Source: an uncultured Rhodopila sp. (GTDB taxonomy: Bacteria > Pseudomonadota > Alphaproteobacteria > Acetobacterales > Acetobacteraceae). From it: DNA of 64,000 nucleotides. The notes below the pieces were generated by a model that was not told where the DNA came from, did no database searches, and saw nothing but the letters and a program-made list of their open reading frames with translations. This document shows positions 1 through 64,000 of this stretch, piece after piece. The stretch spans positions 1 through 64,000 of the forward strand of contig NZ_CAIWTY010000046.1 in assembly GCF_903915725.1 (NCBI RefSeq). Direction: 5' to 3'. Within the stretch, counting starts at the first letter, position 1; each line of letters starts with the position of its first letter. The position numbers and the translations under genes are program-made.

Positions 1-252
1 CGAAACTGATGGCGGGCAGGCAGTTCGTCCGGCGCTGTTGCGTCCGGGACTCAATCCGGCGGTCTCAGATCGTCCGAAAGCGCCGGAACGGCAGGCCAAG
101 GGTCGCACAGCCTGTGGTCCGACCATAATGAGAACTGCTGCCATTTCGGTGCGGAGGACCGCAAGCAGGCGAAGCGACATCGTCGGCGTGCCATCGCACA
201 GGCTTGCCTCGCGGCGGATGACAACCGTCTGAAAACAAGACCATTTCCCGCT

Positions 253-429
253 GTGTATCGGGACTTGGCTTCTCTGGGTAAACTAGCCAGAGAAACAAGC
301 GCCCTTACGGATCCGGAGGTCCAAAAATGGGCATTCTACAAAGCGCCGCCCCGCTTGAAGGAATTTCTGCTTACGAAAACCACCGACGAGTTGGAAGGAA
401 TTTTCACCCGTGTCGGCTGGGACGCTTGA
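253..429 (+). other. coding-like remnant in a 535-bp region with no clear gene
   Basis: Bases 1-535 hold no gene I can support. One frame, open from early in the window and ending in TGA at 427-429, reads like the C-terminal part of a protein: charged, helical, ending KTTDELEGIFTRVGWDA. It has no ATG, and the first alternative starts are GTG at 253 and TTG at 265, giving under 60 residues. I do not recognise the family. It may be the tail of a decayed gene or chance. Nearby gene debris (the DUF4160 remnant) makes decay plausible. Confidence 0.2.
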
Positions 430-535
430 TGGTCCCTCGGCAAAATATCACTCCGATCGGCGGCGGAACTTGATGCCGATAGCACCGGCGCCGACGGCGT
501 TGGTGCTGGGTGTCAGCCTGTGATAGCGTCGCATA

Positions 536-769
536 ATGGCAGGGCAGATCGATCTTTCGCGCGAAGCGGCGGCCATCGGCGCCTATAGCCGGGGCGAAAT
601 CACACGCCAGGAGGTCGGCGACAAGCTGGGGGAGCCGATCGGCTTTGGCGAACTGCTGATGAAACTGCATGAGCATCACCTGCCACTGCCGCGGTTTCCA
701 AGCGATCGGAACTCTGAGGGCGTGCAGTTGATCAAGCGGCTGGCGATGCAGGCGGCCAGTGGCGGATGA
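536..769 (+). CDS. UPF0175 family protein, putative antitoxin
   Basis: A 77-residue protein. The sequence shows a short helical region with SREAAAIGAYSRGEITRQEVGDKLG, which matches the UPF0175 pattern of a small helix-turn-helix-like DNA-binding or antitoxin protein. Its stop lies inside the next gene, which starts at GTG 759, so the two overlap by 11 bases and are probably translated together. In many genomes UPF0175 proteins precede PIN-like DUF3368 proteins, as here. The antitoxin role is inferred from that pairing. The final residues (QAASGG) have no defining motif. Confidence 0.7.
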   Translation: MAGQIDLSREAAAIGAYSRGEITRQEVGDKLGEPIGFGELLMKLHEHHLPLPRFPSDRNSEGVQLIKRLAMQAASGG

Positions 770-1370
770 CGCTCTTTTAGCCAAGCTGATCGTAACGGAC
801 ACCGGGCCGCTGATCACGCTCGCGGCGGCGGATAGTCTGGACTACCTGCTGTATCCCGGCGTTCCGGTGTGCGTGCCCGATGCCGTGTTGTACGAGGCGA
901 CGGTCGGAAGTGACGCTCTCGGTGCGCAGAGTATCGCCGACTGGGTGCAGAAGCACTCCAAGCGGGTGCGGCCTTTGATGACGCAGATCTTCGCCAACTA
1001 TCTGGCGGATATTGATGCCGGCAATCTGCGTCGGGTGCGCGACCTGGGCGAGCGCGCGGCGCTTGAGGCCATTCGCTTCGGATTGGATTTGGACGCCAAT
1101 GAGCGCGCTGTCTTCGTGACGGAAGACGATCGGGTTTTGCGCGGGGCCTTCATCCTGACGGTCGAGGACCGTGCGCGAATGATCCCCATGACCACCCGGG
1201 ATTTTCTGGTGGGGCTGGAGGAGGCGCACCGGATCAACTCCGCGGATGAGGTTTACCGGATTGCCGAGGATGCCGGCCGCTTCGCCAGCCGCCGCCGCGT
1301 GTTGGTTGAGCAGCACCAGCAGGCACGGGCGGCGGTCGAACGAATGCTGCGGGGTGGGACCGGGACGTGA
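759..1370 (+). CDS. PIN-domain protein (DUF3368-like), putative toxin RNase
   Basis: A 203-residue protein with a GTG start that overlaps the UPF0175 gene. The N-terminus (residues 10-22) has the PIN signature VTDTGPLITLAA, with the first metal-binding aspartate. Further acidic residues that would complete a PIN metal site occur at DLDANERAVFVTEDD near residue 120. PIN toxins are Mg-dependent ribonucleases held inactive by their partner. The C-terminal 50 residues are extra and helical, with many Arg and Glu. The gene pair is compact and has no recombinase beside it. The toxin role is an inference from family and context. Confidence 0.72.
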   Translation: MADDALLAKLIVTDTGPLITLAAADSLDYLLYPGVPVCVPDAVLYEATVGSDALGAQSIADWVQKHSKRVRPLMTQIFANYLADIDAGNLRRVRDLGERAALEAIRFGLDLDANERAVFVTEDDRVLRGAFILTVEDRARMIPMTTRDFLVGLEEAHRINSADEVYRIAEDAGRFASRRRVLVEQHQQARAAVERMLRGGTGT

Positions 1371-1637
1371 GGCAACAGCAATTCTCATTCTGACTTTGGC
1401 GGATTAACGGTTGGCATCAGCGAGCAAGGGGTATCCGGGAAACGCGATCATCAGGGCGCCATTATTACCGGTCCCGGGCAGGCGAAAATCAACCTGGCGG
1501 GCCGCGATGGTGCCCCGGAGCTTGTCTTCAGCGCCGGCATCAAGCGGCCCGACTTACGACGGCTGATGGAGGAGGTCGTTGAACGCCGGGATGCCTTCTT
1601 GCAGGAATGGGAGCGTATCCATGAAGTCTCCGACTGA
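1371..1637 (+). pseudogene. DUF4160 remnant, 5' end lost
   Basis: The frame ending TGA 1635-1637 encodes GPGQAKINLAGRDGAPELV followed by a helix rich in Arg and Glu that ends EWERIHEVSD. This matches the C-terminal two thirds of DUF4160 proteins, which usually pair with a DUF2442 protein, and the DUF2442 gene does follow, overlapping by 17 bases. The usual N-terminal part with the HxH-type segment is missing. The frame has no ATG or GTG start and runs back to the stop of the PIN gene at 1370. I read it as an N-terminally truncated, probably dead copy. Use of an unusual start cannot be ruled out. Confidence 0.55.
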
Positions 1638-2040
1638 TTCACAACTCGAGATCGCCAAGGAGCGCGGCCGGGCGATGCTGGAGAGCGAGCCGCGCGCCCG
1701 GACCGCCCATTTCGATCCCGCGACGGGCCGGGTCGAAATCGATCTGGCAAACGGCTGCTCCTATGCGTTTCCGCCGCAACTCGTCGAGGATTTACAGGAC
1801 GCCAGCCCGGAGGCGTTGGCGGACATTGAGGTCGACGGACTTGGCTTCAACCTGCATTGGCCGGCGCTGGACGTTGATCTTTATGTTCCGGCGCTGGTTT
1901 CGGGGATTTTCGGAACCCGGGCATGGATGACGCGGGCGCTTGCCCGGGCGGCAGGCCAGACAACATCGCCGGCCAAAACGGCGGCGGCGCGGGCCAACGG
2001 CGCAAAAGGCGGACGGCCGCGCAAAGCCCTGGCCGGTTAA
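1621..2040 (+). CDS. DUF2442 domain protein
   Basis: A 139-residue protein counted from ATG 1621, which overlaps the end of the DUF4160 remnant. An upstream ATG at 1579 would add 14 unrelated residues. Residues 25-95 have the DUF2442 pattern: a beta-rich segment (ARTAHFDPATGRVEIDLANG), then a hydrophobic LVEDLQDASPEALADIEV segment and the LHWPALDVDLYVPALV block. The tail is Ala/Lys-rich (AKTAAARANGAKGGRPRKAL), a common C-terminal form in this family that may contact DNA. DUF2442/DUF4160 pairs have been suggested to be toxin-antitoxin modules, but the function is unproven. Confidence 0.7.
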   Translation: MKSPTDSQLEIAKERGRAMLESEPRARTAHFDPATGRVEIDLANGCSYAFPPQLVEDLQDASPEALADIEVDGLGFNLHWPALDVDLYVPALVSGIFGTRAWMTRALARAAGQTTSPAKTAAARANGAKGGRPRKALAG

Positions 2041-2042
2041 CT

Positions 2043-2603
2043 CTATCGCCGCTGTTCGTCCAATCCCCGGTCGATCCCCGCCAGCAGCCACCCGAAGAAC
2101 ACCATCAGCAAACCCGAGCTGACCGCATTCAGCGTGAACAGCGACGCATAGGCTTCGGCGGAGAACCGAATCGGCGGGATGTCCAGCCGGCCGCGGGTCA
2201 GCAGCCAGACCGCCAGCGGCAGCGCGGTCATCGCCAGCATCACGAACCGCTCCCGCCAGCCGAACAGGATCGCGGCCAGCATGCCGCAGGGCAGATACAG
2301 CAACTGCACGCCGGCCGCCTCGCCCAGCATCAGCGACACGAACACCACGTTCGCGACCGAGAACACCACCAGCGCCATCCGGCCGAGCAGCCCGGACCGG
2401 CGGGCGATGGCCGGGACCGCGAAGAACAGCAGGCCGGAGAAGGCGTCGGGAATGCCGATCCAGGCGTCGCGGCCGACGATCCACCAGAGGTAGAGCGGGT
2501 AGTAGGGCTGGTTCCAGGCGAGCACCATGGCGATGGTGTTGGACGCCGAGACCCGGGGATCGTCACTCGCCATGTAGGCGCGCAGCCAGCGGAGCATCAT
2601 CAT
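2043..2603 (-). CDS. multi-pass inner-membrane protein of unknown function
   Basis: About 186 residues from ATG 2603, with ATG ATG ATG immediately after AGGA; an in-frame upstream ATG at 2669 would add 22 basic residues. Hydrophobic segments suggest five or six membrane spans: around TIAMVLAWNQPYYPLYLWW, FSGLLFFAVPAIA, MALVVFSVANVVFVSLML, LLYLPCGMLAAILF, FVMLAMTALPLAVWLL and SGLLMVFFGWLLAG. I do not recognise a named family. It ends three bases from the DUF2442 stop on the opposite strand, so the two genes converge. No regulatory site is evident. Confidence 0.55.
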   Translation of the reverse strand: MMMLRWLRAYMASDDPRVSASNTIAMVLAWNQPYYPLYLWWIVGRDAWIGIPDAFSGLLFFAVPAIARRSGLLGRMALVVFSVANVVFVSLMLGEAAGVQLLYLPCGMLAAILFGWRERFVMLAMTALPLAVWLLTRGRLDIPPIRFSAEAYASLFTLNAVSSGLLMVFFGWLLAGIDRGLDEQRR

Positions 2604-2859
2604 TCCTGTTCGTCGGGCAAGGCCGATCGGCCGGTCAACATAGCCGGGTTGGCGCCGCGCCGTCTGCAAAGTTGCGGAGTCGCGGACTAATGCCGTCGAG
2701 GCCGGGATTGGGCGCGGACGGAACGCTTACCACCTTATGCAACGACACGGATCAATGCCTTTCCAAATGAAATTGCCACCTCGCCTAACGAATTGAAACG
2801 TGGTTACATCAACCGTATCCCCTCACGTCCGTTCGCGGACAGTCCATGGAGTCCTATTC

Positions 2860-3417
2860 ATGCCTCCTGTTAACAACAATACAACACGGTTTGATGGCTT
2901 AACGATACTCTTCCATTGGCTTATCGCCCTGCTGGTGATCGTGCAGATCATCGGCGCGCATACGATCGATTTGTTTCCAAAGGGAGACCTGCGGGTCGAT
3001 GCGCAATCGGTTCATATCGTCGGCGGCGCGACGCTGGGCGCGATCCTGATCCTCAGCATTCTCTGGCGCCGCAGCTTCGGACGCCAACTCCCGCCGCCCG
3101 GCAACAAGGTGGTGACTTTCCTCGCCAATGCCGTTCAGATCCTGCTTAACCTGCTGGTCCTGGCCCAGGTTCTGGCTGGCCTGTCGCTCGTCTGGGTGCA
3201 TGGGACCACGCTGTTCAACATCTACCCGATCCCCGGGTATGACCCGGACAACAAGGCGCTGCTCGACCAGATATTCGGGGTGCACGCGGCTATCGCCTGG
3301 ACCATCGTCGGGCTCGCAGGGTTCCACGCCGCAGCGGCACTGTTTCATCACTACGTTTGGAAGGACGGCGTGCTGGACCGCGTCCGGATCTTCGGCAAGG
3401 CCAATCCGGCCGCCTGA
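2860..3417 (+). CDS. cytochrome b561 family protein
   Basis: A 185-residue membrane protein from ATG 2860; an upstream frame extension has no membrane-protein character. Four membrane helices carry histidines placed as in cytochrome b561/CybB. They are FHWLIALLVIVQIIGAH in helix 1, HIVGGATLGAILILSIL in helix 2, a third helix VQILLNLLVLAQVLAGLSLVW, and HAAIAWTIVGLAGFHAAAALFHHYVW in helix 4. Family members move electrons from ubiquinol, in some cases to superoxide. The gene stands alone, between a membrane protein and an MFS transporter on the opposite strand, so its redox partner is not evident. Confidence 0.85.
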   Translation: MPPVNNNTTRFDGLTILFHWLIALLVIVQIIGAHTIDLFPKGDLRVDAQSVHIVGGATLGAILILSILWRRSFGRQLPPPGNKVVTFLANAVQILLNLLVLAQVLAGLSLVWVHGTTLFNIYPIPGYDPDNKALLDQIFGVHAAIAWTIVGLAGFHAAAALFHHYVWKDGVLDRVRIFGKANPAA

Positions 3418-3454
3418 CAACGGACGGCGTGACGTTGCCGCTCCGGCGGCAGCG

Positions 3455-4735
3455 TCACTCCGCCGGAGCCTCCGCCGCCACCCGGCGGTGCGCGATGCGC
3501 AGCACCAGCAGCGCCGCCATCAGGCACGCAATGCCGCTGGCCACGAAGGCTGGCACGTAACTTCCCGTCAGATACCGCGTCTCGCCCGCCCCCAGAGCGG
3601 CCAGGGCGCCGCCGATCTGATGGCCGGCGACGATCCAGGAGACGATGACGGGGGCGTCCTTCTTGCCGAACACCTGGTTCGTCAACGCCACCGTCGGCGG
3701 CACCGTCGCCACCCAGTCCAGGCCGTAGAACACCGAGAAAATCGCCAGGCTGATCACGTCGAAGTTGGTGAACGGCAGCACCACCAGCGACAGGCCGCGC
3801 AGGCCGTAGTACCAGAACAGCAGAATCCGCGAATCATAGCGGTCAGTCAGGTGGCCCGACAGCGTCGTGCCGACGAGGTCGAACACGCCCATGACCGCCA
3901 GCAGCGAAGCGGCGGAGACCTCCGGGATGCCGTGATCCATGCAGAACGGGATCAGGTGGGTCGCGACCAGCCCATTGGTGGAGAACCCGCACACCGCGAA
4001 GGTGACGAACAGCAGCCAGAAGTCGAGCGACTTCGTGCCGCGTATCAGCCCGGCCATGGCGATGACGAACGGGTTGCCGGAGCGCGGCGGCAACTCCACG
4101 ACCTCGGTTGTGCCGAATGCGCCAAGGCCGATGGAGGCCGGGCTCTCCGGCAGCAGCAGCATCACCACCGGGATCAGCACCAGAATCACCGCTGCCACCG
4201 CCAGCGGCGCGCTGTGCCAGCCATGCGAGACGACCAGGCTGGCCAGCAATGGCAGGAAGACCAACTGTCCGCTGGCGTTGGCGGCGGTCAGCAGCCCGAC
4301 AACGAGGCCGCGCCGCTGCACAAACCAGCGGTTGGCGACGGCCGTCGCCAACCCCACCATGCCGGCGCCGGAGCCGAGCCCGACCAATACGCCCCAGGTC
4401 AGATACAACTGCCAGATTTGCGTCACGAAGCTGCTGAGGCCGGCGCCTATGACCAGCAGGACCATCGAACACAGCACCGTCCGCTTCAGGCCGATGACCT
4501 GGATGAACCCGGCGGCAAACGGCCCGACCAGGCCAAAAAGCAATATATTCAGCGAGATGGCGCCCGAGATGACCGCCGCGTTCCAGCCGAACGCCTGCTG
4601 CAGCGGCACGATCAACACGCCCGGCGTCGCGCGCACGCCGACGGAAGCGAGCATGGCGACAAACATCACCGCCACCACGATCCAGGCGTAATGCACCCGC
4701 CCCGCGAAAAGGCGCGCCATCAGCTTCGGTCCCAT
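3455..4735 (-). CDS. MFS transporter
   Basis: A 426-residue protein with about 12 hydrophobic spans, starting RLFAGRVHYAWIVVAVMF and resembling the oxalate/formate antiporter-like branch of the major facilitator superfamily. The loop between helices 2 and 3 and the second-half motif around GHLTDRYDSRILLFW fit MFS loop signatures. It is transcribed away from a TetR-family gene, with 84 bp between their starts that contain two inverted repeats. A TetR-repressed exporter of small molecules is the natural reading. The substrate cannot be told from sequence. An alternative start at Met-6 (MARLF) is possible. Confidence 0.82.
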   Translation of the reverse strand: MGPKLMARLFAGRVHYAWIVVAVMFVAMLASVGVRATPGVLIVPLQQAFGWNAAVISGAISLNILLFGLVGPFAAGFIQVIGLKRTVLCSMVLLVIGAGLSSFVTQIWQLYLTWGVLVGLGSGAGMVGLATAVANRWFVQRRGLVVGLLTAANASGQLVFLPLLASLVVSHGWHSAPLAVAAVILVLIPVVMLLLPESPASIGLGAFGTTEVVELPPRSGNPFVIAMAGLIRGTKSLDFWLLFVTFAVCGFSTNGLVATHLIPFCMDHGIPEVSAASLLAVMGVFDLVGTTLSGHLTDRYDSRILLFWYYGLRGLSLVVLPFTNFDVISLAIFSVFYGLDWVATVPPTVALTNQVFGKKDAPVIVSWIVAGHQIGGALAALGAGETRYLTGSYVPAFVASGIACLMAALLVLRIAHRRVAAEAPAE

Positions 4736-4764
4736 GCCGCCACTCCAAACAGCTTGCGTTCACC

Positions 4765-4810
4765 ATGACGGTCGTCATATAAAAGTCAAGCGGCATTATG
4801 ACGCTCGTCA
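4765..4810. promoter_or_regulatory. paired inverted-repeat operators for the adjacent TetR regulator
   Basis: Two copies of one palindrome lie between the divergent starts: ATGACGGTCGTCAT at 4765-4778 and TGACGCTCGTCA at 4799-4810. Both have the form TGACG-N2-CGTCA. Their centres are 33 bp apart, about three helical turns, so two dimers could bind the same face. This is how a TetR repressor usually controls itself and a divergent transporter. Binding is inferred. Confidence 0.65.
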
Positions 4811-4819
4811 GAAACGGAA

Positions 4820-5401
4820 ATGCAACGGATGGCCGAACCGACCTCGCGCGGGAGTGAGACGCGCCAGCGCATCCTGGATGCCGCCGGCGTGCTGTTCCGG
4901 CGGAACGGGATCGACGGCGTCGGCGTCGATGCGGTGATGAAGCAGGCCGGGCTGACGCATGGCGGCTTCTACGCGCATTTCGCCTCCAAGGAAGCGCTGG
5001 CCGCGGAAGTCGCGCAGAGCTTGCTGGAGAAGGCGGCGCGGTCCTGGGATGAGATCAGCCGCACGGAGGACCCCGGGGTTGCGTTGCGGCGAATCGTCCT
5101 GGCCTATCTGAACCCGGAGAAGGTCGCCTCCGGGCTTGGCTGTCCCCTGACCTCCCTCGGTCCCGACGTTGCCCGCCGATCGGCTGGGCGCTCGGCGGTT
5201 GGGGGGGCGTTGAGGGGGATGCTGGAAGCGTTGGCGCGGGTGATGCCGGAGGGTGGTGCGGAGGCCCCCCTCGCCTCGCTCTCCACAATGGTCGGCGCCG
5301 TGGTTCTGGCGCGGCTGGCAGACGATCCGGATCTGGCACGGGCGTTCCTGGATTCCGCCGCCGCCAGCGTGCTTGCGGATCGCACAAATACTGCTGGCTG
5401 A
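4820..5401 (+). CDS. TetR/AcrR family transcriptional regulator
   Basis: 193 residues. The N-terminal 60 residues form a TetR helix-turn-helix: ETRQRILDAAGVLFRRNGID, then GVDAVMKQAGLTHGGFYAHF and ASKEALAAEV. The remaining alpha-helical part, with SGLGCPLTSLGPDVA, is the ligand-binding and dimerisation domain typical of this branch. It is divergent from an MFS transporter and probably represses both genes through the two TGACG-N2-CGTCA palindromes just upstream. The first palindrome arm lies only about 10 bases before the start codon. ATG 4829 is an alternative start. Confidence 0.85.
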   Translation: MQRMAEPTSRGSETRQRILDAAGVLFRRNGIDGVGVDAVMKQAGLTHGGFYAHFASKEALAAEVAQSLLEKAARSWDEISRTEDPGVALRRIVLAYLNPEKVASGLGCPLTSLGPDVARRSAGRSAVGGALRGMLEALARVMPEGGAEAPLASLSTMVGAVVLARLADDPDLARAFLDSAAASVLADRTNTAG

Positions 5402-5429
5402 AACGGGACGGTCTCCCCATTTTAACGGC

Positions 5430-5987
5430 ATGATCGATCTGCGCGCTGTTGCATTCCTGGCGCTGAGCCTTTCGGCCTGTGCCACCCTGCCCCCGACCCC
5501 GGCGACGCCGTATTTGCCGGCCGGCGTTTACGGCATGTACCTGGACAACGACACGGGGGCGATCGACCAGTCGTCCTGGGCGTTCGCCTCGCCCGGCAAT
5601 ACCCGCAATAACCCGGTGGCGGCGGCAAAAGCCGTCGTCGCGCTGGAATACCTCTCCGGTGAGTTGCGCCAGAACCCGCGCTGGATTGGCATGGACCTGT
5701 CGACGAAGCTGCATATGGCGCAGGCCAGGGACAATCTGCGCCGGATCGTCGGCATCCGGCCGGATGCGCCGCCACAGGCCGTGGTCAACGCTTTGCTGCA
5801 GCTCGCCGAGGGCTTGCAGTTCGGCAATCAGGTTCAGGCCGCGCAGGCCTTGACCTCGCCGGTGTTCACCGGGCCGTCGGCGGAGACCATGCAGAAACTG
5901 TCGAACCTGCCGTACGACCAGACCGCCAACCTCGCCACCGCGCGGGCGGGTCAACAGGTCCTGCCCGTCGGCGGCACGCGGAGCTGA
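5430..5987 (+). CDS. putative lipoprotein of unknown function
   Basis: A 185-residue protein. The N-terminus MIDLRAVAFLALSLSACATL is a short signal peptide followed by a lipobox (LSAC) with Cys-17, so the mature protein is probably anchored by lipid. The next part is proline-rich (TLPPTPATPYLPAG) and then helical. No enzymatic motif is visible and I do not recognise the family. It lies 28 bases after the TetR gene on the same strand and could be co-transcribed with it, but nothing in the sequence links their functions. Confidence 0.6.
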   Translation: MIDLRAVAFLALSLSACATLPPTPATPYLPAGVYGMYLDNDTGAIDQSSWAFASPGNTRNNPVAAAKAVVALEYLSGELRQNPRWIGMDLSTKLHMAQARDNLRRIVGIRPDAPPQAVVNALLQLAEGLQFGNQVQAAQALTSPVFTGPSAETMQKLSNLPYDQTANLATARAGQQVLPVGGTRS

Positions 5988-6070
5988 CGCTTCCGGCCGG
6001 GCGGCGGCGCTTGCCAGCTTGCGGCGAAACCGGCAACCATCCGGGCCGCGCGACCGAGGGGGAAACGGCG

Positions 6071-6427
6071 ATGACTATCAGCTTCCAACATGTGCATCTG
6101 AAGACCCGCGACGTTGAGGCAACGGTGCGGTACTACATCGAAAATTTCGGGGCGACCCGGAAGGCGGAGATGCCGGGGCGCGGCTGGCAGCTTGATCTGC
6201 ATGGCACGCAGTTGAATATCACCGGGATCATCCCGGAGCAGAAGCATGAACAGCATTACGGCATCGAGCATATGGCCGTGGTGACGAACGACTATACGGC
6301 CACCTTGGCGACGCTGCGGGCCAACGGGGTCGTTGTCCTGGAGGAACTGAAAGGCGATCAGGGCAACCGCGTGGCTTTCGTCGAGGCGACCGATGGGGCG
6401 CAGGTGGAGGTGATCGAGCAGGCCTGA
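6071..6427 (+). CDS. VOC (glyoxalase/bleomycin-resistance) family protein
   Basis: 118 residues from ATG 6071. One glyoxalase fold unit is visible: FQHVHLKTRDVEATVRYYIE carries the first metal-type histidine, HMAVVTNDYTATLATLRANG starts the second beta-alpha-beta half, and the protein ends AFVEATDGAQVEVIEQ with the Glu that usually completes the metal site. Members are metal-dependent lyases, dioxygenases or drug-binding proteins, and the substrate is not predictable. The gene stands alone, with no partner on either side. Confidence 0.8.
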   Translation: MTISFQHVHLKTRDVEATVRYYIENFGATRKAEMPGRGWQLDLHGTQLNITGIIPEQKHEQHYGIEHMAVVTNDYTATLATLRANGVVVLEELKGDQGNRVAFVEATDGAQVEVIEQA

Positions 6428-6586
6428 TTCCGCAGACAGGCGGGGGCGGCAGCCGCCTTGCCTTGTAGCGGCGTGCTGCGCTATGTGCGTTCACATACAG
6501 CGTAAGCGGGGAAATGCTCTGGCGACAATACATGGTATGCAATAACATGCCTGCCGCGTTGGATTGTCCGGAACAGGGGTCGTACC

Positions 6587-7609
6587 ATGACATCTCCGCC
6601 ACTGCTCTGGCCCGTCACGCCGCGGCAGACCCGCATCCTCTACCTCGCCCGTTTCGCGCCGGACGATCCGTTCTATACGGTCAAGCCTGAGGGCACCACG
6701 ACCGGCTATGCGGAGTACCACTTCCGTATCTACGAGGCGCTGCGCGACATCGGCTACAGCGTGGCTTCGAGTTCGAAGCCCTACGCGGCGTTGATGGCGG
6801 GCGGCAACACGGATTTCGTGTTTTCGTTGCTGAATCGCATGCCGATCCGCAACCCGGAAGTGCTGGTGCCGGCGATCTGCACGTATTTGCGGGTGCCTTG
6901 CCTTGGGGCGCCACCCAACATCCGCGCGCTGGCGGAGGACAAATACCTCAGCAAGCTGGCGTTTGCGGGCCTTGGCTTGCCGGTGGCTCCGGGGCGGGTC
7001 TATCGGCCGGGCGAGGCTTTGCCGCCGCTGGATTTTGCCGGGCCCTATTTCGTCAAGGATCGTTTCGGCGCTGCCTCTGAAGGAGTCACTGAGGAGTCGC
7101 TGCAGGATAGTTGGGAGGGTGCGGCGAGGGTTGTGTCGGCGTTGCAGTCCGGCGGCAAGGAAGTTCTGGTCGAGCGTTTTTGCCCGGGCATCGACCTGAC
7201 GGTGCCGGTGATCGGGCATAGTCCGTATCTCGTGCTTGGCCATGTCGTTCCCCGGTCCGACAAAATCGGCAATATCCTCACTGCCGATTTAAAGACGGAT
7301 GATCGGCTTGGTAATGAATTGGTGGATGTGGATGATGCGACGGCGGCGGCGATCGAACAGGATGTGCAAACCGTGTGGTCCTCGCTGGGCCCGATCGATT
7401 ACTTCAGGCTGGATTATCGGTGGGATCCGGCAACGGGGCGGCGTTTCTTGATTGAGATGAATATCTGTTGCTACCTCGGTATACGCGGGGCCATCGGGCT
7501 GACGGCTGCGCGGCTGGGTTACAACCGGACGCAGATCGTGGCGCATGTGGTGGAGTACAGCCTGGCGCGGCAGCGGGACATGTTCTCGCACGACCGCTGG
7601 GTGATTTAG
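6587..7609 (+). CDS. ATP-grasp domain protein, D-Ala-D-Ala ligase-like
   Basis: 340 residues. The fold is suggested by a central segment AEDKYLSKLAFAGLGLPVAP, the lysine-bearing strand YFVKDRFGAASEGV (ATP-binding Lys), EVLVERFCPGIDLTVPVIG (adenine-side acidic residues), and near the C-terminus YFRLDYRWD...FLIEMNICCYL, with the acidic and Asn residues that bind Mg. This order matches D-alanine-D-alanine ligase-type enzymes that join a carboxylate to an amine. The N-terminal 90 residues are a pre-ATP-grasp domain. No amino-acid or peptide partner genes adjoin it, so the product is unknown. It is followed by a dispersed repeat and a convergent creatininase-family gene. Confidence 0.7.
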   Translation: MTSPPLLWPVTPRQTRILYLARFAPDDPFYTVKPEGTTTGYAEYHFRIYEALRDIGYSVASSSKPYAALMAGGNTDFVFSLLNRMPIRNPEVLVPAICTYLRVPCLGAPPNIRALAEDKYLSKLAFAGLGLPVAPGRVYRPGEALPPLDFAGPYFVKDRFGAASEGVTEESLQDSWEGAARVVSALQSGGKEVLVERFCPGIDLTVPVIGHSPYLVLGHVVPRSDKIGNILTADLKTDDRLGNELVDVDDATAAAIEQDVQTVWSSLGPIDYFRLDYRWDPATGRRFLIEMNICCYLGIRGAIGLTAARLGYNRTQIVAHVVEYSLARQRDMFSHDRWVI

Positions 7610-7630
7610 CAGGGGTGCATGCCTGGCTGG

Positions 7631-7671
7631 CACCGCAAGGCGTGGATGGCGGGCCTGCGCCCGCCATGACG
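7631..7671 (+). repeat. REP-like hairpin, half copy
   Basis: CACCGCAAGGCGTGGATGGCGGGC followed by TGCGCCCGCCATGACG. The stem ATGGCGGGC/GCCCGCCAT is perfect around a short loop. It lies between the convergent ATP-grasp and creatininase genes and belongs to the family found throughout this window. Confidence 0.8.
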
Positions 7672-7733
7672 ATGGGGGCGCCCCGGCATGCTTTGTCGGC
7701 ATGACGCCGCGGCGTGGCAGGCAAGCCGGCGCG

Positions 7734-8486
7734 TCAGGCGTTCTCGCCGATGAAGCCGGCGTAGGTCTTGGCCAACTCGGGCACGGCAGCTTCGTAAAAG
7801 CGCCTGCCCTTCTCCGGCGTCGCCAGCCCGGGGTTCGAGCCGATGCGGCCGTCCGGAAAGCGCCGGCGGTAATCCGCCGGGCCATGGAACCGGCCGGACG
7901 GGGCCCGCGGCGGATCGAGGGTCGCCTGCTTGATCGAGTCCGGAAAGGCGAACTGGGTCAGCGCGACTTCGCTGGCGGTGGCGTGGCTGCCTTCGTCGTC
8001 GCCGAACACCTCCTTGCCGAGTTCGTGCATCACCTTGCCGTCCCACCAGTTCGCCAGCCGGCAGCGCAGTTCGCGGTCCTGCGCGGTGCCCAGCGCGCCC
8101 TCGTACGCGGCGTAGATTTCCGAAAACGCGGCCTGGACGGTGGCGATGTTGCCGCCGTGGCCGTTGATGAAAAAGAACCGGCGAAAGCCATGCCGGGCGA
8201 GCGACAGCACGTAGTCGTGGATGATCGCGATCAGCGTGGACGGCCGAACGGTCATCGAGCCGGCGAAGCCCATGTGGTGGACGGCGATGCCGACTCCGAT
8301 GGTGGGGCCGACCATGGCGGAGGCGGATTCTCCGACGCCGCGGGCGATGACTTCGGCGCAGAGGGCGTCGGTGCCAATCAGGCCGTTGGGGCCGTGCTGC
8401 TCGGTGGAGCCGATGGGCAGGATGATGCCGTTGGAGTGCCGGAGGTAGGTTTCCACCTCCAGCCAAGTCTGGTGCTGCAATAGCAT
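7734..8486 (-). CDS. creatininase-family amidohydrolase
   Basis: 250 residues from ATG 8486; the frame is open upstream but without similarity. Family signatures: ILPIGSTEQHGPNGLIGTD near residue 22 (Glu, His and Asp metal ligands), HHMGFAGSMTVRPSTLI, FFINGHGGNIATVQAA (the NGHGGN metal/substrate motif), and DDEGSHATASEVAL with the final acidic and His residues. The family includes creatininase and FAPy or mycofactocin-pathway hydrolases that open cyclic amides using two metal ions. No mycofactocin or riboflavin-pathway genes adjoin it, so the substrate stays open. Confidence 0.85.
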   Translation of the reverse strand: MLLQHQTWLEVETYLRHSNGIILPIGSTEQHGPNGLIGTDALCAEVIARGVGESASAMVGPTIGVGIAVHHMGFAGSMTVRPSTLIAIIHDYVLSLARHGFRRFFFINGHGGNIATVQAAFSEIYAAYEGALGTAQDRELRCRLANWWDGKVMHELGKEVFGDDEGSHATASEVALTQFAFPDSIKQATLDPPRAPSGRFHGPADYRRRFPDGRIGSNPGLATPEKGRRFYEAAVPELAKTYAGFIGENA

Positions 8487-8579
8487 GCGCTGTGATTTCC
8501 CTTGGACGATGATCGAACAGTAGACCGGTTTCGCACGGACGGTAATGCCGTGCGCCGGCTGATCTGGCATTATGCGCGT

Positions 8580-9017
8580 ATGCAGCCGAGTCTCCGAACC
8601 GAGCTCGACCAGGCCAAGAGCCGCCAGATGGCACGGGTCCGGTCGAAGAACACCGAACCCGAGATCCTGGTTCGCCAGGCTCTGCACGCGCGCGGCTACC
8701 GGTTTCGGCTGCACCGCAAGGATTTGCCGGGCAAGCCGGACATCGTGCTGCCGAAGCATGGGTTGGCGATCCTGGTGCATGGCTGCTTCTGGCACGGCTG
8801 CCCGCGCTGCGACCGCGGGCGGCGGCTGCCGAAGACCAACGTGCCGTTTTGGTCGGCGAAGCTGACGGCGAACCGGGAGCGGGATGTTCGCTCGATCGCG
8901 GCGCTGGAGGCGTCGGGGTGGCGGGTGGCGGTGCTGTGGGAATGCGATATCCGTACGCCCGACAGCCTGGAGGGTTTGCTGGACGCGTGTTTGCCGCCGC
9001 CGCGGCACTGCGCCTGA
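8580..9017 (+). CDS. vsr: very short patch repair (Vsr) endonuclease
   Basis: 145 residues from ATG 8580. Strong Vsr signatures: RSKNTEPEILVRQALHARGY, FRLHRKDLPGKPDIVLPKHG with the catalytic Asp, and ILVHGCFWHGCPRC with the zinc-binding Cys/His set. Vsr nicks 5' of the T in T:G mismatches left by deamination of 5-methylcytosine. The gene lies directly before a C5-cytosine methyltransferase (one base between stop and next ATG), the usual pairing. No restriction endonuclease adjoins it. The divergent creatininase gene begins 93 bases upstream. Confidence 0.92.
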   Translation: MQPSLRTELDQAKSRQMARVRSKNTEPEILVRQALHARGYRFRLHRKDLPGKPDIVLPKHGLAILVHGCFWHGCPRCDRGRRLPKTNVPFWSAKLTANRERDVRSIAALEASGWRVAVLWECDIRTPDSLEGLLDACLPPPRHCA

Positions 9018-9018
9018 G

Positions 9019-10215
9019 ATGCCTGCGCCGTGGTCCGTGGTGGATTTCTTCTCCTGCGGCGGCGGCACGAGCGCGGGGTTCGCGCGGCGTCCGGAGTTCC
9101 GGATCATCGCCGCCGTCGATCTGGAGATGGCCAAGCCGTCCGGCGGGCAAGGCGCTTCGGACTGCAATGCCACTTACCGGGCCAATCATGGCGTGGTGCC
9201 GATGAACCGGGACATGATGACACTGGACCCCTCGGAATTCGCCGAGGCGGCCGGGTTGGCGGCCGGACAGTTGAACGTGATGATCTCCTGCGCGCCCTGC
9301 ACGCATCTTTCCCGCGCCAATCCCCGCAATCATCTGGCCGATCGGCCGGAGAATTCATTGATTGGGCGGAGCGGGGCGTTCGCGGCGCATCTGCTGCCGG
9401 AGATTTTCCTGATGGAGAATGCCCGCGAGCTGATCATGGGGAACTACCGGCATCATCATGCGGCCCTCGTCGCGACGCTGGAGCGGGCGGGCTATCATGT
9501 ACGGTCGGATATCCATTTTCTCGACCGGTTCGGGCTGCCTCAGGTGCGGGAACGGGCTTTGATCGTCGCCTCGCGCATCGGGGAGGCCCGGTCGCTGGAG
9601 GATTTGTGGCAGGGATGGTCGGCGCAGCCGCAGGCAACGACGGTGCGGACGGCGCTGCGGCGTCTGGCTGAATGGAGGGAAAGCCACCCGGACGATCCCG
9701 AGGGCGACGTTTTCCCTGGCATGGGTTCGGCGGTCCTGGCCCGGCTGGCAGCGACGCCGCATGACGGCGGCGGCTGGGTGGACGTGGCGCGGAACCCGAG
9801 GACCCGGGGGCTGCTGACGCGGGATTGCCTGCGGCGGTGGAGCGCCGGGGATCTGGGTTCGCATCCCGATGTCTATGGCCGGATGGCGTTGGACAGGCCG
9901 GCGCCGACGGTGAAGCGCGAGTGCGGGCATGTCGGCAACGGCCGGTATGCTCATCCGGTGGAGGATCGCCTGCTGACCGTGCGGGAGATGGCGACCTTGC
10001 AGGGGTTTCCGTTCGATTACCGGTTTCCGGCGCGGTCGGTCACCAACCGCTACCGCCATATCGGCGATGCGGTGCCGCCGATGATCGCGTTTCAGATGGC
10101 GGCGTTGGTGAAGTGGATGAAGATCGGCGTCCGGCCGGAGCCGGCGGATTTTGTGATGCCGAACACGGCTTTGCGGCTGGGGGATCTGACCGCGGGGTCG
10201 CGGATGGCGGCTTGA
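9019..10215 (+). CDS. C5-cytosine DNA methyltransferase
   Basis: 398 residues. Motif I is VVDFFSCGGGTSAGF, which binds S-adenosylmethionine. The catalytic loop is ISCAPCTHLSRAN, so the usual Pro-Cys-Gln is Pro-Cys-Thr with the nucleophile Cys kept. Motif VI reads MENARE instead of ENV. Motif VIII is GLPQVRERALIVAS, and the C-terminal motifs are LLTVREMATLQGFP and NRYRHIGDAVPP. The target-recognition region lies at about residues 190-290. Preceded by vsr, it probably methylates a cytosine site whose deamination Vsr repairs. No cognate nuclease is visible, so it looks like an orphan methylase. Confidence 0.88.
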   Translation: MPAPWSVVDFFSCGGGTSAGFARRPEFRIIAAVDLEMAKPSGGQGASDCNATYRANHGVVPMNRDMMTLDPSEFAEAAGLAAGQLNVMISCAPCTHLSRANPRNHLADRPENSLIGRSGAFAAHLLPEIFLMENARELIMGNYRHHHAALVATLERAGYHVRSDIHFLDRFGLPQVRERALIVASRIGEARSLEDLWQGWSAQPQATTVRTALRRLAEWRESHPDDPEGDVFPGMGSAVLARLAATPHDGGGWVDVARNPRTRGLLTRDCLRRWSAGDLGSHPDVYGRMALDRPAPTVKRECGHVGNGRYAHPVEDRLLTVREMATLQGFPFDYRFPARSVTNRYRHIGDAVPPMIAFQMAALVKWMKIGVRPEPADFVMPNTALRLGDLTAGSRMAA

Positions 10216-10269
10216 AGGAATGCGCCTTGCGCAGACTAGCCTAGTTTAAGCCAGGCTAATCATCAGCAG

Positions 10270-10983
10270 CTACTCGCTCGCCTCCAGCTTGCCTACGGTC
10301 ACCGGCACCGGCTGCCAGTTCTCCGGGAACAACGTTTGCAACGCCTGCACCTTCGGCATGTCGTTGATGGCGATATACGGCGCGTGCGGATGCAGCTCGA
10401 GGTAATCCTGGTGATAGGCCTCGGCCGGATAGAACGCGCCGGCCGGGTCGATACGGGTCACGATCGGGCGGCTGAACGCATGCGCAGCTTCAAGCTGGGC
10501 AATATAGGCTTTTGCCACCTGCTCCTGCTGCGGCCCGGTGACGAACAGCTCCGAGCGATACTGCGTGCCCCAGTCCGGTCCCTGCCGATCCTTCTGCGTC
10601 GGGTCGAGTGCTACCGAAAAGAAAATCCGCAGCAGCGTGCCATAGCTGACGCGGGACGGGTCGTAGGTCACGCTGACCGACTCGGCATGCCCCGTCGCGC
10701 CGGAACTCACCTGCTCATACCCCGGATCGGCCACATGTCCGCCGGCGTAGCCGGAGACCGCGCGGGTCACGCCCTTCACGTGCTCGAAAACGCCCTGGAC
10801 ACCCCAGAAGCAGCCGCCGGCAAACACCGCGGTCTGCGGACCGGCAGTTGCCGGCGCCGGGTCCAAAGCCGGTGCGGGCAAGGCCCGTTCCGTGCCGGCG
10901 GCCTGGTGCGGCGCCAGCCAGGCGGCGAAACCAAGCGCCGCCAGCAACGCGGCGCCGGAAACGGTGATCGAGCGTGCGGTCAT
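10270..10983 (-). CDS. msrA: peptide-methionine (S)-S-oxide reductase, exported
   Basis: 237 residues. The N-terminal 30 residues form a signal peptide or membrane anchor (ITVSGAALLAALGFAAWLAP) followed by a Pro/Ala linker. The MsrA domain then shows AVFAGGCFWGVQGVFEHVKG, with the catalytic Cys in GCFWG, GYAGGHVADPGYEQVSSG, TGHAESVSVTYDP, and HQDYLELHPHAPYI. MsrA reduces methionine-S-sulfoxide in proteins; here it would act in the periplasm. No MsrB or electron-supplying thioredoxin-like domain is fused, and no such gene adjoins it. Confidence 0.93.
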   Translation of the reverse strand: MTARSITVSGAALLAALGFAAWLAPHQAAGTERALPAPALDPAPATAGPQTAVFAGGCFWGVQGVFEHVKGVTRAVSGYAGGHVADPGYEQVSSGATGHAESVSVTYDPSRVSYGTLLRIFFSVALDPTQKDRQGPDWGTQYRSELFVTGPQQEQVAKAYIAQLEAAHAFSRPIVTRIDPAGAFYPAEAYHQDYLELHPHAPYIAINDMPKVQALQTLFPENWQPVPVTVGKLEASE

Positions 10984-11068
10984 GGTTCAACCTCCCGGGC
11001 GATTGGGCCACGTCTGCCCGCAGACGTGCAGGCCCTAGCATCTGGTGACCCGCCGCCTCCTGTCAAAG

Positions 11069-11582
11069 CTATTGCGGTAATTTAACCGCCACGGCGCGGA
11101 ACGGCGGCGGGGTGCGCTTCTTCAGCTCCGGATCGAACAGGTATTTCAGCGGCACATCCTGGACATAAAGCGTGTCGCCAACCTGCGCGAGCGACACCGG
11201 GCCCTCGAACCCGTCGTTGATCGTGTCGATCCCTGCCTGCCCAGCTCATGTCGTTCGAGCAAACGGACAGGCTGTTGGATTTGTCGTCCGCCAGCACGCC
11301 GAGGGTGGACGCCAACCCGTCGGCACCTTGCTTCGCCCATTCCACGGCCTCGGCCGTGCCGGGTGCTGCGCGGAAAATGCGGCCGCCCGCCATGCTGCTG
11401 AAATACAGCGTGCCGTCGGGGGATGCGGTCAGGCTTTCAGGAAAGTCGGTCGTGCCCGGCACCGTAACATCCACGGCTGGAGCCGCCGAGGCGGCAGCGC
11501 ACAGGCTGATAAGTCCGGCGCCCAGCATAGAGATAAAGACGGAGGACCGAAGTCCTGGCGACGACTGCTCATGTGTTGCCAT
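11069..11582 (-). pseudogene. SMP-30/gluconolactonase-like protein, internally deleted and frameshifted
   Basis: The 5' part from ATG 11582 encodes a signal peptide (SVFISMLGAGLISLCAAASA) and the first beta-propeller blades (TDFPESLTASPDGTLYFSSM, GVLADDKSNSLSVCSNDMSW). Near 11245 the frame is lost. Another frame then gives a typical propeller end, GFEGPVSLAQVGDTLYVQDV and LFDPELKKRTPPPFRAVAVK, ending at 11069-11071. The whole is about 170 codons, where intact relatives have about 300 or more. A deletion that removed the middle blades and shifted the frame explains both facts. It is unlikely to make a working protein. Confidence 0.65.
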
Positions 11583-11764
11583 CCCATTGCTTTTGTGCGA
11601 CGAAGCGTTGTTGTATCCGGACGTATATAGCCGAGCACCATTGCCATGGAATCTCAAGTGGCAACCGGCGCCCGTGCACGGTAGCGCTTGGCACGGCACA
11701 GGCGTTTGAATAGATATCCCGGCAATCGCGCGCCTTCCGGCGCCGCGCAACGGGGCGTGAGGCG

Positions 11765-12325
11765 ATGCGGCAGAGCGACACGAACGACAGTGCGGCCAGG
11801 GTTGGGATCTTGCCCTACGCTGTCTCCGACGGGCTCGACGCAATCGTTTCGGAGGCGGTTGATCGGCTTCGCGCGCGGGGCGTCAAGGTTGCCGGCCTGT
11901 TGCAGCGCTCCGGCGGCGCGGCGCCGGGCGGCAAGCGGGCGATGTGGGTCGAGGATATCGGCACCGGACAGATGATCCGCCTGGACCAGCCGCGCGGGCC
12001 GGGCGCCATCGCCTGCACCTTCGATACCGGCGCGTTGGCGCAGGCGGCGTATCTGTTGCAGACCGCCGTGGAGTCCGGCGCGGAACTGCTCGTCGTCAAC
12101 CGGTTCGGCAGCGTGGAGGCGGAGGGCCGCGGATTGCGCCCGGAAATCGCCGCCGCGATCTGCTCCGGATTGGCGGTGCTGATCCCGGTGCGGGCTTCGC
12201 TGCTGCCGGAACTGCAAGCGTTCCTTGGCGGTTCGGCGACCTGCCTGCCCGCCTCGGTCCGGCCGATCGAGGCGTGGGCGGAGGCCCTGTTGCTGCGCGG
12301 TCGAAGCCCCGCCGTTGTGGCCTGA
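11765..12325 (+). CDS. DUF2478 family protein
   Basis: 186 residues. The order of motifs fits DUF2478: VGILPYAVSDGLDAIVSEAV, VKVAGLLQRSGG, MWVEDIGTGQMIRLDQPRG, GALAQAAYLLQTAVESGAEL, LVVNRFGSVEAEGRGLRPEI and VLIPVRASLLPELQAFLGG. These resemble nucleoside-triphosphatase-like folds, with an NRFG segment where such enzymes have their acidic motif. Relatives often sit near molybdate-uptake genes, but none is here. No catalytic function is established. A stop-to-ATG gap of 68 bases separates it from the LLM oxidoreductase on the same strand. Confidence 0.65.
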   Translation: MRQSDTNDSAARVGILPYAVSDGLDAIVSEAVDRLRARGVKVAGLLQRSGGAAPGGKRAMWVEDIGTGQMIRLDQPRGPGAIACTFDTGALAQAAYLLQTAVESGAELLVVNRFGSVEAEGRGLRPEIAAAICSGLAVLIPVRASLLPELQAFLGGSATCLPASVRPIEAWAEALLLRGRSPAVVA

Positions 12326-12393
12326 GGGCTACGACGATCAACCGCATCCCCTCCCCCGTCCGCATCTTGTAGACAGACAACAGGAGACGCCTC

Positions 12394-13323
12394 ATGAAGT
12401 TCGGCATCCACAACCCATCATGGATCTTCGGCGACGATCCGGCGAATGCTTTCGAAGGCGCAAAGGCCAAGGCGTTGTGGGCGGAAACGCAGGGCTTTAC
12501 CTGGTTCTCGGTGATGGACCACCTGATCCAGATCCCGCCGATCGGCGCCGCGGACGAGCCGTTCATCGAGGGCTGGACCGCGTTGTCGGCGCTGGCCGCG
12601 GTCACCAGCCGCATCCGCCTGGCGACGCTGGTGTCCTCGGTCGCCTATCGCAATCCGGCGCATCTGGCGAAGATCGCCGCCGGCGTTGACCTGATCAGCC
12701 GCGGACGCCTGACACTGGGCATCGGCGCCGGCTGGTTCGAGACCGAATACCGCCAGTACGGCTGGGATTTTCCTGAGCGCCCCGCCGTCCGTATCCGCCA
12801 GATGGAGGAAGCGGTGCGCCTGATCCTGAAGATGTGGGGCGAACCGCGCGCCACCTTCCACGGCAAGTATTTCCATGTCGAGGACGCGATCCTGGAGCCG
12901 AAGCCGGTGCAGAAGCCGCGTCCCCCAGTGATGATCGCCGGCGGCGGCGAGCAACTGACGCTGCGCGCCGTGGCGCGGCTGGCGGATGCCTGCAACGTGT
13001 TCGGCGATCCGGATGAGGTCCGGCACAAGTATGACGTTCTGCGCGGCCATTGCGAGGCCGAGGGCCGCGACTACGCGAGCATCGAAAAGACCAACGTCCT
13101 TGGCCTGCTGCTGGCGCGCGATGAGGCGGCGCTGGCGGCGAAGCGGCAGCGCCTGTCAGTGCCCGATCCGTTCCGGGGGTTTGCGGGAACGGTGTCTCAG
13201 GTCACGGACCTGGTGGGGCGCTATCGCGATGCCGGGGTGCAGCTTTTCATCAGTTCCGCGTATAAGAATGACCCGGAGACGCATGAACTGCTCGCGTCCG
13301 ATGTGATTCCGCATTTCGTTTAG
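12394..13323 (+). CDS. LLM class oxidoreductase (F420/flavin-type, Rv1855c-like)
   Basis: 309 residues. Luciferase-like monooxygenase fold: FSVMDHLIQIPPIG near residue 40, a segment characteristic of the Rv1855c-like branch, then RLATLVSSVAYRNPAHLAKI, GRLTLGIGAGWFETEYRQYG and PPVMIAGGGEQLTLRAVARL. These enzymes use reduced F420 or FMN. Which cofactor is used cannot be read here, and no F420 biosynthesis gene is in the window. ATG 12394 follows GGAGA. An SDR gene starts 17 bases after its stop, so the two are probably co-transcribed. Confidence 0.85.
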   Translation: MKFGIHNPSWIFGDDPANAFEGAKAKALWAETQGFTWFSVMDHLIQIPPIGAADEPFIEGWTALSALAAVTSRIRLATLVSSVAYRNPAHLAKIAAGVDLISRGRLTLGIGAGWFETEYRQYGWDFPERPAVRIRQMEEAVRLILKMWGEPRATFHGKYFHVEDAILEPKPVQKPRPPVMIAGGGEQLTLRAVARLADACNVFGDPDEVRHKYDVLRGHCEAEGRDYASIEKTNVLGLLLARDEAALAAKRQRLSVPDPFRGFAGTVSQVTDLVGRYRDAGVQLFISSAYKNDPETHELLASDVIPHFV

Positions 13324-13339
13324 AGGAACCTGACCGTTT

Positions 13340-14092
13340 ATGGCTCTGACAATTCTGGTGACCGGCGCCACGGCCGGTTTTGGCGCGGCGATTGCCCGCC
13401 GCTTCGTCCGCGACGGACATCGCGTCATCGCCGCCGGACGCCGCGCCGCCCGGTTGACGGATCTGCATCAGGAACTGGGCGACGCGATGCTGCCGCTGAT
13501 GCTGGACGTGACGGATGCCGACGCGGTTGCTGCGCTGCCCGGCAGCCTGCCGCCGAAGTGGCGAGAGGTCGATGTGCTGGTCAACAACGCCGGCCTCGCG
13601 CTCGGGCTGGACCCGGCGTTCAAAGCCGATCTCGAAGACTGGGACCACATGGTTGCGGTGAATGTTTCGGGGCTGATTCATATCACCCGGGCGCTGCTGC
13701 CGGGTATGGTGGAGCGCAACCGCGGCCACATCATCAACCTCAGCAGCATCGCGGCGGTTTATCCGTATCCGGGCGGGCATGTATACGGCGCGACGAAGGC
13801 ATTTGTTACGCAGTTCAGTTTGAATCTGCGGGCCGATCTGGTGGGGCGTTCGGTGCGGGTGACGGATCTGGAGCCGGGGCTTTGCGGCGGCACGGAGTTC
13901 AGCGTGAACCGTTTCGGCGGCGATCAGGCGAAGGCGGATGCGGTGTATGCCGGAACCGTGCCGCTGACCGCGGAGGATATCGCCGAGGCCGCTTCCTGGG
14001 TGGTCGGCTTGCCGCCGCATGTGAACATCAACCGGATGGAACTGATGCCGACCTGTCAGGCGGCCGGACCGCTGGCGGTCAAGCGGTCGTAG
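13340..14092 (+). CDS. short-chain dehydrogenase, YdfG-like
   Basis: 250 residues. Cofactor motif ILVTGATAGFGAAIARRF (TGxxxGxG), AAGRRAARL where NADP-preferring enzymes keep Arg residues, the NNAGLAL motif, and active-site Ser, Tyr and Lys in INLSSIAAVYPYPGGHVYGATKAF. The C-terminal LEPGLCGGTEFSVNRFGGD matches E. coli YdfG-type 3-hydroxy acid dehydrogenases (usually VEPGLVGGTEFSNVRFKGD). It probably oxidises serine or 3-hydroxy acids with NADP. It lies 17 bases downstream of the LLM oxidoreductase, suggesting one transcript. Confidence 0.88.
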   Translation: MALTILVTGATAGFGAAIARRFVRDGHRVIAAGRRAARLTDLHQELGDAMLPLMLDVTDADAVAALPGSLPPKWREVDVLVNNAGLALGLDPAFKADLEDWDHMVAVNVSGLIHITRALLPGMVERNRGHIINLSSIAAVYPYPGGHVYGATKAFVTQFSLNLRADLVGRSVRVTDLEPGLCGGTEFSVNRFGGDQAKADAVYAGTVPLTAEDIAEAASWVVGLPPHVNINRMELMPTCQAAGPLAVKRS

Positions 14093-14101
14093 GGCGGATC
14101 G

Positions 14102-14935
14102 TCAGTCAGACGCAGCCAGGTAGGCGGCGAAGGCGTCCTTGTAGTCTGGATGCCAACGCGACAGCGGCGGGCGGTTTTGCACGATATCCTGTGCTGCCCA
14201 CAGGATGCGGCGGTTATCGGTCTCGCGCGTCACGTCGTTGTCGGGGCAGATCAGATAGAAATCCCCCGCCGCCATGCCGGACAGCAGGAAATCGATGACC
14301 TGATCGGGCATCCAGGCGCCCGGGGGCTTCGTCGCCGACGTCGTCATGCCGGTGAAGGTCGATCCCGGCACCAGCAGATGCGCGCTGACCTTGCACTCCG
14401 GGGTGTTGCGGAGCGCATGCGCCAGGCCCTCGGTCAGCACCTTTACTCCGGCCTTTGAAACGTTATAGGCGGTGTCGCCGGGCGGGCAGGTGATGCCCTG
14501 TTTCGATCCCGTGTTGACGATGGCGCAGGGCGTGCCCTGGCCGATCATTGCGGGAACGAAGCTTTGTACGCCGTTGATGACGCCGAACAGGTTGACGTTC
14601 AGGACGCGGCGCCAGCGCTCGGGATGGTCGAACGGGCCGCCGCCGGGCGCCGTGCCGGCGTTGTTCATCAGCACCGCGACTTCGCCGAACGCGGAATAGA
14701 CTGTGTCTCGCAGATGCTCGACCGCTGCGGGATCGCTGACGTCCGTGGGAACGGTGATCACGGCCGAACCGGAGATCGTTGCCGCGGCCTTTTCCAGCGC
14801 TTCGGCGCTTAGATCGGCGAGGCAGACCCGCATTCCCATCGCGGCAAATCGTTGCGCGGCGGCGAGGCCGATGCCGCTGGCCGCGCCGGTGATGACGGCG
14901 ACGCGACCTTCGGTGAGCGCGGGGTGGTTGGTCAT
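14102..14935 (-). CDS. short-chain dehydrogenase/reductase
   Basis: 277 residues. The NAD(P) motif is VAVITGAASGIGLAAAQRFA, with NNAGTAPGGG next. The active site has Ser in IVNTGSKQG followed by the YNVSK motif (Tyr and Lys), so the tetrad looks complete. LADLSAE after the second strand places an Asp where NAD-preferring enzymes have it. The C-terminal region (DFLLSGMAAGDFYLICPDND) matches bacterial SDRs of unknown substrate. It converges with the YdfG-like SDR, stops nine bases apart. It is not a close duplicate of that gene. Confidence 0.85.
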   Translation of the reverse strand: MTNHPALTEGRVAVITGAASGIGLAAAQRFAAMGMRVCLADLSAEALEKAAATISGSAVITVPTDVSDPAAVEHLRDTVYSAFGEVAVLMNNAGTAPGGGPFDHPERWRRVLNVNLFGVINGVQSFVPAMIGQGTPCAIVNTGSKQGITCPPGDTAYNVSKAGVKVLTEGLAHALRNTPECKVSAHLLVPGSTFTGMTTSATKPPGAWMPDQVIDFLLSGMAAGDFYLICPDNDVTRETDNRRILWAAQDIVQNRPPLSRWHPDYKDAFAAYLAASD

Positions 14936-15016
14936 GCGGGCGAACTCCTATGTTTGCGGCGATAACCGGCAGGGCCGTGGCGGCGTTATACCCCCGTGCA
15001 GCAGAAGGAGGCAGCC

Positions 15017-15433
15017 ATGGCACGCGTTGTCGGCATCGACCATCTGTCGGTCAGGGTCAGCGATCATGAAAAGTCGAAACAGTTCTATAATAAGTTGCTT
15101 ACGTTCCTGGGTTTCAGGTTGTCGGAGGAATTCGAGGACTCCACCGGTTGGTCCAACGGCCACACACTGTTTTGGATCGGCCAGGCCGATGAACCGGGCA
15201 TGAAGCACAAACACCGCACGGGCGATGTGGGTTTCCACCACTATGCCTTTCGGCTGCGCAGCCGGAAGGATGTCGATGAGTTGCAGGCGTTCCTGACGGA
15301 TGATCTCGGCGCGGAGATCGTCGATCCGGCGGGGGAATATTACGACGATTATTACGCCGTGTTCTTTCAGGACCCGGACGGGCTGAAGCTGGAGGGAATG
15401 AAGTACGGGGAGAAGACTGCGAAATCGGAATGA
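15017..15433 (+). CDS. VOC family protein
   Basis: 138 residues from ATG 15017, which follows AAGGAG at 15004-15009. Two half-units of the glyoxalase fold are seen: GIDHLSVRVSDHEKSKQFYN with the first His, GFHHYAFRLRSRKDVDELQA with the second, and YYAVFFQDPDGLKLEGMKYG ending with the metal-type Glu. The function within the family (lyase, dioxygenase or binding protein) is undetermined. It starts 81 bases from the divergent SDR gene, and a degenerate dispersed repeat follows its stop. Confidence 0.82.
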   Translation: MARVVGIDHLSVRVSDHEKSKQFYNKLLTFLGFRLSEEFEDSTGWSNGHTLFWIGQADEPGMKHKHRTGDVGFHHYAFRLRSRKDVDELQAFLTDDLGAEIVDPAGEYYDDYYAVFFQDPDGLKLEGMKYGEKTAKSE

Positions 15434-15481
15434 GGGTTTCTGCAACCTCGGCACTATGCAAGGTGCACCGGCCTCTCACCG

Positions 15482-15570
15482 TCAAGGTGGCCGAGGGCCA
15501 CCATCCACGCCCTTGCTTGTTCAGAGAAAAGGCGTGGATGCGACCTCCGTCAACATGGCGGGTTTTGCGG
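15482..15570. repeat. degenerate REPIN-like copy
   Basis: CCATCCACGCC and GGCGTGGATG face each other around a loop containing TTGCTTGTTCAGAG, as in intact copies, but the outer arms (GTGGCC, CAACATGGCGGG) have diverged. It separates the VOC gene from the convergent CBS-domain gene. Confidence 0.6.
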
Positions 15571-15586
15571 ACGAAGCATTGAACGC

Positions 15587-16021
15587 TCAAGCATGAAACC
15601 GGGTAATGTCCAGCAGCACGTTCGCCTCCAGCGCCTTCTCGTCCAGCCGGTGCTTCACCAGATCGCCGATGCTGACAATGCCGATCAATTGACCGCCGTC
15701 TTCGACAGGGAGGTGGCGGATCTTTGCCATCGTCATCGCCGCCAGCGCGGTTTCCACGCTGTCCGCCGGACGGCAGGTGACCATCGGCGCGCTCATCAGC
15801 CGTTCCACTTTGAATAACAGCGCCTCGGCGCCATATTCCGCTACCGCATTGACGAAGTCCCGCTCGGAGAAAATCCCCGCCGGCTTCATCCACGCGTCTT
15901 CCGCGATGACGGCGCCGATGCGGTGCTCGGCCAGCTTGCGGACGGCATTTTGCACCGAGTCGGTGGTGCGGACCTTCACCACCAGACGACCCTTACCGCG
16001 CAGCACATCGGAAATGGACAT
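15587..16021 (-). CDS. CBS-domain pair protein
   Basis: 144 residues made of two CBS domains: residues 10-65 (VKVRTTDSVQNAVRKLAEHR, IGAVIAEDAWMKPAGIFSER) and residues 75-135 (APMVTCRPADSVETALAAMT, RHLPVEDGGQLIGIVSIGDL). Such stand-alone pairs bind adenosine nucleotides and report energy state, usually to a partner that cannot be identified here. Each domain ends with the expected (S/T)xRD-like residues: SERD in the first and SIGD in the second. No regulatory partner adjoins it. Confidence 0.88.
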   Translation of the reverse strand: MSISDVLRGKGRLVVKVRTTDSVQNAVRKLAEHRIGAVIAEDAWMKPAGIFSERDFVNAVAEYGAEALLFKVERLMSAPMVTCRPADSVETALAAMTMAKIRHLPVEDGGQLIGIVSIGDLVKHRLDEKALEANVLLDITRFHA

Positions 16022-16130
16022 TGGAACCGCTCCTGTCTTGCAACAACCGGAGCGATGAACATAGGAACGCGGCGGCGCTTCCCCAAGCCCGTGGCCGATT
16101 GTTCAGCCTGCCGACAGGAATAGCTGCAAA

Positions 16131-16853
16131 TCAGGCGCTTTCGGCAGGCGCAATAATAATACGGCGGTTCTGTTTACCCTTGTTCTCGATCTTTAAAACC
16201 CGGATCGGACCGATTTCACCGGTGCGCGAAACGTGTGTGCCACCGCAGGGCTGCAAATCGATCAAAACCTCCCCTGCCCCGATTCGCATCAGCCGCAGCC
16301 GCCCGGTGCCGCGCGGCGGCTTGACCGACATGGTGCGCACGATATCGGGATCGGTATCCAGCACGGATTCGTCCACCCACTCGATCCGCACTGGATGGTC
16401 CGCCGCGATCAGAGCGTTCAACTCCGCCTCTATGTCCTCTTTCTTCGGCGGGTTCGGCAAGTCGAAGTCCAGGCGCGACTTGTCGGCGCCGACGGAGCCG
16501 CCGGTCACCGCGGCGCCCTTGATCAGGCTACACAGCAAATGCATGGCAGTATGCATGCGCATCAGCGCATGACGGCGCTGCCAGTCGATCGCGGCCTCCA
16601 CCACCGTCCCAACGCCGGGCAACACCGAGTCCACGGCGGGAATATGGATGATCGCCTCGCCCTCACCCTTCACCGTGTCGGCGATCGGCGTCTCGGAGCC
16701 GAACCAGCGCAGCACGCCGGTATCGCCCGGCTGACCGCCGCCGCGCGCATAGAACACGGTGCGGTCGAGCACGATGCCGTCCGGCCCGGTCGCCACCACG
16801 GTTGCGGATGTGGCAGCGAGGGACGGATCATCCAGGAACAGACGCTCGGTCAT
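16131..16853 (-). CDS. alanyl-tRNA editing protein AlaX
   Basis: 240 residues from ATG 16853, four codons into the longest frame. It has the free-standing editing domain of alanyl-tRNA synthetase: VFYARGGGQPGDTGVL at the N-terminus, the zinc motif HTAMHLL (HxxxH) near residue 100, and CGGTHVSRTGEIGPIRVLK (CxxxH) near residue 200. It hydrolyses Ser-tRNA(Ala) or Gly-tRNA(Ala) in trans. Length fits AlaX-M. Its first codons overlap the 3' end of the Nudix gene, so the two are translated in tandem. Confidence 0.92.
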   Translation of the reverse strand: MTERLFLDDPSLAATSATVVATGPDGIVLDRTVFYARGGGQPGDTGVLRWFGSETPIADTVKGEGEAIIHIPAVDSVLPGVGTVVEAAIDWQRRHALMRMHTAMHLLCSLIKGAAVTGGSVGADKSRLDFDLPNPPKKEDIEAELNALIAADHPVRIEWVDESVLDTDPDIVRTMSVKPPRGTGRLRLMRIGAGEVLIDLQPCGGTHVSRTGEIGPIRVLKIENKGKQNRRIIIAPAESA

Positions 16854-17497
16854 GCGGTCCTCCATGTCTCCCGCAGCACATCGCGCTTTGCCGCCAGCCA
16901 GAACAGGCCGAGCGAGGTGACGATGTTGGTGAATTCTCCGGCAAACGCCGCCTCGATCGCCTTGGCGGCGGGCCAGACGCGGACGCGGATGTCCTCGTTT
17001 TCCGATATTTCACCGTAATGTCCGGCGATACCGTCCACACCGGCCGGCGGAGCGACGACGCGGCCGGCGTAGAGGTGGCAGTATTCATCCGCGCCGCCCG
17101 GCGTCAGCAAAAAAGCGCCGATTTTCTCGATGCGATCGGCCGATAGGTTCATTTCCTCCAACATTTCGCGCTGAATCGTCACGACCGGATCCTCGGCCGC
17201 CTCGCACAGCCCGGCAGGGAGTTCGACCAGCACCGGATCGATGCCGGCGGCGAGTGCCGGCAGACGGAATTGCTCGATCAGCACGACGGCATCGGCGACC
17301 GGGTCATACGGGACCAGGGCGGAGGCCTGGCCGCGGCGGAACAGTTCCCAGGTGCGGGTCGCCGACATGGCGCCGTCGAAGCGGCGGTTGCGGAACTTCA
17401 CGATGTCCACCGGGAACCGCCCGGACCAGACGCGCTGTTCGGACTCGATCGTGACATCGGGACTGGAGACGATGGGCGGAGTGGGTCGTTGGGTCAT
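16850..17497 (-). CDS. Nudix hydrolase, ADP-ribose pyrophosphatase-like
   Basis: 215 residues from ATG 17497; an upstream ATG at 17533 adds a low-complexity Arg/Pro stretch. The Nudix helix is recognisable as GLCEAAEDPVVTIQREMLEE, with the REMLEE metal-binding glutamates, but the canonical Gly just after the last Glu pair is Asn (MNL). The proline-rich ELPAGL before it and the TPGGADEYCHLYAGRVV segment after it match NudF-type ADP-ribose pyrophosphatases. It overlaps the AlaX gene by four bases (ATGA-type). Confidence 0.87.
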   Translation of the reverse strand: MTQRPTPPIVSSPDVTIESEQRVWSGRFPVDIVKFRNRRFDGAMSATRTWELFRRGQASALVPYDPVADAVVLIEQFRLPALAAGIDPVLVELPAGLCEAAEDPVVTIQREMLEEMNLSADRIEKIGAFLLTPGGADEYCHLYAGRVVAPPAGVDGIAGHYGEISENEDIRVRVWPAAKAIEAAFAGEFTNIVTSLGLFWLAAKRDVLRETWRTA

Positions 17498-17533
17498 GCG
17501 GGCGGTTGTAGGCGGCGGGCGGGCGGGTCGCAA

Positions 17534-18313
17534 TCAGCCCCGTTTGCGCGACAACAACGCGACCGCCAGCAGCACGAACGCCACGACCGCGACAATCACA
17601 GTCGCCAACGCATAAATCTCGGGCGTCGTCCCCAGCCGTGTCGCCGAGAACACCACCATCGGCAAGGTCGAAGCCCCCGGGCCGGAGGTGAAACTGGCGA
17701 CCACGACGTCATCCATCGACAAGGTGAACGCCAGCAGCCAGCCGGAGACCAGCGCAGGCGCCATCAGCGGCAGCGTGATCACCGCGAAGGCTTTCCAGGG
17801 CGGCGCATACAAATCCATCGCCGCCTGCTCCAGCGCCACCCCGGCATCCGCCAGCCGCGCCCGCACCACCACCGCGACATAGGCAACTGACACCGAGGCA
17901 TGCGCCACGGTTACCGTTCCGGCACCGCGGCCGTAGGGCCAGCCGATCATTTGCTCCAGGGCCACGAACAGCAACAGCAACGACAAGCCGGTGATCACCT
18001 CCGGCATCACCAGAGGCACTCCCAAAGCGGCCTCGAACAGCGTGCGGCCGCGAAACCGGCCGAAACGAGCCAGGGCGAACCCCGCCGCCGCGCCGACAAC
18101 GCTCGCGATGGTCGCGGAAACCGCGGCGATCCGCAACGACAGGAAGGCGGCCTCGATCATCCCCTGGTCGTGCAGCAAAGCCGCGTACCATCGCAGCGAA
18201 AATCCCGACCAGCCGGTGACCAATCGGGAGTCGTTGAAGCTGAAGACAACCAGGAAGGCGATGGGCGCGTAGAGGAAGGCGTAGCAGGCGACCAGCCACG
18301 CGCCCAACCGCAT
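17534..18313 (-). CDS. ABC transporter permease, spermidine/putrescine PotI-like
   Basis: 259 residues with six hydrophobic spans, starting WLVACYAFLYAPIAFLVVFSFNDSR as in PotC/PotI permeases. The EAA loop that docks with the ATPase is EQAAMDLYAPPWKAFAVITL. Normally it works with a PotB/H permease, a PotA/G ATPase and a PotD/F binding protein, none of which is adjacent: uppP lies upstream and a Nudix gene downstream. Its start overlaps the uppP stop (ATGA), so it is coupled to that gene. It may serve a transporter encoded elsewhere, or be a leftover of an operon. Confidence 0.83.
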   Translation of the reverse strand: MRLGAWLVACYAFLYAPIAFLVVFSFNDSRLVTGWSGFSLRWYAALLHDQGMIEAAFLSLRIAAVSATIASVVGAAAGFALARFGRFRGRTLFEAALGVPLVMPEVITGLSLLLLFVALEQMIGWPYGRGAGTVTVAHASVSVAYVAVVVRARLADAGVALEQAAMDLYAPPWKAFAVITLPLMAPALVSGWLLAFTLSMDDVVVASFTSGPGASTLPMVVFSATRLGTTPEIYALATVIVAVVAFVLLAVALLSRKRG

Positions 18314-19146
18314 CAGAGGAACAACAGAACAGCCAGGCTGAGGCCGCCCGCCAGCACGCAGTAATAGGCGAACGGATTCAGCGCCATCGAGTCATGCTGG
18401 CGAAAATACCGCATCAGGAACGCGGTGCTCAGCAGCGCGGTGATCCCCGCCACCACCGCGGCGATGATCGAGTTGGTCAGCACGCCGGGTGGAATGCTCT
18501 CGTGCAGCAGTTTCGGCACCTCCAGCACGGTCGCGCCGAGAATGATTGGCGTGGCGATCAGAAAGGAGAAATGCGCCGCTCCCTCGTGGTTGATGCCGCG
18601 CAGCAGGCCGCCGACGATGGTGGCGCCGGAGCGCGAAATCCCCGGGATCAGCGCCGTGCACTGCCAGAAGCCGATCAGCAGGGCATCCAGCTTGGTCAGG
18701 CCGGAGAGAGAGCGCTGGCCGCGGCCGCGCAGTTTCTCACCGAACAGCAGCAGACCGCCGTTGACCACCAGGAACGCCGCCGCCACGATCGGCGAGCCGA
18801 ACAGGCCGCGGACGAATTTTTCCAGCAGAAAGCCGAAGATGACGGCCGGGATGGTGGCGATGACCACCAGCAGGAAGACCCGCCGCGCCTCAGTGACGGT
18901 GTGGGAATCGCCGACGCCGATGACGCCGGTCAACAGCGCCCACCAGTCTTTCCAGAAATAGCCCAGCAGCGCGGTGGCCGTTCCGAGGTGCAGCATCACC
19001 AGGAACGGCAGAAACTCGGGCGAGCGCTGATCGATTCCCCAGTGCAGCAGCGCCGGCAGCACCACCGCGTGCCCCAGACTGCTGACCGGAAACAGTTCGG
19101 TTGCCCCCTGCAGGATGGCGATAATGAGGGCTTGTAACGTATCCAT
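18313..19146 (-). CDS. uppP: undecaprenyl-diphosphatase
   Basis: 277 residues from MDTLQALIIAILQ, the usual start (ATG 19146; an upstream ATG adds ten residues). It is the membrane enzyme that dephosphorylates undecaprenyl diphosphate for peptidoglycan and lipid-carrier recycling. The two signature regions are QGATELFPVSSLGH near residue 13 (Glu and His catalytic) and ALIPGISRSGATIVGGLLRG near residue 165 (Arg catalytic). About eight membrane spans. The stop overlaps the start of the PotI-like permease gene by four bases. Confidence 0.93.
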   Translation of the reverse strand: MDTLQALIIAILQGATELFPVSSLGHAVVLPALLHWGIDQRSPEFLPFLVMLHLGTATALLGYFWKDWWALLTGVIGVGDSHTVTEARRVFLLVVIATIPAVIFGFLLEKFVRGLFGSPIVAAAFLVVNGGLLLFGEKLRGRGQRSLSGLTKLDALLIGFWQCTALIPGISRSGATIVGGLLRGINHEGAAHFSFLIATPIILGATVLEVPKLLHESIPPGVLTNSIIAAVVAGITALLSTAFLMRYFRQHDSMALNPFAYYCVLAGGLSLAVLLFL

Positions 19147-19269
19147 GCGAAACTCCAGCCGATTCGCAGCGGACATTAGGCATTTTTCGCCGCCGCCGCA
19201 CCGGGTGAATGACGACTGCCCGTAACAAATGCGGGGTTGTCTTCACGGGCCGGACAGGCGGCGCCGGTT

Positions 19270-19352
19270 CGTCATGCCGACGAAGGTCGGCATCCACGCC
19301 TTTTTCTTGTCGGAACAAAGGCGTGGATGGCGGGCCTACGCCCGCCATGACG
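19270..19352. repeat. REPIN-like element, complete copy
   Basis: Arm 1 is CGTCATGCCGACGAAGGTCGGC with ATCCACGCC, arm 2 is GGCGTGGATGGCGGGC with CGCCCGCCATGACG. The loop is CTTTTTCTTGTCGGAACAAA. Each arm folds as its own hairpin and the outer CGTCATG/CATGACG ends also pair. It lies between the divergently placed uppP and rpe genes, downstream of rpe's stop. Confidence 0.85.
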
Positions 19353-19395
19353 GTTGAAGTACGCGGTGTCGCGCCACGCCGTGACGACTTTGCGG

Positions 19396-20040
19396 TTACC
19401 CTCGGATGGCAGCGATGGCTTTGTCGTACGGCGGACGGCCGAACACCGCGGAACCGGCGACCAGCGCGGTGGCGCCGGCTTCAATCACCAGCGGCGCCGT
19501 CTCCGGCGTCACGCCACCATCAACTTCGATGGTGATCGGACGATCGCCGATCATCGAGCGGATGCGGCGGATCTTGTCGATCTGGGAGTGGATGAATTTT
19601 TGGCCGCCGAAGCCGGGGTTCACGGTCATCACCAGCACGAGGTCAAGACGATCGAGGACATACTCAATGACGCTTTCCGGCGTGGCCGGGTTCAGCGCGA
19701 CACCGGCCTTCTTGCCGAGCGCGCCGATGGCCTGAAGCGTCCGGTCCAGGTGCGTCGTCGCCTCGGCGTGGACGGTGATCCGGTCGGAACCGGCCGCGGC
19801 AAACGCTTCCAGATATGAATCGACCGGGCTGATCATCAAGTGCGTATCGAAGCATTTGTTGGTATACTTCCGGATCGACTTGACGATCTCCGGGCCGAAG
19901 GTGATGTTGGGGACGTAATGGCCGTCCATCACGTCCAGATGGATCCAGTCCGCCCCGGCTTCGTCCACGGCGCGCACTTCCTCGCCGAGCCTGGAAAAAT
20001 CGGCGGACAGGATAGACGGGGCGATGAGAATCTTGCTCAT
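19396..20040 (-). CDS. rpe: ribulose-phosphate 3-epimerase
   Basis: 214 residues from ATG 20040 ([20 protein letters not shown]). TIM-barrel epimerase that interconverts ribulose 5-phosphate and xylulose 5-phosphate, regenerating the RuBisCO substrate chain. Metal-binding residues are seen at [20 protein letters not shown] (His and Asp), THLMI and VEVDGGV, the latter as [26 protein letters not shown] is the phosphate loop. It is the last gene of the cbb cluster, its start four bases after the cbbX stop. A dispersed repeat follows and may mark the transcript end. Confidence 0.95.
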
Positions 20041-20044
20041 GAGA

Positions 20045-20956
20045 TCAGTGTTCCTGTGCGGCTTCTTCAGCGGCTGCGAAAACGCGGCTGGCCAAGACTT
20101 CGTCGGCTTCAAGGGTCATCAAATCGTCCCGGGTGATCGCATGGCCGCGGGTTTCGAACAACCGGATGGCCTGGCGCAAACGCGCACGATCCAGCGCATT
20201 GCGCACCGAACGGGCGTTGGAGAAATGCGGCAGGCTCATGCGCGCCGCCATGTACTTGGCGAAGGCATCGCGCGCGCCGGGGCTGAAGCGGTAGTTCTGC
20301 TCCTTCAACATCAGCTCGGCGATCTGCAGCAGTTCGTCCGCGTTGTAGTCGGGGAAGTCGATGTGGTGCGCGATGCGTGAGCGGAAGCCGGGATTGGAGG
20401 TGAAGAACTGGTTCATCCTGTCGGCATAGCCCGCCATGATGACGACCAGGTCGTTGCGGCGGCTTTCCATCACCTGCAGCATGATCTCGATGGCTTCCTG
20501 GCCGTAGTCGCGTTCATTTTCGGCGCGGTACAGATAGTACGCTTCGTCGATGAACAGCACGCCGCCCATCGCCTTCTTCAGGATTTCCTTTGTCTTCGGC
20601 GCGGTGTGGCCGATGTACTGGCCGACGAGGTCATCGCGCGTGACCGAAACGAGGTGGTTGGAGCGGATATAGCCCAGGCGGTGCAGGATGTCGGCCATCC
20701 GCGCGGCGACCGTGGTCTTGCCGGTGCCGGGATTGCCGGTGAAGGACATATGCAGTGTCGGCGGCTGCGAGGTCAGGCCGACATCCTTGCGCAGCTTGTC
20801 GATCAGCAGCAGCGCCGCGATCTCACGGATGCGCCGCTTGACCGGGCGCAGGCCGACCAGTTCGGTGTCAAGTTGTTCCAAGATCGGTCCGACGCCCGAT
20901 TCCTGGAACGCCGCATCGAGATCGATGACGGGAGCGGTGGCAATGTCGTCGGCCAT
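20045..20956 (-). CDS. cbbX: red-type RuBisCO activase CbbX
   Basis: 303 residues, an AAA+ ATPase that pulls on the C-terminus of red-type RuBisCO large subunits to remove inhibitory sugar phosphates. Walker A is [20 protein letters not shown] and Walker [12 protein letters not shown]. The pore loop region is [12 protein letters not shown] (tyrosine in YIG), and the arginine-finger region is [15 protein letters not shown]. The C-terminal domain ends EEAAQEH. It is separated from cbbS by 262 bases full of REP-like repeats, unlike the tight cbbL-cbbS spacing, which could lower its expression relative to the enzyme. Confidence 0.96.
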
Positions 20957-21018
20957 GCAGACAATCTCCGAAAACTGACAGGTGTGTCATAGCGAGCCGC
21001 CGTGAGAGGCAACCCCAC

Positions 21019-21205
21019 CGTCATGCCGACGAAGGTCGGCATCCACGCCTTTTGCTTCAACAAACAAAGGCGTGGATGGCGGGCCTTCGCCCGCCATGAC
21101 GATGCGGCGAGTCGGCCGCCATGACGATGCGGCGAGTCGCCCGCCATGACGATGCGGCAAGTCGGCCGCCATGACCGGGCGGGTAGGCCTTCGCCCGCCA
21201 TGACG
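21019..21205. repeat. REPIN-like element plus tandem REP units between cbbS and cbbX
   Basis: A complete element (CGTCATGCCGACGAAGGTCGGC ... GCCCGCCATGACG) ends near 21104. It is followed by three tandem units of about 24-25 bp containing CCGCCATGACGATGCGGC, then another half copy (GGCCTTCGCCCGCCATGACG). Each unit can form or extend a hairpin. Transcripts from cbbS into cbbX must pass through this. Confidence 0.85.
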
Positions 21206-21218
21206 GGGCAGATACGCT

Positions 21219-21638
21219 TTAGTAACGCGAGCCCGCCGGCTTGTCGGTGGCGTAGGTGCGCGTCGTGTAGCGCTGCGAACGGCCATCGACTTCCTGACGA
21301 TCCAGCGCGAAGCCCGGCTCTTCTTCCGGACGATCGACGATGAACGAATACCGGACGCTTTCCCAGCCCCAGGTGTTGTCGAACGCCGACAGACGGATAT
21401 AGGCGCGTCCCTTGAACACCTTGCGGCATTCCGCCAGCTCATACATTACAGCCGCCGGGTCCTTGAAGTCGAACATCGGCTGGCCCCACAGCTCCCAGTA
21501 GGTATTCCGGGGATGCGGGTCGTCGGTGTACTCGATATTCACCGCCCAGCCGTTCTTCTGGGCGTAGGCGATCTGGGTGCTGATCTGCTCATCGGTCAGG
21601 TCGGGCAGGAAGCTGAACGTGCCTTGTGTGATACGCAT
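21219..21638 (-). CDS. cbbS: RuBisCO small subunit, red type (form IC/D)
   Basis: 139 residues with start preceded by AGGAGG. Begins MRITQGTFSFLPDLTDEQIS as in form IC/ID small subunits, with the shared cores NGWAVNIEYTDDPHPRNTYW ELWGQPMF and AYIRLSAFDNTWGWESVRYS. The C-terminal extension (about residues 110-139, REEPGF-type then TRTYATDKPAGSRY) is the beta-hairpin that fills the central channel in red-type enzymes and replaces the green-type betaA-betaB loop. It lies 16 bases downstream of cbbL. Confidence 0.97.
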   Translation of the reverse strand: MRITQGTFSFLPDLTDEQISTQIAYAQKNGWAVNIEYTDDPHPRNTYWELWGQPMFDFKDPAAVMYELAECRKVFKGRAYIRLSAFDNTWGWESVRYSFIVDRPEEEPGFALDRQEVDGRSQRYTTRTYATDKPAGSRY

Positions 21639-21654
21639 GGGTACAACCTCCTGC

Positions 21655-23130
<1,476 letters not shown>

Positions 23131-23135
23131 TTAAC

Positions 23136-24215
23136 TCAGGCAGCGATGGCGCCGGCTGCCACCGGGTCGAGGTCGCCTTTGGCGTAACGCGCGGCCATCG
23201 CCTTCAGCGGCAACGGAACGATTTTCGACGCCTGGCCGGCGGTGCCGAATTCCTCGAAACGCTTGGCGCACAGGGCGGTCATCGCAGCGATGGCCGGCTT
23301 GAAGAAGGTGCGCGGATCGAACTCGGCCTTGTTTTCGGTGGCGATGCGGCGGAACTGCCCGGTCATCGCGATGCGGCAATCGGTGTCGATGTTGATCTTG
23401 CGGACGCCGTACTTGATGCCGAGCTGGATTTCCGCGACCGGCACGCCCCAGGTCTGCGGCATCGCGCCGCCGAACGAGTTGAAGATGTCCTGCAGATCCT
23501 GCGGCACCGACGACGAGCCGTGCATCACCAGGTGGGTGTTCGGCAGACGCTCGTGGATCGCCTTGATCACGTTCATCGCCAGGATGTCGCCCGTCGGCTG
23601 GCGGTTGAACTTGTAGGCGCCGTGGCTGGTGCCGATGGCGACTGCGAGCGCATCGACATGCGTGCGCAGCACGAAATCGCGCGCCTGGTCCGGATCGGTT
23701 AGCAACTGCTCCAGCGACAGCACGCCCTCGGCGCCATGGCCGTCTTCCTTTTCGCCGTGGCCGCTCTCAAGCGAACCGAGGCAGCCAAGCTCGCCCTCCA
23801 CCGAGACGCCGATGGCGTGGGAAAACTCCGCCACCTTGGCGGTGGTGGCGACATTGTATTCGTAGCTCGACGGGGTCTTGCCGTCGGCTTCCAGCGAACC
23901 GTCCATCATCACGCTGGTGAAGCCGGACTGGATCGCCGACAGGCAGGTCGCCGGCTTGTCGCCGTGGTCGAGATGCATGACGACCGGAATGTGCGGCCAG
24001 GTCTCCACCGCGCCCTCGATCAGCTTGCGCAGGATAATGTCGCCGGCATAGTTGCGCGCGCCGCGGCTGGCCTGGACGATCACCGGCGAGCCGGTCTTGT
24101 CCGCCGCCGCCATGATTGCGGTGAGCTGCTCCATGTTGTTGATATTGAAGGCGGGCACGCCGTAGTCATGCTCGGCCGCATGATCGAGCAATTGCCGCAG
24201 GCTGATGAAAGCCAT
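23136..24215 (-). CDS. fba: class II fructose-bisphosphate aldolase
   Basis: 359 residues. Zinc-dependent aldolase that makes fructose or sedoheptulose bisphosphate in the Calvin cycle. Metal ligands: [18 protein letters not shown] (His, with Asp catalytic), [20 protein letters not shown] (Glu), [13 protein letters not shown] (His) and [14 protein letters not shown] (His). [16 protein letters not shown] is the phosphate and substrate part. This is the CbbA-type long form with a Calvin subtype tail. It is 26 bases upstream of cbbL and follows prk in the operon. Confidence 0.95.
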
Positions 24216-24243
24216 GTTTAAGTCCCTTTCAGATGTGCGGGGT

Positions 24244-25119
24244 TCAGGTAGCGCGCTTTGCGCGCTCGAACAATTGCAGGATCATCGGAGTCAGTATCAG
24301 CTGCATCGCCAGGTCCAGCTTGTTACCCGGAATGACGATCGAATTGGCGCGCGACATGAAGCTGCCGTGCAGCATGGATACCAGGTATGAAAAGTCGATG
24401 CCGCGCGGGCTCTTGAAGCGGATCACCACCAGCGATTCGTCGGCGGTCGGGATCGAGCGGGCAATGAACGGATTGGACGTATCGACCGTCGGCACGCGCT
24501 GGAAGTTCACGTCGGTTTCGGTGAACTGCGGGCAGATGTAGCGAACATAGTCCGGCATCCGGCGCAGGATAGTATCGGTCACCGCCTCGGTCGAATAGCC
24601 GCGGCTGGCCTTGTCGCGATGGATCTTCTGGATCCATTCCAGATTGATCACCGGCACGACGCCGATTTTCAGGTCGGCATGCTTGGCGACGTTGAGGTCC
24701 TCGGTGACGATGGCACCGTGCAGCCCTTCATAAAACAACATGTTGGAACCGGCATTGATCGGCTCCCAGTCGGTGAAGGTGCCCGGCTTGGCGCCGTATT
24801 TCTCGGCTTCCTTGTCATCGTGGATATAGTGGCGGGTCTGGCTGACGCCGGATTTGCCGTAGTCGCTGAAGACGGTTTCCAGTTCCTTCAGCAGGTTCGC
24901 TTCCGGCCCGAAATGGCTGAAATGATGATTGCCGTTGGCCTCGGCATCGGCCATCGCCTTGCGCATGTCGAGGCGATCATAGCGATGGAACGCGTCGCCC
25001 TCAATGAAGGCAGCTTCGATCTTTTCGCGGGTAAAAATGCGCTCGAACGTGGTTTTGACCGTTGTGGTGCCGGCGCCCGATGACCCCGTCACCGAGACGA
25101 TTGGATGTTTGACTGACAT
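24244..25119 (-). CDS. prkB: phosphoribulokinase, proteobacterial type
   Basis: 291 residues. It phosphorylates ribulose 5-phosphate to ribulose 1,5-bisphosphate for RuBisCO. P-loop [20 protein letters not shown] at residues 10-29, the substrate segment [20 protein letters not shown], and [22 protein letters not shown]. Length and the absence of the plant regulatory cysteine pair fit the octameric, NADH-activated proteobacterial form. It lies 18 bases after the fbp stop, with fba 28 bases downstream, so it is inside the cbb operon. Confidence 0.95.
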
Positions 25120-25137
25120 TTTTTATGACTTTCCCCG

Positions 25138-26172
25138 TCAGGACTTGAACAGGCCACGCGTGGCAAACAGTGGCCGCTGTCCGGCCTGAGGCACGCTTTC
25201 CGTGTAGAGCTCGATCACCCGGTCAACCTTGTCTTTCGATCCGAAAATCAGCGGCGCCTGCTCATGGATATCCGTCGGAACGATATCGAGGGTGCGGGTG
25301 TAACCATCGGTCGCGGTGCCGCCGGCCTGTTCGATCAGGAACGCGATCGGGCTGGCTTCATACAGCAGGCGCAACCGGCCGCGGCGGTAGCCGGGGCGGA
25401 TGTCGCCGGGATACAAATAGATGCCGCCATGCACCAGGATGCGATACGCCTCCGACACCACGGCGCCGAGCCAGCGGGTGTTGTAATCGACTCCACGCGG
25501 GCCGTCGCGGCCAGCGACGCACTCCTCGACGAAAGCCCGCACCGGCAGCGGCCATTGCCGCGCGTTCGATGCGTTGATGGCATATTCGCGTGTGCCGGCC
25601 GGGATCGTCACCGACGGACGCGTCAGCACGAACACGCCCTGCTTGCGGTCCAGCGTGAAGATGTTCACGCCGTCGCCCAAGGTCAGGACCAACGAGGTGT
25701 GCGGGCCATACAGCACGAAGCCGGCGGCGAGCTGGACGCTGCCGGGCACGAGAAAAAAGCTGCTCTGCGGCGCGCCGGGAGTCTTCGCCGGCAGCACCGA
25801 GAAGACGGTGCCCAACGGCGCATTCAGATCGATGTTGTTGGATCCGTCCAGCGGGTCCAGCGCCACGGCCAGCACGCCGCCGGGGTTCAGGACTACGGGG
25901 TCGTTGACCTCTTCGGACACGACAGCGGCGACCGGCGCGGTGCGGAGGTGATCGAGGAACAAAGTGTTGGCGTAAGCGTCGAGCGCTTTTTGTCCGTCGC
26001 CGTCGGCGCTGGCACCCAAAAGGCGGCTGACATCGCCGGCCAGCGGGCCTTGCGCGACAACGATAGCAAGCTGGGCGGCGGCCGCTGCGATGGCCGCGAC
26101 CGTGTCGGCCAGGGGTCCCCGGTTCGGGTCCGCGGCTGACCATGTGGCAAGATGCTCGTGCAAAGTCGTCAC
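25138..26172 (-). CDS. fbp: fructose-1,6-bisphosphatase class I
   Basis: 344 residues with a GTG start at 26172, chosen because AGGAGGAG lies just upstream and the longer frame has no homology. Type I fructose/sedoheptulose bisphosphatase. Metal-binding region VVSEEVNDPVVLNPGGVLAV and ALDPLDGSNNIDLNAPLGTV, substrate loops YGPHTSLVLTLGDGV and YPGDIRPGYRRGRLRLLYEA with Tyr/Lys-type contacts, and the ending RGLFKS. First gene of the cbb operon. Its leader faces cbbR, 100 bases away. Confidence 0.95.
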   Translation of the reverse strand: MTTLHEHLATWSAADPNRGPLADTVAAIAAAAAQLAIVVAQGPLAGDVSRLLGASADGDGQKALDAYANTLFLDHLRTAPVAAVVSEEVNDPVVLNPGGVLAVALDPLDGSNNIDLNAPLGTVFSVLPAKTPGAPQSSFFLVPGSVQLAAGFVLYGPHTSLVLTLGDGVNIFTLDRKQGVFVLTRPSVTIPAGTREYAINASNARQWPLPVRAFVEECVAGRDGPRGVDYNTRWLGAVVSEAYRILVHGGIYLYPGDIRPGYRRGRLRLLYEASPIAFLIEQAGGTATDGYTRTLDIVPTDIHEQAPLIFGSKDKVDRVIELYTESVPQAGQRPLFATRGLFKS

Positions 26173-26272
26173 GGTTCCGTCTCCTCCTGGCAGGCTTTTA
26201 CCGTTCGCCTTGCCTCTGGAGGCTTCGTAGACGGGTTCCCGAACAAAAGAAATTCCTTTATTGTTGGTGTCA
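26173..26272. promoter_or_regulatory. divergent cbb promoter and CbbR control region
   Basis: One hundred bases separate the fbp GTG (minus) from the cbbR ATG (plus). This is the only place from which the seven-gene cbb operon could start and is where CbbR normally binds at T-N11-A type sites. The region is relatively AT-rich near cbbR (AAAGAAATTCCTTTATTG). I could not assign the operator bases with confidence. Confidence 0.55.
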
Positions 26273-27217
26273 ATGAAAGAAAATCTTGTAAACTTTTCAC
26301 AAAGAACCTCGCTGCGGCAGCTCCGGGCTTTGGGAGCGATCACCACGACCAAGAGCCTATCCGCGGCGGCGCAGCATCTGTCCGTGACCCCGCCGGCGGT
26401 TACGCAGCAGTTGAATTTGCTCGAAGATGCGCTCGGCGGCGTGCCGCTGTTCGAGCGCACCCCCGCCGGAGCAAGGCCGACGGATGCGGGGCGGGAGGTG
26501 CTGGCGGCACTGGAACGGGTGGAGGCCGCGCTGTCCGATTGCGCGACGGCGATCCAGGCGCTGCGTGGCATGGATGGCGGCCGGGTGGCTGTCGGGGTCA
26601 TCAGCACGGCGAAGTATTTCGCGCCGTTCGCGCTGGCGGCGTTCCAGCGCAGCTATCCCAACGTCGAGATGCGCATCATCGTCGGCAACCGCTCCGAGAT
26701 CATTGCCGCGCTGGAGCGGTTCGACCTGGATATCGCGGTGATGGGCCGACCGCCTGAGCATTTCCAGATCGAGCGCGCCGTCATCGGCGACCATCCGCAC
26801 GTCATCATCGCGGCGGCCGACCACCGGCTGGTGACGCGAAAGCAGATCCCGCTCGCCGAGGTAGCGCGGGAGGGGTTCCTGCTGCGTGAACCAGGCTCGG
26901 GCACGCGCGCCCTGCTGCTCGGGTTGTTCGCCCAGCCCGACCTGCCCATCGGGCCGCGCATGGAGATCGGCAGTAACGAAACGATCAAGCAGGCGGTGAT
27001 GGCGGGGATGGGGATCGCGCTGCTCTCCGGCCATACCATCGCGGCGGAGGTGGCGGACGGGCGGCTGGCAGTGCTGGACGTGGAGGGTTTGCCGATTATG
27101 CGGCAATGGTTCGTGGTGCGGCGGAGTGAGCGGCGGCTGCTGCCGGCGGCTCAGGCGCTGTGGAACCACCTTATGTTGTCGGGGGCGGATTTTCTGCCGA
27201 AGACCAGCGCGACCTGA
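26273..27217 (+). CDS. cbbR: LysR-family regulator of the Calvin-cycle operon
   Basis: 314 residues from ATG 26273 (a TTG four codons earlier is possible). N-terminal helix-turn-helix: LRQLRALGAITTTKSLSAAA, VTPPAVTQQLNLLEDALGG and LFERTPAGARPTDAGREVL. The C-terminal co-inducer domain runs from about residue 90 (GRVAVGVISTAKYFAPFAL) with ALLSGHTIAAEVADGRLAVL at the end. CbbR activates cbb genes in response to metabolites such as RuBP or NADPH. Divergent placement next to fbp with 100 bp between them is the classic arrangement. Confidence 0.92.
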   Translation: MKENLVNFSQRTSLRQLRALGAITTTKSLSAAAQHLSVTPPAVTQQLNLLEDALGGVPLFERTPAGARPTDAGREVLAALERVEAALSDCATAIQALRGMDGGRVAVGVISTAKYFAPFALAAFQRSYPNVEMRIIVGNRSEIIAALERFDLDIAVMGRPPEHFQIERAVIGDHPHVIIAAADHRLVTRKQIPLAEVAREGFLLREPGSGTRALLLGLFAQPDLPIGPRMEIGSNETIKQAVMAGMGIALLSGHTIAAEVADGRLAVLDVEGLPIMRQWFVVRRSERRLLPAAQALWNHLMLSGADFLPKTSAT

Positions 27218-27583
27218 TCAGTCGCCCCGCGGCATACGCTGCCCAAGACCCTGCGCAAGCATTGCTACCGCAAGGGCATTGAGGCTGACGCCTTCCTGTC
27301 GCGCGCGCTCCGCCAGGCCGCGATGCAGCGACTTCGGGGTCCGAAGCACCCACTTGCCACTATAGGCTTCAGAGCCTTGGCCCGTCGGAGGTGGGACAGG
27401 CCGTCCTGCCTCCTGCATGGCTGCGATCCAGTCGGTTTTGGCATCCTGCCCGTTAATGAGAGCTTCCTCGATCGTTTCCCCATCCGACATGCAACCGGGA
27501 AGGTCAGGAAATTCAATCAGGTAGCCGCCGCCTTCATCAACGGTCAGGGGGCGGATGGTGAACCGGTATTCAATCTCACTCAT
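27218..27583 (-). CDS. HicB-family antitoxin-like protein, no HicA partner
   Basis: 121 residues from ATG 27583. The N-terminal 70 residues are the HicB partial RNase-H-like fold: RFTIRPLTVDEGGGYLIEFP DLPGCMSDGETIEEALINGQ. The C-terminus, KSLHRGLAERARQEGVSLNA LAVAMLAQGL, is a ribbon-helix-helix-like DNA-binding segment as in longer HicB proteins. HicA (the mRNase toxin) normally lies next to it. I find none in the 230 bases upstream or at the downstream junction with cbbR, so the antitoxin is an orphan or regulates another target. Confidence 0.78.
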   Translation of the reverse strand: MSEIEYRFTIRPLTVDEGGGYLIEFPDLPGCMSDGETIEEALINGQDAKTDWIAAMQEAGRPVPPPTGQGSEAYSGKWVLRTPKSLHRGLAERARQEGVSLNALAVAMLAQGLGQRMPRGD

Positions 27584-27816
27584 CACTGGCTCCAATCGAA
27601 TCGATGAACTGAACGAAACGCTTTATATAGATCGGCTTGATGGGGCGGCGCGCCGGGACCGACAGATCCGCCAATCGCGAGGGTTAGCGGGCATCGCCAT
27701 GAGCGTCTTGCTGGACCTGACCAACGAATGAACACTCCGTTTGGTCTCATCCAGTATTGCCAGCGGTCTCACGCAAGGCCCATCAAGGTATTCGGCTGGC
27801 AGTCACCACCGGCGCC

Positions 27817-30800
27817 TCACATCGCCGACTCTCGCCGGACATCACGAGCCTCGTCGCGCAACCGCCGCCCCCGCACCAGCCTCTCCAGCATATCCAGCAG
27901 CGCCGCCGACGCTATCGGCTTGGACAGGTAATCATCCATCCCGGCCGCGACATAATATTCCCGCGCCCCGGTCATCGCATCGGCGGTCAGCGCAATGATC
28001 GGCACCGAACCCTTCGGCGGCGGCAAATCCCGGATCTGCCGCGTCGCGCCAATGCCATCCAAAATCGGCATCTGCATGTCCATCAGCACCGCATCGAACG
28101 TCCCTTCCCGAGCCGCCGCGACGGCTTCGACCCCATTGCCGGCGATCCGCGCCGAATGCCCGGCATGGGCCAGCATCGCCTGCACCACCCGCTGGTTGAT
28201 CACGTTGTCCTCCGCCACCAGCACGCTCAGAGGCAAACGGGCGGTCTTGTCAGCCTCCGAAGCATCCGCCGCAGCGGGAAGCGCACGCCCGAGGCACTCC
28301 ACCAAATCACGCCGCCGGATCGGCTTTTCCAGCACCGCATCGAACAGCCCATGCCCCGACGACTTCAGCGACACCATGGCCGCGCAGGTCACCAGAACGA
28401 TCGCAGGAGCAACCCCGGCCAGCGCCCGGATGCGCCCGGCCAGCGCCGGCCCGTCGATCTCCGGCATGATCTGGTCCAGGAACACCGCCGCATAGGGCGC
28501 ACCATCGGCAGCAGCACGCTCGATCGCGCGCAGCGCCTCGAAACCATCCGGAGCCGAGGCAACCTCCATCCCGAGCGCGCCGAGGTGGCGGCCCATGATC
28601 TCCACGTTCATCGGGGTGTCATCGACAATCAGCGCCTTGCCTCCGTTCAGGCGCGCCGGCGGCCGGAGTTCGGCCGAACCCGCCACCCTGTCGAACGGAA
28701 CTTCAAACCAGAAGCAGGAACCCGCACCGACAGTGCTGGTAACGCCGATGCGGCCCCCCATCAGCTCGACAAGCTGACGGCAGATCGCCAGGCCCAGACC
28801 GGTGCCGCCATAGCGGCGGGTTACGGAACTGTCGGCCTGGGTGAATTTGGTGAACAGACGTTCCATCACCTCGGCCGGGATGCCGGTCCCGGTGTCGGTG
28901 ACCTCGAATCGGAGGTACACCTCGCCCGGTTCTGCCGGCATCGGCCCCGGCGCGGCGGACGTCACCCGGATCGTGACCCCCCCCTCACGGGTGAACTTGA
29001 CGCCGTTGCTGACGAGATTCAGCAGCACCTGCCGCAGCCGCATCGCATCGCCATTCAGCACCGCCGGTAGCCCGGGATCGATGAACGTCGTCAGCGAAAT
29101 CTCCTTCTCCGCCGCCCGCGCGCTCATCAGTCCTCCGGCCTGCTCGACAACGCCGGCCAGGTCGAAGTCCAGCGCTTCCAGCTCCATCTTTCCGGCGCCG
29201 AGCTTGGAGATGTCGAGAATGTCGTTGATCACGGCCAGCAGCGACTCGGCGCTGTCATAGGCCATGCGCGCATATTTGTGCTGCTGCCCGGTCAGGCCGG
29301 TTTCCAGCAGCAGGCCGTTCATGCCGATGATACCGTTCATCGGGGTGCGGATTTCGTGGCTCATGTTGGCAAGGAATTCGGATTTGGCCTGGTTGGCCGC
29401 CTCCGCCTGGTCCTTCGCCGCCAGCAGCAGCCTGGCGCTGCGGTGGCGCTCGGTCACGTCGGCATAGGTGCGCACCACGCCGCCGCCGGCCAGCGGGATG
29501 CTGCGCACTTCGATGACCGTGCCGTCCGGCCGCTCGCGCTCATAGATGTCCGGCCGGTGCTCGATGCCGCCCTTGCGAACCGTCTCCACAAAGACTTCGC
29601 TGCTCCTGACGAACTCCCGGGACCGCAACTGGTGCGCCAGGATGTCGTCAAACCGGTAGCCGCCCGCCGTCACGTCCGGCGGCAGGTCCAGCAGTTCGAC
29701 CGCGCGCCTGTTGCACACCGGCACCTGCCGGTCGGCGGTAACCATCATCAGGCCCTGGTCCATGTTGTCCAGGGTGATCTCCAGAACCCTGGACTTAACG
29801 GTCAGCCGGGCCTCGCTCGCCCGCAGGCTGTCGAGCAGCCTGGCGTTTTCCGCGGCTTCGTGCTCGACGAAGCCGCGCGCCCGGGTCAGGGCCTTCAACG
29901 TCCGGTTCTGCCGCCGCAACAGCCGCGCCAACAGCAAAGACAAGGCGGCCAGAACGGCGACGAGACCGAAGGTCAGTGCCGCGAAGAACCGCGAACTCCT
30001 GCGCCAGTTCGCCAGGAAGGTATCCTCGTCGATCGTGATGTTGCTGATCAGCGGATAGCCGTGCAGCCGGCGCGGCGCGACGATGCGCGCCGGTCCGTGA
30101 CCGCCATCGGGCAGCGGACGTCCCGCGGCGAGAATGGCGCCGGACGAGAGTCCCGAGCCGAGGACGTCGTGGAATACGCTACGATTAGCGAACGAATCGC
30201 CGAGCCATTCCGATCCCAAAGGCTCGCGCGCCAGCAGGATTCCGTCGCTGCGAAACAACGATATCGTGGCATGCTCGGACAGATCAATCGTCTTGAAGAA
30301 TTCCTGGAAGAATGAGCAGGAAATGCCGACAATCGCAATGCCGATCGGCTGCGCGTTACTGTTGCGTATCTGGCGTGCCAGGAAGAAGGACCATTCGCCG
30401 GAGCCGCGGTTGCGGACCGGCATGCTCAGGAAAGCACCGTCGAAGGATCGCACATGCAATTCGTTGTAATAGTCCCGGTCGGCAACATTTATGGCCGGCA
30501 GCGGCGCCGGCCAGAACCGGCTAAAATTGACGATGTCTCCATTGAAAGCGACAATGCTGGCAACGTCGATCTGCGGCACCCCGGCAATCCTGTCGCGCAG
30601 GGTATCGAACACCGCCCGGGAGGTCATCTGCCGACGCAGCTCCGCGTCATTCTCGATTCCGGCCGTTTCAACCTGGACCACTATACTTTGCAGCACCAGA
30701 TCGGCTGCCGTGACCGCCTGGCCGTTATGTTCCGCCAGTGTTGTGGAGAGAGCGGATATGTTGCCCCGCCAGGTCTCGATCTCCGACTGACGCGTCTGCA

Positions 30801-30927
30801 GCACCATCGATGCCGCAATGGCGAGCGTGATCGCGGCAAGCCCCAGGCCGCCCAGCAGCACGATTCGCGACCTGGCGAATCCGGCCGATGGGCCGTCCGA
30901 TCCCGCCGGACGGGCATCTTGGTTCAT
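27817..30927 (-). CDS. hybrid sensor histidine kinase with two receiver domains
   Basis: 1036 residues from ATG 30927. Order: a membrane span at about residues 19-43, a periplasmic sensor of about 270 residues resembling a double Cache/PDC domain ([20 protein letters not shown]), a second span near 320, then PAS ([20 protein letters not shown]). HisKA carries the phosphorylated His in [19 protein letters not shown]. The ATPase has N- and G-boxes [26 protein letters not shown] and GGTGLGLAI. The first receiver ([21 protein letters not shown]) and second receiver ([22 protein letters not shown]) both keep the phospho-Asp and a Lys. No Hpt domain or response regulator lies nearby. The input ligand is unknown. 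Confidence 0.9.
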
Positions 30928-31102
30928 CAGGCTTCTCCACGGCGCGCGCCGGCAAAGTAGCACAGGTTCCGCAGATGCACACGTGACGGGTGATTTCAGA
31001 TGGCAACTATCCGCAAACGCCGAGAGCAATGCCTTTATGTCACGACCTGCCGGCGGCCATCTCGACGAGAGATAGTTTCGTGACCAACCGTCGCAATGCT
31101 TC

Positions 31103-32524
31103 TTAGTGCGAAATTTTCTCCAACTCCAGATTGCGCGTCCGCGGCCCGAAAATGCCGATCGACAGCACCACCATCAGCATGGCGAAGGCGATCAGGCCGA
31201 ACACCCCGACCGTGCCGTTGAAATGCGCGAAGAAAAAACCGATGACGAAGCTGGCAAAGACGGTGCTGATGCGGCTGAAGGCATAGGTGAAGCCGATCGC
31301 ACGGGCGCGCACCCGGGTCGGGAACAGTTCCGACTGGTAGCTGTGGAACGAATAGGACAGCACATTGTTCGACAGTGTGATCAGCACGCCGAACAGGATC
31401 AGCAGCGGCATCGTCGATTGCTGGGAGAACAGCATCCCGAACACGGCGATGCAGACCGCGGCGCCGACCAACTGCCATTTGCGCTCGACCTTGTCGGCAA
31501 AGTTCATCGCCAGCAGTGGACCGAACGGATTGGCGACGGCGATAATGAAGGCGTATTGCAGGCTGTCTTTCAGGTTGATGCCAACCTGCTGGGCGATGAT
31601 CGTCGGGACCCAGGCGGCGAAGCCATAGAAGCCGAAGGTCTGGAAGAACTGGAACACCATCAACATGATGGTGCGGGAACGATACGGCGGCTGCCAGATC
31701 TCGCGAAACGATCCGCGGGCGGTCAGGTCGTCCACATCATGCGTGCCGGGCCGCGGCAGGTTCTGGCCACCCAGATCCTGGCGCACCTTGGCCTCGATCC
31801 GGGCGGTGATGCCCTCGGCCTCGATCAGGCGGCCATGCGTGATCAGCCAGCGCGGACTTTCGGGGAGGGCACGCCGCAGGTACCACACCGCCAGCGCACC
31901 CAGCGCACCGATGGCGACGACCCAGCGCCAGCCGTCCCAGCCCATCGGCGCCTTCGGCACCAGGATGTAGGCCAGCAAGGCAACGACGGGCACGACGGCG
32001 AACTGGACGCATTGGTTGAAGGCGAAGGCGCGCCCGCGCATATGTTTCGGCACCAGTTCGGCGATGTAGGTGTCGATGGTGACCAGCTCGACCCCGATGC
32101 CGATGCCGGCGATCAGCCGCCACAGGCAGACGCCGAAGCCGGAGGTCTGGAACGCCATCACCAGCGTCGCCGCGCAATAGGCCAGCATGGAGAAGGTGAA
32201 GATCGCCCGCCGCCCGTATTTGTCGGCGACGAAGCCGAATACCAGCGTGCCGATGAACAGGCCGAAGAAGGTGGAGGCCACGAACAGCGCCGGTCCCGCG
32301 AACCACCAGACCGAGACGCCCGCCAGCAGGCCGGCCTTCACCAGGCCCGGCGCGATGTAGCCGGTGAGGAACAGGTCGTAGAACTCGAACATGCCGCCCA
32401 GCGAGAGCAGCGTGACCATCAGCCAGACATGCCTTGTGGCGGGCAGCCGATCGAGGCGGGCCAGGATTGCGGACGCGGTTTCGTGGTCGTCATCGCGTAG
32501 AGTCGTGGCGGCTACCGTGGACAT
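31103..32524 (-). CDS. MFS transporter, metabolite:proton symporter type
   Basis: 473 residues from ATG 32524. Twelve hydrophobic spans with the MFS motif FGFVADKYGRRAIFTFSMLA between spans 2 and 3, a conserved GIGIGVELVTIDTYIAELVP KHMRGRAFAFN segment, and AIGALGALAVWYLRRALPESPRWLI before a 60-residue cytoplasmic loop. This is the sugar-porter/aromatic-acid branch, so it probably takes up an organic acid or sugar with protons. The substrate cannot be read. It is transcribed toward the hybrid kinase and ends 175 bases before that gene's start. Confidence 0.85.
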   Translation of the reverse strand: MSTVAATTLRDDDHETASAILARLDRLPATRHVWLMVTLLSLGGMFEFYDLFLTGYIAPGLVKAGLLAGVSVWWFAGPALFVASTFFGLFIGTLVFGFVADKYGRRAIFTFSMLAYCAATLVMAFQTSGFGVCLWRLIAGIGIGVELVTIDTYIAELVPKHMRGRAFAFNQCVQFAVVPVVALLAYILVPKAPMGWDGWRWVVAIGALGALAVWYLRRALPESPRWLITHGRLIEAEGITARIEAKVRQDLGGQNLPRPGTHDVDDLTARGSFREIWQPPYRSRTIMLMVFQFFQTFGFYGFAAWVPTIIAQQVGINLKDSLQYAFIIAVANPFGPLLAMNFADKVERKWQLVGAAVCIAVFGMLFSQQSTMPLLILFGVLITLSNNVLSYSFHSYQSELFPTRVRARAIGFTYAFSRISTVFASFVIGFFFAHFNGTVGVFGLIAFAMLMVVLSIGIFGPRTRNLELEKISH

Positions 32525-32655
32525 GCATCCCCCCGCGCGGTGCAAACCGCTTTTTCCCTCGGCGGCGGTATTCCCGCCGACTGAAGCATTTTACGCGGGG
32601 TCCGGTGCCGCGGCAACGGCTCGGGTTTGGCGCGGCGACCGGCGCCGGAACGGCC

Positions 32656-32796
32656 TTACTTCGCGGACGGCTTGGCGCCCGGCTTGTGCGTATCCGGCTG
32701 CGGCTTGAGGAATGTCGAGGCGGGTGGCGCGATCTTCTTGTCCGCCTTCGGTTTCTTGGCCTCACGGTTGCCGTGCTGCTTGTCGCCTTTGCCCAT
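32656..32796 (-). CDS. small basic protein, widespread unknown
   Basis: 46 residues from ATG 32796. It begins MGKGDKQHGNREAKKPKADK and is rich in Lys, with Pro and Ala later (PPASTFLKPQPDTHKPGAKP). Very short proteins beginning MGKGxxxxxNxExKKPK are common in alphaproteobacteria and usually have no function assigned. The strongly basic composition suggests nucleic-acid binding, but nothing is shown. It lies alone between divergently oriented neighbours and reads on the minus strand. Confidence 0.6.
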   Translation of the reverse strand: MGKGDKQHGNREAKKPKADKKIAPPASTFLKPQPDTHKPGAKPSAK

Positions 32797-32931
32797 GGTC
32801 GTGACTCCGGTGCCGGAGGTTCCGGCGCCTGACAAAGCGCCCTTGCGGCACCGAAATGCAAGCAGCAATCGCGGGATCATCTCTTGGCGCCATGCCGCGG
32901 CGGGTTATTCTTCGGCGCAGGGAGGCCGCGT

Positions 32932-33990
32932 ATGCAGAAGCTGACAGTCCTCACCCTGCAGCCCATCGGCGCCGGGGACCGCGCGCGGATCGAAGCCGTC
33001 GACCCGGCGATCCGGTTGGCAGATGCCGGCGGATGGTTCGACGGCGAATACCGGGAGACATGGCCGGCGTTCACCACCGAGCGTTATCTCGCGCCGGGCG
33101 CTTCCGGCCGGGGTTCGCGGGCCGAGCGCGACGCCTTGCTGGCGGCGGCGGACGTCATTCTGGGCGGTTGGCCCTACCCGCTCGATTTACGGGCCCGGGC
33201 GCCGCGGCTGAGGTGGTTTCACCAGCGGCCGGCGGGGGCGAGCAACCTGCTGCGCGGCGATCTATGGGGCAGCGGCGTGACGGTGACGACCTCCCGCGGG
33301 TTTGCCAACGCGCTGCCGATCGCGGAATACGCGGTGGCGGGGATCATGCACATCGCCAAGGGCCTGCACCGCGCCGCGGTCGATCGCGAAGCCCGCGTGT
33401 TCGATGCGCCGCGCTACCGGCCGCTGCTGCTGGAGGGCAAGACGGCCTGCGTCGTTGGCGCCGGCGGCATCGGGCAGGAGGTCGGGCGGCTGTGCGCCGC
33501 GCTCGGCATGCGGGTGGTGGGCACTCGCCGCACCGCGCAGGCCGACGGTGCGCTGCCGGCGGGGTTTCGGGAAATCGGGGGCGCCGCGGCGCTCGACCGG
33601 TTCCTGCCGGACAGCGACGTGGTGGCGATCTGCTGCCAGTGGACGCCGGAGACGGACCGCCTGTTCGACGCCGGCCGGTTCGCCGCGATGAAGCCGGGTG
33701 CCATCCTGGTGAATGTGGCGCGGGGCGAGATCGTCGATGAGGACGCTTTGGCGGAGGCTTTGGCGCGCGATCACCTGCGTGGCGCGGTGCTGGATGTCTA
33801 TGCCGGGGAGTTCGAGCATCCTCCGCCGGCGCGGCTGTGGTCCGACCCGCGGGTGCTGATCACGCCCCACATCTCCGCCGGCAGCGACGCCGATCGGCAT
33901 GGCGGGATCGGGGTGTTTTGCGAGAATTTGCGGGCGTGGATCGATGGGCGGCCGTTGCGGAACGTTGTCGATTGGGAGCGGGGGTATTAG
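32932..33990 (+). CDS. D-isomer-specific 2-hydroxyacid dehydrogenase
   Basis: 352 residues from ATG 32932 with GGAGG upstream. The C-terminal half has the NAD-binding domain (CVVGAGGIGQEVGRLCAALG, GxGxxG), then CQWTPETDRLFDAGRFAAMK, ILVNVARGEIVDEDALAEAL (catalytic Arg and Glu region) and VLITPHISAGSD with the catalytic His. The N-terminal domain has RWFHQRPAGASNLL and SRGFANALPIAEYAVAGI. It would reduce a 2-keto acid or the reverse; the substrate is not identifiable. The closest adjacent gene is the small basic ORF on the other strand. Confidence 0.88.
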   Translation: MQKLTVLTLQPIGAGDRARIEAVDPAIRLADAGGWFDGEYRETWPAFTTERYLAPGASGRGSRAERDALLAAADVILGGWPYPLDLRARAPRLRWFHQRPAGASNLLRGDLWGSGVTVTTSRGFANALPIAEYAVAGIMHIAKGLHRAAVDREARVFDAPRYRPLLLEGKTACVVGAGGIGQEVGRLCAALGMRVVGTRRTAQADGALPAGFREIGGAAALDRFLPDSDVVAICCQWTPETDRLFDAGRFAAMKPGAILVNVARGEIVDEDALAEALARDHLRGAVLDVYAGEFEHPPPARLWSDPRVLITPHISAGSDADRHGGIGVFCENLRAWIDGRPLRNVVDWERGY

Positions 33991-34103
33991 CCTGTGGTTC
34001 GATTGCTGCAACCGTTCGGCGGCACCGCTGTCTGCGGCTCGGCCACCGGACGCGACACCTACGCAAAAGCCGGAACATTAACAACGGCCATCGACCGGAG
34101 TTT

Positions 34104-34461
34104 TCATTCCGGGTCCAGTTCATCCTGCATCGCCTGGTCGAACGTCCAGGGGCAGGCAGCGGCGAACGTGCTCTCCGGCAAACCGGTTTCCCGCTCGGCC
34201 ATCAGTACCGCGTCGCCATAGGCATCCGCGAGGATGGCATTAAGAACGGCACCGAGGCCCGGGTTCTGGGCGAGCACGCGGGCGGTGCGGCGGCGCTGCT
34301 CGGGGATGGTCAGGCGCCAGCTGGTTGCGCTCGCTGCGTCCCATGCTCTCGATTTCCTCGGCGATATGGGCAACGTCGGCGGCCGGCAGCTTGCCGGCGG
34401 GCAGCAGCTCCGCCTGCTCCCGCGTCCAGGCGTAAAAGTCGGTTTCGTACAGATCCGGCAT
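34104..34461 (-). pseudogene. DUF29 family protein, frameshifted by a short internal deletion
   Basis: From ATG 34461 the first frame gives DLYETDFYAWTREQAELLPAG, then ADVAHIAEEIESMGRSERNQL, which is the DUF29 N-terminal region. Around 34330 the frame changes: another frame continues WRLTIPEQRRRTARVLAQNP and ETGLPESTFAAACPWTFDQ to the normal DUF29 end at 34104. In intact relatives about 20 residues (the LAVLLAHLLKWQ-type helix) join the two parts, and these are missing. A deletion not divisible by three explains it. The protein is unlikely to work. Confidence 0.72.
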
Positions 34462-34660
34462 CGCTGTCGCCTCCCGGCCGTCCGCAAGAAAAGCATGCGG
34501 TTCGGGCCGTTCTGCCGCAAGCGAAACCGGCTGATACTTTGAGCGGCGCAGGCCCGCCGCGTCACGCGGGGTGGCTGATCGCCGAACAATGCTGCCCGAC
34601 GAGACGGTTGGGCCGCTTCGTGGCAACGCCCGCTTAGTAAGCCGCTGATTCAAGGGAAAA

Positions 34661-34737
34661 TGGCGCGCCCGGAAAGACTCGAACTTCCAACCCCCAGATT
34701 CGTAGTCTGGTGCTCTATCCAATTGAGCTACGGGCGC
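34661..34737 (-). tRNA. tRNA-Arg (anticodon ACG)
   Basis: On the minus strand, GCGCCCGTAGCTCAATTGGATAGAGC begins at 34737. The acceptor pairs GCGCCCG with CGGGCGC (seven pairs) and the discriminator G is followed by an encoded CCA at 34661-34663. The anticodon stem CCAGA/TCTGG frames the loop CTACGAA, so the anticodon is ACG (A likely edited to inosine). The T arm contains GTTCGAGTC. The cloverleaf is complete and 77 bases long including CCA. Confidence 0.95.
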
Positions 34738-34948
34738 CGCGTGGGAGGGGGGATGTAGCCGAACCCCCGCCCGGTATCAACCCCTTCGTGGAAAGAAACC
34801 GCACAAAGCCAGAGTATTTTTTAGATTCAGTAGTTTATACCAATGGGCATGGGGCCGCCCCGCCATGCCGATCGGCGGGTCAAGCCCGGTGATCGGCACC
34901 GGTCAGCATCCTCACAATCTGCTGGCGCAACCGAAGGCGCGGATGGCG

Positions 34949-35140
34949 GGCCTTCGCCCCATGGGCGTTAAAATAGCGCTCCGGCGTCGCGCTTCCCGTC
35001 ATGCCGACGCAGGTCGGCATCCACGCCTTTGGCCGGGTCATGCACCGCAAGGCGTGGGTGGTGCGCCTTCGCGCACCATGACGATGGGACGCCAGCCGGC
35101 CCGAAAGCAGCGTAATTTAACGCCTATGGGGCCTTCGCCC
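34949..35140. mobile_element. MITE-like insertion in a REP copy, with 11-bp direct repeat
   Basis: GGCCTTCGCCC occurs at 34949-34959 and again at 35130-35140. Removing 34960-35129 plus one copy would restore an ordinary REP hairpin (GGCGGGCCTTCGCCCGCC). The inserted part begins CATGGGCGTTAAAATAGCGC and ends with the near-inverse ATTTAACGCCTATGG. It carries no gene, only a REPIN-like copy inside. This fills most of the 450 gene-free bases between tRNA-Arg and the MgtE-like gene; I see nothing else in that stretch. Confidence 0.55.
34997..35083. repeat. REPIN-like copy with compensated stem
   Basis: CGTCATGCCGACGCAGGTCGGC ... AAGGCGTGGGTGGTGCGCC followed by TTCGCGCACCATGACG. The second hairpin differs from the common ATGGCGGGC/GCCCGCCAT by two paired changes, giving TGGTGCGC (35059-35066) with GCGCACCA (35071-35078), so the stem is kept. 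It lies inside the 34949-35140 element. Confidence 0.8.
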
Positions 35141-35188
35141 GCCATGACGATGTGCGGCAGTCGAGCCCCAACCCGCAGGAGCGCGACA

Positions 35189-36439
35189 TCAGTTCCGGTG
35201 CTGCAAGTCCATCACGTCGCGGTACGGGATCGCGCCCATCATCAGCTCCGCGTCATCGACGATCGGAATCGCGCGAAAGCTGTAACGCGCGAACAGCTTC
35301 GCCGCCTCTTTCACGGTCGCGCCAGTGTTCAGCGTCACCAAATTCGTGGTCATCACGTCCGCCAGCCGATCGGCCGGTTCGGCCTGCATGATCTCCTTGA
35401 TATCGAGCACGCCAATCAACCGCCGGGTCTCGTCGAGCACATAGACATACATCACCACGTCGGCGTCCTTGGCCACGATGCGGTAGTCATCCAGGACCTG
35501 CCGGATGGTCGTCTCCGGCGGGAAGGTGATCACATGGGTCGTCGCAAAATGCACGATCGTATCGTCGTGGTGCTCCAGCAGATGCTGGATCTTGCGCGCC
35601 TCCTCGGTGTCGATCAGTTCGAGGATGTCGTCGACATCAGGCGCCGGCAGCACGGCCAGGATGTCCGCCGCCTGCGCCGGACTCATGTCGTTGATCAGTT
35701 CGGCCGCCCGCCCGGTATCGAGTGAGGAGATCAGCTCGCGCTGCACCCGCGGCTCGATTTCCTCCAGGGTGTCGGAGGCATGTTCGGTCTCGAGTTCGTT
35801 GAAGATTGCCAGGCGTTCATCCGGGTCGAGCTCTTCCAGGATGTCGGCCAGGTCCACCGGGTGGATCTCCGGCAGCTTCGCCTTCAGCACGGTCAGCTTG
35901 ACGTCGCCATGGAAGCCGCTGATGTCCTCCGGCAGGCGCTGGACATAGGTCCAGGGGATGGTGTCGTCGTTGATGCGGCTGGCGATGGAGCGCAGCAGAT
36001 CGGCCAGCGGCCGCAGGCCGATGCGGCGCAGGAAGGCGGCCCGCGAGCAATCCACGTCGGTGGCGTACAGCCGCCCCTGCCGCAGCGCCAGCTTGATGTC
36101 GTAGACCACCTCGACCTCGTCGTCGTCGCAGTCGAGCACCTTCTTGTCCAGCAGGTGGTCCTTCAGGCAGACCTGCCCCTCCGCCGGTTCGCCCTTCACC
36201 TCGGCGGTGGTGGCCGCGTCGATCAGCAGGCGAGGCGTCAGCTCCGTCACCTTCGACCACGGCACCAGCAGCGACTTGTGCCCGAACGGCCGCTTGACCA
36301 GGGCGTGCGTGACCTCCGGGATCTTGCCCTGCTCGGTGACGACCAGGTCCGCCAGTTTGCCGATCTTCTTGCCGGCGATCACGGCGGGTACCCCGATGAG
36401 GTCGCTCAGCAAATAGCTGCGCTCGATCTGCATGTTCAT
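35189..36439 (-). CDS. MgtE-like cytosolic protein: PRC barrel, MgtE_N and CBS pair, no membrane domain
   Basis: 416 residues from ATG 36439 (MNMQIERSYLLSDLIG). The first 100 residues include a PRC-barrel-like stretch (SDLIGVPAVIAGKKIGKLAD, TEQGKIPEVTHALVKRPF). Next comes the MgtE N superhelix (LPEIHPVDLADILEELDPDE, SLDTGRAAELINDMSPAQAA, DILAVLPAPDVDDILELIDT) and then two CBS domains (THVITFPPETTIRQVLDDYR and RLADVMTTNLVTLNTGATVK, ending RAIPIVDD). It lacks the five helices of the MgtE Mg channel. It stands five bases after a small membrane protein that follows an NRAMP-like gene, so it probably senses Mg for that transporter. Confidence 0.85.
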   Translation of the reverse strand: MNMQIERSYLLSDLIGVPAVIAGKKIGKLADLVVTEQGKIPEVTHALVKRPFGHKSLLVPWSKVTELTPRLLIDAATTAEVKGEPAEGQVCLKDHLLDKKVLDCDDDEVEVVYDIKLALRQGRLYATDVDCSRAAFLRRIGLRPLADLLRSIASRINDDTIPWTYVQRLPEDISGFHGDVKLTVLKAKLPEIHPVDLADILEELDPDERLAIFNELETEHASDTLEEIEPRVQRELISSLDTGRAAELINDMSPAQAADILAVLPAPDVDDILELIDTEEARKIQHLLEHHDDTIVHFATTHVITFPPETTIRQVLDDYRIVAKDADVVMYVYVLDETRRLIGVLDIKEIMQAEPADRLADVMTTNLVTLNTGATVKEAAKLFARYSFRAIPIVDDAELMMGAIPYRDVMDLQHRN

Positions 36440-36443
36440 GGCG

Positions 36444-36638
36444 CTACCGGGACAATGTGACGATGAACTTGTAGGCGAGCAGGCCGACGAGCACGAGAAG
36501 GTAGACCCGCAGCGCCAGCAGCGCGAGGCGTACCGGCAGTGACATGGTGATGCGCGGCGTCGCGTATTTGCGGTTGATGTCCCGGATCTTCTCCAGGTTG
36601 CCGGCAAACAGCGAGCGGAGGGCGTGGGCTATCGGCAT
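36444..36638 (-). CDS. small membrane protein in the NRAMP/MgtE-like operon
   Basis: 64 residues. The first half is basic and soluble (GNLEKIRDINRKYATPRITM). Residues 37-60 form one membrane helix (RLALLALRVYLLVLVGLLAY) ending FIVTLSR. It starts 23 bases after the stop of the NRAMP-like transporter and ends five bases before the MgtE-like gene, so the three are probably one operon. It may be a membrane subunit or tether for the cytosolic MgtE-like protein. I do not recognise a family. Confidence 0.6.
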   Translation of the reverse strand: MPIAHALRSLFAGNLEKIRDINRKYATPRITMSLPVRLALLALRVYLLVLVGLLAYKFIVTLSR

Positions 36639-36661
36639 GGTTTCCTCGCAGCCGGATGGTG

Positions 36662-37930
36662 TCAGGTAAACAGGGCGGGGAACAGCGCGCTGATGCCATA
36701 GCAGGTGGACAGCACGATGATCGTCGCGATGATGACCCCGCCGATGACGTTCTGGATGCGCGAGTTGCAGTACTCGCCCATGGTTTCGCGATCGTTCAGC
36801 AGCAGGATCAGGAACACCAGCGCGGCGGGCAGCAGGGTCACCGCGACGACCTGGACGAACAGCGTGATCAGCACCAGCGGCGCGCCCGGAATCAGCACCA
36901 CGAGGCCGGCGGTCACCAGGGTGAAGAAGTAGCTGACATAGAACCAGGGCGCTTCCTTGATCTTGGTGTTTAACGAGTGCGCCCAGCCGAAGATCTCGCC
37001 GAACGCCCAGGAACTGGCGAGCGAGATGCAGATCGCCCCGAGCAGTCCGGCATCGAACAGGCCGATGGCCATCATCGCGCCGGCATATTTGTTTGTCTGC
37101 ATGACCAGGACGGAGGCCTGTGCCGCGTCGTCGATATCCACGCCGTGCAAGATGGTGCCGGTCAACACGACGATGAAGATAGCTACCACGACGGTAATGA
37201 TGGCGCCGGTCCAGGTGTCGAACCGGCCCCAGGGGATGTCCTTCTCCCGCATGCCCTTGTCCACTACCGAGCTTTGCTGGAAGAACAGCATCCAGGGCGC
37301 GATGGTGGTGCCGATATTCGCCATCAGGAAGAAGAACATCTCGCCGTTGAAGCCGCCCGGGAAGTTCGGCAACACGCCATCCGCCAGGATCCGGCCGAGG
37401 GGCGGATGCACCAGGAACGCGGCGGGAATGTAGATCAGGTTCAGCAGACAGAAGCCGAGGGCGATTTTCTCCCAGGTCCAGTAGCGGCCGTTCAGCACCA
37501 TGAAGCCCATCAACAGGCACACCGCCAGAACCGTCAGCCATTCAGGCACGCCAAAGATGCGCATGGCGGCGGTCATGCCGATGAACTCGGTCACCAGCGT
37601 GAGCCAGTCGACCAGCATCAGGTCGAGCAGGGAGAACCATCCCCAGAACGACCCGAACCCGTCGAAGATCGCCTCCGCATGGCCGCGCTTGGTGACGGCA
37701 CCAAGTCGGACCGTCATTTCTTGTACATAATAGGCAACAGGGATCAGGACCAGCAGAAACCAGATCAGATGGTAGCCGTATTTGGCGCCGGTCGCGGCGT
37801 AGGTCGTGATGCCGCCGGCATCGTTGTCGGCGATCATCACAACCAGCCCGGGGCCGGCAAGCATGAAGTAAAGCGAAACGGATTTCCAGACGCGCCGGAA
37901 CAGGTAGTAGCACTTGGTGATGAAATTCAC
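36662..37930 (-). CDS. NRAMP-family divalent metal transporter with altered motifs
   Basis: 422 residues, about 11 spans. It resembles NRAMP/MntH, but span 1 reads MIADNDAGGITTYAATGAKY where canonical proteins have DPGN. Span 6 reads FFFLMANIGTTIAPWMLFFQ, which lacks the MPH motif whose Met favours transition metals over Mg or Ca. This is the pattern of NRAMP-related Mg transporters, and the two downstream genes include an MgtE-like Mg-sensing protein. Mg import is therefore more likely than Mn or Fe, as inference. Two long loops carry many aromatic residues. Confidence 0.82.
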   Translation of the reverse strand: MNFITKCYYLFRRVWKSVSLYFMLAGPGLVVMIADNDAGGITTYAATGAKYGYHLIWFLLVLIPVAYYVQEMTVRLGAVTKRGHAEAIFDGFGSFWGWFSLLDLMLVDWLTLVTEFIGMTAAMRIFGVPEWLTVLAVCLLMGFMVLNGRYWTWEKIALGFCLLNLIYIPAAFLVHPPLGRILADGVLPNFPGGFNGEMFFFLMANIGTTIAPWMLFFQQSSVVDKGMREKDIPWGRFDTWTGAIITVVVAIFIVVLTGTILHGVDIDDAAQASVLVMQTNKYAGAMMAIGLFDAGLLGAICISLASSWAFGEIFGWAHSLNTKIKEAPWFYVSYFFTLVTAGLVVLIPGAPLVLITLFVQVVAVTLLPAALVFLILLLNDRETMGEYCNSRIQNVIGGVIIATIIVLSTCYGISALFPALFT

Positions 37931-38126
37931 GTCCGGTGTCGCTCTCGGTATAATTCGGCCTCGCGGCGGGGTAGTTCATCGCGCGCCGGGTTTCAAGCCG
38001 GTATCCGCAAGCCGGAATCTTGTAACACTGGCGTCATGGTGGTCGCCGCCGGGCCGATGCCAGCCGGTCCACGCACGCCGGCGGTCGGAGCCCGGACGGC
38101 TCCCGAGCCGCTTTGCTGCGCCCGGG

Positions 38127-38885
38127 TCAGGCAGGTAGTATGCGCTGGCGGACGATCACCGCGGTGCCCGAAGTATCGGGTATCAACACCGGAGTCTCCG
38201 GCTTGTCGGCGAGGTATTCATTTACGGCGCGGGTCACCCCTGGCCACCGGCCACTGCCATAATCATGCACAACGATCAGGCCCTGCGGGGACATGCGTGG
38301 ATGGAAATATTCGAGTCCCGCTCTTACCGGTTGATAAAGATCGCAGTCGATGTGAACAAAGGCGAAGCGCTGGTCAAATGGGATAGCGCCCGCGGAATCC
38401 GGAAAACGCCCGACCACGAAGTGGATACGGTCGGATTGGCCGACGAAGGCGCAAACTTTGTCCACCGAAACGTCCTGGAAATGATGGGATACGCCGCCGA
38501 TCGGATCTGCATCGCAATCTTCATCCGGAAAGCCTTGGAAGGTGTCCAGCAAGTACAGCTCTCTCCCGGGAGCGAGGCTGTGGATTACTTTTGCCGAATT
38601 GCCTCGCCACACACCGAGCTCCGCGAACGCACCAGGAACGCCGGCCGCCTCGAGCGCGGCGATGTTGGTCGCGAAAAACGCGAGACGAACCATGTCCAGG
38701 TCATTGCCCTTCGGCTTCCCCGAGATCCAATGCCGACGCAGAGCCAAAAAGTCGGCCCGGCTATTTCGGAGAGCAATGGGTAATTGCTGGAGCAGAAGCG
38801 CGCCGCTTGAGTTGATAGCTCCAACCGCCAGGTCGCGAACGGCACGCTCAAACCATCTCATCCAAGAATTCCCGCCATCGAACAT
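38127..38885 (-). CDS. TylF/MycF-family O-methyltransferase
   Basis: 252 residues. S-adenosylmethionine fold with AFAELGVWRGNSAKVIHSLA (motif I), ELYLLDTFQGFPDEDCDADP, VVGRFPDSAGAIP, AFVHIDCDLYQPVRAGLEYF and GLIVVHDYGSGRWPGVTRAV. The DCD and HDYG segments match the metal- and substrate-binding sites of macrocin-type sugar O-methyltransferases. There is no polyketide or other sugar-pathway gene nearby, so a glycan or lipid sugar is more likely. Codon use is somewhat less GC-rich than in neighbours, which may mean later acquisition. Confidence 0.82.
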   Translation of the reverse strand: MFDGGNSWMRWFERAVRDLAVGAINSSGALLLQQLPIALRNSRADFLALRRHWISGKPKGNDLDMVRLAFFATNIAALEAAGVPGAFAELGVWRGNSAKVIHSLAPGRELYLLDTFQGFPDEDCDADPIGGVSHHFQDVSVDKVCAFVGQSDRIHFVVGRFPDSAGAIPFDQRFAFVHIDCDLYQPVRAGLEYFHPRMSPQGLIVVHDYGSGRWPGVTRAVNEYLADKPETPVLIPDTSGTAVIVRQRILPA

Positions 38886-39245
38886 AAGCCGAGGAGCCGG
38901 CAGAGCAGCTTCGTCAACGGACCTGACCCTTGCGGTCCGCGGCTAGGCGGCGCGAGACGTATCGCGGGGGCATCGGTTCCGGTGAATATCAACATACCGG
39001 GAAGAATGAGCGAGAGCACCGTATCGGGCAAGCGCAATAACCGGGGCGGTAAGCCGCGGTGGTTCGCTATCGCGACCGAGGTTGCCGGGCCGTCGCGCTT
39101 GGTCGTTCACAGGACGAACGGCTGCCCGGGTGGCGACGCAGGGGGAGCTTCGCTACCGGCAATTTTCGCTTGAACGCCATCGCATGCTCGGTCACCGGTA
39201 CGCCTGCCGGCGGATCCAACCGTCGCTTCGGGCCCGCTCACATTG
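38886..39245. other. gene-free stretch
   Basis: About 360 bases between two minus-strand genes. I find no reading frame with family features, no tRNA and no repeat of the window's families. The bases close to the TylF start presumably hold its promoter. Confidence 0.6.
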
Positions 39246-39935
39246 TTAGATCGGCGTTCCGACAATTGCGCCAACCCCGGCCGTTACCCCCATCGCAAGT
39301 GCACCCCAAAACAAGACGCGCGCTGCGCCCTTGAACATGCCCGCCCCGCCGGCGCGGGCAGCCAGTGCGCCGAGCGCAGCCAGGAAGGCGAGCGAGGTTC
39401 CGGCGACAACGGGGATCAGGTTCGGGCCGGTTACGAGCACGGCGCAGGCCAATGGCAGAATGGCACCAACCGTGAAGCTCGCCCCGGATGCCGCAGCGGC
39501 TTGTAGCGGCCGGGCTGATTGCGCATCGCTGATGCCGATCTCGTCGCGAGCATGGGCACCCAAGGCGTCATGGGCCATGAGGTGCTTCACAACTTCCCTC
39601 GCCAGTTCGACGGTCAGGCCGCGCTCGACGTAAATATTTGTGAGTTCCTGACGTTCGTAATCCAAATCCGTCTCATGCGAACGCCGCTCCAGCGCGAGAT
39701 CGGCTTTCTCGGTGTCGGACTGTGAACTTACGGAGACGTACTCCCCGGCGGCCATGGCCATGGCCCCGGCGGCGAGGCTTGCGATGCCAGCGATGAGAAT
39801 GCTGGCGTGAGTGGCATTTGAAGAAGCAACGCCCAACAGCAGGCTGCCGGTCGACAGAATGCCGTCATTTGCGCCCAAAACGGCAGCGCGCAGCCACCCG
39901 GTGCGATGCGAACGATGCTGTTCCTTGGGTGGCAT
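39246..39935 (-). CDS. VIT1/CCC1-family membrane protein
   Basis: 229 residues. Typical VIT family: LRAAVLGANDGILSTGSLLL near residue 15, IASLAAGAMAMAAGEYVSVS, the metal-loop region rich in Glu (DTEKADLALERRSHETDLDY), then DALGAHARDEIGI, and three C-terminal spans (FTVGAILPLACAVLVTG, FLAALGALAARAGG, LFWGALAMGVTAGVGAIVG). Members move Fe(II) or Mn(II) out of the cytosol or into stores, coupled to protons. The loop glutamates are kept. Whether it handles Fe or Mn cannot be said. Isolated gene. Confidence 0.87.
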   Translation of the reverse strand: MPPKEQHRSHRTGWLRAAVLGANDGILSTGSLLLGVASSNATHASILIAGIASLAAGAMAMAAGEYVSVSSQSDTEKADLALERRSHETDLDYERQELTNIYVERGLTVELAREVVKHLMAHDALGAHARDEIGISDAQSARPLQAAAASGASFTVGAILPLACAVLVTGPNLIPVVAGTSLAFLAALGALAARAGGAGMFKGAARVLFWGALAMGVTAGVGAIVGTPI

Positions 39936-40026
39936 GACGGTCTCGCTAGGGTTTCGGCCATCGCTTGGCTGCCGGGCGGGTTCGCGAGCAAGGCTGCAGG
40001 CTGCATTTCACACCCGCAACCCGCGC

Positions 40027-40066
40027 ATCTCCGGCGCCCTCTGTCTATCTCCGGCGCCCTCTATTT
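40027..40066 (+). repeat. 20-bp tandem duplication
   Basis: ATCTCCGGCGCCCTCTGTCT is followed directly by ATCTCCGGCGCCCTCTATTT (17 of 20 bases identical). It lies downstream of leuB and upstream of the VIT gene start, outside any coding frame. Confidence 0.7.
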
Positions 40067-40106
40067 ATTGACGCCTTGGTCAAATCCAATTCGCCGCCGG
40101 CATCAC

Positions 40107-41219
<1,113 letters not shown>

Positions 41220-41238
41220 GGCGGGTCTTTCGAGCGGT

Positions 41239-41859
41239 TCAGGCGGCGGTGGATGGCATCCAGGATTGCGTCTTGCGGCGGTTGGCTTCGAAGCTATCGA
41301 TCCTGGCGCCGTGCTGGAGGGTCTGCCCGATATCGTCCAGTCCGTTCAACAGCGAATGCTTGCGGAACGGGTCGATGTCAAAGCCGATCTCCTCGCCGTT
41401 GGGGCGGATGACGAGCTGGCGGGCGAGGTCGATGGTGACGCGGGCGTTGCCGCCGAGCTTCGAATCCTCGATCAACTGGTCGCACACCGCGCGCGGCAGG
41501 CGGATCGGCAGGATGCCGTTCTTGAAACTGTTGTTGTAGAAGATGTCGGCGAAGTCGGGGGCGATGATGCAGCGGATGCCGAAGTCGAGCAGTGCCCAGG
41601 GGGCGTGCTCGCGCGACGAACCGCAGCCGAAGTTCTCATGCGCGATGATGATCTGCGCCTGGCGGTAGGGATCCTGGTTCAGGACGAAGTCCGGGTTCTC
41701 GGAGCCGTCCTTGTTGAACCGCAGCGGGTCGAACAGGTGGACGCCGAGGCCGGAGCGCTTGATGGTTTTCAGGAACCGCGCCGGGATGATTTTATCGGTG
41801 TCGATGTTCTGCATCGGCATCGGCGCGGCGATGGCGGTCAAGGTGGTGAAGGGGGTCAT
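41239..41859 (-). CDS. leuD: 3-isopropylmalate dehydratase small subunit
   Basis: 206 residues. Partner of LeuC in isomerising 2- to 3-isopropylmalate. Signatures: [40 protein letters not shown] (the swivelling-domain active-site Ser and Arg), [20 protein letters not shown] and the C-terminal helix. In the leu operon leuC is upstream, but here 680 bases containing repeats and a GIY-YIG gene separate leuC from leuD. The operon may therefore be interrupted and leuD need its own promoter. Confidence 0.95.
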
Positions 41860-41903
41860 GATGAAGTTCCCTGGCCTGTGATGCGTGGCGCAGGCCCTTC
41901 CCC

Positions 41904-41940
41904 CGTCATGGCGGGCGAAGGCCCGCCATCCACGCCTTTG
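41904..41940. repeat. REP-like half copy
   Basis: CGTCATGGCGGGCGAAGGCC followed by CGCCATCCACGCCTTTG. The stem GGCGGGC/GCCCGCC is perfect. It sits between leuD and the GIY-YIG gene, in the reverse orientation to the classical copy. Confidence 0.8.
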
Positions 41941-42014
41941 GGACGGGCGGCACTAACCGGTGTTGCGGCGTAGTATTTACGGTTCGTTAACGACTTTGGT
42001 GTATTCGTGCCGGG

Positions 42015-42302
42015 ATGCACGGCGGGTATGTCTACATCATGTCGAACCGGAAGCACGGTACGCTTTACGTAGGCGTAACCGCCGACATCGTCCGGCGCGC
42101 CTGGGAGCATCGGACCGGCTATGTGGACGGGTTCACCCGCCGCTATGGGTTGGAGCGCCTTATTTGGTTCGAGCGCCATGAGGAGATCGTCCCGGCGATC
42201 CGACGGGAAAAGAACATCAAAGACTGGCCGCGGGCCTGGAAGGTCCGGCTGATCGAAAAGATGAACCCCGAATGGGAGGATCTGTATCCGACGCTGTTCT
42301 GA
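42015..42302 (+). CDS. GIY-YIG nuclease domain protein (UPF0213-like)
   Basis: 95 residues. The whole protein is one GIY-YIG domain: GYVYIMSNRKHGTLYVGVTA carries the GIY-like and YVG motifs with a Tyr pair, followed by DIVRRAWEHRTGYVDGFTRR (catalytic Arg), LIWFERHEEIVPAIRREKNI KDW, and near the end the Glu-Trp region NPEWEDLY. It is on the plus strand, opposite to leu genes, between leuD and leuC, and REP-type repeats lie within 75 bases upstream and 50 bases downstream. Stand-alone members of this group have no proven role. Confidence 0.88.
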   Translation: MHGGYVYIMSNRKHGTLYVGVTADIVRRAWEHRTGYVDGFTRRYGLERLIWFERHEEIVPAIRREKNIKDWPRAWKVRLIEKMNPEWEDLYPTLF

Positions 42303-42350
42303 CGACCGCAGCGCCCATGCTGGTCGCGGCATGAGCCGCCACGCTCCCTC

Positions 42351-42492
42351 CGTCATGGCGGGCGAAGGCCCGCCATCCACGCCTTGCGACCCGGGCTGGG
42401 CCACTGGCGCTCCCGGCGATCCTGTGATCTGCGGCCCCGCTCTCACTCGCCGTAGCAAAGGCGTGGATGGCGGGCCTCCGCCCGCCATGACG
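42351..42492. repeat. REPIN-like element, complete copy with long loop
   Basis: First arm CGTCATGGCGGGCGAAGGCC/CGCCATCCACGCC at 42351-42383, second arm AAAGGCGTGGATGGCGGGC ... CGCCCGCCATGACG at 42457-42492, with about 70 bases of loop. It lies between the GIY-YIG stop and the leuC stop. Here both arms are the same GGCGGGC type. Confidence 0.82.
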
Positions 42493-42538
42493 CTGAGAGG
42501 TCCCTGCCCGCCTGCCCGGTGCAATGCCGCACCCATCC

Positions 42539-43957
42539 TCACACCAACTGCCGCACGTCGGTCAGCCGCCCGGTCACCGCCGCCGCCGCGGCCATCGCGG
42601 GGGACAGCAGATGGGTCCGGCCATTCGGACCCTGGCGGCCTTCAAAGTTGCGGTTCGAGGTGCTGGCGCAACGCTGGCCCGGGGTCAACTTGTCCGGGTT
42701 CATGCCAAGGCACATCGAGCAGCATGGATCGCGCCACTCAAACCCGGCCTCCAGCAGCACGCGGTCCAACCCCTCCTCCTCCGCCTGGCGCTTGACCAGG
42801 CCGGAGCCGGGGACCACCAGCGCCTGCACGCCGTCCGCAACGCGGCGGCCCTTCGCCACGGCGGCAGCGGCGCGGATGTCCTCGATGCGGCCGTTCGTGC
42901 AAGACCCGATGAACACCACGTCGATCGGCAGATCCTGCAGCGCCTGGCCGGGCTTCAGCGCCATGTATTCCAGCATGCGGTTCAACTGGAACCGCTTGCC
43001 CTCATCGGCCTCATCCGCCGGGTTCGGCACCACGCCGGTCACCGGCACCACCGCGCCGGGAGTCGTGCCCCAGGTGACCATCGGCGCGATCTCCGCCGCG
43101 GTCAGTTTCACGACCGTGTCGAAATGCGCGCCCGGATCGGACGGGAGCGTTTTCCAGTACGCCACCGCCTGCTCGAACGCCTCGCCCTTGGGCGCGAAAT
43201 CCCGCCCGCGCAGATAGTCGAACGTGGTCTGGTCCGGCGCGATCAAACCCGCCCGCGCGCCCGCCTCGATCGACATGTTGCTGACGGTGCAGCGCCCGGC
43301 CATATCCAGTGCCCGGATGGTGTCGCCGGTATATTCGATGACGTGCCCGTTGCCGCCCGCCGTGGTGATCTTGCCGATGATCGCCAGCACGATGTCCTTG
43401 GCCGAGCAGCCGAAGCCGAGCGTGCCGGACACGTCGATCTGCATGTTCTTGGCCGGGTTCTGCAACAGGGTCTGGGTGGCCATGACATGCTCCACCTCCG
43501 ACGTGCCAATGCCGAACGCCAGGGCGCCCAAAGCGCCATGGGTTGAGGTGTGGCTGTCGCCGCAGACGATCGTCGTTCCGGGCAAAGACAGGCCCAGCTC
43601 CGGCCCGATGATGTGCACGATGCCCTGGCGCACATCCAGGATCGGGATGTAGGGCACGCCGAACTCGACGACGTTCTTCTCCAGCGTCTCGACCTGGATG
43701 CGGCTGTCTTCCTCCTTGATATCGGAGGGAATGCGCGAGCCTACGGTCGGGATGTTGTGGTCCGCCACGGCGATGGTGCAGTCCGGGCGGCGCACCTTGC
43801 GGCCGGCGGCGCGCAGGCCCTCGAAGGCCTGCGGACTGGTGACCTCGTGCACGAGGTGGCGGTCGATGTAGAGGATGCAGGTGCCGTCCGGAAGGCGCTC
43901 CACGACGTGACTGTCCCAGATCTTGTCGAAAAGGGTGCGTGGCCTGCTGGCGGACAT
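42539..43957 (-). CDS. leuC: 3-isopropylmalate dehydratase large subunit
   Basis: 472 residues from [20 protein letters not shown] (ATG 43957). Aconitase-family [4Fe-4S] enzyme. Cluster cysteines fall in [20 protein letters not shown] and [20 protein letters not shown]. Other landmarks: [48 protein letters not shown], and [20 protein letters not shown]. It pairs with LeuD. A start 50 codons further upstream gives unrelated sequence. Leu genes here read leuC - (repeats, GIY-YIG) - leuD - leuB. Confidence 0.95.
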
Positions 43958-44033
43958 GGTTTCTCCCGAAGGTGATGCGATCCAAACGGCTGATTTGAAC
44001 GAAGCTTTCGCCGGACGCAACCCGCGGGGCCGT

Positions 44034-45224
44034 TCAGGCGGGGCGATCCAGCCATGCAAGCGCACCTTTGGCCGCCGCCACGCCGGTGCTGAAGCAGGCT
44101 TGCAGCAGATAGCCACCCGTCGGCGCCTCCCAGTCCAGCATTTCTCCGGCGGCGAACACCCCCGGGCGATCTCGCAGCATCAGGGTGGAGTCGAACGCAT
44201 CGGCGCGCAGGCCGCCGGCGGAGGAGATGGCGCGTTCAATCGGCGCGGGCGCGGTCAAGCGCAGCGGAAGGTGCTTGATCAGCGCGGCCAGGTCGCCGGA
44301 CGGGGCGCCGGCATGCAGGGCTTCCTGCACCAGGCAGATCGATTCCGGCGGCAGCCCGGCCTGCTTGCGCAGCGTGTTGGCCAGCGACTGGCTGCGCCGC
44401 GGCCCCCCCAGACGATCCGCCAGAGCGGCCTGGCTGAGGTCCGGCCGCAGGTCGATCTCGATCGTGGCTGAGCCGGTGGCTTCTATGGCGTCGCGCAGAC
44501 GGGCGGACAGGGCGTAGATTGCGCTGCCTTCCAGGCCGGTGGCGGTGATCACCGCCTCGCCGCGCACCAGCTCGCCGCCGAACCGGATGGCCAGGCGCTT
44601 CAGCGGGGTGCCGGCGAAGCGGTCGCGCAGGTGCGGCGACCAGTCCACCAGGAACCCGCAATTCGCCGGCCGCAACGGGGCGACCGCGCCGGGCAGGTTC
44701 GCGGTCCAGGCGGCATCGGAGCCCAGGCGCGGCCAGGATGCTCCGCCGCAGGCCAGGATCGTGACGTCCGGTCGTTCAGGGGCGGTGCCGTCGAAGCGGA
44801 GCCCGCCGTCCGCGTCCCAGCCCAACCAGCGCTGCCGGGCACGCAACTGCACGCCCAGATCGCCCAGCCGGCGCAACCAGGCGCGCAGCAGCGGGGAGGC
44901 TTTCATGGCAGCCGGAAACACCCGTCCGGTAGACCCGATGAACGTCGGCTGTCCCAGGGCGTTGCACCAGGCGATCAGCGCCTCGGGCGGGTAATCGCGG
45001 ATGATCGGTTCCAGCCAGGACCGCGCCGTGGCGTAACGGGAGAGAAAGGTGTCCAGCGGTTCGGAATGGGTCAGGTTCAGGCCGCCGCGGCCGGCCATCA
45101 TCAGTTTGCGGCCGACGGAGGGCATGTGGTCGTAGACGGTGACGTTCAGCCCGGCCTGAGCCAGGGTTTCCGCAGCGATGAGGCCGGCGGGGCCTCCGCC
45201 GATGATGGCGGCAGTTTGGGTCAA
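44034..45224 (-). CDS. FAD-dependent flavoprotein, TIGR03862 / HI0933 family
   Basis: 396 residues. The dinucleotide motif is [20 protein letters not shown], followed by [20 protein letters not shown], a signature of the HI0933-like group (GRKxxxxGxGxxNxT), and near the C-terminus [20 protein letters not shown] and [20 protein letters not shown] for FAD binding. The subgroup that matches best is the PP_4765-like flavoproteins. The reaction is unknown; it may be an NAD(P)H-linked reductase. No partner gene is visible. Confidence 0.84.
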
Positions 45225-45279
45225 TGGGTGTCCTTGTTGCTTTTGGGGGAACCATCGCCGCCGGTGGCGGGAGAAAGAC

Positions 45280-45712
45280 CGCGTTTCGACGCAGAGTTCG
45301 CAGAGCGGGGCGCAGAGTGCGCAGAGATGACTTGTATCAGCGCCCGGGGACTAAGTCATTTACGGGGAATGGCTGGCGAGGTGTCAATCGCTACGCAACT
45401 TGGTATTGCAACCCGCTATGAGATCGACGCTCGCCCGGTGCCGCCTCGTGATGTAAACAAATTTAAGACTTTTGTTCATAGAAACAAAGACGTGGATGGC
45501 GGGCCTTCGGCCGCCATGACGGACGCGGCGACCTTGCCCCAGTGTCAAAGCCGACGCGACTTCGACCTGCGAATGTCCGTAGTGGATTCTTCCACAAACC
45601 AAATCCGGCACGTTGCTTCGCCAGCCATGACGGAGCAATTACTCAATCAAAACGCACAAAATCATCTCTGCGCCCTCTGCGCCCCGCTCTGCGAACTCTG
45701 CGTCGAAACGCG
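45280..45712. mobile_element. MITE-like element with 51-bp inverted ends
   Basis: 45280-45330 (CGCGTTTCGACGCAGAGTTC ... GCAGAGATGA) is repeated inverted at 45662-45712 with one mismatch in 51. Each arm consists of GCAGAG-type units. The inner 330 bases hold no convincing gene but do hold a REP half copy. This covers most of the 548 bases without a gene between the flavoprotein and tspO. No transposase is present, and I could not see a clear target duplication outside the arms. Confidence 0.72.
45485..45523. repeat. REP-like half copy
   Basis: CAAAGACGTGGATGGCGGGC followed by CTTCGGCCGCCATGACGG. The stem is weaker than in other copies (GGCGGGC/GGCCGCC). It lies inside the 45280-45712 inverted-end element. 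Confidence 0.7.
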
Positions 45713-45772
45713 GAGGCAAAAACGCAGAACAACGCCGGGGCCGCAACCGCGCTCCCTAACCTCCCAACCTCC

Positions 45773-46249
45773 TCAAGTCCCGAACGGCGGATTGATCCGT
45801 ACGATCGTCCAGTTCAGGTACGCCGCGAACGACACCCAGCACAGATACGGCACCATCAGCAGGCTCGCCGCCCCGGATATCGGCCGCAGCACCAGCGCCG
45901 GGATCAGGATCGCCAGCCACAGCAGCGGCACCTCATACAGCGCCCAATCCGGCCGCTGCAGCCGGAAGAACAGCGGACTCCACCCCAGATTGGCCGCCCC
46001 GTTCAGCGCGAACAGCCCGATGATCAGTGCCCGGCTGCCCCAGCCCGGAGCATTCTTTAGCCCCAGGTAAAAAGCCCACGACGCCAGCGCCAGGATCAAC
46101 GTCCAGGCCGGCCCGAACAGCCAGTCCGGCGGCTGCCAGGACGGCTTGATCAGCACGTCATGATACCACGACGACAGGTTGGTCAGGCCCGCCCCGGCAC
46201 CACCGACGATGATGCCCCAGACGACCGCAACGACAATGGCCCAGGTCAC
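45773..46249 (-). CDS. tspO: TspO/MBR-family sensory membrane protein
   Basis: 158 residues with GTG start at 46249, chosen because the length fits the family and the start overlaps the bchP stop (GTGA). TspO signatures: WYHDVLIKPSWQPPDWLFGP AWTLIL, a tryptophan-rich region, WAFYLGLK and LFALNGAANLGWSPLFFRLQ, with five membrane spans. In phototrophs TspO binds tetrapyrroles and dampens photosynthesis gene expression in oxygen. Coupling to bchP places it in the bacteriochlorophyll operon. Confidence 0.92.
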   Translation of the reverse strand: MTWAIVVAVVWGIIVGGAGAGLTNLSSWYHDVLIKPSWQPPDWLFGPAWTLILALASWAFYLGLKNAPGWGSRALIIGLFALNGAANLGWSPLFFRLQRPDWALYEVPLLWLAILIPALVLRPISGAASLLMVPYLCWVSFAAYLNWTIVRINPPFGT

Positions 46250-47433
46250 GCGTCCACCAGCCCCAACAGATGCGCCACATCCTTGAAGAAGATCCGCATA
46301 TGAGCCAGCGGATCTTTCCGCGTCAGCTTCTTGTTCATGTAGGATTCCCATGTCAGCCGCTGAACGTCCTTGTCGGCACAGATGCTGACGAACCGTTCAC
46401 GGCGCTTGTCGGTAGAATACCAGAACCATTGCATCATGCCAAGAATCCAGAAGACCCGGCCATGCGCCTTCATGAAGACCTTCCGGGCGCTTTTCAGCTC
46501 CTCGACATTGCCGGTCGCCAGGAACGCCTCGGCCGCGACACCCGCCAGCCGGCCGCCTTCCATGGCGTAATAGATGCCCTCGCCCGACGCCGGAGCCACC
46601 ACGCCCGCCGCATCGCCGGCCAGCACCACGTCCTTGCCGTTGTCCCAGCGCTTCATCGGCCGCATCGGAATCGGCGCGCCCTCGCCCCGGATCGTCTCGG
46701 CACCCGTCAGGCCGGCCTCGGCGCGCAGATCCTTGACCGAGGTGCGCAGCGAGAACCCCTTATGCGCCGAACCGCTGCCGACGCTGGCGGTCTTGCCGTG
46801 CGGGAACACCCAGCCATAGAAGTCGGGCGAGATCTTGCCCTGGTAGTACACGTCACAGCGGTCCGGATCGAAATTCTCCGTCGGCGCCTTGATGATCTCG
46901 TGGTAAGCGAACACGTACTTGATGTATTCGGCGCCCTTCACGCATTGCAGCGCGACCTTCGATTTCGCCCCGTCCGCGCCGACGACGACCTTCGCCCGCA
47001 GCCGCAGCAGCGGGGCGTCCTTGTCCTCGCCCTTCGGGTGATAATTCACCACCGCCACGCCGTCCGGATCGCGAGTCACCGATACGAACGTGCCGGTGAT
47101 CCGCTGCGCCCCGCATTTCGCCGCCCGGTCGCGCAGCCACTCGTCGAACTCATCCCGATTCACCATCCCGACATAGCCGCCCGTATCGATCGGCATGTCC
47201 ACGCCCTTGGACGACGGCGATACCATCCGCGCCGAGGTGATCTTCGCGCAGATCAAACTGTCCGGGATGCCGAAGTCGCGGATCAGCCGCGGCGGTATCG
47301 CCCCGCCGCACGGTTTGATTCGGCCGGCGCGATCCAGCAGCACAACCGAGCGTCCGGCACGGGCCAATTCGGTCGCCGCTGTCGAGCCGGACGGCCCTCC
47401 GCCGACGACCACGGCGTCATAAGTCTGTTCCAT
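46246..47433 (-). CDS. bchP: geranylgeranyl reductase of bacteriochlorophyll synthesis
   Basis: 395 residues from ATG 47433, chosen because GGAG lies about nine bases upstream; ATG 47448 would add five residues. FAD site VVVGGGPSGSTAATELARAG RSVVLLDR, then IKPCGGAIPPRLIRDFGIP, characteristic of BchP, and VLAGDAAGVVAPASGEGIYY. It reduces the geranylgeranyl tail to phytyl in bacteriochlorophyll a. It lies 23 bases after bchG, and tspO overlaps its stop, so bchG-bchP-tspO form one transcript. Confidence 0.95.
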   Translation of the reverse strand: MEQTYDAVVVGGGPSGSTAATELARAGRSVVLLDRAGRIKPCGGAIPPRLIRDFGIPDSLICAKITSARMVSPSSKGVDMPIDTGGYVGMVNRDEFDEWLRDRAAKCGAQRITGTFVSVTRDPDGVAVVNYHPKGEDKDAPLLRLRAKVVVGADGAKSKVALQCVKGAEYIKYVFAYHEIIKAPTENFDPDRCDVYYQGKISPDFYGWVFPHGKTASVGSGSAHKGFSLRTSVKDLRAEAGLTGAETIRGEGAPIPMRPMKRWDNGKDVVLAGDAAGVVAPASGEGIYYAMEGGRLAGVAAEAFLATGNVEELKSARKVFMKAHGRVFWILGMMQWFWYSTDKRRERFVSICADKDVQRLTWESYMNKKLTRKDPLAHMRIFFKDVAHLLGLVDA

Positions 47434-47455
47434 GGCAGTCTTCTCCATTCTTAAA

Positions 47456-48388
47456 TCAGGGCCGCAGCGCGAAGGCGGTGACCAACATGCCGATAACGTA
47501 AAGGGTTGTGCCGGAGCCGTTGTAAGCAGGCGCCCGCTCCTTGGGCTTGCCCAGCAGCCAGATCATCAGGCCGATCTGAGCGGCCAAAAGGACGGAGACG
47601 GCGATCGCCTGGCCGTAGAAGTGCCAGTCCTTCAGCAGAAAGATCACGATGACCTGCGGCGCGGCCATGAACAGGCAGGCAACGATGCCGGCACGTTCCA
47701 CGCCCAGTTGCGCCGGCAAGGACCGGATGCCGGTGCGAAGGTCGCCCTCCACCGACTTGAAATCGTTCAGGGTCATGATGCCATGCGCGCCGAGGCTGTA
47801 GAGCAGCGCCACCAGCAGGATGCGCCAGTCCGGGCGGCCATCGACCATCACGGCGGCCCCGGTGACCCAGGGCAGGCCCTCATAGCAGGCGCCGCAGGCG
47901 AGGTTGCCCAGCCAGCCGTCCTGCTTCAGGCGAACCGGCGGCATGCTGTAGGCCCAGGCCAGAGCCAGTCCGACCAGCACCGCGCCGAAGCCCCATTTGC
48001 CGAGCGGGATCGCCAGCAGCAGCGACACCGCACTCCAGACGATGGCGATCCACAATCCCGTCCGCCCGGGCAGCCGTCCGGAGGGAATCGGACGGTCCGG
48101 CTCGTTGATCGCGTCCACGTGGCGGTCATACCAGTCGTTCGCCGCCTGGCTGGTGCCGCAGACCATCGGCCCGGCAATCAGGATGCCCAGCAGGATAATC
48201 GGCAGGTTCCAGAGTATCGGCTGGCCGGACGACACCACGCCGCACATATACGCCCACATAGGGGCGAACCAGGTGATCGGGTGCATCAGCTCCAACATCA
48301 CCGCAATCGACGGCGATTTGGGCGACGGCACCGGCGTCCCGGTTGTTACTTCAATGCCGGGGTCCACCGGCTCGGCTGCAATCGACAT
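47456..48388 (-). CDS. bchG: bacteriochlorophyll synthase
   Basis: 310 residues. UbiA-type prenyltransferase that esterifies bacteriochlorophyllide with geranylgeranyl diphosphate. The first prenyl-diphosphate motif is NDWYDRHVDAINEPDRPIPS GR near residue 80, the second is LNDFKSVEGDLRTGIRSLPA near residue 205. About eight spans. In many photosynthesis clusters a PucC-like gene (orf428) lies between bchG and bchP; here they are adjacent. Eighteen bases separate it from ppsR upstream. Confidence 0.95.
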   Translation of the reverse strand: MSIAAEPVDPGIEVTTGTPVPSPKSPSIAVMLELMHPITWFAPMWAYMCGVVSSGQPILWNLPIILLGILIAGPMVCGTSQAANDWYDRHVDAINEPDRPIPSGRLPGRTGLWIAIVWSAVSLLLAIPLGKWGFGAVLVGLALAWAYSMPPVRLKQDGWLGNLACGACYEGLPWVTGAAVMVDGRPDWRILLVALLYSLGAHGIMTLNDFKSVEGDLRTGIRSLPAQLGVERAGIVACLFMAAPQVIVIFLLKDWHFYGQAIAVSVLLAAQIGLMIWLLGKPKERAPAYNGSGTTLYVIGMLVTAFALRP

Positions 48389-48406
48389 CTTGATTCCCCG
48401 GCTGCT

Positions 48407-49831
48407 CTAATCCGCACCCGCCGTTTCGGCATCGCCCAGGCCGTAACGGCGTAATTTCACATACAGACTCTGCCGGCTCAGCCCGAGCATCTCCGCCGCC
48501 GAAGCGCGGTTGTCGTCGGTCAGCTTCAGCGCAGCCTCGATGCACAGGCGCTCGATCACGTCGGTCGCCTCGCGCACCAGATCCTTCAGCGCGACCCGGC
48601 CGATGAGCCCGGTCAGATGGTCCAGCGAGCGCGGCAACGCCTTTTCCACCGCCGCCCCGCGTTCCAGCCGCCGCCCGACATCGCGAATCGCGAAGCCGAA
48701 GCAGGGCTGGCCGCCGTTCATCACCGTGACGGCGGAAATCTCCACCTCCGACGGTTCGCCGAGCTCGCCGCGCATGATAGTCGCGAACAGCCGGACCGAG
48801 CCGTGCTGCCTGAGGTTCGCGGTGAGGATGTCGAGGTCGATTCCGGTGCGGCCAACCCAGCGGCTGAGCGACTCGCCGCGCGCCTGGTCCTCCGTCGGCA
48901 ACTGGGCCATTTCGAGGAACGCCGCATTGGCGGTGATCACGCGCAGATCGACCCCGGCGACAACGAACCCATCCGGCGCGCCCTCCATCAGCTTGAGCAG
49001 CTTCGACTTCAGCTTCGGAACCGTAACCTCGGCATGCTCTCCTTGCGGCACTGATATGCGCACCAGACAGGCGGCCCCACCCTCATCACGAAACAGCGAG
49101 GCCGAGACCACGACTTCGGCTTTGTCAGCCGCCAGGTGGGCGCGCACATCGTCGGCGCGGCCGGAGGCGCGAACCCCGGCCAGCAGCAGTTCGACGCCAC
49201 GGGCAGTTTCGGGCGTGAAGGCGGCGGCGAAGGGCCAGGGCTGGCCCGGTTCGGCACCATGGGAGAAAAGACGCCGGGCGGTGGGGTTGCTGTCCAGCAC
49301 CTTCTGCGACGCCCCGTCGACGATCAGCACCGCATCCGACGCCATCTGGAAAAGCAGCCGGTAGCGCGTCTCGACATGGCGAATCCGCACATAGTCGCGC
49401 TCCAGCGACTGCTGCGCGTCGATCAGCCGCCGCTGCAACGCCGACACCGCGCGCAAATCGCGGCCGAATGCCACGGTCCGTCCGGGGGCGCCCGTGCGCA
49501 CGGCGGCATATAAGATAGGTACGTCGTCGCCCCGGGCGGCGGGATGATTGACGTGCCGCCAGCGCGGCTCCTGCGTGGAGGACGCCCCGGCGATCAGCGC
49601 CTCAACCTTCTGGCGGCTCTCCTCGGTGACGGTCTCCTGCCATGGCTTCCCCAACCATCCCGCCGGTTCGGCGAGATCGGCCAGCAAGCCCTCATCCGCG
49701 ATGGAGACATCGCGGATCACGCCTTTATCGTCGAGAATGAGCGCGATATCGGCGGCTGCGCTGATCAAAGCGGCGGCGGCCTCGGCATCGATGTCGCCCA
49801 ACGCGGTCTTCGGGGTCCTGAACGCCTTCAC
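48407..49831 (-). CDS. ppsR: PpsR/CrtJ redox repressor of photosynthesis genes
   Basis: 474 residues. Domain order fits PpsR: N-terminal PAS (ADIALILDDKGVIRDVSIAD), a linker coiled coil (SALQRRLIDAQQSLERDYVR IR), PAS (RYRLLFQMASDAVLIVDGAS) and a further PAS (LLKLMEGAPDGFVVAGVDLR), then a Fis-type helix-turn-helix at the end (DNRASAAEMLGLSRQSLYVK LRRYGLG). A cysteine lies just before the helix-turn-helix (IERLCIEAAL), in the region where family members have a redox-sensitive Cys. It represses bch and puc-type promoters in oxygen. It reads toward bchG, 18 bases away. Confidence 0.93.
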   Translation of the reverse strand: MKAFRTPKTALGDIDAEAAAALISAAADIALILDDKGVIRDVSIADEGLLADLAEPAGWLGKPWQETVTEESRQKVEALIAGASSTQEPRWRHVNHPAARGDDVPILYAAVRTGAPGRTVAFGRDLRAVSALQRRLIDAQQSLERDYVRIRHVETRYRLLFQMASDAVLIVDGASQKVLDSNPTARRLFSHGAEPGQPWPFAAAFTPETARGVELLLAGVRASGRADDVRAHLAADKAEVVVSASLFRDEGGAACLVRISVPQGEHAEVTVPKLKSKLLKLMEGAPDGFVVAGVDLRVITANAAFLEMAQLPTEDQARGESLSRWVGRTGIDLDILTANLRQHGSVRLFATIMRGELGEPSEVEISAVTVMNGGQPCFGFAIRDVGRRLERGAAVEKALPRSLDHLTGLIGRVALKDLVREATDVIERLCIEAALKLTDDNRASAAEMLGLSRQSLYVKLRRYGLGDAETAGAD

Positions 49832-49939
49832 TTGCAGCCGAATCCTTCAATCTGAGCAACTGCCTCGCTCCGCGCCCGTACGGGACCCGAAGTCATCTTC
49901 CTCCTCTTTGTGGACCCGCGCCGCCTGTCCGTTATCGGT

Positions 49940-50866
49940 TCAGTCCGCCGCCGCCCGCATCGAAAGCAGTCCACGCGCCTCCCGCACCGCCCCGGGAGCA
50001 TCGGACGCCGACGCATCGGCGCCGAGTTCCTGCACCAGGTTCGGCCGTGTCAGCAGCAGAGGCCCGCCGATCATGATTTTTATGTCCGTGTTCACCGACG
50101 CCTTGCGGACGTCACGGATGCAGTTTGCCAACGCCTCGATCCTGACGGTCGAGGCGACGGAGAATCCGGCGACGTCCACCCAGGTGGTGCGGACGATGTC
50201 GGCCGGGCCATTGCCCCGGAATGCCGGGCCGCCGACGACGTGCCAGCCTTCGCGGAGAAAAAACTCCGAAAGAATGACCAGGCCAAAAAAATGTTGTTCT
50301 CCCGGCGCGGGCAGCAGGAGAATCGAATCGGCATGAGCGCGGCTGAGCGCGGCGGTCTGGAAGGTGGGGGACAGCGCGCGGACCACTTGCTGCAGCCGTC
50401 CCATGCTGATGGTTACGGTGGCGAAGTCGCACCGGTCCTCGTCCCACATGGCGCCGAGGCAGCGCGCCGCATCGGTGATAATTCCCAGATAAAGCGACGC
50501 CGGCGATGCGCCGCGGCGTTGCAACACGTCCAGGAAGGCAATGCTGTCGGCGGCATCCTGCTTCAGCAGCAGGCGCACCAGCTCGGCGGTGTCAGCCGGC
50601 GTTGTCACGTTGGAAGCCGCAGCGGTCCCCGCGGCCGCCTTGCCGGCGCGTTTCGCCCTCGCCAGCCGCGGCAGGATCTCCGCCTCGACCAGCCGGGTCA
50701 CCATCGCCGCCCGCTTATGGCGCGGGACCGAAGCCAGAGCGGGAGGGTCCGCGGGGACAGGCTTTTCCATTCTCCGGTCGTAAACCGCCTCGTGTTGGGC
50801 ACCGGCGCAATGAGCGTCGCCCGGCCATCCGGCTGCGTCGGCAGCCTGTTCCATGAAGGCGGTCAT
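49940..50866 (-). CDS. aerR: AerR/PpaA cobalamin-binding antirepressor
   Basis: 308 residues. The C-terminal two thirds is a B12-binding domain lacking the common DxHxxG but with the AerR form LLLPAPGEQHFFGLVILSEF FLREGW (His in the GEQHFFG loop, presumed Co ligand) and a helical cap before it (AARCLGAMWDEDRCDFATVT). The last part FSVASTVRIEALANCIRDVR KASVNTDIKIMIGGPLLL matches AerR. It binds hydroxycobalamin in light and blocks PpsR/CrtJ. A shorter start at Met-33 is possible. It stands 108 bases upstream of ppsR and faces bchF. Confidence 0.92.
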   Translation of the reverse strand: MTAFMEQAADAAGWPGDAHCAGAQHEAVYDRRMEKPVPADPPALASVPRHKRAAMVTRLVEAEILPRLARAKRAGKAAAGTAAASNVTTPADTAELVRLLLKQDAADSIAFLDVLQRRGASPASLYLGIITDAARCLGAMWDEDRCDFATVTISMGRLQQVVRALSPTFQTAALSRAHADSILLLPAPGEQHFFGLVILSEFFLREGWHVVGGPAFRGNGPADIVRTTWVDVAGFSVASTVRIEALANCIRDVRKASVNTDIKIMIGGPLLLTRPNLVQELGADASASDAPGAVREARGLLSMRAAAD

Positions 50867-50910
50867 AGTCTGGTCCCCCTCGTATTCAGTTCACCGCCAC
50901 GGGCCGCATA

Positions 50911-50928
50911 TGTCAAGTCTGGTTTACG
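50911..50928. promoter_or_regulatory. PpsR-like site 1
   Basis: TGTCAAGTCTGGTTTACG has the form TGT-N12-ACG, close to the PpsR consensus TGT-N12-ACA, with the TGTCA half intact. It lies 45 bases from the aerR start and just upstream of a TTGACA at 50939-50944, so it could repress aerR or the plus-strand promoter. It matches site 2 in 10 end bases (TGTCAA and TTTACG-type). Confidence 0.5.
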
Positions 50929-51004
50929 TACTGCCCGCTTGACAGTCTGGTCTCACGCGCTCTAGCCTTTGAACCGCGCCGCAATTTGCGCTGGGGAGGG
51001 CGAG

Positions 51005-51160
51005 ATGGCAGACCGTCTAACCGAGAAACGTCTCAATAACAAAGCCCCGGGCAGGTTTTTAGTGACACATACAGGTCGCAAGACGGTCGACGCATTGGTT
51101 CCGTCCGAACCCGGACACCACAACTCTTGCGCATGGCTGTCAATCCATGTTTACGCCTGA
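51005..51160 (+). CDS. possible small protein or leader ORF upstream of bchF
   Basis: A 51-codon frame starting MADRLTEKRLNNKAPGRFLV, preceded by GGGGAGGG at about 50993-51000, a good ribosome site for this genome. TTGACA (50939-50944) with a weak -10 near 50961-50968 lies upstream. It ends at 51160, just past PpsR-like site 2 and 73 bases before bchF. I do not recognise the product. It may be a leader peptide, a real small protein, or chance. Confidence 0.3.
   Translation: MADRLTEKRLNNKAPGRFLVTHTGRKTVDALVPSEPGHHNSCAWLSIHVYA
51138..51155. promoter_or_regulatory. PpsR-like site 2
   Basis: TGTCAATCCATGTTTACG, also TGT-N12-ACG, nearly the same as site 1 at its two ends (TGTCAA and TTTACG). It lies 78 bases upstream of the bchF start. 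A pair of such sites around a bch promoter is the usual arrangement for co-operative PpsR binding, here 227 bp apart, centre to centre. The ACG instead of ACA half is a deviation. Confidence 0.5.
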
Positions 51161-51233
51161 TCAGATAAATCGATTCATTGGCTCCGTGGACTGTTGCCCT
51201 TGGGGCGCGGCCTCGGGATGCCGGGAGACCCGT

Positions 51234-53023
<1,790 letters not shown>

Positions 53024-53026
53024 GGC

Positions 53027-54569
53027 ATGAAGCTCACGCTGTGGACATACGAAGGCCCGCCTCATGTTGGTGCGATGCGGGTCGCCACCGGGATGGAGGG
53101 GCTGCACTACGTGCTGCACGCCCCGCAGGGCGACACCTACGCCGACTTGCTGTTCACCATGATCGAGCGGAACGCCAAGCGGCCGCCGGTGACCTACACC
53201 ACGTTCCAGGCGCGCGACCTCGGCAGCGATACCGCGGAGCTGTTCAAGAACGCGGCGAAGGAAGCCTATGAGCGATTCAAGCCGCAGGCGCTGCTGGTGG
53301 GAGCCTCTTGCACGGCCGAACTGATCCAGGATGATCCGGGTGGCCTCGCCAAGGCGCTGGCGCTGCCGATACCGGTCGTGGCGGTTGAGCTGCCGGCCTA
53401 CCAGAAGAAGGAAAACTGGGGTTCGGCGGAAACTTTCTACCAGCTTGTCCGGGCTTTCGCGAAGAAGCCGGAGAAGCGGGAACGGGCGCCGGGTGAGCGT
53501 CCAAGCTGCAACATCCTGGGGCCGACGGCGCTGGGCTTCCGGCACCGGGACGACGTGGTGGAGATCACCCGGTTGCTCGACCGGCTTGGCGTCGATGTGC
53601 ATGTCACCGCCCCGCTCGGCGCCACGCCGGCGGATCTGGTGACCCTGGGGGACGCCGACTTCAATGTCGTGCTGTATCCGGAGACCGGCATGGTGGCGGC
53701 GCAGTACCTGCTGCGGACGTTCGGCCAGAAGCTGACCAAGACCGTGCCCATCGGCATCGGCGCGACGCGCGATTTCATTCGTGAAGTTGCCGAGCTGGCG
53801 GGCATCGATGCGACCGCGGTGCTGGAAGCCGAAGACTCCCGGCTGCCGTGGTACACCAAATCGGTCGACTCGACCTACCTGACCGCCAAGCGCGTTTTCA
53901 TCTTCGGCGACGCCACGCACGCGGTTGCCGCCGCCCGGCTGGCGCGCGACGAGATGGGTTTCACGGTTGTCGGCCTCGGCACCTACAGCCGCGAATTCGG
54001 CCGCGAAATCCGCGAGGCCGCGGCGCTGTACGGCATCGAGGCGACGATCACCGACGACTACCTCGAGGTTGAGGCGAAGATTACCGAACTTCAGCCGGAG
54101 CTGGTGCTCGGCACGCAGATGGAACGGCATATCGCCAAGCGTCTCGGCATTCCCTGCGCGGTGATTTCCGCGCCCGTTCACGTGCAGGATTTTCCAGCGC
54201 GCTACTCGCCGCAGATGGGCTTCGAGGGCGCCAACGTGATCTTCGACACCTGGGTCCACCCGTTGATGATGGGCCTGGAAGAACATCTGCTGCACATGTT
54301 CCGCGACGACGCGGAGTTCCACGACGAAGCCGGCGCATCGCATCTGGGCGGCTCGACCATTCCCGCCCCTGCCCCGGCTTCAGCGCAAGCACCCGAAGCT
54401 CCCGAAGCGGCGGCCATCCTGGTCGCGGAACGGCCGGTGGTCTGGAACGAGGCAGCGGAGAAGGAACTTAAGAAGATCCCATTTTTCGTCAGGGGCAAGG
54501 CGCGTCGCAACACGGAACGGTTCGCCCTGGATCATGGCTTGTCCGATATAACTGTGGATACCTTGTACG

Positions 54570-54595
<26 letters not shown>
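53027..54595 (+). CDS. bchB: light-independent protochlorophyllide reductase subunit B
   Basis: 522 residues. NifK-like DPOR subunit. Aspartate-36 in [13 protein letters not shown] is at the exact position of the known fourth ligand to the NB cluster. Further landmarks: [72 protein letters not shown], and the C-terminal domain with [46 protein letters not shown]. It forms the N2B2 core with BchN. Its last 26 bases overlap the start of bchH. Confidence 0.96.
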
Positions 54596-59052
<4,457 letters not shown>

Positions 59053-59053
<1 letters not shown>

Positions 59054-60021
59054 TGTCGGTGGCTATTTCACAGGACGGAGCCGCGTTGCGGACGCTCTCC
59101 CCCGTCATGGCGGGCGAAGGCCCGCCATCCACGCCTTTGTCTGCCCACGCACCGCAAGGCGTGGATGGCGGGCCTGCGCCCGCCATGACGGAAAGGGCGG
59201 TGCCTTCGCCCGCCATGACGGATGGGGCGGTGCCTTCGCCCGCCATGACGGATGGGGCGGTGCCTTCGCCCGCCGCGACGGTCAGGGCAGTGCCCGCCGG
59301 GACGGATGGCGTCGAAGCTGACCACACCCCCAGCGAGACCTATCACCGCCGCCGCGGCGAGATGCTGCAGTATTTCGACCGCACCGCGGCCGAGACCTGG
59401 AAGCGCCTCACCTCCGACGCGCCGGTCAACCGCATCCGTGCCACCGTGCGCGCCGGGCGCGACGAGATGCGCAACACGATGCTGAGCTGGCTGCCGGACG
59501 ATCTCCGCGGCAAGCGCGTGCTCGATGCCGGCTGCGGCACCGGGACGTTTTCGCTCGAAGCCGCCCGCCGCGGCGCGCATGTCATCGCCATCGACCTCTC
59601 CCCGACACTGGTGCAGCATGCCCGTGAGAGCATGCCGAAAGACCTCGGCGCGGGCAGCATCGAATTCCATGTCGGCGACCTGCTCGACCCGTCGCTCGGC
59701 CGCTTTGACCATGTCGTGGCGATGGACTCGCTGATCCATTACCGCGCGGCTGATGCCGTGCGTGTGCTCGCCGGTCTCGCCGCGCGCACCGACGGATCGA
59801 TCGTCTTCACTTTCGCCCCGCGCACCGTCCTGCTGACCCTGATGTGGACGGCCGGACGCCTGTTCCCGCGCGGCGACAAGTCGCCCGCGATCGAACCCAT
59901 CGGCCAGAGGAAAATCGCCCGCCGCGTGAACAAGGGGTTGGAGGGCTGGCACACCGCCCGCACCCATCGCGTCAATCGCGGCTTCTATATCTCCCAGGCG
60001 CTGGAGGTTGTCCGTCCGTGA
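59053..60021 (+). CDS. bchM: Mg-protoporphyrin IX O-methyltransferase with a repeat-derived N-terminal insert
   Basis: 322 residues from ATG 59053, right at the bchL stop. BchM adds a methyl ester to the ring C propionate. Normal BchM begins near residue 84 (QYFDRTAAETWKRLTSDAPV), followed by motif I VLDAGCGTGTFSLEAARRGA and DHVVAMDSLIHYRAADAVRV. Before it, residues 18-82 come from a dispersed REP repeat in frame ([12 protein letters not shown], then three 10-residue AVPSPAMTDG-type copies). BchM proteins are usually 225-245 residues, so about 65 extra residues match the insert. A late GTG at 59290 could give a shorter, more normal protein. Stop overlaps lhaA (GTGA). Confidence 0.9.
59103..59300. 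repeat. REPIN-like element plus three 30-bp tandem units inside bchM
   Basis: A complete element spans 59103-59190 (CGTCATGGCGGGCGAAGGCC ... GCCCGCCATGACG). Then come three 30-bp units of GGGGCGGTGCCTTCGCCCGC plus CATGACGGAT at 59194-59283; the last has CCGCGACG. As the unit is a multiple of three, the bchM frame stays open through the whole array. Confidence 0.9.
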
Positions 60022-61475
60022 GCAGTATCGGGGCAAAGCTCTCACGGAACTGGACACGCGTCGGCACGCGGTTCCTACCGTTTGCCGACGCGGCATCGGC
60101 CGAACTGCCGCTCGGGCGGTTGTTGCGGCTGTCGCTGTTCCAGGTCTCTGTCGGCCTCGCTGTCGTTTTGCTCATCGGCACACTGAACCGCGTCATGATC
60201 GTCGAGCTGGGCGTGCCCGCCTGGCTGGTCGCGGTGATGATATCCCTGCCCCTGGTCGCCGCACCCTTCCGCGCGGTGATCGGGTTCCGCTCCGACACGC
60301 ATAAGTCCGTCCTGGGCTGGCGCCGCGTACCCTATCTGTGGATGGGCACGCTGGTGCAGTTCGGCGGCTTCGCCATCCTGCCCTTCGCCCTCATCGTCCT
60401 GTCCGGCGACACCACCGGACCGCTGATCTGGGGCCAACTCGGCGGCGCCCTGGCTTTCCTGATGATCGGCGCCGGGCTGCACACCACGCAGACCGTCGGC
60501 CTCGCGCTGGCAACCGATCTTGCGCCGCAGGAAACCCACCCGAAGGTCGTCGCCCTGCTGTGCATGATGCTGCTTCTCGGCATGGTTGGCGGCGCGTTGA
60601 CCTATGGCGCGCTGCTGGCGCATTTCACCGAAATCAAGCTGATCCAGGTCATCCAGGGCACCGCGATCGCCACCGTGGCGCTGAACACCATCGCGCTGTG
60701 GAAGCAGGAGCCGCGCAACCCGGCGCTGACCGCCCGCGACCGCATCCATCCGACCTTCCGGCAGGCCTGGGAAACGTTCAACGAGACTCCAAACGCGAAG
60801 CGCCGCCTCGTCGCCCTCGGCATGGGGACGGTCGCGTTCAGCATGCAGGACATCCTGCTGGAGCCGTACGGCGGCCAGATCCTGCACCTGCCTGTCGGCA
60901 CTACCACGCTGCTGAGCGCCCTGCTCGCCGCCGGAGGCCTGTCGGGCTTCGGTCTGGCCGCGCGCTGGCTCGGCCGCGGCTCCGACCCCTATCGGTTGGC
61001 GGCGCTTGGCGCGGTCGTCGGCCTGATCGCTTTCCCGTCGGTGATTTTCGCCGCCCCGCTGCAGTCAATTCAGGTTTTCGCGCTCGGCACGGTGCTGATC
61101 GGCTTCGGCGCCGGCCTGTTCGGCCATTGCACGCTGACCGCCGCCATGGGCACCGCCCGTCCCGGCCAGATTGGCCTGGCACTCGGTGTCTGGGGCGCGG
61201 TGCAGGCCTCCGCGGCCGGCTCGGCCGTGGCGGCGGGCGGGCTGATCCGCGATGGCGTATCCTACCTCGCCGTGCACGGCATGCTCGGCGAGGGCCTGGA
61301 GAGCCAGCAGATCGGCTACTCCTTCGTCTACCACATAGAGATCGCGTTGCTGTTCGCGACGCTGATCGCCATTGGACCGCTCGTAAGGCGGCCAAGCGTC
61401 GAAGGGCGCACACAATGCTCGCCGGGCTTCGGCTTCGGCGAGATCGCTTCACAGCCACTCAGCCTACCGAGGTGA
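60018..61475 (+). CDS. lhaA: LhaA/PucC-family light-harvesting assembly transporter
   Basis: 485 residues with GTG start overlapping the bchM stop. Twelve membrane spans, PucC subfamily of MFS-type proteins. Markers: RLSLFQVSVGLAVVLLIGTL NRVMIVELGVPAWLVA, FRALIGFRSDTHKSVLGWRR (as FRAVIGF here), TQTVGLALATDLAPQETHPK VVALLCMMLLLGMVGG, and SMQDILLEPYGGQILHLPVG TTTLL. It helps assemble LH1/RC complexes and deliver bacteriochlorophyll. It lies between bchM and puhA, the classic puh-operon position, with four bases between its stop and puhA. Confidence 0.95.
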   Translation: MSSIGAKLSRNWTRVGTRFLPFADAASAELPLGRLLRLSLFQVSVGLAVVLLIGTLNRVMIVELGVPAWLVAVMISLPLVAAPFRAVIGFRSDTHKSVLGWRRVPYLWMGTLVQFGGFAILPFALIVLSGDTTGPLIWGQLGGALAFLMIGAGLHTTQTVGLALATDLAPQETHPKVVALLCMMLLLGMVGGALTYGALLAHFTEIKLIQVIQGTAIATVALNTIALWKQEPRNPALTARDRIHPTFRQAWETFNETPNAKRRLVALGMGTVAFSMQDILLEPYGGQILHLPVGTTTLLSALLAAGGLSGFGLAARWLGRGSDPYRLAALGAVVGLIAFPSVIFAAPLQSIQVFALGTVLIGFGAGLFGHCTLTAAMGTARPGQIGLALGVWGAVQASAAGSAVAAGGLIRDGVSYLAVHGMLGEGLESQQIGYSFVYHIEIALLFATLIAIGPLVRRPSVEGRTQCSPGFGFGEIASQPLSLPR

Positions 61476-61479
61476 TGTT

Positions 61480-62247
61480 ATGGGAACCGGTGCAATAACT
61501 CAGTACTTCGACGCCGCCCAGGTGACGTTGTACGCGTTCTGGATCTTCTTTTTTGGCTTGGTCTACTACCTGCGCAAGGAAGACAAGCGCGAAGGCTATC
61601 CCATGATCACGGGAGACGCCGACTTGACAGCGATAGGCTTCCCGCCGCTCCCGGCGCCGAAGACCTTCCTGCTGCGCGACGGCACGTCCGTCCAGGCTCC
61701 GCGCGAGGGCCGTCCGGAAGTGGACTACAAGGCCACGCCGGCCGGCTTCCTGACCGGCGCGCCGTCCGACCCTGTCGGCAACCCGCTGCAGTCCGCATCC
61801 GGACCCGCAGGCTACGCGCTGCGCGCCGACAAGCCGGAACTGACCTGGCACAACGACCAGACCCGTCTGGCCCCGATGCGCGTCGCAACCGATCACAGCT
61901 TCGATGAGTACAGCCCGAACCCGATCGGGTTCGAAGTCCTCGGCTGCGACGGCATCGCCGGCGGCAGCGTCAAGGACGTTTGGGTCGACCGCGAAGAGTC
62001 CGTGATCCGCTACTACGAAGTGACGGTCCCGGACGGCAAGTCGGTGTTTGTGCCGGTGGCGCTGGTGCGCGTCAAAGAGTCGGCCAATCAGGTTCTGCTC
62101 GCCACCGTCACCGCCAAGCAAATCGGCGAAGCCCCGACGATCGCCAGCCCCGACCAGATCACCTGGCGCGAGGAAGACCAGACCCAGGCCTACTTCGCCA
62201 GCGGCCAGTTGTTCGCTACGCCGAGCCGGAGGGAATCCCTGATATGA
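61480..62247 (+). CDS. puhA: reaction-centre H subunit
   Basis: 255 residues. One N-terminal membrane helix (QVTLYAFWIFFFGLVYYLRK EDKREGYP) anchors a cytoplasmic domain with the PRC barrel (GFEVLGCDGIAGGSVKDVWV DREESVIRYYEV). It caps the L and M subunits and guides protons to QB. Conserved stretch PMRVATDHSFDEYSPNP follows PELTWHND. The L and M genes (pufLM) are not in this window. Stop overlaps puhB (ATGA). Confidence 0.97.
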   Translation: MGTGAITQYFDAAQVTLYAFWIFFFGLVYYLRKEDKREGYPMITGDADLTAIGFPPLPAPKTFLLRDGTSVQAPREGRPEVDYKATPAGFLTGAPSDPVGNPLQSASGPAGYALRADKPELTWHNDQTRLAPMRVATDHSFDEYSPNPIGFEVLGCDGIAGGSVKDVWVDREESVIRYYEVTVPDGKSVFVPVALVRVKESANQVLLATVTAKQIGEAPTIASPDQITWREEDQTQAYFASGQLFATPSRRESLI

Positions 62248-62903
62248 ATATGGTCCAGCACGACCACGAGCCGGTTCCCGGCCTGCCCGCGCCGTTGCCT
62301 GCCGGAGAGACTATCCTCTGGCAGGGAGCCCCGGACTGGAGGACGCTGGCGCGCCGGGCGATGCGGACCAGACTTCTGTCAGTCTATTTTTTGCTACTCG
62401 TCATCTGGGGCGTCAGCGGCGGAATTTCCGCCGCGACGCCTCCGGTGGAGATCGCGCTGTCCTCCCTGAAGGTGGCTGCGCTGGGCGCCGTGGCCGTCGG
62501 GCTGCTGACGCTGTTCGCCTATCTTGTCGCGCGGACGACGCTGTACACCATCACGACGCGCCGCGTGGTCATCCGCTTCGGAATTGCCTTGCCGATGACG
62601 ATCCAGGTCGCCTACCCCATGATTGAATCGGCCGGCGTCAAACTCTGGCCGAACGGCACCGGGGATCTCGCCATTACCATGGTGCCCTCGCAGGCCATCG
62701 GCTACGTCATCATCTGGCCGCACGCGCGTCCGTGGAAGTTCACCAAGGCCCAGCCTTCCTTCCGCTCGATCCCCGACGCGGCCGCAGTCTCGCAAATTCT
62801 CGGCCGCGCTCTGGCCGCTTCCGCCTCACAACCGGCGACACCGGTTGAATTGTCCGGTAATGCAGCCGCGGGCAGCGATGCCCGGGCGCACGCTGCCGCA
62901 TAA
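62244..62903 (+). CDS. puhB: PuhB, photosynthetic complex assembly protein
   Basis: 219 residues. Starts PLPAGETILWQGAPDWRTLA as in PuhB, followed by three membrane spans (LLSVYFLLLVIWGVSGGISA, LGAVAVGLLTLFAYLVARTT and a weak third) and a bPH-like region with LYTITTRRVVIRFGIALPMT IQVAYPMIESAG. PuhB assists assembly of the reaction centre core. The C-terminal 40 residues are Ala-rich. It lies between puhA and puhC in the usual order, with a start overlapping puhA. Confidence 0.93.
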   Translation: MNMVQHDHEPVPGLPAPLPAGETILWQGAPDWRTLARRAMRTRLLSVYFLLLVIWGVSGGISAATPPVEIALSSLKVAALGAVAVGLLTLFAYLVARTTLYTITTRRVVIRFGIALPMTIQVAYPMIESAGVKLWPNGTGDLAITMVPSQAIGYVIIWPHARPWKFTKAQPSFRSIPDAAAVSQILGRALAASASQPATPVELSGNAAAGSDARAHAAA

Positions 62904-62919
62904 GAAAACGGAGGACACC

Positions 62920-63381
62920 ATGAGCCTGAGTCATGAGCACCATCGTGAAGACGTTCCGCGCCCCGCGCTGATCGCCATCGGGTGCGTGGTCGCCCTGTCG
63001 ATCGCCGCCGCCGCCGTCGGCCGCCTGACCGGGGCTACCGAGACCACGATCACCGCGGCTCCGGTGCTGTCCCGCGATTTGCTGTTCCAGGACCGGCCGA
63101 ATGGCGCCATCGCGGTGTTCGATGCCAAGGACCCCGCCACACCCATCGCGATCGTCCCGCCTGAAACCAACGGTTTCCTGCGTGGCACGATGCGCGGCCT
63201 GGCACAGCAGCGGATACGCCAGGACGCGGATCTGGGCATACCGTTCCGGCTGACGGAGTGGGCGGACAGCCGCCTGACGCTGGAAGACCTGGCGACGCAC
63301 CGCATGCTCGACCTGGAAGCGTTCGGCGCGACCAATGAAGGCGCCTTCCTGAAGCTGATCACAGCAAAGGCCGGGTCATGA
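62920..63381 (+). CDS. puhC: PuhC, photosynthetic complex assembly protein
   Basis: 153 residues from ATG 62920, preceded by GGAGG. One N-terminal membrane span (PALIAIGCVVALSIAAAAVG) and a periplasmic domain with FQDRPNGAIAVFDAKDPATP, NGFLRGTMRGLAQQRI and GIPFRLTEWADSRLTLEDLA THRMLDLEAFG, which match PuhC. It helps reorganise the RC-LH1 core complex. Its stop overlaps the following small ORF by four bases, and the spacing to puhB is 16 bases. Confidence 0.92.
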   Translation: MSLSHEHHREDVPRPALIAIGCVVALSIAAAAVGRLTGATETTITAAPVLSRDLLFQDRPNGAIAVFDAKDPATPIAIVPPETNGFLRGTMRGLAQQRIRQDADLGIPFRLTEWADSRLTLEDLATHRMLDLEAFGATNEGAFLKLITAKAGS

Positions 63382-63656
63382 GACGCATCGAAGTCCCCTG
63401 CACCATCGAGATCGAGCAGACGCCGGAGTATCTGTACGCCCACACGACGCCCGAGGGGATCGACATCGGTCCCGGTGATCGCGTGCTGGTGCATGGCGCC
63501 CCGTCCAATATCAGGTTTGGTGACCGCATTACGGTCATGGGAACCGCCACTGTGATCCGGGCCACCGCGTTCGGCCGGATATGGGCCCACGCTGTCGGGC
63601 TAATGTCTCTCTTTGAACTTTATGATGTCGGGTTTGAGCCGAAGGAATCGTTATGA
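63378..63656 (+). CDS. small conserved protein between puhC and acsF
   Basis: 92 residues. Beta-rich and soluble: VPCTIEIEQTPEYLYAHTTP, GPGDRVLVHGAPSNIRFGDR ITVMGTATVIRATAFGRIWA. Small ORFs at this place occur in many alphaproteobacterial clusters that have acsF, and no standard symbol is certain. The protein overlaps puhC at its start (ATGA-type) and acsF at its stop, so it is inside the superoperon. A role in cyclase or reaction-centre assembly is inference from position. Confidence 0.7.
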   Translation: MRRIEVPCTIEIEQTPEYLYAHTTPEGIDIGPGDRVLVHGAPSNIRFGDRITVMGTATVIRATAFGRIWAHAVGLMSLFELYDVGFEPKESL

Positions 63657-64000
63657 GCGCCACCATAGAAAAACAAGTCAGCGAAACGACCAAAATGGCT
63701 CTGCACGAGACCGTGCTGAGCCCGCGCTTTTACACCACCGATTTCGCCGCGATGGACAAGCTGAACGTCGATTCCGTCCGCGCCGAGTGGGACGGGCTGA
63801 TGGCGGAATTCGCCCGCGATACCAACAAGCACCATTTTACGCGCAACGCCGACTTCGACATCGACCTGTCCACCATGCCGGACGACCTGCGGGAGGAGTT
63901 CATCCACTTCCTGGTCAGCTCCGTCACGTCGGAATTCTCCGGCTGCGTGCTGTATTCCGAGATCAAGAAGCGGGTGACCAACCCGGACATCCAGGCCTGG
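63653..64000 (+). CDS. acsF: aerobic Mg-protoporphyrin monomethyl ester cyclase, partial
   Basis: First 116 residues, cut by the window end. Begins KMALHETVLSPRFYTTDFAA MDKLNVDSVRAEWDGLMAEF, as in AcsF, then DADFDIDLS-type text and FLVSSVTSEFSGCVLYSEIK KR, with the Glu and the ExxH-like start of the di-iron ligands. AcsF uses oxygen to form ring E of bacteriochlorophyll. Its presence next to oxygen-sensitive bchNBL suits a phototroph that makes pigment in microoxic conditions. Whether the anaerobic cyclase bchE is also present cannot be seen. Confidence 0.95.
   Translation, partial: MSATIEKQVSETTKMALHETVLSPRFYTTDFAAMDKLNVDSVRAEWDGLMAEFARDTNKHHFTRNADFDIDLSTMPDDLREEFIHFLVSSVTSEFSGCVLYSEIKKRVTNPDIQAW

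Follow-up and report, generated by a model that had tools for sequence, protein, structure and literature searches.

REPINs consist of two inverted REPs with a spacer between them, carry a GTAG tag, are present as many dispersed copies and are mobilised by RAYT/Y1 transposases. The CGTC-tagged REPs, in the sections of Di Nocera 2013 (PMC3733652) drawn on here, have a stem starting with AT, stem/loop combinations of 8/4 or 9/5 and no dedicated transposase, and occur mostly as inverted dimers and mostly in alphaproteobacteria. Some of them are intragenic, with DnaE2 among the hosts, and for P. putida, C. koseri and S. maltophilia the same sections consider the majority of N-terminal REPs likely extragenic (PMC3733652). 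In Rickettsia, the parts of two papers drawn on here describe RPE-4, RPE-6 and RPE-7 as palindromes inserted in frame at the same site of orthologous conserved enzymes, DNA polymerase III alpha among them, with different element groups found at one site (PMC3767692, PMC10969869); the R. japonica paper leaves one versus repeated insertion ambiguous for these elements (PMC3767692). Among the titles and abstract openings that searches of the open-licence PMC literature returned, none deals with repeats in bchM, and no paper came up for Rhodopila together with repeat and palindromic.

The window analysed here, a stretch of 64,000 nucleotides from an uncultured Rhodopila sp., carries a palindrome of this kind in a bacteriochlorophyll gene. 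The bchL gene (58163-59053, plus strand; TIGR01281, 451 bits) is followed on the same strand by an open bchM frame of 322 residues (59053-60021), the ATG of which shares one base with the bchL TGA stop (TGATG). Profile search matches residues 103-319 of this frame to the BchM-ChlM model TIGR02021 (260 bits). The conserved BchM core of 226 residues (59341-60018, plus strand) is preceded by an N-terminal lead of 96 residues (59053-59340, plus strand), predicted to be disordered through residue 88. Within the lead, a first REP unit (59102-59131, plus strand) comprises a CGTC tag, a stem of 9 bp with a 4-nt loop (59107-59128) and a CCA tail, and a second, inverted unit (59162-59191, minus strand; stem-loop 59165-59186) has its CCA tail inward and its CGTC tag outward. 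The two 22-nt stem-loops thus form an inverted dimer, with 36-nt arms (59102-59137 and 59156-59191) that are 97% complementary. Tandem copies of a 30-bp (10-codon) unit that comes from the right arm form an array (59167-59294, plus strand; 4.3 copies by TRF) with direct repeats at 59172, 59202 and 59232. Sequence and TRF therefore confirm what the first-pass annotation had seen at this place, a REP dimer and a 30-bp array in the bchM frame, between the start codon and the BchM core. The hairpin folds as RNA with a minimum free energy of -88.7 kcal/mol against a shuffle mean of -46.5 (z -11.2).

The repeat is abundant in its own genome, where the stem-loop occurs 166 times at two mismatches or fewer and a backwards control pattern once, and at least 34 other genomic places (40 scored among 363 first-look candidates) share at least 84 of the 90 dimer bases. 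The bchM copy is a dimer, and a strict search yields 13 inverted dimers in the own-genome stretches that were fetched. In these 13, the CGTC tag lies at the outer end of 25 of the 26 half-units (CCTC in the other one), an unpaired CCA tail is present in 25 of 26, and each dimer has two open forward frames. With its CGTC tag, CCA tail, stem starting with AT, intragenic units and no dedicated transposase, and with the inverted-dimer layout of the bchM copy and of the strict hits, the element resembles the CGTC-tagged REPs as far as the cited sections describe them; many of the REP clusters surveyed below, however, show a single unit. It differs in the 9-bp stem and 4-nt loop of the bchM unit, each within the family ranges of 8-9 bp and 4-5 nt but in a combination outside the 8/4 and 9/5 stated there. 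The earlier label "REPIN-like" holds for the layout, an inverted REP pair with a spacer in many dispersed copies, but not for the CGTC tags, nor for the transposase: the Y1/RAYT model PF01797 has no match at E<=0.001 in this genome (99.18% complete) and has matches in 5 of 14 control genomes. A RAYT-driven REPIN is accordingly rejected for this genome and, since no Y1/RAYT transposase was found in it, "CGTC REP dimer" fits better as a name than "REPIN". Y1 genes and REP number do not track each other among eight genomes; G029 has 251 half-units and no Y1 match, and G012 has 3 half-units and one Y1 match.

Among 33 same-genus genomes, its own included, a clear bchM was found in eight species, four of which are filled at the bchL-bchM junction and four empty. 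At the empty junctions (G012, G020, G009 and G002) the core begins 17 nt past the last bchL sense codon and the lead is 5 residues long; the core likewise lies 17 nt past that codon in G034, of the same family, and 14 nt past it in G046. At the filled junctions the core follows after 290 nt in the window, 323 in G024, 104 in G006 and 317 in G029, with leads of 96, 107, 34 and 105 residues. The extra lengths, 273, 306, 87 and 300 nt respectively, are all multiples of three, and the TGATG overlap with the bchL stop is intact in the window and its three filled relatives, as expected from the earlier claim that the original start was kept after an in-frame insertion. The comparison of relatives put forward in the first-pass annotation as its refutation test favours insertion, as relatives without the repeat have the short lead and not the long N-terminus. 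The gain is larger than the ~65 residues first estimated: against the empty site it measures 273 nt, or 91 residues, without which BchM would have ~231. Half-units number 166 in the own genome, 70, 53 and 251 in the other filled species (251 in G029), and 3, 61, 79 and 3 in the empty ones (3 in G012); REP copy number was rejected as a predictor of the bchM insert, two empty species being REP-rich as well (61 and 79). Elsewhere in the window, two spacers carry REPs, one at 19177-19395 and one at 20957-21218 that also has a 25-bp array (21087-21175); G006 has 137 nt less in the first and 170 nt less in the second. Close species thus appear to gain and lose REPs or arrays.

A wider survey was limited to the 80 best loci out of 565 confirmed for bchM, with the G024 and G006 records among them. 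The gap from the bchL stop to the core is 11-40 nt in 72 of these 80 loci and exactly 14 nt in 46, with an ATG typically five residues ahead of the core at the short-gap junctions. Longer gaps are seen at eight of the 80 loci, two of them the G024 and G006 records. In L052, L054, L071 and L111, which belong to other lineages, the gaps are 104-243 nt and, unlike in the filled species, the core frame is interrupted by stops; an ATG lies three to five residues ahead of the core in L052, L071 and L111, and none does in L054. Judged by eye, some of these four junctions contain inverted repeats. L101 has a 62-nt gap and an ATG 14 residues ahead of the core. In L045 the gap is 67 nt, the core frame is open and a clear start codon for BchM is missing; this may be another read-through or a case of a rare start codon.

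The bchM frame has no stop in any of the four filled species, the other two forward frames have one to three stops each per species, and none of the reverse frames stays open across all four. As a control, 6 of 15 length-changed spacer comparisons (window against G006, G024 or G029; gaps above 20 nt; gene calls from our own model) are multiples of three, near the expected third. A caveat is that the four filled species are few and related, and that gain or loss of a 30-nt or 36-nt tandem unit leaves the frame intact in any case. Between the window and G024, dN is 0.166 and dS 0.230 for the insert (76 codons), against 0.016 and 0.397 for the core (226 codons). Across six pairs, dN/dS is 0.34-0.77 for the insert, from a repeat alignment that is partly non-homologous for the G029 pairs, and 0.04-0.26 for the core; the low insert values of 0.34-0.53 belong to the short 34-codon pairs with G006, and some constraint on the insert residues is possible. 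In an AlphaFold2 prediction from 22 sequences the pLDDT is under 50 for residues 1-33 and for residues 35-88, and the remainder folds. Taken from these alignments, the insert residues appear to be under weak constraint while the reading frame is kept.

The best explanation, which we hold with good confidence, is an ancestral in-frame REP insertion, read through from TGATG and carried as a passenger tail. A CGTC-tagged REP dimer would have entered bchM in frame a few codons past its start, probably in a single event that predates the split of the four Rhodopila-group species, as their shared remnants suggest: the alignment has an MSxA start and a QGV(D/E)G(G/R) remnant in all four, and VM(A/S)GEGP in the window, G024 and G029. 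Later in-frame tandem growth would account for the 30-nt units on the right in the window and the 36-nt, 12-codon units on the left in G024, in-frame shrinkage for G006, where the remnant alone is left, and partial overwriting for G029, where a second palindrome family (GPDKPGHD) stands on the right; these assignments of units were made by eye. Frame conservation suggests that translation still begins at the original TGATG and continues through the repeat, the product then being an otherwise normal BchM with a disordered, Gly/Pro/Ser-rich N-terminal tail. Selection would hold the frame open and act weakly on its residues, and the bchM insert would stand beside several other protein-coding REPs of the same genome.

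The gene context of these REPs was surveyed in 54 stretches (353 kb) picked for strong REP matches, with ORFs from our own hexamer model. In this REP-rich sample 20 of 76 REP clusters, many of them one unit only at three mismatches or fewer, lie inside predicted ORFs; 12 of those ORFs (13 clusters) and bchM were read, with 6 clusters left out, and the REP is internal in four of the 12, C-terminal in two (a HyaD-type protease and an ORF that is hydrolase-like by eye) and N-terminal in six. The internal in-frame cases are CobN, HypF, a DnaE2-like polymerase and a nitrogenase component 1-type protein. Together with bchM they use the same REP frame (5 of 5), a weak agreement since dimers have two open forward frames. 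CobN (L131:432-3878, minus strand; orthologues L178-L180; 4 of ten genomes aligned) contains an in-frame REP of 28 residues both in the own genome and in G006, an in-frame remnant in G024 and none in G012. The nitrogenase-type protein is found in 3 of ten genomes, with a REP peptide nearby in G024 and a shorter, unlike stretch in G006. In HypF (L124:1806-4283, plus strand) a REP dimer lies in frame between the zinc-finger and YrdC-like domains; four sequences were aligned, without the pieces from G024, and in G006 the gene runs off its contig; G029 has a different stretch and the distant G009 copy no insert. A second REP unit is present near the HypF C-terminus, also in G006. For the DnaE2-like protein (L205-L211, 7 of ten genomes aligned), a name that is ours, Pfam giving DNA polymerase III alpha domains, REP-like peptides are recognised by eye in G000, G006, G024, G029 and G009 and are absent in G012 and G034. 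Internal REPs are necessarily translated if these proteins are made, which renders translation of the bchM insert more credible. REP-like units also lie in predicted ORFs of the window at 30491-30514 (ORF 27817-31029, minus strand) and 63800-63820 (ORF 63653-64000, plus strand).

Read-through from TGATG has to be weighed against the possibility that the repeat is extragenic in effect, with BchM starting downstream, at GTG 59290 or in the core, the palindrome acting as an RNA hairpin and the long frame being an annotation artefact. This agrees with the view, in the cited sections of Di Nocera 2013 (PMC3733652), of most N-terminal REPs in the three species named there, with four of our six N-terminal REP ORFs (L121, L142, L144 and L159), which look extragenic by eye, and with the very high stability of the bchM hairpin. 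We nevertheless consider it improbable, as all four inserts are multiples of three and stop-free in the bchM frame alone. The later start proposed in the first-pass annotation, GTG at 59290-59292 (codon 80, plus strand), is not conserved, as none of the other three filled species has an equivalent codon; other in-frame start codons occur within the last 30 codons before the core in G006 and G024, but G029 has no ATG, GTG or TTG in the 30 codons ahead of its core. A start at Met104, inside the core, is conceivable, although it would cost the protein Tyr97, Arg100 and Arg101, which are invariant in 22 sequences. Because GTG 59290 is unconserved and the inserts are in frame and stop-free, translation from the original start is the best reading of these sequences. 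The same translation could follow from independent REP insertions in several of the four species, the junction being a hotspot, as might be suspected from the second palindrome family in G029 and from the ambiguity left for RPE-4/6/7 in the part of the R. japonica paper drawn on here (PMC3767692). The DnaE2-like linker between WDC(T/A/G)LE and AVRLGLRM also counts in favour of this: it has different in-frame REP-like peptides in five species and none in two, so that this site of a polymerase gene appears to be a hotspot of insertion. For bchM we regard repeated insertion as rather unlikely, given the MSxA start and QGV(D/E)G(G/R) remnant common to all four species and the motif common to three.

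Whether such a tail does anything is a separate matter. The idea of a "domesticated coding linker" is borne out as to the conserved reading frame, which is clear, and not as to the amino acids, whose constraint is weak; residue conservation gives a functional linker no support, though some constraint may exist. A function of the tail, as a domesticated linker or as an expression tuner of bchL-bchM coupling, seems quite doubtful: the tail is kept in four species, though cut to 34 residues in G006, and dN/dS is lower in the G006 pairs, yet its length ranges over 34-107 residues, its residues are weakly constrained and it is predicted to be disordered. It is also doubtful that the CGTC REP both supplies ready-made disordered segments at the termini and linkers of core enzymes and, as a translated hairpin in bchM, tunes bchL-bchM coupling; an always-open REP frame would then encode a mild Gly/Pro/Ser/Thr-rich peptide that is repeatedly tolerated (BchM, CobN, HypF, DnaE2-like). 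Most likely the insert is a passenger, tolerated while its frame is constrained, rather than a demonstrated functional linker.

A translated REP in BchM is thus well supported by the comparison of orthologues. It is a clear case, from a few related purple bacteria, of repeat DNA becoming protein and not an unprecedented one, protein-coding REPs being already known from Rickettsia RPE-4/6/7 and from Di Nocera 2013. As far as the cited parts of those papers go, the bchM insert resembles the RPEs in being an in-frame palindrome in an enzyme whose orthologues without insert are shorter, in occupying one site across orthologues, in the different element groups met at that site and, for the repeat family, in having DNA polymerase III alpha as a further host, and differs in its sequence family and in belonging to a free-living phototroph group; in contrast to the REPs of Di Nocera, the translation of an N-terminal unit has orthologue support here, and the host is a photosynthesis enzyme. 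The best-known protein-coding REPs are those of Rickettsia; in other organisms an N-terminal one is usually suspected of being a misannotation. The empty sites, the four in-frame filled orthologues and the photosynthesis enzyme make this a clean, testable example outside Rickettsia, in which a repeat persists within a gene through growth, shrinkage and overwriting.
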